A DNA stretch of 33,366 bases from Acidobacteriota bacterium (GCA_016210925.1 JACQTF010000012.1:1-33366); one strand, 5' to 3'. Shown: positions 1 to 33,366, counted from the stretch's first letter. Numbers and translations: made by a program. The notes: generated by a model not told the origin, from the sequence alone.

Positions 1-692
1 CCGGCGGGCAGGGTCTAAATTTACAGGAAGCCTCCTACGTGTTCCACTTCGACCGATGGTGGAATCCAGCGATCGAGCATCAAGCCGAAGACCGTAGCCA
101 CCGCCTCGGCCAGACCTGTCCGGTCAACGTTTACAAGTACACTTGCGAAGACACGATCGAGGAGAAAATTGACCAAATCCTTCAGGAAAAGCAGTTACTC
201 TTTGACGAACTGGTAGACGACGTCTCGATAGACTTGAAGTCGAAACTGACGAGCGAAGAACTCTTTGGTCTGTTCGGGCTGACACCACCTGAGCGTGCGA
301 AGTCCTCGCGAGGAAGCGCTGGGACTGCGGCAAACTATTCGGAAATGAGCGGGCTTGAGTTCGAGGATTACGTCAAGCGGCTGTTGGAGCACAAGGGGTG
401 GCGCGTTGAAACCACGCCGCTGACGAGAGACGGTGGAATAGACCTGATCGCGCGGCGCAATGACGACGTGGGTGTGGAAGTGACCCTTTACGTTCAATGT
501 AAGAATCACTCGTCGCCTGTCGGCGTGGATGTGGCTCGAGAACTGAACGGCTCGTTGCCCAGACAATTGGGGGGCGCGCGTGGAGTGCTCGTCTGTCCTA
601 GCGGTTTTACAGCCGACGCAATTGCCTTTGCCAAAGAACGTGGACTCACCCTCTGGGACCGGCATGACTTATTTAGGTTATCGCACGAGTAA
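1..692 (+). CDS. SNF2-type helicase C-terminus fused to Mrr-like restriction endonuclease domain (5' truncated)
   Basis: The reading frame is already open at base 3, so the gene starts outside the window and only about 229 C-terminal residues are visible. The first visible residues are SNF2 helicase motif V (GLNLQEASYVFHFDRWWNP) followed by motif VI (QAEDRSHRLGQ), the end of the RecA-like lobe 2 that couples ATP hydrolysis to DNA translocation. After a linker, about the last 110 residues form a PD-(D/E)xK nuclease of the Mrr type: FEDYVKRLLEHKGW, then GGIDLIA (catalytic Asp) and QCK (the QxK variant of E-x-K). A translocase joined to an Mrr-like nuclease suggests a restriction or other anti-phage enzyme acting on DNA. 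Domain assignment is firm; the biological role is inference, and the missing N-terminus could hold further domains. Confidence 0.85.
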   Translation, partial: GGQGLNLQEASYVFHFDRWWNPAIEHQAEDRSHRLGQTCPVNVYKYTCEDTIEEKIDQILQEKQLLFDELVDDVSIDLKSKLTSEELFGLFGLTPPERAKSSRGSAGTAANYSEMSGLEFEDYVKRLLEHKGWRVETTPLTRDGGIDLIARRNDDVGVEVTLYVQCKNHSSPVGVDVARELNGSLPRQLGGARGVLVCPSGFTADAIAFAKERGLTLWDRHDLFRLSHE

Positions 693-1005
693 GCGTTGCA
701 CGTGTTTCTCAGGTTCTCAGCTGAGTTGAGTGCTATTTCTCTGCCGCACTAAATCGTTATTTTAAACCAACTCGGCTGTTGTTTGCGTCGATTCATGCAC
801 ATTTACTCCGCCGATGTGCCAATAGCTGGGCTCTACGCTCGCCAACGCTTATCCCCGGGAAGTCCGACGTCTCCGCAGAAAGCTCTGGCACGACTGTTTT
901 CATAGACAGGCTCTCCAAATTTGTTACGCGCCTCCTGGAAACAGTGGCCAGGTGGAATCAGCCGCAAAAGGCACTTGGCCTTCGAATCCGGCGGGCACCT
1001 GGAGT
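693..1005. other. Gene-free stretch after the helicase/nuclease gene
   Basis: I see no convincing gene here. Short open frames exist but have no recognisable protein and no good ribosome binding site. A TTCGAATCC string near 980 resembles a tRNA T-loop, but the flanking bases do not pair, so no tRNA is called. Confidence 0.5.
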
Positions 1006-1253
1006 TCAGCGGGCCACCACAGCCACGCAGATGGGATCGTGGTCCGAAAGGGGGCTGGGGCCGCCCGCGTTCGCGTCATGGACCACCCTGGGATTTGCGT
1101 AGGGCACCCCCCGGGCAGCAAACCAGTCCAATTTCATGGCGCATTTGCCGCCGTGGTTTCGCAGGCTCCACTCGATGAACCGAAAACAAATTTCCGGGAC
1201 TCACTCTCGAAGGTTCTTGTACGTCTTCGGGTCGGCCACATCGTAGAACTGCG
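1006..1253 (-). pseudogene. C-terminal fragment of an EEP-family nuclease/phosphatase gene
   Basis: This minus-strand stretch is a diverged copy of the last ~80 codons of the intact endonuclease/exonuclease/phosphatase gene at 2562-3734. It preserves the C-terminal signature SDHDPICVAVVAR-stop (intact gene: SDHDPICVDVVAR-stop) and the block KCAMKLDWFAARG in the same frame. An in-frame TGA at 1201-1203 replaces a Trp codon (NLREstopVPEICF against NLSEWVPQVCF), and similarity stops upstream of the YDV...KTYKNL segment near 1253. It has no start codon or catalytic N-terminus, so it is a decaying remnant of a tandem paralogue rather than a working gene. Confidence 0.8.
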
Positions 1254-1309
1254 TCACCTGCGAGACACGAAGCAGACCGTCAGATGCACGCGCCTGCCAG
1301 GCGCGCACC

Positions 1310-1666
1310 TCACCTCTCGCCCGATCTGGCTTCACGATGGGCCAGTATCGCCGTGAGGGCCGCTATGATCGCTCGAAGGGCCTCCTCATTGAGAGTGCCA
1401 ACCTCTCCTACTATGAGAGTCGCGTTTGCCGTGAAGAGTTTCGACGGCCGAGCGTAGCTCGCGACTCGGAGAGAGCCGGTTTGAAAGCTATCGTCCGTCA
1501 ACTGAATCGCGTGAGGGTCGCCGTATGGATTACTGGTGATCTGGCAGAGGATCCAGTCGTCGCGTCCCGCCTCGGCGAGGGCCACGGCAGGCCGGAGCTT
1601 TGCGCTGGAGAGATCCGAGAATGGGAACGGAACGGGAACTACCGCTCCCGCTGTAGATGGGACCAA
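1310..1666 (-). CDS. MazF/PemK-family toxin (type II toxin-antitoxin)
   Basis: The 118-residue product has the MazF/PemK fold signature near its N-terminus: VVPVPFPFSDLSSAKLRPA (about residues 8-26), followed by the central ITSNPYGDPHAI strand and the SYARPSKLF segment. Family members are mostly sequence-specific mRNA endoribonucleases. I choose the TTG at 1666-1664 as start: it lies about 7 nt after a strong GGAGGAGGA and places the FPFSD motif at the usual distance from the N-terminus, whereas the longer frame adds a low-complexity extension lying inside the antitoxin gene. The toxin start overlaps the end of the upstream antitoxin gene, implying translational coupling. The weak TTG start could keep toxin dosage low. 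Confidence 0.85.
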   Translation of the reverse strand: MVPSTAGAVVPVPFPFSDLSSAKLRPAVALAEAGRDDWILCQITSNPYGDPHAIQLTDDSFQTGSLRVASYARPSKLFTANATLIVGEVGTLNEEALRAIIAALTAILAHREARSGER

Positions 1667-1860
1667 GCCGCGTCCTCCTCCGGCCGACTCCAGTCCTGCG
1701 CCAGCGCCGGCTCGCTCAACAGAGCCGACTCGTGAACCCGAGCGTCGGCGGGCTCCTCGAGGATCATCACAAAGGCACGCCGCGCGCACGGCAGCTTCAC
1801 CGACTCGAGGAGGCGGACATTCCCCTGCTCGTCAATTACGGCTTCGATCGCCTTAACCAT
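1639..1860 (-). CDS. Antitoxin partner of the MazF-like toxin
   Basis: A 73-residue protein beginning MVKAIEAVIDEQGNVRLLE, a pattern seen in small beta-rich antitoxins (DUF104/AF2212-like or SpoVT-AbrB-like DNA-binding ends), and finishing with an acidic and aromatic tail (RPEEDAAWSHLQRER) suited to wrapping a toxin. AGGAGGG lies 5 nt before the ATG at 1860. It is first in the two-gene unit, as is usual when the antitoxin autoregulates, and it overlaps the toxin start by 28 nt. The exact antitoxin family is uncertain; its role follows from size, order and overlap with the MazF-like gene. Confidence 0.75.
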   Translation of the reverse strand: MVKAIEAVIDEQGNVRLLESVKLPCARRAFVMILEEPADARVHESALLSEPALAQDWSRPEEDAAWSHLQRER

Positions 1861-1976
1861 GGAGTCCCTCCTAAGTGATCATAGCATAAGCCAGAGAGCT
1901 TGGTCGCGCCATGGTGATCCGGCTCAGTGCGCCACGCGTTAGCCCGGTCCGCCACAGCCCGGGGCTCCGTGCCTCT

Positions 1977-2254
1977 CTACCTCTTTGAAACGCGCTTCAG
2001 CTTGGCCACGATGTCCTCATGGTTCATCAGGTACTCGTAATGGGCATTGATGTCGTGGATCGTAGTGGCATCCCACTGCAGGGCTTCGCCGGGGTACTTC
2101 TCTCCCGCCAGCTTGAGTGCGGCTTCGAGGACAAGCCCTTCCTGAGCCCAGCGAGCACCTCGTTGTCATAGCCTACCTCCCCCGGGGTTCGTTCTTCGAG
2201 CATCGCTGAGAACTCCGCGGTGCTATCCAGATACACTTGTAGCAGGTCCTTCAC
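1977..2254 (-). pseudogene. Frameshifted small hypothetical gene
   Basis: Two minus-strand frames each look coding and join at about 2140-2155. The upstream frame reads KDLLQVYLDSTAEFSAMLEE and continues to YDNEVLAG; the downstream frame (one base shifted) reads AQEGLVLEAALKLAGEKYPG and ends HEDIVAKLKRVSKR-stop at 1977. Joined they give a helical, charged protein of about 91 residues starting at a GTG (2254) preceded by GGGAG. I do not recognise a family. A single-base deletion in the genome, a sequencing error or a programmed frameshift would all give this pattern. Confidence 0.5.
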
Positions 2255-2561
2255 TTTCTCTCCCGTTTGTTTGCTTTGATTCGATCCTTTGGCACCGAAC
2301 TTATGAGTGGTCTGCGCGCCCCCGTGCGCTAGGCTGCAGCCGCCGCAGTCCATTTACGCTTGGCACGGGCAGCAGCCATACGCGTACGTGCTGTGTCAAG
2401 CGCATCATACCAAGGATTCGCCCGGTTCAGCGGCGCAGGGAAAGTTCCCACCGGGGACAGTCTAAGGCCCCCGGCATAGCGCCCAGCGGTCCGCTCGACG
2501 GGCGAGCGTTACAGCACCGTCGCGGCTGGAAAGGTTGCGGCCCACGCCGTATACTCCCTAG
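2255..2561. other. Gene-free stretch downstream of the EEP gene
   Basis: No gene is supported here. The stretch contains a short dyad CGCTCG/CGAGCG at 2492-2508 (5-nt loop) about 55 nt after the stop of the minus-strand EEP gene. That position would suit a terminator, but no T-run follows it. Confidence 0.4.
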
Positions 2562-3734
2562 TCAGCGGGCGACTACATCCACGCAGATGGGGTCGTGGTC
2601 CGAGAGGGGGCTGGGGCCGCCTGCATTCGCGTCATGGACCACGGTGGGATTCGCGCAGGTGAGCCCCCGGGCGGCGAACCAGTCCAATTTCATGGCACAT
2701 TTGCCGCCGTGGTTGCGCAGGCTCCACTCGATGAACCGGAAACAAACCTGGGGAACCCACTCGCTCAGATTCTTATAGGTCTTGAGGTCGTTGACGTCGT
2801 AGCAAAGCGTGGGCTCCCCCAAAAGATTACAGGTGGTGTAATCGAACCCCTGATCTTGCAACAACCGGAACAGAGGGCGCTCGAAGTAGCGCTCGGGATG
2901 CTTGTAGTGGTTCTTCATGACGTGGTCCACCCCCATGAAGACGCGCCGCCAGAAGCCCGCGATCGCCGTCAGGGCCGTGGAGGAATTGTACGTGGAGGTG
3001 TTCCAGTCGCCCCCAATCAGCATCCGCGGTCGCTCGCGCAAAGCCCCCAGGACATCCGCCATCTGATCCCGGCGGTGTTTCTGGCTGGAATTGGCGTCCA
3101 GGTGGACAGACGCAACCGTCAGGCGCAGATTGGGAAATTCCACATCGGCCAGGACGGCGATCTGCGACCCGATGCGCTTTTCGCGGCCGCGCATCTTGTC
3201 CCTCCCGTTCTTCAGACGCACCGCCCCGGACGCCGCGATGGGGTAGCGGCTCAACACGGCATTGCCGTGCAGCCCTAGGTCGTTGGAACCGAATACCTCG
3301 AACTCCGTCCCGGCGCCCTTGTTGAGATTCAGGTAGGAGGCGAGGAAGACGTAGTCGTAACCCAGTGCCCGGGCGATCTCCCGTACAACGTGACGATTCT
3401 GAGAGCGGGCCATGCCCACGTCGGCTTCCGTCAACAGCAGGACATCGCACCGGCTCAGGTGGGGATGGGTCCGAAGCGCTCTGATTTGCGCAGGCAGGTG
3501 AATGCCCCGCTCGATATTCCACGCGCCGACGCGATAGCGGGATCGCTCCACCTGTTGAGCCGGGTTGGCATGATAGCCCCGCTCGACCGCCTCCAGGACC
3601 GCCTGCACGTGCGCCTTAATCCGCTGATACTGTGGGTGCGCCTCCAGCGCTGGGGTGGAGTGGCATTGGCGGAGCGCCGGCAACACCGGCTGAATCTCCG
3701 TCCGAATTACATGCTGGATTTGTTCCGGGGCCAT
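2562..3734 (-). CDS. Endonuclease/exonuclease/phosphatase (EEP) superfamily protein
   Basis: The 390-residue protein carries the metal and phosphate-binding signatures of the EEP (DNase I/ExoIII/sphingomyelinase) superfamily in order: AWNIERG at 71-77, LLTEAD around E103, HGNAVLSRYPI at about 156-166, SVHLDANS at about 209-216, GGDWNTS at 241-247 and the C-terminal SDHDP with its catalytic His. The family cleaves phosphodiester bonds in nucleic acids or phospholipids in a Mg-dependent way; the substrate here cannot be read from sequence. The first 70 residues are helical and unique. There is no obvious signal peptide, so it is probably cytosolic. A GGAG lies about 12 nt before the ATG. A decayed copy of its 3' end sits 1.3 kb downstream at 1006-1253. 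Confidence 0.85.
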   Translation of the reverse strand: MAPEQIQHVIRTEIQPVLPALRQCHSTPALEAHPQYQRIKAHVQAVLEAVERGYHANPAQQVERSRYRVGAWNIERGIHLPAQIRALRTHPHLSRCDVLLLTEADVGMARSQNRHVVREIARALGYDYVFLASYLNLNKGAGTEFEVFGSNDLGLHGNAVLSRYPIAASGAVRLKNGRDKMRGREKRIGSQIAVLADVEFPNLRLTVASVHLDANSSQKHRRDQMADVLGALRERPRMLIGGDWNTSTYNSSTALTAIAGFWRRVFMGVDHVMKNHYKHPERYFERPLFRLLQDQGFDYTTCNLLGEPTLCYDVNDLKTYKNLSEWVPQVCFRFIEWSLRNHGGKCAMKLDWFAARGLTCANPTVVHDANAGGPSPLSDHDPICVDVVAR

Positions 3735-3973
3735 CGAAATGCGCTTCTCCAGGCTCAGAACGAATCAACTGCAATGCCGTTCCAACCAAATAGTATTAGA
3801 ATAGGAAGCCTCAAGGGGGCAAGGGGTTTGTTGGGCCCCGATCCGCCGGTAGTCTCTTGCGGTATAGCGACGAAAGCCAAGCTTCGCGCCACGGCGCCGC
3901 GCCCCACCACCAGGACGGATCGGGGTGGGCCTGTCCCCGGAGGTGAATCATCCGCTTCCTGGCCGTCCGAGTC
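3735..3973. other. Divergent intergenic region between the EEP and PlsY-like genes
   Basis: This stretch separates divergently transcribed genes and must contain both their promoters, but no convincing -35/-10 pair stands out. An AT-rich patch around 3788-3802 is the most promoter-like part. GGAGG at 3939-3943 lies just before the open PlsY frame. Confidence 0.4.
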
Positions 3974-4543
3974 TTGGTCGCTTTTTTGATCGGAGCGATC
4001 CCGTTTGCCGTGATCGCGACGCTCGGGTCCGGCGTGAACGTCCTCAAAGAGGGTTCCCGAAACCCGGGATTCAATAACGTCCTGCGCCTGACCAGCAAAT
4101 GGCGCGCCATCCTCACGTTGATCGGCGACTGCGGCAAGGGCTATGCGGCTCTGGCGATCCTGGCCCGGCCGGCAGACTCCATGGTCATCCTCTGGTGCCT
4201 GGGGATCGGCGCCATCCTGGGACACTGCTATTCGCCTTTCCTCAGGTTCCGGGGAGGCAAAGGGGTGGGAACCGGGGCAGGAGTGTTGGCGCGCATGTAT
4301 CCCCTGACCATCCTGGCCGCTGTGGCAATCTACGTGGGGTTTCGCATCTTCGGTCGCCGGATGAAGTGGGAGCAGGAAGGAGCGATCGCCTCGCTGATTT
4401 CCACGGTGGCGGCGACGCTGGCGATCTTCAGCCAGGACGGCATCCAGTCCGGTGCCTTCGCGGTCCTGGTGGCGGCGGTCATCTTCTGGCGTCATCGATC
4501 GAACCTCCGCACGGTGCGATCCACGGAAGTCCCGACGGCCTGA
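3974..4543 (+). CDS. plsY: Glycerol-3-phosphate acyltransferase, PlsY-like
   Basis: PlsY is an integral membrane enzyme that transfers an acyl group from acyl-phosphate to sn-glycerol-3-phosphate, the first step of phospholipid synthesis. Family landmarks are present: GAIPF in the first membrane segment, a motif-1 variant GSRNPGFNN (usual form GSGNPGATN), GDCGKG, and motif 3 FLRFRGGKGVGTGAG. Several hydrophobic helices span the rest. The first ordinary start is TTG 3974, but it is too short for the family and has no ribosome binding site. The frame is open back to a TGA at 3944-3946, and GGAGG (3939-3943) ideally places an ATC codon at 3950, so an unusual ATC start or a mutated ATG is possible. 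The altered motif 1 suggests a divergent subfamily. Confidence 0.8.
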   Translation: MVAFLIGAIPFAVIATLGSGVNVLKEGSRNPGFNNVLRLTSKWRAILTLIGDCGKGYAALAILARPADSMVILWCLGIGAILGHCYSPFLRFRGGKGVGTGAGVLARMYPLTILAAVAIYVGFRIFGRRMKWEQEGAIASLISTVAATLAIFSQDGIQSGAFAVLVAAVIFWRHRSNLRTVRSTEVPTA

Positions 4544-4669
4544 CCTGCCAATAAGCCGGAGAACCCCCAGGCTTTCAGCCGGTGGAAGGGTAGTTTTTTC
4601 AAGTGATCCACTACTTGGTCAAGGAGAAAATGGCTGGCTAAGCCCTTATGACTCAATAGATTACTTGGT

Positions 4670-4701
4670 TTGGCTCGGAGATGTCCAAAAAGGGGTATAA
4701 T
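4670..4701 (+). promoter_or_regulatory. Candidate promoter for the small gene at 4735
   Basis: A perfect TATAAT at 4696-4701 lies 33 nt before the ATG at 4735. The best -35 is TTGGCT at 4670-4675 with a long 20-nt spacer, so only the -10 is convincing. Confidence 0.4.
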
Positions 4702-4734
4702 TTATTGGCTGCTTTACGGTGAGCGAGAGTACCC

Positions 4735-4971
4735 ATGAAACGTGCTAAGACGACCAAGCTGAAGAAGGAAACCCTCAGTCTCGATGAGGCGGCAGAGCGG
4801 ATCGTCAACATCGTCGAGGAGTACACATCCCAATTCCCGCCATCTGAGCGCGAGGCGAGGCTTCGTGCTTTTGACGACGCTCTCTCTAAGAGTTCCCCAC
4901 AACGCGATTCCAAAGCTCGACAGCCTCACGAAACTGAGGCGTCCCGTCCTTTACACCGGCGGCGCGCATAG
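4735..4971 (+). CDS. Small hypothetical protein
   Basis: A 78-residue frame starting MKRAKTTKLKKETLSLDEAA. The first ~50 residues are charged and helical (ERIVNIVEEYTSQFPPSERE), which looks like a genuine small protein; the last ~25 residues are low-complexity and basic and may be read-through into another region. A TATAAT lies 33 nt upstream and a weak GCGAGAG precedes the ATG. Its 3' end overlaps a minus-strand coding-like frame (4886 onward), so at least one of the two is probably truncated. I do not recognise the family. Confidence 0.5.
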   Translation: MKRAKTTKLKKETLSLDEAAERIVNIVEEYTSQFPPSEREARLRAFDDALSKSSPQRDSKARQPHETEASRPLHRRRA

Positions 4972-5260
4972 CATCTAGAAATGCCCGCTTGTCACGGTCA
5001 CGAATTGCCTTCTTGACCCTTTGCACACGCCTGGCGTGCTCACGTCTGGCGTCAGTATCAACGGGTCGCCTCCCGCGACTGGTTTCTTCTTTGATAACAT
5101 CGTCAACGTCTGGATCTACTGGATCATCTTTCGCCTACGATCCACGCACCCGGCGCACCGTGGTCGCTTTCTCGCGCACCTCGAGGATGGCGGCCCCGAG
5201 AGAGGCCGGCTGTGCACGGCGAGGTGGAGCACTTGCTGACCCTCTGCGTAGGTTGCATGC
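4886..5260 (-). pseudogene. Degenerate minus-strand ORF (no start, internal stop)
   Basis: From 5134 down to the stop at 4886-4888 the minus strand is open for 82 codons and reads like a protein: VDTDARREHARRVQRVKK, RDKRAFLDAMRAAG and QFREAVELWNRVVGNS. It has no start codon near its beginning. A TAG at 5135-5137 separates it from an upstream in-frame segment (SLGAAILEVREKATTVRRVR) that also looks coding. The simplest reading is a decayed gene with a nonsense mutation. The family is unknown and the coding nature is my judgement from residue composition. Confidence 0.35.
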
Positions 5261-5354
5261 CCTTTCCGATGAGCGGTGGCCACCCGGAAAGGTCCGAAGG
5301 GGAAAAAGGACGCGGATCCTGGCTGTAACCCCCTTATTTCTATGGTCTTAACGT

Positions 5355-5395
5355 TTTTCCCGATTAGGAAAACCTACAGATAGGAAAATTTTCCT
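5355..5395 (+). promoter_or_regulatory. Dyad operators upstream of the AbiE-like operon
   Basis: Two inverted repeats with the same half-site lie just before the AbiEi-like gene: TTTTCC (5355-5360) with GGAAAA (5367-5372), and a perfect 14-bp palindrome AGGAAAATTTTCCT (5382-5395). TAGGAAAA also recurs directly at 5365 and 5381, 16 bp apart. AbiEi antitoxins repress their own promoter by binding inverted repeats, so these are strong operator candidates. I could not assign a clear -35/-10 pair. Confidence 0.55.
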
Positions 5396-5411
5396 TTACA
5401 ACAAGTTTCCC

Positions 5412-6575
5412 ATGCGAGAAAATATCACCGTGGAAACAACCAAATGGAACCAGACGGAACGAGCCGTCGCTGATGCTCTCCGAGACCAAGTCCCGGTGAA
5501 AGACCTGCCTGGAGTGTCTATCCAAGATGTGCGTGAGCAGCCGGAGCAGGCGTTCGACATCAGCTTCCAACTGCGATCCGGCTCCAACCGTGTTCAGGTA
5601 TTGGGGGAAATCAAGCAAACGGTCTCACCCCGGATGCTACAGGAGATTGCCCCCTGGATTCGCCGCTTGAAATCGCTACGACGGGACGTGTCTGTGGCCG
5701 TAATTGCGCCGACGTTGTCGCCTCAGGCGCAGGCCTTCTGTGTCAAGAACGGTATTGACTTCATGGATCTGGCGGGCAATGTTTTCATCAACCTTCCAGG
5801 AAAATTCACGCTGCAGCGAAGCGGAATGCGCGCGCGCGGCGTGCCAGCTCAGGAGTCAGAAGGTCAGCGAGCGCTCAACGTATTTTCCGGTCGGTCCTCT
5901 CGCGTTCTCCGCGTGCTGCTGGAAAACCCGAAGTCGTGGACGGTTACGGAAATCGCACGGGAGCTTTCGGCGGAGAGTAAGCGATCCTCCAGCGGGTTTC
6001 CACAAGCAACGCGGATCGATTTCGAAATCAGCATCGGGTCCGTTTCCAAAGCAATCGCCAGCCTGGAAGAACAGCTCTGGGTACGCCGCCGAGGAACGGC
6101 TGTGGTCGTGCCTGAGCCGCGAAGACTGCTCGAGCAGTGGGCAGAAAAGTACAAAGAACGGTACCGCTGGCGGTTGAGGAGTTCTTTCCAGACGAATAAC
6201 CCATTCGGGTATGACCTCGTAACGATCAGTCAGGGTCTCAAACAACTGATTCCTGGGCCGTACGCATTCAGCGGAGCAGCTGCGGCGGCGGAAACACCAT
6301 TCGTCGACCTTGATATCGTGGATGTGTTCCTTCTGGCCGCCGAGAGTGATGTGAGGCTTCGCAACCTGAAGTCACAGCCAGGTACAGGACCGACATTGCG
6401 TTTCACCTATCCCTTCGATGTCGGCGTGTTCATGTACTTGAAGATCGTGCGAGAAGCTCCTGTAGTGTCTGCTATCCAAGCGTATCTGGACCTGTACGCG
6501 CGCGGCGGTCGAGATCTGAAACAAGCAGAATATCTGTTGACGAATGCCATCGAGCGCCGTTGGGAGGTCGTGTGA
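5412..6575 (+). CDS. AbiEi-family type IV antitoxin / transcriptional regulator
   Basis: The 387-residue product precedes, and overlaps by GTGA, a nucleotidyltransferase gene, the classic AbiEi-AbiEii order. The first ~135 residues look like a nuclease-like alpha/beta domain (FDISFQLRSGSNRVQ, LGEIKQ, VIAPTLSPQAQAF), ending in the family-typical GIDFMDLAGNVFI. A winged helix follows at about 160-240 (SSRVLRVLLENPKSWTVTEI, then SVSKAIASLEEQLWVRRRG), with roughly 18 extra residues between its second helix and the recognition helix. The C-terminal half is a further alpha/beta region with PFVDLDIVDVFLLAAE. Such proteins repress the operon and counteract the toxin. The dyads just upstream fit that role. 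Confidence 0.75.
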   Translation: MRENITVETTKWNQTERAVADALRDQVPVKDLPGVSIQDVREQPEQAFDISFQLRSGSNRVQVLGEIKQTVSPRMLQEIAPWIRRLKSLRRDVSVAVIAPTLSPQAQAFCVKNGIDFMDLAGNVFINLPGKFTLQRSGMRARGVPAQESEGQRALNVFSGRSSRVLRVLLENPKSWTVTEIARELSAESKRSSSGFPQATRIDFEISIGSVSKAIASLEEQLWVRRRGTAVVVPEPRRLLEQWAEKYKERYRWRLRSSFQTNNPFGYDLVTISQGLKQLIPGPYAFSGAAAAAETPFVDLDIVDVFLLAAESDVRLRNLKSQPGTGPTLRFTYPFDVGVFMYLKIVREAPVVSAIQAYLDLYARGGRDLKQAEYLLTNAIERRWEVV

Positions 6576-7726
6576 TTCCTGAGCCCCAGCGGACGTATGT
6601 CTTGGAACTTCTGAAGGCGCTCGGCCCGGCTACGGACGACTTTGTCGTCGTTGGCGCGCAAGCGATGAAGTTTGTGTTGCAGCAGGCTCGAGCAACGAAG
6701 GATGTCGATTTCATTTTGGACGTAGTGAAGTTGCGGGGCGAGAAGCTGTCGGTCGGCGCACGCCTGAAGGAATTGGGGTACGCCGCCGTAGAAGGCTCCC
6801 GTAACTTCCAGTTCGAGAAGCCGATTCCCGGCAGCAAGGAAACGATGCGAATCGAGTTCATGGCTCCGGAGGAGTTCAAGCGCGATAAAGATTTTCGGGT
6901 TGACGTGGAGAACGGCGTCCATGCCCGCGCTTGTACCGGTGGCAGCATTGCATTGGGCGAATCGGCTGTTCATCAGCTCTCGGGAAAGCTGCCGGATGGG
7001 GCGGCTTTCACGGCGCCTGTTCGGGTAACCAAACCGCACGCACTTGTCATGCTGAAGCTCCTGGCGTTGGATGACCGTTATCGGAATATCCGCGGCCGTG
7101 AAGAGGCTCGGCATGATCGTGAAGAAGCGCGCATCCACGCGGCCGACATCGTAGCAATCGTTTCAGCACAAAGAGAGCCTGCACAGTTCAAGAAAGATTT
7201 TGAACTTCAGTTTCAGGGTGATCCTGGGCTGGGTGTGCGTGTCCTAAAGATCGTGCGTGGATACTTCCGGGAAAGCACCTCTCCCGGGCTTTTGGTATAC
7301 GGCGAGTTTATCGCAGCCGACAAGCCGCTCGACCGGAGTGCTCAGCGTGAGGTGACGCAAGAGGTCGAACGGGCGCAGAAGATCATGCTGCCCTTATTAC
7401 CGCCGAAGGAGTTTTACGACCTGCTGGCGGCCGCAGAGGATAGTTGCGACATTGAACGAAATGCAGCCTTGGTGGGGGAGTTCCTGAGCAATTTGGAGCA
7501 GACACGTACCGCGATCAAGGAGGACCCGGCAGTGGAACGCCTGCCGGGCATGGCCTTCGGTAGCGCCTATGGTAGGGGAGACAGATTCGTAACCAGCGCT
7601 TCGCAGGCGCTGAGGGAATTGCCAATAACGGAATTACAGCTGGTGCGTGCTTATCTACAGGTGTGCGCAGAAAAGTTGCGGGGACGTCCCGAGCTGGTGG
7701 ATCGGTTTCCCCATGCTCTGACGTAA
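6572..7726 (+). CDS. AbiEii-like nucleotidyltransferase toxin
   Basis: The GTG at 6572 overlaps the stop of the upstream antitoxin (GTGA) and lies behind GGGAGG. The ~384-residue protein has a minimal nucleotidyltransferase core near its N-terminus: VVVGAQAMKFVL (the GS/GG-type motif) and TKDVDFIL with the DxD metal ligands. It continues with the TKPHALVMLKLLALDDRY segment typical of AbiEii-like proteins, where a Lys-rich helix precedes DRxxxRD. AbiEii-type toxins transfer nucleotides to cellular RNA acceptors and cause growth arrest during phage infection. The C-terminal ~170 residues are helical. Pairing, overlap and motifs support a type IV toxin-antitoxin pair; activity and target are inferred. 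Confidence 0.75.
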   Translation: MIPEPQRTYVLELLKALGPATDDFVVVGAQAMKFVLQQARATKDVDFILDVVKLRGEKLSVGARLKELGYAAVEGSRNFQFEKPIPGSKETMRIEFMAPEEFKRDKDFRVDVENGVHARACTGGSIALGESAVHQLSGKLPDGAAFTAPVRVTKPHALVMLKLLALDDRYRNIRGREEARHDREEARIHAADIVAIVSAQREPAQFKKDFELQFQGDPGLGVRVLKIVRGYFRESTSPGLLVYGEFIAADKPLDRSAQREVTQEVERAQKIMLPLLPPKEFYDLLAAAEDSCDIERNAALVGEFLSNLEQTRTAIKEDPAVERLPGMAFGSAYGRGDRFVTSASQALRELPITELQLVRAYLQVCAEKLRGRPELVDRFPHALT

Positions 7727-7872
7727 ACCTCTCGGTGCTCCCGTCAGAATGAACTGCTTCTTGGCCGGAGAATCCCGAACTGGGATCTGGGATACTATGT
7801 GGGCACGCCGGTTGCGGTGAACAGTGGCGTTCGGGTCTCCCGGCCGTATGATTGACCCCACAGGCGCAAGCG

Positions 7873-8031
7873 GCGGTCGCGCGCATCGGCCACGCGGTAG
7901 AACGGGCGAAAAATGTTGGCCAATTCCGCTTCCGGGACGCCCGGGCCATGGTCGCGGACAGTGACCACGGCGGAACGTACGCCGGCCACGTCCTTGCATT
8001 GCAGCCGGACCCCCACCTCCGTCTTCATCTC
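7873..8031 (-). pseudogene. Sensor histidine kinase fragment (HATPase domain)
   Basis: About 50 codons on the minus strand match the ATP-binding domain of sensor histidine kinases: VTVRDHGPGVPEAELANIF (G1 box) and FRPFYRVADARDR (F box). The expected glycine-rich G2 box is missing, and the frame continues into unrelated sequence. Everything upstream (sensor, HisKA) is absent, because the fragment runs straight into the 3' end of the diacylglycerol kinase-like gene, whose last codons are read from the same DNA in another frame. It is a non-functional remnant. Confidence 0.75.
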
Positions 8032-8969
8032 GCTTTCGGCGCGATGACGGGCAGGCACCGGGGAGAGACAGAAATCTCGATGGGCAGCCGTCCGAGCTGC
8101 TCCCCGTCCACTTCGATCAACACCTCTTCCTCCGATCTCGCAGTCAGTTGCCGCACCCGGTGACGCCTGACCTTGGGATGCCAGTGGGCCTTGCCGGCGT
8201 ACAGAAGCGGCATCCCGAGGAGGACCTCCAGCGCATTCACGTCGTCGAAGATCGTGACGTCCAGATAGCCGTCATCCAGCAGGGCTCCGGGACAGGCCTT
8301 CATGCCCCCGCCGTGATAACGGCCGTTTCCCACGGCGACGTTGGTGATCCTCATGGACACAGCCCCCTCCCCGTCCATTCCCAGAAGGACCCTCTTCCGT
8401 CGAAACCGGAGGAGAGCGACGGTGGTCGCCCGGAGGAAAGAGAGGGTGCCGCCCAGGGCCTTCGAGGTCCGGTTGGCCTGGTCCGCCACTGCGCCGCCCA
8501 GGCCGAAACTCACCATGTTGGCGAAATAACGATGCCGGGTCTCTCCCCGGAAATCCACGTAAGCAATTGTTCCGACATCGACGGTCCTGGGTTCTCCCGT
8601 GGCCAAGACCTCGATCGCCCGGGGATATTCCCTGGGTGAACCCAGGGTCCGGCGAAAATCGCTGCCCGTCCCACTGGTGATGATTCCCAACCGGGCCCCG
8701 GGGCGGACCGGGCGATCGTTCTCGAAAAAACCGTTGACGACTTCGTTGAAGGTCCCATCGCCGCCCACCGCGATCACCAGATCGAAGCCCTGCTGCAGCA
8801 AGCTACGGGAGAGCGCGATCCCGTGACCGGGCCACTCCGTCGCGACCGCCGTGATGGACCCCAGGCGCTCCTTGAGCCCCTGGAGAATGTTCGGCCACTC
8901 CCTGCCGGTACTCCCGTTTCCGGAAGTGGGGTTCACAATCGCAGCGATGGTCCGGACTGTTTCGCTCAT
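8025..8969 (-). CDS. Diacylglycerol kinase / YegS-like lipid kinase
   Basis: A 314-residue protein of the DAGK catalytic family. The nucleotide-binding motif GGDGTFNEVVNG is intact, preceded by the N-terminal IVNPTSGNG and followed by GTGSDFRRTLG; the C-terminal beta domain has DGEQLGRLPIEI. Members phosphorylate diacylglycerol, ceramide or related lipids with ATP at the membrane face. I favour the ATG at 8969 (MSETVRTIAAIVNP), the usual distance from the first motif; a GTG at 8987 abuts the stop of the preceding SDR gene. It is the last gene of a minus-strand lipid operon. Its C-terminal codons run into a histidine-kinase remnant, so the end of this gene may be a recombination junction. Confidence 0.88.
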   Translation of the reverse strand: MSETVRTIAAIVNPTSGNGSTGREWPNILQGLKERLGSITAVATEWPGHGIALSRSLLQQGFDLVIAVGGDGTFNEVVNGFFENDRPVRPGARLGIITSGTGSDFRRTLGSPREYPRAIEVLATGEPRTVDVGTIAYVDFRGETRHRYFANMVSFGLGGAVADQANRTSKALGGTLSFLRATTVALLRFRRKRVLLGMDGEGAVSMRITNVAVGNGRYHGGGMKACPGALLDDGYLDVTIFDDVNALEVLLGMPLLYAGKAHWHPKVRRHRVRQLTARSEEEVLIEVDGEQLGRLPIEISVSPRCLPVIAPKAR

Positions 8970-8987
8970 GCGAGGGAGCGGTGGCAC

Positions 8988-10025
8988 TTACGAAAGGCCT
9001 CTGGCACGCGCGGCCAGGACACAGCGTACATCCTCGACGGTATCGCGCAACGTCTCTTCCGGGTCACGGGGAGAAAATCCCAGTTCGCTGCGGGCCTTCG
9101 TTGCGTCCAGGTACCAGAAGCAGGTGGACATCTCGACGGAGACCGGGCGGACGGGAAAGCGCCTCCCTGTCACCCGCTCCAGAACCTGCTGGAACTTCGC
9201 AGCGGCCATGGCCGCGCTTGCGGAAAACCGCACCCTCGGCGCCCTGACGTTCGACAGGACTTCCAGCCGGCGGAAAAACTCGGCGAAGCTCTGGTTCGGC
9301 CCGCCGATCAGGTACCGCTGTCCGGCCCTTCCCTTCTCCATGGCACTCAGCAGGGCGGAAGCGGCGTCGCGAACGTCCACAAAGTTGAGACCCCCGTTGG
9401 GAATGCCGAAGATCTTCCTCCGGAGGAAGAGCGCGACATCCTGGCAGGAGCGAAGGTGCACATCCCCCGGGCCGAGCAGAAGGCTCGGGTTGACGATGAC
9501 CACGGGGAGGTCCCGGTCCCGGTAATAGGACAGCGCGAGCTTTTCCTGAAAAATCTTGCTGAGATAGTACGGCCAGCGTCCCACGACCTTGTAAGCAAAA
9601 TCGCCGGTCTCCCCGTGAACGGTGGGCCCCCGGCTCACGGCAACGGTCCCCGAGGAGGAAACGACCACGATCTTTTGAACGCCCTGCCTTGCCGCCGCCT
9701 CGCAGACGTATCGCGTTCCATCAACGTGAATGCGGTAAAGCGCCGGTCCGTCCTCCCGCTCCCGGGAGACAAGCCCGGCCAGGTGAAAGACCCGGGAAAT
9801 ACCTTTCATCGCTTCAACCACCGCGCGGGGATCCCGGATGTCGCCCTGGAAGACCTCCACCGAAGGCTGCCCCTTCCACGGGGAGATGTCCCGAGCCCCG
9901 TTCCGCACGGAAACGGGGCGAGCCAGCACGCGGATGCTGCCGGGGGTGAATCCTGACTCGAGAAGTTTTTGGACGAGGCGGGTTCCCAAGAAGCCCGTGG
10001 CCCCCGTGACCAGGATCTCACTCAC
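8988..10025 (-). CDS. NAD(P)-dependent epimerase/dehydratase (extended SDR)
   Basis: The 345-residue protein starts with the Rossmann motif VTGATGFLG and has the DIRDP acidic-residue position, VFHLAG, VVSSSGTVAV and the catalytic YYLSK (YxxxK) with NPSLLLGPGD after it, all standard for extended SDRs such as dihydroflavonol reductase, 3-beta-HSD or OleD-like enzymes. I use the GTG at 10025 (GVSEILVTG...) rather than an upstream TTG because it sits 9 residues before the GATGFLG loop. It lies between the fatty acyl-CoA reductase and the lipid kinase, separated from them by 113 and 0 nt, so a lipid-type ketone or alcohol substrate is likely. The reaction is not fixed by sequence. Confidence 0.85.
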   Translation of the reverse strand: MSEILVTGATGFLGTRLVQKLLESGFTPGSIRVLARPVSVRNGARDISPWKGQPSVEVFQGDIRDPRAVVEAMKGISRVFHLAGLVSREREDGPALYRIHVDGTRYVCEAAARQGVQKIVVVSSSGTVAVSRGPTVHGETGDFAYKVVGRWPYYLSKIFQEKLALSYYRDRDLPVVIVNPSLLLGPGDVHLRSCQDVALFLRRKIFGIPNGGLNFVDVRDAASALLSAMEKGRAGQRYLIGGPNQSFAEFFRRLEVLSNVRAPRVRFSASAAMAAAKFQQVLERVTGRRFPVRPVSVEMSTCFWYLDATKARSELGFSPRDPEETLRDTVEDVRCVLAARARGLS

Positions 10026-10131
10026 CCCGCACCTACTTTGGACCAACGGCTTGGAAGACTGTCGAAGCCTTTTCTAACTTTACGATCGTCTTGCCGCTCA
10101 TCGAGCTGGATACGCGAAGTAGGTGCGGGGT
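10024..10131. repeat. 15-bp perfect inverted repeat flanking a 78-bp intergenic loop
   Basis: ACCCCGCACCTACTT at 10024-10038 is exactly inverted at 10117-10131. The pair brackets almost the whole gap between the acyl-CoA reductase and SDR genes, and one arm covers the ribosome binding region of the SDR gene. The arms are too far apart for a simple terminator. They could be ends of a small mobile or inverted segment, or form a regulatory fold that hides the SDR start. Confidence 0.7.
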
Positions 10132-10138
10132 CAACGGC

Positions 10139-11851
10139 TCAGTCCCTCGTGGCGCTGGATGTGGCAGAGAGGCTTTTGTCCTCGGCGGGGCGATTGCTCG
10201 ATGAGGCCAGGCGCGCCGGCCGGTCCACAGCGGCTTCCTCTTTGCCGGCCCTGGCAGTTCGGCTGGTCTTCATGAACTCAGAGCGACTCCATTTCTCGAT
10301 CCCTTTCGTGTGCTTGTACACCCAGTAATCGGGCCAATCAATCGTCTCCGGGTTCCAGGAAAGCCTTGCCTTGTCTTCCCCCGCGAGCTCCCCGTACGCA
10401 GACCGGATATTGGCCGACTCAAAGATGAAGCGGTTGTACACCATGAACGGAAGATACTGTTCAAGGGTCTGCTCCTGGACCGAGAGTCTCCTGGAGAACA
10501 TTCTGAGGCTCTTGTTCCATCGCTGCAGCGGATCTTTCCCGGGCAGGTTCAGCTTGGTGACGATCTCATTGGCCGTGGAGAGCACGTCCCGGCAGAGGCG
10601 GAGGCTCCGCCCGCGGATCGCTCGTCTCACCTTCAGCTCTTCCAGGGTTACCACCCGGGTCTCGATGTAGGCCTTCGCCATATTGACGAGCTTGTTCCCC
10701 TCGGTGCGGTTCTTGTAGATTTTGCGGCAGTAAGCGCCCAGCAGCGCCACCAGGCGGGTCAGGAGGACCGGGTTGACGTCCGCAGACCCCAGTTGGTAGA
10801 CCTCCTTATGCCGGCCATTCAAAAGGGCCGCGGTGGCAATCAGAATGCCCGCGGCCACCAGGTCCAGCGGAACGATCTCCAACGGGGCATCCTTCCTCAC
10901 GGGCCAGTTCTTCATGCCCGCGCCTCCCATCAAAATGAGGGGCGCGGTGGTTTGCAGGCCCTCCATCCAGCCCGGAAACGGGAACGAGATGGTGGCACCC
11001 AAGATGACAGGGCGCACGATCGTGTAGGTCAGGTCCTTTTGAGTGGCAATGATCTGCTCACCCAGGGCCTTGGTGTAGGTGTAAGTGTTGATCCAGCCCC
11101 CGTGCTTCGCGCGGGACATGCCCAGGTTGACCAGCTCTCTGCGCAACCAGGTCGAACCGCCCATCTTCGAGAGCTCCTCGCTCTCGACCTCCGCCTCCCC
11201 CGACCTTCCTTCAGCGGCTCGCCGTAAACCGCCGATCATCTCCTCACAGCGCTTCAGCTCCTCTTCCCATCGGAAACTCGCATCGGAGGGACCCTGGCGA
11301 TGGGGGTAGAATCCTACGATCGGCTCGTCCTCCTTGACCAAACCATCCCGCTTCCCGCAGACAAAGCAAGTGGAGACGTGGACGAGCCTGGCCCCCAGTT
11401 GCCTGGCCAGGTCCACCAGGTGGACGATTCCGTAGACATTGCTCGCCAGAGCATCATCCAGCGGAGGCGAGAACTCGACCAGCCCCGCCGTGTTGACGAT
11501 CACGTCCACCGAGCCTTTGAGTCTCCCCACGTCCTCCTTCGAAATCCCGCAGAGAGGCTGGCTCAAATCGCCTTCGATGACCTTGACTTTGTTTCTCCAG
11601 AACTCGGGTCCCAGCTTCTTGAAGATTTCGGCAAGCGCAGGGGATTTGACGGTGTCGTGATAAAAGCGATTCTCCCCCGAAAGGCTCCCTTTGGGACGAA
11701 TCGCCACATAGAGAAACTTCAAATCGGGATAACGATCCAGCAAGAGGGCCAGCGTCACCTTCCCCACGAAGCCGGTGGCACCGATGAGTAAAATGCCGTG
11801 ATCGCGAAATGTCTTTTGAACGTCCAGCGGTTCTAATCCGTGTTGGGACAT
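10139..11851 (-). CDS. Fatty acyl-CoA reductase-like protein (NAD-binding male-sterility domain)
   Basis: The ~570-residue protein has the architecture of alcohol-forming fatty acyl-CoA reductases. The N-terminal extended-SDR domain carries LIGATGFVGKVTLALLLDR (about residues 22-40), EGDLSQPLCG, VNTAGLVEF, HVSTCFVCG, the catalytic YTYTK of NTYTYTKALGEQ and VRPVILGATI. The C-terminal FAR_C-like region carries MVYNRFIFESANIR and ETIDWPDYWVYKHTKGIEK. The family reduces acyl-CoA to the fatty alcohol with NADPH, feeding wax ester, ether lipid or hydrocarbon synthesis. The last ~40 residues are a basic, low-complexity tail. ATG 11851 is chosen because the longer start adds residues encoded by an intergenic heptad repeat. 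It is the third gene of the lipid operon. Confidence 0.85.
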   Translation of the reverse strand: MSQHGLEPLDVQKTFRDHGILLIGATGFVGKVTLALLLDRYPDLKFLYVAIRPKGSLSGENRFYHDTVKSPALAEIFKKLGPEFWRNKVKVIEGDLSQPLCGISKEDVGRLKGSVDVIVNTAGLVEFSPPLDDALASNVYGIVHLVDLARQLGARLVHVSTCFVCGKRDGLVKEDEPIVGFYPHRQGPSDASFRWEEELKRCEEMIGGLRRAAEGRSGEAEVESEELSKMGGSTWLRRELVNLGMSRAKHGGWINTYTYTKALGEQIIATQKDLTYTIVRPVILGATISFPFPGWMEGLQTTAPLILMGGAGMKNWPVRKDAPLEIVPLDLVAAGILIATAALLNGRHKEVYQLGSADVNPVLLTRLVALLGAYCRKIYKNRTEGNKLVNMAKAYIETRVVTLEELKVRRAIRGRSLRLCRDVLSTANEIVTKLNLPGKDPLQRWNKSLRMFSRRLSVQEQTLEQYLPFMVYNRFIFESANIRSAYGELAGEDKARLSWNPETIDWPDYWVYKHTKGIEKWSRSEFMKTSRTARAGKEEAAVDRPARLASSSNRPAEDKSLSATSSATRD

Positions 11852-11864
11852 ATTTCTCGCGAGA

Positions 11865-11906
11865 CTCTCGTCAAAGGTCAATCGTCAACGGTCAAAGGTT
11901 AATCGT
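11865..11906. repeat. TTGACCN heptad repeat tract (copy 1)
   Basis: Read on the minus strand, the gap between the LarA-like and acyl-CoA reductase genes is about five near-perfect 7-bp units of the form TTGACCN or TTGACGN. The same heptad recurs at 20120-20154 and 22850-22895. Confidence 0.7.
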
Positions 11907-13565
11907 CGCGGCTTCGCCGTCCAGCACGTCCGTCATCAGAATCGGGGCCAGGTGTAAGAGGGTCACGCTGGGAGAATGGCCGACATGGGAACGGGCCATC
12001 TCCAGCGCCTCGCTCGTAGATCCCGCGTTCTCCCATCCGAGGAGCGGCGCGACGTAATCGTTCTCAGCGCCCACCACGATCACCTTTCCCACATGCGCTC
12101 TCCCATTTTCCCCCCAGTACCACATGTAAAAGGGATGGACCCCGTGATAGGCGTGCCCGTACCGATACATGGAAATATAACCCGAATCTTTCGCAAACTC
12201 CTCTTCGTATTTGTCCTGAAGAACAAAGGAATCCCTGGTCTCGGGAAGCAAGCGATTGAAAAACTCGATGTAGGAGGGATGGAACTCCGGGTCGAACTCG
12301 TCATAGAGCGGGTGGGTGACGATCATCACGCCACCCTTTTTGACCAGGGGCTGGTATCGGTAAAAGTTAAAAAAATACCCCAGGGCCATCACCTGAACCA
12401 GGATCGGGTTCATGATGGAGTGGACGTTGTACGGTGAGACAAACGGGATCCCCGTGATCAACACATCGGATTGGCCGCGGACGGGAATGCAATATTGCTC
12501 GAAGCATTTCTCCAGGATCTTTCCGTGGGTCGCTTCGGCCTCGCCGGCATACACCGCCACCGGCTCATAGGGGGAGGGAACGCTGAACAGCATCTTCCGT
12601 TTGGCGGCCCGGGGGAGAACCTCCAGACCCTTCTGCATGGTCAGAAACTTGACGCGGTCCAGCTCGGTGAATTCATCCTCATTCTTTTCCAAGAAATGCA
12701 TCGAAGGGTGGAACATGCGGTTGTTGATGGCCGCCTCGATGTGGAAGACCTTCAGGTGCCGCTCCAGGAGCCTGCCGATTCGATTGCACGACGTTGCCAG
12801 CGCCGACCGCCCCGGGTCCATGTAGGAGTCGGAACCCAGGATGGCCTGGGGTGTGTGATGGGCGCGCAGCGTGGCATAATCGCACAGGCCCACGCCCACC
12901 GACTTGTGCCCGCCGTCCATGGGGACCAGGTTGATGTTGATATAGATGACCAGGTCGGATTCGGCCACCCGCCGGTTGATTCGCACCGGTTCGCCGTGGC
13001 CGGTTTTTCCCAATTCCACGATCCCTCCCGGCGCCTCACCGTCATGGTTGTAATAGCGATCCGGGTAGAACTGGCCAAAGATGGTCTTCCCCACGCACCG
13101 CCTCATTTCCCTCGCCGTCAACCTTCGGTGGAAGGAGGTAGCCACAATGATGTGCACGTCCTCCACGCCATGCTCCGCCAGCAGCTTAAGCACCATCGTC
13201 AGAACCGATTGGCGCATATCAGGGGTCTGCATCATGGGGAGGGGCAACGAGATGTCATCGATGCAGATCGTCACCCTCATGCCCGGCCGGAGGAGTGCCG
13301 GCAAGGGGTCCATGTTTTGGGGATGGTGAAGAGCGTACTCGATGGCCGCATCCCGGTCCGGAAGACCCGGCAGGGGAGGCTTGGGGTAAACGACCCGCGT
13401 CCCGGCCGGCAGCTTTTCCTCGATGAGGTCCTCCCCGCACCAGAGGATGCGCTTCGCCGATTTCGCGTCCAAATAAACGACGTAGTCCGACTCCGCACCT
13501 TCCGCCCTTCTCACGACCGGAGTCGCCGTCACTGCCTCTGGAACAGCATGAGCGGTCATTTTCAT
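11892..13565 (-). CDS. LarA-like (DUF2088, lactate racemase N-terminal domain) protein
   Basis: A 557-residue protein with a DUF2088/LarA-like core. The pattern VTICIDDISLPLPMM takes the place of the LarA D-x-T-R-P loop, followed by IVATSFHRRLTAREM (the GTHR-type motif), YNHDGEA and GGHKSVGVGL. LarA racemises lactate using a nickel-pincer cofactor made by LarB, LarC and LarE, none of which is encoded in the window. The loop lacks the canonical Arg-Pro, and the C-terminal half is long and aromatic-rich, so this is probably a different racemase or dehydratase-like enzyme. Start ATG 13565 overlaps the HAD gene stop (ATGA). Its place between a phosphatase and an acyl-CoA reductase points to a lipid or glycerol-derived hydroxy acid substrate (inference). 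Confidence 0.75.
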   Translation of the reverse strand: MKMTAHAVPEAVTATPVVRRAEGAESDYVVYLDAKSAKRILWCGEDLIEEKLPAGTRVVYPKPPLPGLPDRDAAIEYALHHPQNMDPLPALLRPGMRVTICIDDISLPLPMMQTPDMRQSVLTMVLKLLAEHGVEDVHIIVATSFHRRLTAREMRRCVGKTIFGQFYPDRYYNHDGEAPGGIVELGKTGHGEPVRINRRVAESDLVIYININLVPMDGGHKSVGVGLCDYATLRAHHTPQAILGSDSYMDPGRSALATSCNRIGRLLERHLKVFHIEAAINNRMFHPSMHFLEKNEDEFTELDRVKFLTMQKGLEVLPRAAKRKMLFSVPSPYEPVAVYAGEAEATHGKILEKCFEQYCIPVRGQSDVLITGIPFVSPYNVHSIMNPILVQVMALGYFFNFYRYQPLVKKGGVMIVTHPLYDEFDPEFHPSYIEFFNRLLPETRDSFVLQDKYEEEFAKDSGYISMYRYGHAYHGVHPFYMWYWGENGRAHVGKVIVVGAENDYVAPLLGWENAGSTSEALEMARSHVGHSPSVTLLHLAPILMTDVLDGEAATINL

Positions 13566-14290
13566 ACGAATTTCCCCGACCCCTGGGCTTGAAGGACGCT
13601 TTTCGATTCCCGGGCGGACGACCCCAGGTCGATGATGGGCCACTTTTGGGCCAGGGCGACCCGCTTGAGACGCTTGTCCGGGTTGGTGGCCACCGGATGG
13701 CCCACGGCGTTCAGCATCGGCAGATCGGAATAGCTGTCAGAATACGCCGAACAGGCCCGCGGATCGATCTTTTTCTTCTCGCAGTACTCCCGGATCGCCC
13801 TGGCCTTTTCCGACTCGGCAATCAAAGGAGGGACCACCCTGCCGGTCGCGATGTGATTCACAAATTCCAGGTGGTTGCAGATCACCTCGTGGAAGCCGAA
13901 GTGCTGGGCAATCGGGTCTACGGTAAAATCCAGTGTCCCGGTGATCAGGACCGTGCGGAAACCGGCATCTCGGGTTCGCTGCACCAGGTCGTCCGAGCCC
14001 GGATAGATGGAGGGTTTCACCACCGTCGCGAAGAGGTCCTCCGCCAGCGCGATCAGGCGGTCCCGGTCCATCCCTTTGTATTTGCTGAAATGGTAGATAT
14101 TGAAGACCCGTCTGGAGTAAAAATCCAGCAGCAACAACAGCGGCACGCTGGCCACTACTTTGGAGAATCGGTACAGTGAGTTGACGATCGAGCGCTGATT
14201 CCGCGCATAGTAGGCGTAGGTATGGACCAGGGTGAGATCCAGCAGTGTACCGTCCAGGTCGAAGAAGGCCGCTCTACGCTGTTCGCTCAT
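13562..14290 (-). CDS. HAD-superfamily IB phosphatase
   Basis: A ~242-residue HAD-IB hydrolase. Motif I is FFDLDGTLLDL near the N-terminus, motif II is VLITGTLDFTVDP, and motif III is YSDSYSDLPML with the paired acidic residues. Between them lie helices including KVVASVPLLLLLDFYSRRVF, a hydrophobic cap often seen in members acting on lipid phosphates or phosphoserine. I start at ATG 14290 (MSEQRRAAFF), which gives the usual 8-residue lead to motif I; an upstream GTG at 14353 would add 21 residues. It is the first gene of the lipid operon, overlapping the LarA-like gene by ATGA. Dephosphorylation of lysophosphatidate or a related intermediate is a reasonable inference. Confidence 0.85.
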   Translation of the reverse strand: MSEQRRAAFFDLDGTLLDLTLVHTYAYYARNQRSIVNSLYRFSKVVASVPLLLLLDFYSRRVFNIYHFSKYKGMDRDRLIALAEDLFATVVKPSIYPGSDDLVQRTRDAGFRTVLITGTLDFTVDPIAQHFGFHEVICNHLEFVNHIATGRVVPPLIAESEKARAIREYCEKKKIDPRACSAYSDSYSDLPMLNAVGHPVATNPDKRLKRVALAQKWPIIDLGSSARESKSVLQAQGSGKFV

Positions 14291-14405
14291 CGCCCGAGCC
14301 CCACGTGAGAATCGTGGCTCTCCTTCCGGCCGATCCCAGAAAGCCACATCCACCGTGAATTCCGCTATCTCCTTTGATCCTGTAGGGTAACAGAGATGAA
14401 GTTAT

Positions 14406-14414
14406 ATTATAGCA
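14406..14414 (-). promoter_or_regulatory. Extended -10 promoter for the lipid operon
   Basis: Reading the minus strand gives TGCTATAAT, a perfect extended -10 element, 116 nt before the HAD phosphatase ATG. No good -35 lies at the normal distance, which is acceptable for extended -10 promoters. Confidence 0.45.
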
Positions 14415-14452
14415 AATCCTATCCCCAGCCAGTATTCAAAAAATCAGCCGTC

Positions 14453-14827
14453 TCAAAACCAGAAATGCCGAAAGTCGAAGGACAATTGACGATGATGCTT
14501 GATAGCCAGAAAGATCATCTTTTTGCCGCGGACCACGTAGAGAATCAGGTAATCCTCCACCACAAATTCGCGCAGCTCGTCCCTCTTTTTCAACAGACGT
14601 TCCAGGCGCCTGGCCAGGGTCTGTGCCTCAAGGGAACGGACCGGATGGGTAAGGAAGCGACGCACCGATTGTGGAAACTGGCAAAGAGTGGGCACGATAT
14701 CGTCGAAAATTCGAGTGCAGAGACGTTTGAATGCATTCGTGCCTTCCGGTTCGAGGAAAAGGCGGATCTCGTCCAGATTGTTTGCAAAATTCTCGGTGAA
14801 GATGGGCTGCCCCAGCCTAGCGGCCAT
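14453..14827 (-). CDS. RelE/ParE-superfamily toxin-like protein
   Basis: A 124-residue basic protein directly after a Phd/YefM-type antitoxin gene and overlapping it by 11 nt. Secondary-structure pattern and size fit the RelE/ParE fold: an N-terminal helix (DEIRLFLEPEGTNAFKRL), a second long helix and a C-terminal strand pair (EFVVEDYLILYVVRGKKM then IFLAIKHHRQLSFDF), with the tail ending in aromatic and His residues as in many RelE-type ribonucleases. The primary-sequence match is weak, so the toxin call leans on context and the strand pattern. Translation is probably coupled to the antitoxin. Confidence 0.65.
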   Translation of the reverse strand: MAARLGQPIFTENFANNLDEIRLFLEPEGTNAFKRLCTRIFDDIVPTLCQFPQSVRRFLTHPVRSLEAQTLARRLERLLKKRDELREFVVEDYLILYVVRGKKMIFLAIKHHRQLSFDFRHFWF

Positions 14828-15098
14828 ATCGGGCTTTAAGCTTCCGGGCGCTCATCGTCTTGCCCACCTTTAGATTTTCGAGACCGCGAACGGCTTCCTC
14901 AAGGAGAGCCAGATGGATGTGTTCCCGTTCGAGGCGGTGATAGTGGTCCAGCCGCTCTGGGTCAATGAGGGCCGCGCAGCTCTCACCGTTCTTGGTGATA
15001 ATCTTCTCCCTGTGGTCCCGGCGAACCTCTTCGCACAGCTCGGTGAGTTTCGCTCGGGCCCTGGTAAGGGAAACAATATCCTTCGAAGAAAGGAGCAT
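14817..15098 (-). CDS. Phd/YefM-family antitoxin
   Basis: A 93-residue protein with the Phd/YefM N-terminal DNA-binding pattern: VSLTRARAKLTELCEEVRR followed by EKIITKNGESCAALIDPERL, then a helical C-terminus that would wrap the toxin (HLALLEEAVRGLENLKVGK). Phd/YefM antitoxins bind operators as dimers and repress their operon alone or with toxin. I choose ATG 15098, behind GAGGTG, because the longer start at 15155 would lie inside the promoter described at 15127-15155. It overlaps the downstream toxin by 11 nt. Confidence 0.85.
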   Translation of the reverse strand: MLLSSKDIVSLTRARAKLTELCEEVRRDHREKIITKNGESCAALIDPERLDHYHRLEREHIHLALLEEAVRGLENLKVGKTMSARKLKARYGR

Positions 15099-15126
15099 AG
15101 GCACCTCATCAAGAATCTGTGAACCA

Positions 15127-15155
15127 ATTCTAAATTGCGTACGCAATTCTGTCAA
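15127..15155 (-). promoter_or_regulatory. Sigma70-type promoter with palindromic operator for the Phd-RelE pair
   Basis: On the minus strand TTGACA (15155-15150) is followed after exactly 17 bp by TAGAAT (15132-15127). The spacer contains a perfect 16-bp palindrome AATTGCGTACGCAATT (15133-15148). The predicted transcript start near 15120 leaves a ~22-nt leader to the antitoxin ATG. A repressor bound to the palindrome would sit between -35 and -10 and block polymerase. Confidence 0.75.
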
Positions 15156-15199
15156 ATATTTTGTTTCTGCTGTTGTGGTTTCAGATCACAAAGGTAAGA

Positions 15200-15640
15200 T
15201 CAATCCCCGGCGAGGAAGGGATTAATGGCTTCGATCTCACCGAGCCCTTCGAAATCACGGGTATTCTCCGTGTAGATCGTTTGCACCCCATTGTCCAGCA
15301 TCGTGGCCGCCAGAAAGAAATCGAAAATCTTCCCGCCCCTCACCGATCGTGAGCCCAGGAGATCCAACATGCGCGATACGGTCGTCTCCTTGGGAAGAAT
15401 CAACCCCAGGCGAGAGGAGAGGTAACTTTGGAGCTCCCGTTGAGCCTGGGCGGGCGTCAGGGGGGGCTGAAAGCGGTGGGGATCCGTCACCACGGCATAG
15501 AATTCCGCAAGGATCTGGGCTGCGAGGCAGGCCTCGATTTTCCCGGCGGCGGCCCGGTCGCGAAGGTCTCTCGCCTTCCCATGTTTGGCCGACTGGGCTC
15601 CTGCGGCGTGGATCAAGATGTTTGTGTCAAGCAAGATCAT
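15200..15640 (-). CDS. VapC-like PIN-domain toxin
   Basis: A 146-residue PIN-domain protein. The first acidic residue is in MILLDTNILIHA, the second region is QILAEFYAVV (Glu), the third FDFFLAATMLDNG (Asp), and TIYTENTRDFEG closes the active site. PIN toxins of the VapC type are Mg-dependent ribonucleases, often cutting tRNA or rRNA. Start ATG 15640 overlaps the VapB stop by ATGA, so translation is coupled. It ends 101 nt before the Phd-RelE antitoxin start, giving two toxin-antitoxin pairs in a row on the same strand. Confidence 0.88.
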   Translation of the reverse strand: MILLDTNILIHAAGAQSAKHGKARDLRDRAAAGKIEACLAAQILAEFYAVVTDPHRFQPPLTPAQAQRELQSYLSSRLGLILPKETTVSRMLDLLGSRSVRGGKIFDFFLAATMLDNGVQTIYTENTRDFEGLGEIEAINPFLAGD

Positions 15641-15867
15641 TTCCGGAGGTCCCGATAGAGCGTCTCCCGCCTCAAATCCTTCCGGGCCTTTCCGGGATAC
15701 ACGCCAAAACGAGGCCCGCCGGTGCGTCGCGGCTCCCCTCCTCTGAGAAAAGCTCGAAGCGCCTCCTCCATAATCTCTTTAAGGCTCTTGTCACGCTCGA
15801 TGGCAACCCTCTTGGCCTGCCGGTATAGAATCTCGTCTAGCACCACCGTCGTACGGCGATTCCCCAT
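15637..15867 (-). CDS. VapB-like ribbon-helix-helix antitoxin
   Basis: A 76-residue protein with an Arc/MetJ-type ribbon-helix-helix N-terminus: RRTTVVLDEILYRQAKRVAI followed by KSLKEIMEEALRAFL. The rest is a basic, Pro/Gly-rich toxin-binding tail. RHH antitoxins dimerise, bind the operator with the ribbon and neutralise the PIN toxin. I take ATG 15867, 9 nt after AAGGAG, over two in-frame TTG codons just upstream. It overlaps vapC by ATGA. Confidence 0.8.
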   Translation of the reverse strand: MGNRRTTVVLDEILYRQAKRVAIERDKSLKEIMEEALRAFLRGGEPRRTGGPRFGVYPGKARKDLRRETLYRDLRK

Positions 15868-15984
15868 CAATGCCAACTCCTTAAAGTGAGCTTTGCATAA
15901 ATATGTCTATGTGTCAATATGGAAAGTCCCTTCCTCCTGCCTCCCGTCAGCAAGGCTGAGTTCTCAGGCGGGAGAGCGAAGGCG

Positions 15985-16401
15985 CTAAAGCTGGTACAGC
16001 ATCCAGTAAATGACGACGCCCGTGACGGAAACGTAGAGCCAGATCGGGAGGGTCCAGCGGGCAATCTTCACGTGCCTGTCAAACTGTGCTCTCCACGCCC
16101 GGTACAGCGTGGTGAGGGCCAGGGGAAGGATCGACACAGCCAGCACCGTGTGGGAGATCAGGATGCTGAAGTAGAGGGGCCGAACCCAGCCCTGGCCGGG
16201 GAAGGGTTTCGAGCCGATGTGGTAGTGGTAAGTCAGGTAGCAGATCAAGAAGAGGGTGGAGGTTGCAAACGCCGAGCCCATGCACACCTTGTGCGCCGTC
16301 ACCCGGCGCTGCCGGATCAGGATGTAGCCGGCAACCAGCAGCAGCGCGCTACTTCCATTCAGGGTAGCGTTGACGGCAGGCAGATCCGAGATAGAGATCA
16401 C
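15985..16401 (-). CDS. DUF420-family membrane protein (oxidase-associated)
   Basis: A 138-residue protein with about four membrane helices and the DUF420 family pattern: an N-terminal NATLNGSSALLLVAGY helix, HKVCMGSAFATSTLFLICYL, YHYHIGSKPFPG and SILISHTVLAVSILPLAL, with conserved His residues that may bind heme or copper. The family (YozB-like) is found with cytochrome oxidase genes and is implicated in oxidase assembly. Start ATG 16401 overlaps the SCO stop (ATGA). It is the last gene of the long oxidase operon, consistent with an assembly role; the exact function is unproven. Confidence 0.85.
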   Translation of the reverse strand: MISISDLPAVNATLNGSSALLLVAGYILIRQRRVTAHKVCMGSAFATSTLFLICYLTYHYHIGSKPFPGQGWVRPLYFSILISHTVLAVSILPLALTTLYRAWRAQFDRHVKIARWTLPIWLYVSVTGVVIYWMLYQL

Positions 16402-17039
16402 CCTTCTCTCCGAAGCGCCTCCACGTCCGGCAGGATGCGCTGAACAAGCTCTGCCTCCGTGCCGTCGTAGTAGCCGCGGATTCGTGCCTTCGAATCCACC
16501 AGCACGAACCGCGTGCTGTGGAGGATCGGGCCCTCACCGGGCAGGCTATTGCCGGGTGGATTTTCCGCCGCTGTCAGGCGGAACCCTTCCCCAGCAAGAC
16601 GGTAGATCGCTTCCTTCGTCCCGGTGAGGAACAGCCAGCGTTCTTTTCGGGCGCCGAAACGGTCCGCGTACTGGGAGAGGACCTGTGGGCTGTCCCGGGC
16701 GGGATCCACAGTGAACGAGACCAGGCGGACATCTCTTGCGTCAGACAGGGCCTTCTGCAGCTCTCCCATCCGGAATGTCATCAAAGGGCACGGGCCAGGG
16801 CAGTGGGTGAAGATAAAGTCGGCAATCCAGGTGTAACCCTTCAGGTCCGAAAGGGCTACCGGCTGCCCGCTCCTTTCCACGAGGGAAAAGTCCGGGACCG
16901 TCCCCAGAACGGGCAGGGTCTGGGCGGATTTCCGGCTTTCATCGGCAAATCTGACCCAGATCTTCGCCCCCATCGCCCCCAAGAGGACCACCAGGAGGCC
17001 CCACCGGAGCCGGTAGAGGAAGCGGATGCTCTCCTTCAT
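16398..17039 (-). CDS. SCO1/SenC/PrrC-family copper chaperone
   Basis: A 213-residue thioredoxin-fold protein with an N-terminal membrane anchor (LRWGLLVVLLGAMGAKIWV). The copper site is present: FTHCPGPCPLMT (CxxxC at about 80-84) and the distal His of ILHSTRFVLVD, plus FTVDPARDSP typical of the family. SCO proteins deliver copper to the CuA site of oxidase subunit II or act as thiol reductants there. The gene overlaps the ABC permease stop (ATGA) and the DUF420 start (ATGA), so it is translationally coupled on both sides in the oxidase operon. Confidence 0.92.
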   Translation of the reverse strand: MKESIRFLYRLRWGLLVVLLGAMGAKIWVRFADESRKSAQTLPVLGTVPDFSLVERSGQPVALSDLKGYTWIADFIFTHCPGPCPLMTFRMGELQKALSDARDVRLVSFTVDPARDSPQVLSQYADRFGARKERWLFLTGTKEAIYRLAGEGFRLTAAENPPGNSLPGEGPILHSTRFVLVDSKARIRGYYDGTEAELVQRILPDVEALRREG

Positions 17040-17839
17040 GGCAGAACTCCTGCCGTTCGCCCCGCGATCACGGCTGCCGCCCATACCGCGAGCACCCCAA
17101 AGAGCACCGTCACGCCGAGAGAGAGAGCCAGCGAGGGAAGCTCGCTTCCCGCGGTAGCGGGATGGAGGCCCCAACGCAGGGCGGCCACGCCGTAGGTGAG
17201 GGGATTAAAGGTCATCGCCCAACGAAGCCAGGGGGAAGCGCCGGATGCCGGAAAGACCGCACCGGACAGCAGCCACAGAGGCATCAACACCAGGTTCATG
17301 ATGGCGTGAAATCCCTGGGTGGAGTCTGTGCGCCACGCGATCGCAAAGCCCAGGGCCGTCAGCGCGAAGGCGATCAAGGAGAGAATGCCCACCAGAGAAA
17401 TGACGGAAACGATGTTCAGGGAAATTCCCGCGACGGGTGCCACCACGAGGAACAACGAGCCGTGAAGAAGGGCCAGGATCGTGCCCCCCAGCACCTTCCC
17501 CAGCACGATGCTGGTCCGAGAGACCGGGGCCACCAGAACCGATTGGAGAAAGCCTTCGCGGCGATCTTCGATCAACGAGATGGTGGAAAAAATGGAGGTG
17601 AACAGCAACACGAGCGCCAAAGTCCCGGGAAAAAAATACTGGAGATAGCTCATCCCTCCGGGCGCGGAAGGTGGCTGAAAGGAAGCACCAAAACCCGAAC
17701 CGATCAAGAACCAGAACACCAGGGGCGTACCCAACGCTCCCACGATGCGGTTCCGCTGCCGGCAGAACCGCACCAGTTCCCGCACGGCAAGGGTTGCGAC
17801 GGGAAGAAGAAATCCGGAAGAAAGGGAGGTACGCTTCAT
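17036..17839 (-). CDS. ABC-2-type transporter permease
   Basis: The ~267-residue product is a six-helix ABC-2 permease: a cytoplasmic N-terminal amphipathic segment, then FFPGTLALVLLFTSIFSTI, EDRREGFLQSVLVAPVSRTS (the coupling region typical of ABC-2 exporters), a GILSLIAFALTALGFAIAW helix, MPLWLLSGAVFPASG and a C-terminal helix. Start ATG 17839 overlaps the ATPase stop (ATGA). The substrate is unknown; being inside an oxidase and heme A operon suggests export of a heme- or copper-related compound or an assembly factor (inference). Confidence 0.88.
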   Translation of the reverse strand: MKRTSLSSGFLLPVATLAVRELVRFCRQRNRIVGALGTPLVFWFLIGSGFGASFQPPSAPGGMSYLQYFFPGTLALVLLFTSIFSTISLIEDRREGFLQSVLVAPVSRTSIVLGKVLGGTILALLHGSLFLVVAPVAGISLNIVSVISLVGILSLIAFALTALGFAIAWRTDSTQGFHAIMNLVLMPLWLLSGAVFPASGASPWLRWAMTFNPLTYGVAALRWGLHPATAGSELPSLALSLGVTVLFGVLAVWAAAVIAGRTAGVLP

Positions 17840-18807
17840 GCTTCGGCCCGTTCCCCGGTCTCCTCCCAAAAACGGTGACCGGTCCGCTGGATGAACACGT
17901 CTTCCAGGTGGGGCTTCCCGATAGTCACGGCAGAGACCTGGCCCGGGAAAGCCTGGACCAACCGGGCACTGAGTTCGTGTCCCGTTCCCGCCGGGCGGGA
18001 CTCGATGCGGACCATCCCGTTCAAGACGGTGGGTTCCCCGCCGAATCGCTCCTGGATCTGGTCCCGCAACCGGACCGGATCTTCCGTCTCCAAGGTGATC
18101 ACGTCGCCACCGATCCCCTGTTTCAGCTCCGAAGGTGTGTCCAGGGCGACCAACTCGCCGCGGTGCAGGATCCCCAATCGGTCGCACCTCTCCGCCTCTT
18201 CCATGAAATGGGTGGTGAGCAGAACAGTCAACCCCTGTTTCTGCCTCAACTCTTGGAGGTGTCGCCACAGATCCCGGCGGGCCCCTGGATCGAGACCGCT
18301 GGAAGGCTCGTCGAGAAGCAGGAGGTCGGGACCGTGAAGGAGACCCTTGGCGATCTCGACTCGGCGCTGGAGTCCTCCGGAGAGCTTCTCCACAAGATCG
18401 CGGGAGCGGTCCAAAAGGCCCACGCGGCCCAGCATCTCGCCCATTCGCTGGCGAAGCAGCTTTCCCCGAAGACCGTAGAGGTGACCCTGGTGCCCAAGGT
18501 TCTCCATCACCGTCAGCTTCCGGTCGAGACTGGGAGACTGGAAAACGACGCCGATCCGCCTTCGGACCGCGGCCGAATCCCGGACCACATCCAGGCCAAA
18601 AACCCGGGCGCTGCCTGCAGTGGGTGGCAGGAGGGTGGAAAGAATACGGAAAACGGTGGTCTTGCCCCCACCATTGGGTCCCAGAAGCCCGAAGATCTCG
18701 CCCTTCCGGACGAAAAAATCCACGCCCCGGAGGGCCATCCGGGCCCCATAAGCATGGGTCAAGCCTTTTACTTCAATGGGGGGTTGTTCGCTGAGGGAAG
18801 AGAGCAT
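17836..18807 (-). CDS. ABC transporter ATP-binding protein
   Basis: A ~323-residue ATPase. Walker A is GPNGGGKTT, with Gly where most have Ala (GPNGAGKTT), the Q-loop is VVFQSPSLD, the signature is KLSGGLQRRVEIAKGLL, Walker B is LLLLDEPSSGLDP and the H-loop is LLTTHFMEEAERCD. The C-terminal ~80 residues resemble the regulatory tail of drug/daunorubicin-type exporters. ATG 18807 is the best start by alignment (a short lead to IEVKGLTHAYG), though the ribosome binding site is poor. It forms an exporter with the downstream permease through an ATGA overlap. Confidence 0.9.
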   Translation of the reverse strand: MLSSLSEQPPIEVKGLTHAYGARMALRGVDFFVRKGEIFGLLGPNGGGKTTVFRILSTLLPPTAGSARVFGLDVVRDSAAVRRRIGVVFQSPSLDRKLTVMENLGHQGHLYGLRGKLLRQRMGEMLGRVGLLDRSRDLVEKLSGGLQRRVEIAKGLLHGPDLLLLDEPSSGLDPGARRDLWRHLQELRQKQGLTVLLTTHFMEEAERCDRLGILHRGELVALDTPSELKQGIGGDVITLETEDPVRLRDQIQERFGGEPTVLNGMVRIESRPAGTGHELSARLVQAFPGQVSAVTIGKPHLEDVFIQRTGHRFWEETGERAEA

Positions 18808-18854
18808 GGGAGGTACGTGCCACAAATTTCGCCCGGCGCTCGCCGGATCTCCCT

Positions 18855-19088
18855 TTAGCGACGGCGGGCTTTGAAAATCAAAAGGGCAACCGTACCCAGC
18901 ACCATATATGGAGCACTCAGCAGGAAAAGGATGCTGGAGTTGAAGGCTCCCGCCATCTGCTGAGCTTCCGGTGAGGCCCCCATGGCAGCCTTGCAACCGG
19001 AACACCACTGGGCGAAGACCGTCTCCGGGGCAACCAGCCCCACCGCCAGGGCCGCCGCGATCATCAGGATTGCCTTTACCCACCCCAT
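18855..19088 (-). CDS. Small CxxC membrane protein in the oxidase operon
   Basis: A 77-residue protein with an N-terminal signal or membrane segment (ILMIAAALAVGLVAPETVFA), then QWCSGCKAAMG (a CxxC motif on the outer side), and a second membrane helix (SILFLLSAPYMVLGTVALLIF) ending in KARRR. GGGGGTGAGGGA precedes the ATG. The CxxC could bind copper or act as a thiol pair in CuA assembly, since SCO is encoded downstream and the oxidase subunits upstream. I do not recognise a named family. Confidence 0.75.
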   Translation of the reverse strand: MGWVKAILMIAAALAVGLVAPETVFAQWCSGCKAAMGASPEAQQMAGAFNSSILFLLSAPYMVLGTVALLIFKARRR

Positions 19089-19136
19089 TCCCTCACCCCC
19101 TTGGGGACGTAACTCCGCACTGCGCCCCGGAGCGCA

Positions 19137-19442
19137 TCAGCGGAGCGAAAGCTGCAGAATCCGCATTCCGTCAAAGGTAATAAAGGTCCAAAGAATGGCC
19201 GCCGTCACCAGGATCCCCAGCGCCACCGTGTAGATCAACTGGAGCTTTTCAAACCGGAGATGCATGAAGTAGGCGGCAATGAGGGAACCTTTTGTAAACA
19301 TGGTCATCAACAAGAGCAAGACCTTGGGGAGCCTGGGGATCGCCGAATAGCCGATGGCGATCATAAAAAGCGTGATGCCCAACAACAAGATCCAGGTCAG
19401 CCAATAAACCCTGTAACTCACTTGATGCAGCGTTTTTTCCAT
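19137..19442 (-). CDS. Cytochrome c oxidase subunit IV family protein
   Basis: A ~101-residue protein with three membrane helices (WLTWILLLGITLFMIAIGY, LLLLMTMFTKGSLIAAYFM, LGILVTAAILWTFITF). The AAYFMHLRFEK segment is the hallmark of prokaryotic subunit IV (the family with a YFMHLK-like motif). Subunit IV is a small accessory subunit that stabilises the core. I start at ATG 19442 (MEKTLHQV), preceded by GAGGGA. It follows the second subunit III gene by 48 nt. Confidence 0.85.
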   Translation of the reverse strand: MEKTLHQVSYRVYWLTWILLLGITLFMIAIGYSAIPRLPKVLLLLMTMFTKGSLIAAYFMHLRFEKLQLIYTVALGILVTAAILWTFITFDGMRILQLSLR

Positions 19443-19490
19443 GGTCTGTTCCCTCACCTGTGTGACGATGACCGCTCTCAGGCTAGCGCA

Positions 19491-20105
19491 TCATATCAGA
19501 TAAAAGAGCGTGAAGACGAAGACCCAAACCAGGTCCACAAAGTGCCAATAAAGCCCCGCGAGTTCCACGCCTTCCGCCGTGGAGCGTCCCAGAGCGTTCC
19601 GGAGGGCGACAATGGCCAGGATGATCACGCCGCTCAGCACGTGGGACCCATGAAAGCCCGTGATGAGGAAAAAGGCAGCGCCAAAATGCGGCACTCCCCA
19701 GGGATTCGTGTAAAGCCTGGCGCCTTCCCCGATGAGAGTCGTCCACTCATAAGCTTGCATCCCCAAGAAAGCCAGGCCCCCCAGGACCGTCAGGAGGACG
19801 AACCGCGTCGCCATCTTTCGGTTGCCCTGTCTCGCCGCTCCTACGGCGGTGGCCATGGTGGCGCTGCTGGAAATCAGGATGAAGGTCATCAGGGCGATGA
19901 ACTCCAGATGAAACACCTCGGATCGGTCCGGCCATTGCGGGCTGATCTGGCGCACAAAGCCGTATCCCGAAAGTAACCCCGCAAACAGCAAGGCATCCGT
20001 GATGATGAACAGCCACATCATCAGCTTGTTCCAGCCCACCGCGAAGGGCGAGACGCCACCCCCCCAGTGGGATTCCATCGTCTGGACCGAATGCTGTTGG
20101 CTCAT
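19491..20105 (-). CDS. Cytochrome c oxidase subunit III (second copy)
   Basis: A ~204-residue, five-helix heme-copper oxidase subunit III. It shows KLMMWLFIITDALLFAGLLS, the SSATMATAV helix, AYEWTTLIGEG, FFLITGFHGSHVLSGVII (the conserved FHG..H motif) and YWHFVDLVWVFVFTLFYL, the family C-terminus. ATG 20105 follows GGAGTGACG. It lies directly after another subunit III gene in the same operon. The two are clearly different sequences, so this is an old duplication rather than a recent one. Subunit III supports proton uptake and stability of subunit I. Confidence 0.93.
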   Translation of the reverse strand: MSQQHSVQTMESHWGGGVSPFAVGWNKLMMWLFIITDALLFAGLLSGYGFVRQISPQWPDRSEVFHLEFIALMTFILISSSATMATAVGAARQGNRKMATRFVLLTVLGGLAFLGMQAYEWTTLIGEGARLYTNPWGVPHFGAAFFLITGFHGSHVLSGVIILAIVALRNALGRSTAEGVELAGLYWHFVDLVWVFVFTLFYLI

Positions 20106-20119
20106 CGTCACTCCTTCTT

Positions 20120-20154
20120 CGAAGGTCAACGGTCAATCGTCATTGGTCATTTAA
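20120..20154. repeat. TTGACCN heptad repeat tract (copy 2)
   Basis: The gap between the two subunit III genes, read on the minus strand, is about four units of ATGACCA, ATGACGA, TTGACCG and TTGACCT type, matching the repeat at 11865-11906 and 22850-22895. Confidence 0.7.
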
Positions 20155-20166
20155 CAGAAAGTCCGG

Positions 20167-20811
20167 TTACCACACAAACAGCATGAGAAAAAGGTAGATC
20201 CAAAGCCCATCCACGAAATGCCAATAGGTGGCACACAGGGCCAGGGGATCATGATGCACCGGCGTGTAGTGAAAACGCCACGCCTGAACGAGGGCGTAGC
20301 ACAGCGCCAGGACCCCACCCAGCAGGTGCACCGCGTGCACGCCCGTGAGCACGAAGAAGAAGGAGCTGTGGGGGCTGGTGGGCAGGTACACTCCCTGGGC
20401 CGCAAGCTGCCGCCAGGCCAAAAGTTGTCCGGCGATAAAGGCCATCCCCAGCAAGGCGGTGACCACGAGCCAGCCCTTCAGGGCTTCGAGCCGCCAGCGC
20501 TTCAAAAAAGAGCGAGCGACCTCCAGGGTCACGCTGCTGGAGAGCAGCAGGGCGGTGTTGAACCACAGGAGGCTCGGGACCGCGATGGGTTGCCAATCGG
20601 AACTCGCCCGGCGCACGACGTACGCGCTGGTGAAACCGGCGAAGAGCATGGTAATCGTGGCCAGCAAGGCCCAGAGCCCGATTTCGCCGGTGTGGATCGG
20701 TAAGGCGCCCTCCGGGCTCCCGCCGCCCTCTCCGCCAAGACCGCCGGAGCCCTTGTCAAAGTCCACCCCCCCGCGTTCGAGCTTGGCTTTCTCTTTCGTC
20801 AGAACTTCCAT
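20167..20811 (-). CDS. Cytochrome c oxidase subunit III (first copy)
   Basis: A 214-residue subunit III with a Gly-rich cytoplasmic N-terminal extension of about 40 residues, then five helices: LWALLATITMLFAGFTSAYV, the SSSVTLEVARSFL helix, WLVVTALLGMAFIAGQLLAW, FFFVLTGVHAVHLLGGVLAL (the conserved G.HA.H motif) and YWHFVDGLWIYLFLMLFV. Start ATG 20811 is 31 nt after the ctaB stop. With the copy at 19491-20105 it gives the operon two divergent subunit III genes; they might serve alternative enzyme forms or a heterodimeric III. Confidence 0.92.
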   Translation of the reverse strand: MEVLTKEKAKLERGGVDFDKGSGGLGGEGGGSPEGALPIHTGEIGLWALLATITMLFAGFTSAYVVRRASSDWQPIAVPSLLWFNTALLLSSSVTLEVARSFLKRWRLEALKGWLVVTALLGMAFIAGQLLAWRQLAAQGVYLPTSPHSSFFFVLTGVHAVHLLGGVLALCYALVQAWRFHYTPVHHDPLALCATYWHFVDGLWIYLFLMLFVW

Positions 20812-20842
20812 CCGGGATCTTACCCCACGTCGAAAACGTTCC

Positions 20843-21793
20843 CTATTTTTCCCATCCGGACTTGTCCAGCACCATCAGGGCCAAGAGCAAGGGCAAGTAG
20901 AGCATCGCCACCGCCATCAACTGGCCTGCCGCGCGCCGGCACGGATCCAATTTCAGCCGGATGCCATAGGTCAACAGCATCAGACCCAGCACCAAAGCAC
21001 CGAACAAGTAAACGGTGCCGGTGAGGTCCATCAGCGTCAGCAACGGGTTGATCGCAAGCAATCCCAGGCAATAGCCAATCACCTGGCGACCGGTGCGCTG
21101 GCCGGTGGGGTCCACCACCGGCAGCACGCGAAAGTTCGCCCGGACGTAATCTTCCCGGTAGACCCACGCAATGGCCCAGAAGTGCGGAAACTGCCACAGA
21201 AACAAAATCCCAAACAGCACCGCCGACAAGAGGCCCAGCTCGTTTCGGGCGGCGGACCAGCCCATCAGCGTAGGGATGGCGCCCGGGAAGGCACCCACGA
21301 AGGTGCACCAGATGCTCCTGCGCTTCAGGGGCGTGTAGGCGAACACGTAACTGGCCAGGGCGAGGAAGGCCAGGGACCCTGTGAGGAAATTAACGGTGAA
21401 AATGAGTACCAGCAGCCCCAAGATCGACATCGAGATCGCAGCCAGCAAGGCTTCCTGGACGCCCATGCGCCCCGCTGGCAACGGGCGGCTGGCGGTGCGA
21501 CGCATCAGGGCATCCTGGTCGCGCTCGAAAACCTGGTTCAGGGCATTGGCACCCGCGATGACCAGAAACGTCCCGAGGCCGAAGCGCGCCAGCAAGCCCA
21601 GCTCCATTGCTCCCCGGGAAGCCAGCCAAAAGCCCACCACCGCCGTGGACAACACGAGAAGAGAAAGCCGTGCCTTCACCAACATCATGTAGTCGGTGAG
21701 CTTCCGCCTCACGATCCCCGGGCTGGCCACCAGCCTGTCGGTAGGCCAAGGCATCACCGTACTGGCCAGCCGAGCCTCCGCGACCTCTTTCAT
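20843..21793 (-). CDS. ctaB: Protoheme IX farnesyltransferase (heme O synthase)
   Basis: A 316-residue polytopic UbiA-family prenyltransferase that converts heme B to heme O, the precursor of heme A. The first Asp-rich motif is NQVFERDQDALMRRTASRPL and the second region YREDYVRANFRVLPVVDPTG; both are diagnostic for CtaB/CyoE. About nine membrane helices are predicted. Start ATG 21793 overlaps the CtaA stop by ATGA, so the two heme A pathway enzymes are translationally coupled. Confidence 0.95.
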   Translation of the reverse strand: MKEVAEARLASTVMPWPTDRLVASPGIVRRKLTDYMMLVKARLSLLVLSTAVVGFWLASRGAMELGLLARFGLGTFLVIAGANALNQVFERDQDALMRRTASRPLPAGRMGVQEALLAAISMSILGLLVLIFTVNFLTGSLAFLALASYVFAYTPLKRRSIWCTFVGAFPGAIPTLMGWSAARNELGLLSAVLFGILFLWQFPHFWAIAWVYREDYVRANFRVLPVVDPTGQRTGRQVIGYCLGLLAINPLLTLMDLTGTVYLFGALVLGLMLLTYGIRLKLDPCRRAAGQLMAVAMLYLPLLLALMVLDKSGWEK

Positions 21794-22848
21794 CTAGAAA
21801 CCCCCGTTTGCCGCAAGGCGAAGGCGAAGGAGGGCCTCGCCTCCTCCGCGGAAAGCCGGCGGGTCCAAAGCCACAGCACCACGCCACTGCCCAGCAGCAC
21901 AGCCCCAAAGGCAACATGGGCCACGGTGATGGCCACAGCCTTCTGGCTCCAAATGACGGACGCGCCCAGGACGACCTGCGCCGCAGTCAATCCCAGCATT
22001 CCTGCAGCCAGTTTCACAAGCCGTCGTTCGTCGCGATGGTTTCGAAAAATAGGCCAGGCCACGAAGAGAACCGCCACCGCCACTGCCAGTGCGCCTACGC
22101 GATGGGCAAAGTGAACGAGCACCTTCAGCCTCAACTCTTCATCGGCGATTGCAAAAGGTGCGTTCGGGTCGTTGGGCAGGTCGGCAAGGGGCGGAACCAG
22201 CCGTCCAAAGGAGAGTGGAAAGTCGGGGATCACAAGCCCGGCTCCCAGATGCCGCATCAGAGCTCCCAGCAGCAACTGGCCGAACAGCAGTACGATCAGC
22301 ACCGTCGCCCCGGACTTGAGCCGGTTGGAGATTCCCCTGGAGGATCCCGTCCCGGAAAGCCAGCGCGGCGAGGTCACCGTGGCCAGCGCAAAGGTCAGGC
22401 ACAAGACGATCTGCGCCAGGGAGGCATGGGCAACGGAGAAAGCAATCCGAACCGGAGTCACGTGGGACACTCCCGCGGCATTGAGCGCCACCTCCTGAAG
22501 CGTCTCGTCGGACACGACCAGGACCCGCAAGCCACCCAGCAGCGCCTGCGCCAACACGACCAGCACCGCGCCCAGCCCGAGCCATCGCACCCACGGCCGC
22601 GACTCGCGGCGCCAAAGCCAGAAGGCCAGGAGGGCGATCAGGAGACCCGTCACCCCCGCCACCAAACGGTGAGTGTGCTCGTACAGGACGCCACCCACCA
22701 TGGGCGGAAAGAAGCCGCCGTACGAGAGTGGCCAATCCGGCACCGCATCCCCCGAACCGGTGCTGGTCACAGCCGCTCCCGCAACGATCAGCCCTACCGT
22801 GGCCGCCGCTGTCAGAAGGGCAAAGCCATTTAGCCTCTCCATCGTCAT
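21790..22848 (-). CDS. ctaA: Heme A synthase
   Basis: A ~352-residue, eight-helix CtaA/COX15 protein that oxidises heme O to heme A. The paired heme-ligand histidines are visible as YEHTHRLVAG in the first half and VHFAHRVGALAV in the second, with SVAHASLAQIVLCL and TVAHVAFGAVLLG between and after. The early GSGDAVPDWPLSYG segment is typical. ATG 22848 is the first start, and an in-frame ATG follows two codons later. No Shine-Dalgarno is evident because the upstream DNA is a heptad-repeat tract reaching into the start codon. It lies 101 nt after cox1. Confidence 0.93.
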   Translation of the reverse strand: MTMERLNGFALLTAAATVGLIVAGAAVTSTGSGDAVPDWPLSYGGFFPPMVGGVLYEHTHRLVAGVTGLLIALLAFWLWRRESRPWVRWLGLGAVLVVLAQALLGGLRVLVVSDETLQEVALNAAGVSHVTPVRIAFSVAHASLAQIVLCLTFALATVTSPRWLSGTGSSRGISNRLKSGATVLIVLLFGQLLLGALMRHLGAGLVIPDFPLSFGRLVPPLADLPNDPNAPFAIADEELRLKVLVHFAHRVGALAVAVAVLFVAWPIFRNHRDERRLVKLAAGMLGLTAAQVVLGASVIWSQKAVAITVAHVAFGAVLLGSGVVLWLWTRRLSAEEARPSFAFALRQTGVSR

Positions 22849-22849
22849 T

Positions 22850-22895
22850 CGTCAATGGTCATTGGTCACTGGTCAATGGTCAATGGTCCGCGGTC
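22850..22895. repeat. GACCATT/TTGACCN heptad repeat tract (copy 3)
   Basis: The minus-strand leader of ctaA is a run of 7-bp units (GACCATT, GACCATT, GACCAGT, GACCAAT, GACCATT, GACGAAT), the same family as the tracts at 11865 and 20120. The tract runs right up to the ctaA start codon and takes the place of a recognisable ribosome binding site. Confidence 0.75.
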
Positions 22896-22917
22896 ACGCG
22901 GCTATCCGGGCCAATCA

Positions 22918-22948
22918 GCCTTCCAGTCTTCCAGCCTTCCAACTGTTC
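22918..22948. repeat. TGGAAGRC octamer repeat tract (copy 1)
   Basis: On the minus strand, right after the cox1 stop, lie tandem 8-bp units TGGAAGGC, TGGAAGAC, TGGAAGGC. The same unit recurs in opposed orientations at 27703-27786. Confidence 0.7.
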
Positions 22949-24727
22949 TCAGCCCTTCTTCCTCGCCTGCACCTCGGCGGGCGAAACCGACTGGGGGATG
23001 TAATCGTCCGAGACATCGGGCACGCTGTAGTCGTAAGGCCAGCGATGGACCGTGGGAAGCGGCCCCTCCCAGTTGCCGTGCGGAGGAGGCGACGCGGCGG
23101 TCCACTCCAACGTGTTGGCGTTCCAAGGATTTTGCTCTGCCTTTTTCCCCTTGTAAACGCTCCAGAAGAAGTTGAACAGGAACAGGAGCTGGGCAGCTCC
23201 CAGAACGAAGGCGCTGAGGGTGATGAAGACGTTCACGGGCTGCATGGGCGCCAGGTACTGGTACACGGTCGGGTCGTAGATGCGCCGCATCATCCCCCCG
23301 ATGCCCAAATAGTGCATGGGAAAGAAAGTCGAGTAGTAAGCGACAAAAGTCAGCCAGAAGTGGAGCTTGCCCAGCTTCGAGTTCATCATCCGCCCGAACA
23401 TCTTAGGAAACCAGTAATAGGTGGCAGCGAAGACGCCGAAGAGGCTGGCGCCCGCCATGATGAAATGGAAGTGGGCCACGACGAAATAGGTGTCGTGCAG
23501 GGGAATGTCCGCCGCCGCTGAGCCCAGGAAGATGCCGCTGAGCCCTCCGGTCACGAAGAGGGAAACGATGCCCAGGGCGAACAACATGGGCGCGGTGAAC
23601 TCAATCTTGGCGCGCCACAGCGTGGCCAGCCAGTTAAAGGTTTTGACGGCGGACGGGATGGCGATCACCAGCGTCGTTACCGTGAATGCCATGCCCAGAT
23701 AGGGACTCATCCCGCTCAGGAACATGTGGTGGCCCCACACGACGAAGCTCAATCCTCCAATGGCCACCATGGACAAAACCATCACAGGATAGCTGAAAAT
23801 CGGCCTGCGGCTGAAGGTGGCGATGATGTCGGAGGTGAAACCCATGGCAGGCAGCATCAAGATGTAAACTTCCGGGTGTCCCAGGAACCAGAAGAGGTGC
23901 TGCCAGAGAAGCGGAGTCCCCCCCTGATGGGCGAGCAATTTGTCCCCCACGTACATCCCGGCGGGCAGGAAAAAACTGGTTCCGAAATGGCGGTCAAACA
24001 AAAGCATCACCGCAGCAGCCGTCAGGGCTGGAAACGCCAGCAGGCCCAGGATGGCAACGAGGAACAGGGCCCAGACGGTCAGGGGAAGGCGCCTCATGGA
24101 CATGCCTTTGGTCCTGAGGTTGATGATGGTGGTGACGAAGTTCAGCCCCCCCATGGTGAACGAAGCAATGAAAAACACCATGCCGATGATCCAGAGGGTT
24201 TGCCCCATCCCCGAACCTGGGATCGCCTCTTGGACGGCGCTCAGGGGCGCATAGGAGGTCCACCCTGCTGCCGCCGCACCACCCTCCGCGAAAAAGGAGG
24301 AAAGCATGATGATGACGCCGGGAAGCACAGTCCAATAAGAGAGGGCGTTCAAGAACGGATACGCCATGTCGCGGGCGCCGATTTGCAACGGGATCAGGAA
24401 GTTACCGAAGCCGCTCACCGGAGCCAGGGAGAGGACGAAGAAGACCATCAGGGTGCCGTGCATGGTGAACAAGGAGATGTAGAACTCGGGCTTCATCACG
24501 CCAAATTCCATCCCCACCGGGAAGAGCTTGCCCAAAAGGGGCCACTCGTGGGCGGGCCACGCCAGATTCAACCGAACCAGCATGGCCAGAATCCCTGCCA
24601 CCACCCCCGTCAACATGGCGGTCACGTAATACTGAATCCCTATGACCTTGTGGTCGGTGCTGAAGATGTAGCGGCGGATGAAACTCTGAGGCGCGTGCGC
24701 AACATGGGGTTCATGAACCTTGGCCAT
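22949..24727 (-). CDS. ctaD: Cytochrome c oxidase subunit I (A1-type heme-copper oxidase)
   Basis: A ~592-residue catalytic subunit that reduces O2 at heme a3-CuB and pumps protons. The low-spin heme His is in LFTMHGTLMVFF, the CuB His with its cross-linked Tyr and the D-channel Glu are in FWFLGHPEVYILMLPAMG (the XGHPEVY pattern marks type A1), the CuB pair is in VWGHHMF, and heme ligands are in HDTYFVVAHFHFIMAG. About twelve helices are present. ATG 24727 (MAKVHEPH...) follows GGGAGACTGACG. It lies between cox2 and ctaA in the operon and ends with a charged tail after the last helix. Confidence 0.97.
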   Translation of the reverse strand: MAKVHEPHVAHAPQSFIRRYIFSTDHKVIGIQYYVTAMLTGVVAGILAMLVRLNLAWPAHEWPLLGKLFPVGMEFGVMKPEFYISLFTMHGTLMVFFVLSLAPVSGFGNFLIPLQIGARDMAYPFLNALSYWTVLPGVIIMLSSFFAEGGAAAAGWTSYAPLSAVQEAIPGSGMGQTLWIIGMVFFIASFTMGGLNFVTTIINLRTKGMSMRRLPLTVWALFLVAILGLLAFPALTAAAVMLLFDRHFGTSFFLPAGMYVGDKLLAHQGGTPLLWQHLFWFLGHPEVYILMLPAMGFTSDIIATFSRRPIFSYPVMVLSMVAIGGLSFVVWGHHMFLSGMSPYLGMAFTVTTLVIAIPSAVKTFNWLATLWRAKIEFTAPMLFALGIVSLFVTGGLSGIFLGSAAADIPLHDTYFVVAHFHFIMAGASLFGVFAATYYWFPKMFGRMMNSKLGKLHFWLTFVAYYSTFFPMHYLGIGGMMRRIYDPTVYQYLAPMQPVNVFITLSAFVLGAAQLLFLFNFFWSVYKGKKAEQNPWNANTLEWTAASPPPHGNWEGPLPTVHRWPYDYSVPDVSDDYIPQSVSPAEVQARKKG

Positions 24728-24796
24728 CGTCAGTCTCCCTTTTTCAGGCGGATCATGGCTTTGGGTCGCGGCAGCAGGCATCCGCCGACCGAAGTC

Positions 24797-25615
24797 TTAC
24801 GGGCCTTGCTCAGCGAGCCACTTCTCGAATCCCTCTTGCGACAGCACATGCAGCAGGCCCCGCATTTTGTAATGACCCAGGCCGCACAGCTCGGCGCAAG
24901 CGATCTCGTAATCCCCTTCCTTCGTCGGAACGAACCAATTTTCCACGGTCATTCCGGGCACGGTGTCCTGTTTGACCCGGAAGTTGGGCAAGAAGAAGCT
25001 GTGAAGCATGTCCTTGGATCGCAGGCGGACCCGAGCGGGCCGGTCAACGGGAAGATAAAGCTGGTTGACCAGGACGATATCATCCTTGGACGCAGGGTCC
25101 TGTTCGTCCAGCCCCAGGCGGTTGTCCGGGCTAAAGAGCTTGGGATCGGTGCGACCGAACGCGCCATCCTTGCCAGGATAGCGGCTGGTCCATTCAAACT
25201 GCTGCCCGGTCACCTCCACCGGGAGCGCATCGTCGGGTGGAGCGCTGAACACCCGGGTCCACAGCCGGAGCCCCACCAGGATCAGGATGGACAGGATCAC
25301 GGTGGTGCCCAGGGTCCAGGTAATCTCCAGGGGCCGGCTCTCGTGCCAATAGGCGGCACGAGCCACGCTCCGGTCGCTGAAGCGCCACAAGAAGTACCCC
25401 AACATCGCCTGGACCACCACGAAGGCAATGCCGGTGACGATCAGGATGGCGAAGAAGAGCCCATCGATGCCCCCCCGATCCGACGCCAGGGTGGGAAGCC
25501 ACCACGCTCGCTTGAAGAACAGCGCCGTCGTCACGATCACCATGAGCCAGATCAACAGAGCGAGAAACAACCCCTCTCCGGACCTTCCCGACTTCACCGT
25601 GGCTTTCTCTTCCAT
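24797..25615 (-). CDS. ctaC: Cytochrome c oxidase subunit II (CuA)
   Basis: A ~272-residue subunit II that takes electrons from cytochrome c. Two membrane helices come first (LFLALLIWLMVIVTTALFF, GLFFAILIVTGIAFVVVQAM), then the periplasmic cupredoxin domain with the CuA loop CAELCGLGHYKM and the preceding His in DMLHSFFLPNFRVKQD. The aromatic electron-entry patch is probably around TGQQFEWTSRYPG. No heme c motif is fused, so an external cytochrome c is needed. ATG 25615 lies after GGAGAGAGGACACGGAG. Confidence 0.96.
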   Translation of the reverse strand: MEEKATVKSGRSGEGLFLALLIWLMVIVTTALFFKRAWWLPTLASDRGGIDGLFFAILIVTGIAFVVVQAMLGYFLWRFSDRSVARAAYWHESRPLEITWTLGTTVILSILILVGLRLWTRVFSAPPDDALPVEVTGQQFEWTSRYPGKDGAFGRTDPKLFSPDNRLGLDEQDPASKDDIVLVNQLYLPVDRPARVRLRSKDMLHSFFLPNFRVKQDTVPGMTVENWFVPTKEGDYEIACAELCGLGHYKMRGLLHVLSQEGFEKWLAEQGP

Positions 25616-25746
25616 CTCCGTGTCCTCTCTCCAGCCCCCAGCAGGCGCCCTGCCACACCGCCCTCGCGGCCCTGTGCCTTCAGGGCGTTCCAAGAGATTC
25701 CCCCGGGAACGATCCTGGATTTCCTGCGGGAGGGCTTCCTGTGGGA

Positions 25747-26523
25747 TCAGCCTTTAAACGTGAATGAAATTTCCTTGGTCTCTTTCGGCCCCACGGTCAC
25801 GTTCTGGGTGGCGGTCCCGTATCGCTCGTGCCAGGCCTCGATCACGTACTGGCCCGGGGGGAGAGTCTTCAGCTGGAAGGTTCCGTCGGGACCCGTCACG
25901 CTGTGATAGGGATGGTCCAAAACCCCCACATAGGCACCCATCCACGAGTGGACGTCGCACTTGATTCTCACCATCACCTCGGGGGCTCGGAACTCTCGAG
26001 TGACCGCGATCCCCTCTTTTCCCGGCATCCCGAAGTTGAACCCATTGCGCTTCTCGGACACCGCGTGGATGTTATGCAACACTCCCACGTCGCTGTTGAG
26101 GATCTTGAACGGCTGTCCCACCTGGATCCCCACCACGTGAGGGTGATACCAGCAGCTTCTCTGATCGAAGACCACCACCTCTTTCGGCGCCGGCAATTTC
26201 TGCTGGAGCCCTTCCTTCACGTACACGAAAACGTTCCGCAGAGTCTTGTCGTCGTTGACGATCACGGTCTCGGTATGAACGGGCTCCTGTTGGGTCTTCG
26301 TGTGGCAGACGGCTTCCGTGGGCATCTCCACCTTCTTCATTTCCGGAGCCGTCCCTTCGAAATGGACCTTGCCGGTGATGGTGGCTGCCGTGGCCTCATC
26401 GATTTTCGGCGCCGCCACTTCCTCCGCCGCAGGCGCCTTTTCCGCCTCCGGTTCCTTTTTTGCGCAACCGGCCGCTATCAGAAGGAGGGCGGCTACAAAA
26501 AGCGCGAGATGACTGTTTTTCAT
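25747..26523 (-). CDS. Cupredoxin-like lipoprotein with carboxypeptidase-regulatory C-terminus
   Basis: A 258-residue lipoprotein: signal peptide ending LLLIAAGCAKKE with the lipobox Cys at residue 20, then an Ala/Glu-rich linker. The central domain is cupredoxin-like with candidate copper ligands in DVGVLHNIHAV (His) and RIKCDVHSWMGAYVG (Cys-x2-His-x2-Met). The last ~45 residues form a carboxypeptidase-regulatory-like beta sandwich (GPDGTFQLKTLPPGQYVIEA). It heads the oxidase operon, 131 nt before cox2. An anchored electron carrier or copper donor to CuA is the likely role (inference). GGAGAGACCC precedes the ATG. Confidence 0.8.
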   Translation of the reverse strand: MKNSHLALFVAALLLIAAGCAKKEPEAEKAPAAEEVAAPKIDEATAATITGKVHFEGTAPEMKKVEMPTEAVCHTKTQQEPVHTETVIVNDDKTLRNVFVYVKEGLQQKLPAPKEVVVFDQRSCWYHPHVVGIQVGQPFKILNSDVGVLHNIHAVSEKRNGFNFGMPGKEGIAVTREFRAPEVMVRIKCDVHSWMGAYVGVLDHPYHSVTGPDGTFQLKTLPPGQYVIEAWHERYGTATQNVTVGPKETKEISFTFKG

Positions 26524-26618
26524 GGGTCTCTCCTGAAAAGTTAAAAAAATCTGCCCTCACCGGACTATTGCCGGCGGAAGTCAACGACCACGAAACAAAT
26601 ACGATTGACGCAGCGACC

Positions 26619-26636
26619 CAAAGTGCAAACACTTTG
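26619..26636. promoter_or_regulatory. Dyad CAAAGTG-N4-CACTTTG in the cox/cytochrome c divergent region
   Basis: A perfect 7-bp inverted repeat with a 4-nt centre overlaps the proposed -10 of the oxidase operon promoter. Size and symmetry fit a dimeric regulator (the Crp/Fnr superfamily uses N4-N6 dyads), but the half-site does not match a consensus I can name. Confidence 0.5.
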
Positions 26637-26664
26637 AATACCACGCTTGCGCAGAAGCTGTCAA
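26635..26664 (-). promoter_or_regulatory. Promoter for the oxidase operon
   Basis: On the minus strand TTGACA (26664-26659) is followed after 18 bp by TATTCA (26640-26635), about 110 nt before the lipoprotein ATG at 26523. Confidence 0.6.
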
Positions 26665-26689
26665 ACTTTTTTCTCGTTCGATTTTCGAT

Positions 26690-26718
26690 TTGACAGCCCA
26701 AGAAAGCTGTACTATTTA
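26690..26718 (+). promoter_or_regulatory. Promoter for the diheme cytochrome c gene
   Basis: TTGACA (26690-26695), a 17-bp spacer and TATTTA (26713-26718, followed by T) form a good sigma70-type promoter, 60 nt before the ATG at 26779. Confidence 0.7.
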
Positions 26719-26778
26719 TGAAAGCTCCCGCGCGCGTGAAGGGTCGCGCAGGCTGTTCAGGGTTTCGGGAAGGTGCGC

Positions 26779-27693
26779 ATGCTGAAAGCGTACGCCAAGA
26801 TCGTCCTCTTCGTTCTCCTGATCATCGCTATTTTTATTTACGTGGGTGAGACCATCACCTCCATCTCCGGGGAAGGAAAGGGCGCAGCCCTGTCCGGCGA
26901 GGTCACCCCGGAGGCCGGCGAAGCCCTTTTCTGGGGGAAGGGCAAGTGCTCCACCTGTCACAGCATCGGCGGCCGGGGCAGCGCCATCCGGTGTCCCAAT
27001 CTGGGCACCAACGAGCAGTTCCCGGATCCGGTGGCGGTGCGGGCGGCCACCCGGAAGCCGGGCATGGGCGCCGTGGAATACATGGTGGAATCCATGTACA
27101 ATCCCAACGCCTTCGTCGTTGCGGGATTCCCAAAGGGTTTGATGACGCCCATCAACCAGCCGCCCATCTCGCTCTCCGATGACGAGATCGCCGCCATCAC
27201 CCTGTACCTGCTGAGTCAGTCCGGCGAGGTGGGGGCCGACCAGGCGTCTGCCCTGGCCCGGGCCCAGGCTCCCTTCAAGTCAGGAAAGGTCCAGGTGGCC
27301 CAGGCGACGGAGGCGTTCAAGCTTCCACCGGGCGACGCCATCATGGGCAAGCGGGACTTCGTCCAGCTCAAGTGTTACCAGTGCCATACGATCGAGGGGG
27401 TCCAGTTCCCCGCCGCGGATGTAGGCGGGATCGGGCCGGACCTCACGGGGATCGGCGCCATCCAGTCGGCCAGCTACCTCGCTGAGTCCATCCTGGACCC
27501 CAGTGCGGTGGTGGTGGCGGGCCAGGGTTTCGCGGGAGAGGACGGTCGCTCCAAAATGCCCGAGTACCACGACGTGATGACCCTGCGCCAGATGCTGGAC
27601 GTCACCGCCTACTTGCTGAGCCTGAAGGAAGCGCCCGCCATGACGCCTGCAGCCACCACCGCCGGTGCAAAGGCCCCGGCGTCGGGACAATAA
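26779..27693 (+). CDS. Membrane-anchored diheme cytochrome c
   Basis: A ~304-residue protein with an N-terminal helix (KIVLFVLLIIAIFIYVGETI) followed by two class I cytochrome c domains. The first heme site is CSTCH with GFPKGLMTP as its Met region; the second is CYQCH with GIGPDLTGIG before it and a KMPEYH axial Met candidate. The C-terminus is Ala/Thr/Pro-rich and disordered. It is divergent from the oxidase operon, and subunit II there has no heme of its own, so this is a plausible electron donor to CuA or a link from a bc1/alternative complex III. I use ATG 26779 (after GGGAAGG) rather than GTG 26773. Confidence 0.92.
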   Translation: MLKAYAKIVLFVLLIIAIFIYVGETITSISGEGKGAALSGEVTPEAGEALFWGKGKCSTCHSIGGRGSAIRCPNLGTNEQFPDPVAVRAATRKPGMGAVEYMVESMYNPNAFVVAGFPKGLMTPINQPPISLSDDEIAAITLYLLSQSGEVGADQASALARAQAPFKSGKVQVAQATEAFKLPPGDAIMGKRDFVQLKCYQCHTIEGVQFPAADVGGIGPDLTGIGAIQSASYLAESILDPSAVVVAGQGFAGEDGRSKMPEYHDVMTLRQMLDVTAYLLSLKEAPAMTPAATTAGAKAPASGQ

Positions 27694-27702
27694 CCCAATG
27701 GA

Positions 27703-27786
27703 ACATCGGAAGACTGGAAGGCTGGAATAATGGAAGACTGGAAAAGGGCGCCTGCCAGCCTTCCCATCTTCCATTCTTCCAGTCTG
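27703..27786. repeat. TGGAAGRC repeats in opposed orientation (copy 2)
   Basis: The gap between the cytochrome c and Usp/PCP_red genes holds TGGAAGAC/TGGAAGGC units first on the plus strand (27705-27744), then inverted (CCAGCCTTCC, TCTTCCAGTC, 27756-27784). The two halves could fold into a long imperfect hairpin just before the Usp ribosome binding site. Confidence 0.65.
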
Positions 27787-27797
27787 ATGAGGTGAAA

Positions 27798-29708
27798 ATG
27801 TACAGGAAAATCTACGTACCCCTGGATAACTCCGATCATTCCAACGCCTGCGTCGAGCTGGCCATCGCACTGGCGAAGCAGTACGGCTCCCAGGTGGTGG
27901 GCAGCCACGTCTATGCCGCCAAGATGCACGACTATCGCTTCAAGCAAATGGAATTCACCCTTCCTGAAGAGTACCAGGACGAGAAGGAGTTGGAGCGGCA
28001 GCGCAAGATCCACGACAGCCTCATCTCCATGGGCCTCAAGCTGATCTCCGATTCGTATCTGGACGTGATGGTGCGCCGCTGCCAGGAGGAAGGTCTGCCT
28101 TTCCAGGGAAAGACCTTTGATGGAAAGAATTACCAGCTCCTGGTGGAAGACATCCAGAACAGCGACTACGACCTGGTGGTCATGGGGGCCCTGGGCATCG
28201 GCGCCGTCAAGGACAGCCTCCTGGGCTCAGTCTGCGAGCGGGTGGTGCGGAGGGTCAAGGTGGACACGCTGGTCGTGAAAAACACCCAACCCCTGGCGGA
28301 GCACAACGGGAGTTGCATCCTGGTGGCGGTGGACGGCAGCCCCCAATCCTTCGCCGGATTGAAGACGGCGCTGGAGCTGGGCAAGCACTGGAACCGGCCC
28401 GTGGAGGCCGTGGGCGTGTACGATCCGTATCTGCACTATGCCATGTTCAACAGCATTGTCGGAGTGCTTTCCGACCAGGCCTCCAAGGTCTTCCGATTCA
28501 AGGAACAGGAGAAGTTGCACGAGGAGATCATCGACACGGGGCTGGCCAAGATCTACCAGTCCCATCTGGAAGTGGCCCAGCGAGTGGCCCAGGACGACGG
28601 GGTAGCTCTGAAGGTGACCCTCATGGACGGGAAGGCGTTCGACAAGATCCTGCTGCACGCCCGAAGGACGCAGCCCTGGCTGTTGGTGGTGGGCCGCATC
28701 GGCGTCCACAGCGACGCCAACATGGACATCGGCAGCAACGCCGAGAACCTGCTGCGGCTGGCGCCGTGCAACGTCCTGCTGTCGAGCCGAACCTACGTGC
28801 CGGCCCTGGACTACAAGGCGGAGACCAGCATCGCCTGGACCGAAGAGGCCAACGCCCGCATGAAGCGGGTGCCCTCCTTCGTCCGGGGTGTGGCTCGCAC
28901 GGCCATCCTGCGGTTCGCCATCGAGCGCGGCCATTCCATCATCTCCTCCAGCGTCATCGACGATGCCCTCTCCACCATCCTGCCCGAGCCCGCCTTGAAG
29001 GCCATGGGCATCGCCGCCAAGAAGGTCGCCTTGGAAAAGGCCAGAGAAATGGAGGTGACCACTTACGTCTGCGGCCAGTGCGGATACACGGCCAGGGAGC
29101 AATGCCCCGTTCAGTGCCCCGTGTGTGGTTCCTCATCGGAGCGGTTCCAGATGCTGGACAAGTCCATGATCGAGACCCTTGCCGCCCAGGAGGGCGAGAC
29201 CACCGAGGAGCAGACCTTCGACGGGGTGGCCCTCAAATGGACCGAAGAAGCCAAGAAATCCCTCTGGATCTTGAAGGACGCCTATCTGCGCCGGCGCGCC
29301 AAGGCCCGCATCGAGAAGACCGCCCGGGTGCAAAAGATCGGCACCATCACCCGGGACTTCGTCCTGCCCATCATCCGGGAAACGGCGGGCATCCTCTCGA
29401 AGCTGGAAGACGGCAGCCCCGGCGACGGGCATCTCACCTGGACGGACGAGGCCGCCGCCCGCCTGGACAAGGTGCCCAGCGGCTTCATGCGCGACATGAC
29501 CCGGGATCGGATCGAGCAGATCGCCCGGGAAAAGGGCGCGACCGCCATCGACCTGGCCCTGGTGGAAGAAGGAATCGAACAGGGCAAGAAGATGATGACC
29601 GAGATGATCTCCAACTACGCTCAGGGCGGTCAGGCCCAGGAGCAAATCCACCAGGCGGCCTCCCGCGGCGTGCCCAATGAGATCGAAAACCTAGAGACAG
29701 ACTACTGA
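27798..29708 (+). CDS. Tandem Usp - PCP_red - rubredoxin-like - PCP_red fusion protein
   Basis: A 636-residue multidomain protein. Residues 1-160 and 170-330 are two Usp domains, each with the ATP-binding G-x2-G-x9-G-S motif intact (GALGIGAVKDSLLGS at 130; GRIGVHSDANMDIGS at 299). Residues ~344-390 form a PCP_red-like module (AWTEEANARMKRVPSFVRG), named after the C-terminus of light-independent protochlorophyllide reductase subunits. At 425-443 lies a rubredoxin-like knuckle (CGQC...CPVC). Two further PCP_red-like modules follow at ~480-530 (KWTEEAKKSL) and ~546-595 (LTWTDEAAARLDKVP). ATG 27798 follows GATGAGGTG. No membrane segment. It converges on an operon with another PCP_red protein. Function unknown; a nucleotide- and metal-sensing scaffold is plausible. 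Confidence 0.9.
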   Translation: MYRKIYVPLDNSDHSNACVELAIALAKQYGSQVVGSHVYAAKMHDYRFKQMEFTLPEEYQDEKELERQRKIHDSLISMGLKLISDSYLDVMVRRCQEEGLPFQGKTFDGKNYQLLVEDIQNSDYDLVVMGALGIGAVKDSLLGSVCERVVRRVKVDTLVVKNTQPLAEHNGSCILVAVDGSPQSFAGLKTALELGKHWNRPVEAVGVYDPYLHYAMFNSIVGVLSDQASKVFRFKEQEKLHEEIIDTGLAKIYQSHLEVAQRVAQDDGVALKVTLMDGKAFDKILLHARRTQPWLLVVGRIGVHSDANMDIGSNAENLLRLAPCNVLLSSRTYVPALDYKAETSIAWTEEANARMKRVPSFVRGVARTAILRFAIERGHSIISSSVIDDALSTILPEPALKAMGIAAKKVALEKAREMEVTTYVCGQCGYTAREQCPVQCPVCGSSSERFQMLDKSMIETLAAQEGETTEEQTFDGVALKWTEEAKKSLWILKDAYLRRRAKARIEKTARVQKIGTITRDFVLPIIRETAGILSKLEDGSPGDGHLTWTDEAAARLDKVPSGFMRDMTRDRIEQIAREKGATAIDLALVEEGIEQGKKMMTEMISNYAQGGQAQEQIHQAASRGVPNEIENLETDY

Positions 29709-29731
29709 ATAGCTTTCAGTAGTCTGTCCCT
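29693..29731. terminator. Bidirectional hairpin between convergent genes
   Basis: GACAGACTACTGAA (29696-29709) is perfectly inverted at 29715-29728 around the 5-nt loop TAGCT, with near-complete pairing beyond. Each arm encodes the last residues Thr-Asp-Tyr and the TGA of one of the two convergent genes (29708 plus, 29716 minus). A short T-run follows only on the minus-strand side, so termination is probable but not classic. Confidence 0.6.
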
Positions 29732-30093
29732 AAAATGTGGCGGATCCGCGCAGCCACGATGGTTGGTTTGAAGGGCTTGAGGATGCAATCGAGGGCGCCG
29801 AGTTCCTTGGCACGAGGGACGTCGCCTTCGCGGAATTGTCCCACCAGCATCAGGACGGGAATCTGGCGAACGGAACCGTCCGGGTCTGCCTTGAGCTGAC
29901 TCAAAACTTCAAGGCCATCCTGGTCGTCCAGCGTCAAGTCCAGCAAGACCAGATCCGGCTTTTCCCCGCGTATGGCTGCAAGTCCCTCCGCCCCCGTGGG
30001 CTTGCTGATGACCCGAAACCCTTCCCGCTGCATCTTATCCACCAGGATCCGTGCAATCATCGGTTCATCTTCCACGATGCAGATGGAATGCAT
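29716..30093 (-). CDS. Single-domain response regulator
   Basis: A 125-residue CheY-like receiver. The acidic pocket is VEDEP (residues 7-11), the phospho-acceptor Asp52 is in VLLDLTL and the conserved Lys is in CILKPFKP. The usual Thr/Ser switch residue is replaced in MLVGQF. There is no output domain, so it would signal by protein contact. It is the last gene of the Mrp operon, 12 nt after the diiron protein, with GGGAG before the ATG. No histidine kinase is encoded nearby except the unrelated fragment at 7.9 kb. Confidence 0.88.
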   Translation of the reverse strand: MHSICIVEDEPMIARILVDKMQREGFRVISKPTGAEGLAAIRGEKPDLVLLDLTLDDQDGLEVLSQLKADPDGSVRQIPVLMLVGQFREGDVPRAKELGALDCILKPFKPTIVAARIRHILGTDY

Positions 30094-30105
30094 GGGCTCT
30101 CCCGT

Positions 30106-30792
30106 TTACTCCCCGAAGACCGAGTGCTCGAGGGCGTCCCAGAAGCGTCGGCGCAACCGGAGGGACAGGAGGGCTCCCTCCCGAGTCCGCTGCTGGCCTT
30201 CCGCCTCGCCCGCCTGGCGGGCGATCAGCGTCTCAAAAATGCGGGCGTGTTGCACGTCCTGAGCCACGTGCAACGTGAAGTACTCCAGCTGAGGTTCTGA
30301 TAGGGAGGTGTGGGCCCGCAAACCGGCCAGAAGATAGTTGAACATGAGGGGAATGGAAAACTCGTGAGCGGGCCCGATCGCTCCCAATCCCACCAGGAAG
30401 TCCATCTCCCGGGTCAAAAGCAGGTGTCCTTCGATAAACGCCGCCACCTCGGGGAGCAAGCGTACTTTCCCCCAATCCTCCTCCAGCAGGCCCAGGCCGC
30501 TCAAGAACCGTCGGTACAAGGCAGGATGGCTGTGAAAAATGCTCTCCCGGCCAAACTCGTCGTCAAAAATGACCCGGAAGAAGCGTTGCGCCTCCGCGTC
30601 GGGAATCCTGGGAAGCAGGTTCGTCATGTAGTTTACGAAGACTTTCACGAGCTGGTAGTGCTGCAGCCCAAAGGCTCGGATCTGCCCCAGGCGCAGCGGC
30701 CCGCGGGCGAATCTTTGCAGGAAGGGATGGTGCGTTGCAGGATGGCTCTGGATTTCCTCCCGGAGTTGCTCGAGGAAGACGTCAGCCTCCAT
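30106..30792 (-). CDS. Heme-oxygenase-like diiron (HDO) family protein
   Basis: A 228-residue all-helical protein of the TenA/PqqC/CADD-like, iron-containing redox enzyme group. The HDO ligand pattern is visible: Glu79/Glu83 and His87/His89 in DDEFGRESIFHSHP, Glu144 in PAHEFSIP, and the HxxxDxxH triad in LHVAQDVQHARIF (His165, Asp169, His172). Such enzymes use a diiron centre with O2 to oxidise or cleave substrates. The start overlaps the stop of the zinc-ribbon/PCP_red gene by 11 nt, so the two are coupled. The substrate cannot be read from sequence; oxidation of a tetrapyrrole or sulfur-containing intermediate, or O2 sensing, would fit the neighbours (inference). Confidence 0.82.
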   Translation of the reverse strand: MEADVFLEQLREEIQSHPATHHPFLQRFARGPLRLGQIRAFGLQHYQLVKVFVNYMTNLLPRIPDAEAQRFFRVIFDDEFGRESIFHSHPALYRRFLSGLGLLEEDWGKVRLLPEVAAFIEGHLLLTREMDFLVGLGAIGPAHEFSIPLMFNYLLAGLRAHTSLSEPQLEYFTLHVAQDVQHARIFETLIARQAGEAEGQQRTREGALLSLRLRRRFWDALEHSVFGE

Positions 30793-31282
30793 CTTCCGGT
30801 CCCATGAAGGTTCCCTTGGCGAGATCCATCAGTTTCTCATTCACCTCGGACTGACCACGGTCTCGCGCCATTTGCTCGATCGCTCGTTTCGCCATCGGCC
30901 GAACGAAAGCAGGGATGTTCTCCAGCCTTTGGCGGGCCTCGTCCGTCCAGGGCAGTTTCGTGGCGTCGGCGTTCTCCGGTCCCAACAGAGCGCCAAAAGG
31001 ACATCCCCCCGTCGAACCGGTTTCTGCGCCCGGGACTGGAGAGGCACCCTTGTCTTCCTTCAGCATCTCGCGTGTGAGCTGCATAGGGGCTGCCCCGGCA
31101 TCCTGCCCTCCGATCTTGACCCCCAGGGCCTGAACCAGGCTGGTCTCCCCCGGGTTCGTCACCATGGCCATCTTGTGGCCGCACCGGGGGCAGGCAAAAA
31201 CAACCCCCCAAGATCGCTCTGCCACTTCTTCCAACTTCTGAAGGCCCATGTAGCTTTCGCAGGCGATGCAAAGGAACTTCAT
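30782..31282 (-). CDS. Zinc-ribbon / PCP_red-domain protein
   Basis: A 166-residue protein with an N-terminal zinc-ribbon-like pair of knuckles (CIAC at residues 5-8; CPRCGHK at 31-37), a variable middle with CPFGALLG, and a C-terminal PCP_red module (LPWTDEARQRLENIPAFVRP, then MAKRAIEQMARDRGQSEVNE). The same module occurs three times in the convergent Usp fusion at 27798-29708, so both probably act in one process. Start ATG 31282 overlaps the Mrp stop (ATGA), and its end overlaps the diiron gene. Outside chlorophyll synthesis the PCP_red module has no settled function. Confidence 0.85.
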   Translation of the reverse strand: MKFLCIACESYMGLQKLEEVAERSWGVVFACPRCGHKMAMVTNPGETSLVQALGVKIGGQDAGAAPMQLTREMLKEDKGASPVPGAETGSTGGCPFGALLGPENADATKLPWTDEARQRLENIPAFVRPMAKRAIEQMARDRGQSEVNEKLMDLAKGTFMGPEDGG

Positions 31283-32214
31283 GGTTCTCCCCTCAAGATT
31301 TTTTCAGCCATCTCCCGTTTCAAGTCCAGCTGCTTTTGGATTCCTTCCGCCAGGGAGTCGAACCGCCGGACCATGGGATGTTCAGGGTCCATCAGAGGCA
31401 CGCCCCGATCGCAGGCGCGGCTGATTTCTCCATCCCAGGGGATCCGCCCCAGGAAGGGGACCTCCGGAAAGGAAGAAGGACCGGCCGCATCGCCCTCCAA
31501 CGGGTTCAGGTTCGCCCCGCAGCGGTGGCAAATGCTCCCGCTCATATTCTCGATCAGGCCGATCAAAGGAATGCCCAAATCCCTCACGTACTGGATGGAT
31601 CGCCCCACCACGGCCCTGGCCACGCTCGAGGGCGTGGTGACCACCACAGCGCCGTCCAGCTCCGGCACCAGGCTGACGAGAACGGGCGGCTTGTCCGCTG
31701 CGGCTCCCGGAGGCAGATCGGCGAAAAGGAAATCCAGCTCACCCCAGACGACATCCGCCAGCAACTCGCGAATCGTCCCCATTTCCAGCGCCCCCAGCCA
31801 AATGGGAGAAAGATCCATCGGAGGGGCCCACCGCACCGGGGCTCCCTCGGCAAGAAAAAAGGCCATGGAAGCCACCTTCAAGTCCAGCGGGCCCCGGGGA
31901 GGGATCACGCCTTCCTCCGTGAAGGCGAAGCGCTGGTCGCTCATCCCCAGCATGTGGGGAATGCAGGGCCCGTTCAGGTCCACGTCCAGGATGCCTACCC
32001 GGGCCCCCTTTCTGGCGAAGGCCAGGGCCAGGTTGGCCGTCACCATGCTCTTGCCCACACCTCCCTTTCCACTTAACACCACGATCTTTCTTTTCACCGG
32101 GCCCATGCGCAGCTTGACCGCCAGGCTTTGATCCACCAGCTGCTTCGTCACCTGGGAATCTTCCCGGCCGCGGAGCTTGTGCAAGATGCCTTTGAGATCG
32201 ATATCCTCGGGCAT
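31279..32214 (-). CDS. Mrp/NBP35 (ApbC)-family Fe-S cluster carrier ATPase
   Basis: A ~311-residue P-loop protein of the MinD/Mrp class. The deviant Walker A is LSGKGGVGKSMVTANLALAF, switch regions follow (DVDLNGPCIPHMLG, FADLPPG), and the conserved GLIENMSGSICHRCG contains the CxxC that bridges an Fe-S cluster between two subunits. The family carries and transfers Fe-S clusters in the cytosol. ATG 32214 is the first of its operon. No Shine-Dalgarno is present, and a TATAAT ends 7 nt before the ATG, so the message is probably leaderless. It is coupled by ATGA to the zinc-ribbon/PCP_red gene, suggesting that it loads clusters into that pathway. Confidence 0.92.
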   Translation of the reverse strand: MPEDIDLKGILHKLRGREDSQVTKQLVDQSLAVKLRMGPVKRKIVVLSGKGGVGKSMVTANLALAFARKGARVGILDVDLNGPCIPHMLGMSDQRFAFTEEGVIPPRGPLDLKVASMAFFLAEGAPVRWAPPMDLSPIWLGALEMGTIRELLADVVWGELDFLFADLPPGAAADKPPVLVSLVPELDGAVVVTTPSSVARAVVGRSIQYVRDLGIPLIGLIENMSGSICHRCGANLNPLEGDAAGPSSFPEVPFLGRIPWDGEISRACDRGVPLMDPEHPMVRRFDSLAEGIQKQLDLKREMAEKILRGEP

Positions 32215-32221
32215 AGCGACA

Positions 32222-32251
32222 ATTATAGAGAGACTTGCCGCCCCCACACAA
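32222..32251 (-). promoter_or_regulatory. Promoter producing a leaderless mrp transcript
   Basis: On the minus strand TTGTGT (32251-32246), an 18-bp spacer and a perfect TATAAT (32227-32222) place transcription start at or within a base or two of the ATG (32214). Confidence 0.6.
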
Positions 32252-32320
32252 GGCCGGGAAACGGACCATCCCATGGACGGTAGAAAGCGCCAGCCAACGA
32301 TCAAAGTACACAAAAGCCAG

Positions 32321-32350
32321 TTGATCTCCCGACCACAAAAACGTTAGAAT
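32321..32350 (+). promoter_or_regulatory. Promoter for the AbrB/PIN pair
   Basis: TTGATC (32321-32326), an 18-bp spacer and TAGAAT (32345-32350) lie 25 nt before the ATG, with GGAGGAAATT following as ribosome binding site. Confidence 0.6.
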
Positions 32351-32375
32351 AGTTTAAAGGAAGGAGGAAATTGTG

Positions 32376-32627
32376 ATGCCGGTTATACAGTTGTCCGCCA
32401 AGGGCCAAATTCTCATTCCAAAGGTGCTTCGAAGAAAATTAGGCCTCAAACCGGGTGCCCGGGTCCAATTGGTCGAACAGGAAGGCCAACTGGTTGTCCG
32501 GCCGGTCCCATCGGACCCGATCGCTGCCGCCACCGGATTTCTCAAAGGCCGCTTTTCTTTCACCAAGGACCTGCAACGAGAGCACCGGGAAGAGGCACGC
32601 CGTGACCGAAGCACTCGTCCTCGATAG
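32376..32627 (+). CDS. AbrB/MazE-type (SpoVT-AbrB) antitoxin
   Basis: An 83-residue protein with the SpoVT-AbrB swapped-hairpin motif: IQLSAKGQILIPKVLRRKLG then KPGARVQLVEQEGQLVVRPV. The second half is a basic tail with EHREEARRDR, a common toxin-contacting form. The ATG at 32376 follows GGAGGAAATTGTG (a GTG at 32373 is in frame). The gene overlaps the PIN toxin by 26 nt in another frame, as expected for a coupled pair. Confidence 0.85.
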   Translation: MPVIQLSAKGQILIPKVLRRKLGLKPGARVQLVEQEGQLVVRPVPSDPIAAATGFLKGRFSFTKDLQREHREEARRDRSTRPR

Positions 32628-33006
32628 CTTCTCTTTGGTCAGCCTCTTCCACCGAGAACCCGGCTGGGAACGCGTCCAGAAGGCTCTATACGACCAGGAG
32701 AAAGCACAGACCCGGGCCCTCTTGAATTGGATCAACTGGGGAGAATTTTTCTACATTGTGAAGCGCCGGGTCGGTCCCACGCGAGCGGCCGAAGCCCTGG
32801 ATCTGCTCGAACAGCTTCCCATCGAACTGGTACCTGTGGATCAGGCCCTGGTGCGGGCGGCAGCTGAAATCAAAGGCGATCACGCCGTTTCCTATGCCGA
32901 TGCCTTCTGCATTGCCACCGCCCAACGGCACCAGGCTGCGGTCCTGACCAACGATCCCGAATTCCACGCCGTCGAGCACCTGGTTCCCATCCAGTGGCTG
33001 ACGTAG
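32602..33006 (+). CDS. VapC-like PIN-domain toxin
   Basis: A 134-residue PIN protein with acidic residues in EALVLDSFSLVSLFHREPG (Asp), INWGEFFYIVKRR (Glu), SYADAFCIATAQRH (Asp) and LTNDPEFHAVEHL (Asp). I use GTG 32602, about 7 nt after GAAGAGG; longer starts add residues from inside the antitoxin gene. It pairs with the AbrB-type antitoxin just upstream. VapC proteins are ribonucleases that arrest growth when unneutralised. Confidence 0.85.
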   Translation: MTEALVLDSFSLVSLFHREPGWERVQKALYDQEKAQTRALLNWINWGEFFYIVKRRVGPTRAAEALDLLEQLPIELVPVDQALVRAAAEIKGDHAVSYADAFCIATAQRHQAAVLTNDPEFHAVEHLVPIQWLT

Positions 33007-33145
33007 CTGCAGTAGCGGTACGGCCTCCCTGGTTCCCCTGGAGTTTGAGCTTCGCCGGTCCCCAACAGGATCGACGAATCACCCCGAACGATTTCGGCGC
33101 AAAACGAACTCACTCTAGTAAGCTCTATCGCTGCTCCCGGTGGAA
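33007..33145. other. Intergenic stretch before the CRISPR array
   Basis: I see no gene or clear regulatory element between the PIN toxin and the array. Confidence 0.4.
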
Positions 33146-33366
33146 CAGGGCGTGGCAGGCCCTTCTTGTAGAGGGTAGTGAGTTTCGTGCCAAGAATGCT
33201 GCGACCTGGAAAAGGCCAGCCTTTCAGTCCCCTCTTCAACGGGGGGGAATAGCTCACCGGATGCTCTCGTTGAGAAGTTCGACAACATTCCACCTTTCAG
33301 TCCCCTCTTCAACGGGGGGGAATAGCTCACGATGGAGTCAGCGGGGTCGCCAATACCGTGTGAGTA
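33146..33366 (-). CRISPR. Trailer end of a CRISPR array (runs off the right edge)
   Basis: Two identical 38-bp repeats lie at 33220-33257 and 33293-33330 (plus strand begins CCTTTCAGTCCCC, ends AATAGCTCAC), with a 35-nt spacer between and 36 nt of a further spacer reaching the window end. The reverse complement begins GTGAGC and ends GACTGAAAGG, the usual 3' form of CRISPR repeats, so the array is probably read on the minus strand with its leader beyond the window. A decayed third repeat (33146-33182), separated by 37 nt, fits a degenerate trailer-end repeat. CCCC and GGGG inside the repeat can pair as a small stem. No cas gene lies in the window. Confidence 0.85.

Follow-up and report, generated by a model that had tools for sequence, protein, structure and literature searches.

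A recurrent set of PCP_red proteins linked to a bd-like membrane complex, and its possible role in assembly

The window, the whole analysed stretch of 33,366 nucleotides from an Acidobacteriota genome, encodes two proteins with PCP_red domains. One is fused to Usp domains, and the other lies in a run of genes for an Fe-S carrier ATPase, a predicted diiron protein and a CheY-like receiver. What are these proteins for, and which of their neighbours belong with them? A preliminary description of the locus suggested a redox or metallocofactor maturation pathway, or a stress system, made up of all five proteins and placed beside an oxidase.

Genes and domains of the window

The locus is organized as follows (positions in the window; scores from Pfam):

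19491-25693, minus strand: haem-copper oxidase cluster (COX2, COX1, CtaA, UbiA-type CtaB, two COX3)
25747-26523, minus strand: secreted carboxypeptidase-regulatory-like protein, found near Usp-PCP in several phyla
26773-27693, plus strand: cytochrome c protein (Cytochrom_C in two stretches), immediately preceding Usp-PCP
27798-29708, plus strand: Usp-PCP, ribosome-binding site GAGGTGAAAATG
29692-29732: hairpin with 18-nt arms (RNA fold), between Usp-PCP and the receiver gene, which converge
29716-30093, minus strand: stand-alone receiver, CheY-like (Response_reg 1e-21)
30106-30792, minus strand: HDO protein (Haem_oxygenas_2 6e-25)
30782-31282, minus strand: ZnPCP (PCP_red 2e-17)
31279-32214, minus strand: Mrp, a Mrp/NUBPL-type P-loop Fe-S carrier ATPase (NUBPL/ParA 4e-64)

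The five open reading frames from Usp-PCP to Mrp lie where the preliminary description placed them, and Pfam supports the domains named in each. On the minus strand Mrp and ZnPCP overlap at ATGA, ZnPCP and HDO overlap by 11 nt, and a gap of 12 nt separates HDO from the receiver; these coordinates agree with the earlier view that ZnPCP is coupled by overlaps to both Mrp and HDO, with the receiver following. The hairpin (RNA fold z ~ -6.5), which is terminator-like on the minus strand, had been described as lying between two facing PCP_red genes. The hairpin does exist, but it separates Usp-PCP from the receiver, so that Usp-PCP and ZnPCP are not immediate convergent neighbours. An Rfam scan of the window returned zero RNA families, and a promoter scan gave a site count not above that of shuffled sequence.

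Usp-PCP matches Usp (7e-40) and PCP_red (5e-30) over two stretches each, and RUBY_RBDX at 9e-6, 1 bit short of the cut-off. Its parts are:

aa 1-161 and ~172-330: two Usp domains
aa 347-390 (nt 28836-28967): first PCP_red
aa 423-450: rubredoxin-like knuckle
aa ~478-537: degenerate PCP_red-like unit, from the AlphaFold model and a domain scan of relatives
aa 548-591 (nt 29439-29570): last PCP_red

The three PCP_red positions of this one chain each form their own, or nearly their own, group. In the AlphaFold model (mean pLDDT 78) the first ~330 residues have the fold of the tandem Usp proteins TTHA0350 and Rv2623. Usp-PCP differs from these in its C-terminal half of PCP_red and rubredoxin-like units and in the motifs MHDYRFKQMEFTLPE and DPYLHY, which are highly conserved among its relatives. 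The glycines of the nucleotide-binding loop are invariant in both Usp domains (84/84 proteins).

ZnPCP has an N-terminal zinc ribbon of the form C-x2-C ... C-x2-C (C5, C8, C31 and C34), whose four cysteines are kept throughout, or almost throughout, the 58 members, and a C-terminal PCP_red (nt 30815-30949). The protein scores above the gathering score of PF08369, and a profile built from it matches, by sequence in the PDB, subunit B of DPOR (light-independent protochlorophyllide reductase) and the PCP_red NMR structures. The AlphaFold model has a low overall pTM of 0.38, and only its PCP_red and ribbon parts are used here; its best fold matches are the NMR structures 2kru and 2l09. Pfam, PDB sequence search and predicted fold thus agree on the PCP_red segments, whose identity the preliminary description had made a point of possible failure. 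They resemble the C-terminus of BchB/ChlB and the stand-alone Asr4154 (2l09) in sequence and fold, but unlike BchB/ChlB they come with neither a nitrogenase-like core nor a BchN partner, and are fused instead to Usp, zinc-ribbon, radical-SAM and membrane proteins. A Cys-Pro-Phe (aa 94-96) is kept in 58/58 ZnPCP proteins. Some proteins bind haem through Cys-Pro motifs, and by analogy this one may be a candidate haem site, which we offer as a lead.

Mrp carries a P-loop and a CxxC (C229, C232), both conserved in its family, and these features and its profile place it among the Mrp/ApbC/NUBPL Fe-S carriers, although its score falls short of the MrpORP equivalog cut-off. What sets it apart from them is its linkage to a PCP_red set. 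The Mrp family found here also has a conserved N-terminal extension, which the Mrp of the window matches poorly.

Recurrence of the set and its linkage to a bd-like complex

PCP_red is matched five times in the source genome: three of the matches fall in the window, and the other two lie on another contig, C23. C23 carries an operon whose successive genes encode a CydA-like protein (the bd-like protein), a cytochrome c, a protein of the cytochrome c/EB_dh (haem b) type and a small protein with PCP_red; ~8 kb beyond it lies the gene for a radical-SAM/SPASM protein with a C-terminal PCP_red (rSAM-PCP). Key members of the set therefore lie beyond the region first described, namely rSAM-PCP and the bd-like operon.

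The Usp-PCP alignment was scanned against bacterial and archaeal genomes, yielding 225 relatives, and the best 80 neighbourhoods were read. These 80 belong mainly to Poribacteria, Rokubacteria, Methylomirabilota and Rhodothermales/Bacteroidota, with single records from Calditrichia and Planctomycetota. The full order on one strand is bd-like, cytochrome c, cytochrome c, EB_dh-cytochrome c, rSAM-PCP, Usp-PCP, Mrp, ZnPCP. It is complete in seven loci, all from Rhodothermales/Bacteroidota/Calditrichia (L036, L089, L092, L097, L098, L103 and L104), and the order Mrp-ZnPCP is kept in most of the 80. The genomes of Poribacteria and Rokubacteria also have the bd-like gene, but beyond the 10-kb flank, and a haem-copper oxidase is often between or close by. 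Such an oxidase adjoins the module in many genomes, and the window itself has a cluster of this kind upstream. The preliminary association of the module with an oxidase is supported. In the source genome the bd-like operon and Usp-PCP are on separate contigs. The cytochrome c at 26773-27693 is homologous to the cytochrome c that comes after the bd-like gene in complete clusters, and the cluster therefore looks split across two contigs.

Four proteins make up the conserved core: Usp-PCP, Mrp, ZnPCP and rSAM-PCP. HDO and the receiver are local additions outside it. HDO is predicted from sequence to be a haem-oxygenase-like, CADD-like diiron protein; it belongs to Haem_oxygenas_2 by profile but scores 81 bits against a TIGR04305 cut-off of 200. 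PF14518 occurs in 10/37 module genomes and is absent in 27/37, and it adjoins ZnPCP in the window's genome only; neither HDO nor the receiver has a relative in the 80 best of the 225 Usp-PCP neighbourhoods. We accordingly rejected both as core members. The clustering across phyla that was anticipated from the window is found for Usp-PCP, Mrp and ZnPCP among these 80 loci, with HDO missing from it.

The bd-like protein is present in 31/32 Usp-PCP genomes, the exception being a 1.7-Mb assembly. Among 397 genomes of the window's phylum a strong bd-like match is found in 38, of which 37 have PCP_red (the remaining genome is 77% complete), and PCP_red occurs in 5/359 genomes without the bd-like protein. 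For these counts (37/1/5/354) Fisher's p is ~2e-45, a significance inflated by kinship; counting by genus agrees (19/20, p ~6e-23, likewise inflated by kinship). Of the five PCP_red genomes lacking the bd-like protein, two are single weak or isolated cases and three have a BchB-sized ORF. These three are probably Chloracidobacterium, and BchB is shown for one of them. In a second phylum (395 genomes) all 13 genomes with the bd-like protein have PCP_red (3-6 matches each), and the other genomes with PCP_red mostly have BchB-sized ORFs, as expected of green sulphur bacteria. The genomic data strongly support a functional link of the module to the bd-like complex; they speak of linkage, not of mechanism.

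What is this complex? Only the N-terminal part of the bd-like protein aligns with solved CydA structures, and in its profile a hydrophobic residue takes the place of the SFEMG glutamate. This does not fit a canonical cytochrome bd quinol oxidase, in which a full-length CydA fold and the quinol-binding region would be expected. The bd-like profile also separates cleanly, with hundreds of bits or more for bd-like proteins and <=96 for canonical CydA. The genes run from a CydA-like protein through cytochromes c to a protein in which cytochrome c and haem-b (EB_dh) parts are fused, an order like that of the bd-like_3/alternative NxrC cluster described in Nitrospira, in Nitrospina and in anammox bacteria (PMC6606698, PMC3578206); a further paper describes the OR-N type CydAA' (PMC10839748). 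The resemblance to the OR-N/bd-like oxidase of nitrite oxidisers is one of gene order and N-terminal CydA match only. According to these three papers, nitrite oxidisers and anammox bacteria conserve the complex and express it strongly; the bd-like oxidase is called enigmatic, and its role and cofactors are described as unresolved. The Nitrospina authors mention a putative zinc-finger protein in the cluster as well, and the PCP_red set goes unmentioned in the passages of the three papers on the cluster. The open-access literature yielded no published description of the module and no useful work on PF08369/PCP_red outside DPOR; an earlier account is possible.

rSAM-PCP and the known tetrapyrrole pathways

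The closest profiles of rSAM-PCP among the NCBIfam models are AhbD (367 bits) and NirJ2 (340), with PqqE at 124; TIGR04053 and peptide-maturase models also match with lower scores. Like AhbD (haem b synthase) and NirJ, it matches over its full length and has the CxxxCxxC and SPASM cysteines, which are conserved, and these features place it in the AhbD/NirJ radical-SAM/SPASM superfamily. It differs from them in its additional C-terminal PCP_red and in scoring under the equivalog cut-off, which is 500 for both AhbD (TIGR04545) and NirJ2. At 367 it is thus not placed in the AhbD family proper, and a tetrapyrrole substrate is not required.

The genomic setting differs as well, since siroheme decarboxylase is lacking and ordinary ferrochelatase is present. 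Among 24 module genomes, ferrochelatase (HemH) is found in 23, whereas siroheme decarboxylase (AhbAB/NirDLGH; PF17805; four positive controls) and AhbD above its cut-off are found in none. BchN above cut-off is likewise found in 0/24, with a Chloracidobacterium-like positive control at 465 bits. Ordinary haem b supply by AhbD is rejected on the presence of ferrochelatase and the missed AhbD cut-off, and a haem d1 or siroheme pathway on the absence of siroheme decarboxylase. The absence of the BchN partner in these genomes means that the PCP_red proteins are not DPOR, in line with the preliminary view that they are not chlorophyll enzymes, and that the set is not a chlorophyll pathway. From these presences and absences in the genomes tested, rSAM-PCP is an orphan relative of haem-modifying enzymes that belongs to none of the known pathways for haem, haem d1 or chlorophyll.

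That the genes are remnants of a (bacterio)chlorophyll pathway, as the naming of PCP_red for protochlorophyllide reductase might suggest, is almost certainly wrong. For the 24 genomes tested the idea is rejected, as BchN is absent and the same searches do find a true BchB/BchN genome of the window's phylum.

Possible function of the module

We tentatively propose, with a little less than even confidence, that Usp-PCP, ZnPCP, Mrp and rSAM-PCP are a dedicated assembly module of the bd-like/cytochrome c/haem-b membrane complex. The enzyme types of the module suggest a role in cofactor maturation, which we prefer to the earlier reading as a stress system. The cofactor handled is probably a tetrapyrrole, on three indirect but concordant grounds: rSAM-PCP is akin to AhbD and NirJ, PCP_red comes from an enzyme that acts on a tetrapyrrole, and the client complex is rich in haem. 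Mrp would charge the [4Fe-4S] clusters of rSAM-PCP, which, by analogy with AhbD and NirJ, would alter side chains of an iron tetrapyrrole from the ordinary haem pathway. The PCP_red domains would serve to hold the tetrapyrrole or to transfer it, or to dock partners together; ZnPCP may bind haem through its Cys-Pro-Phe, and the tandem Usp domains might form a carrier or checkpoint gated by nucleotides. The product would be handed to the bd-like subunit, and the haem-copper oxidase that lies beside the module in many genomes could be a second client. It is unlikely, in our estimate, that the module makes a new modified haem (e.g. chlorin-type or propionate-altered) from ordinary haem, by means of rSAM-PCP as an orphan AhbD/NirJ-type enzyme and of PCP_red carriers, and places it in the bd-like oxidase.

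A serious alternative, though one that we consider somewhat unlikely, is that PCP_red serves for docking only: Usp-PCP and ZnPCP would recruit or regulate rSAM-PCP, which would modify a polypeptide or equip one of the subunits of the bd-like complex with a protein-derived cofactor, and free tetrapyrrole would never be handled. The fusion of PCP_red to four unrelated partners, with up to three copies per chain, is in keeping with docking, as are the SPASM of rSAM-PCP and its lower-scoring matches to TIGR04053 and the peptide-maturase models. The haem enzymes AhbD and NirJ2, however, outscore every named peptide maturase well, and the enzyme from which PCP_red is known elsewhere acts on a tetrapyrrole. 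No small gene for a precursor peptide came to notice as a recurrent neighbour. The set might also be a redox and energy sensor without any part in maturation, in which Usp senses ATP and the zinc ribbons redox state, to tune oxidases at low oxygen. The invariant nucleotide-loop glycines in both Usp domains, the rise of Usp proteins under low O2 in Nitrospira marina (PMC8115632) and the adjacency of the module to two oxidase types would suit such a sensor, but it leaves unexplained the assembly-type functions, an AhbD/NirJ-like radical-SAM protein and a dedicated Mrp, and the receiver does not recur along with the set; we regard this reading as distinctly unlikely. The metallocofactor or stress pathway first suggested for the locus, with HDO and the receiver as members, draws on the contiguity of the four minus-strand genes, which overlap or are separated by a short gap. 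It is very improbable in view of the 27/37 module genomes without HDO, its adjacency to ZnPCP nowhere else and the lack of HDO or receiver relatives in the 80 loci.

The defined accessory set offers a handle on the content and assembly of a little-understood respiratory enzyme. If the assembly module is as proposed, PCP_red would gain a role beyond chlorophyll synthesis, and an uncharacterised branch of haem-modifying radical-SAM enzymes would be revealed.

Recurrent neighbours of the module

Two further proteins recur near the module genes at the loci read (L-handles).

L104:9591-9995; L036:9588-9962, uncharacterised protein of 124-134 aa adjoining Usp-PCP on its upstream side
L025:13779-14285; L104:13408-13860; L030:14994-15491, membrane protein 3' of ZnPCP

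The former lies immediately upstream of Usp-PCP at eight or nine Rhodothermales/Bacteroidota/Calditrichia loci. The membrane protein recurs in several phyla; its likeness to CopD is weak, and one representative also weakly resembles UPF0093 (HemJ family; E 0.004).

Flanking sequences in the window

27697-27785, short repeats together with inverted ones (GGAAGACTGGAA units), in the gap that separates the cytochrome c gene from Usp-PCP
32373-33006, two small ORFs, AbrB-type antitoxin-like and PIN-domain toxin-like
33220-33330, identical pair of 38-nt repeats, CCTTTCAGTCCCCTCTTCAACGGGGGGGAATAGCTCAC, 73 nt apart

The ORF pair, judged only by eye, looks VapBC-like, and the repeat pair at the contig end probably represents one edge of a CRISPR array.

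Other PCP_red proteins

L006:5822-6493, small PCP_red protein with a hydrophobic N-terminal stretch, immediately after the bd-like/EB_dh genes

Apart from the PCP_red domain itself, this protein from another contig of the same genome (C23) showed no relatives at the other loci. On C23 a type IV toxin-antitoxin pair, AbiEi/AbiEii (L006:12009-13688), separates the PCP_red genes. Elsewhere, a second, uncharacterised PCP_red protein of ~210-300 aa (for example G479:C9:70008-70142, in genome G479) occurs alongside a BchB-sized ORF in genomes that look like those of green sulphur bacteria.
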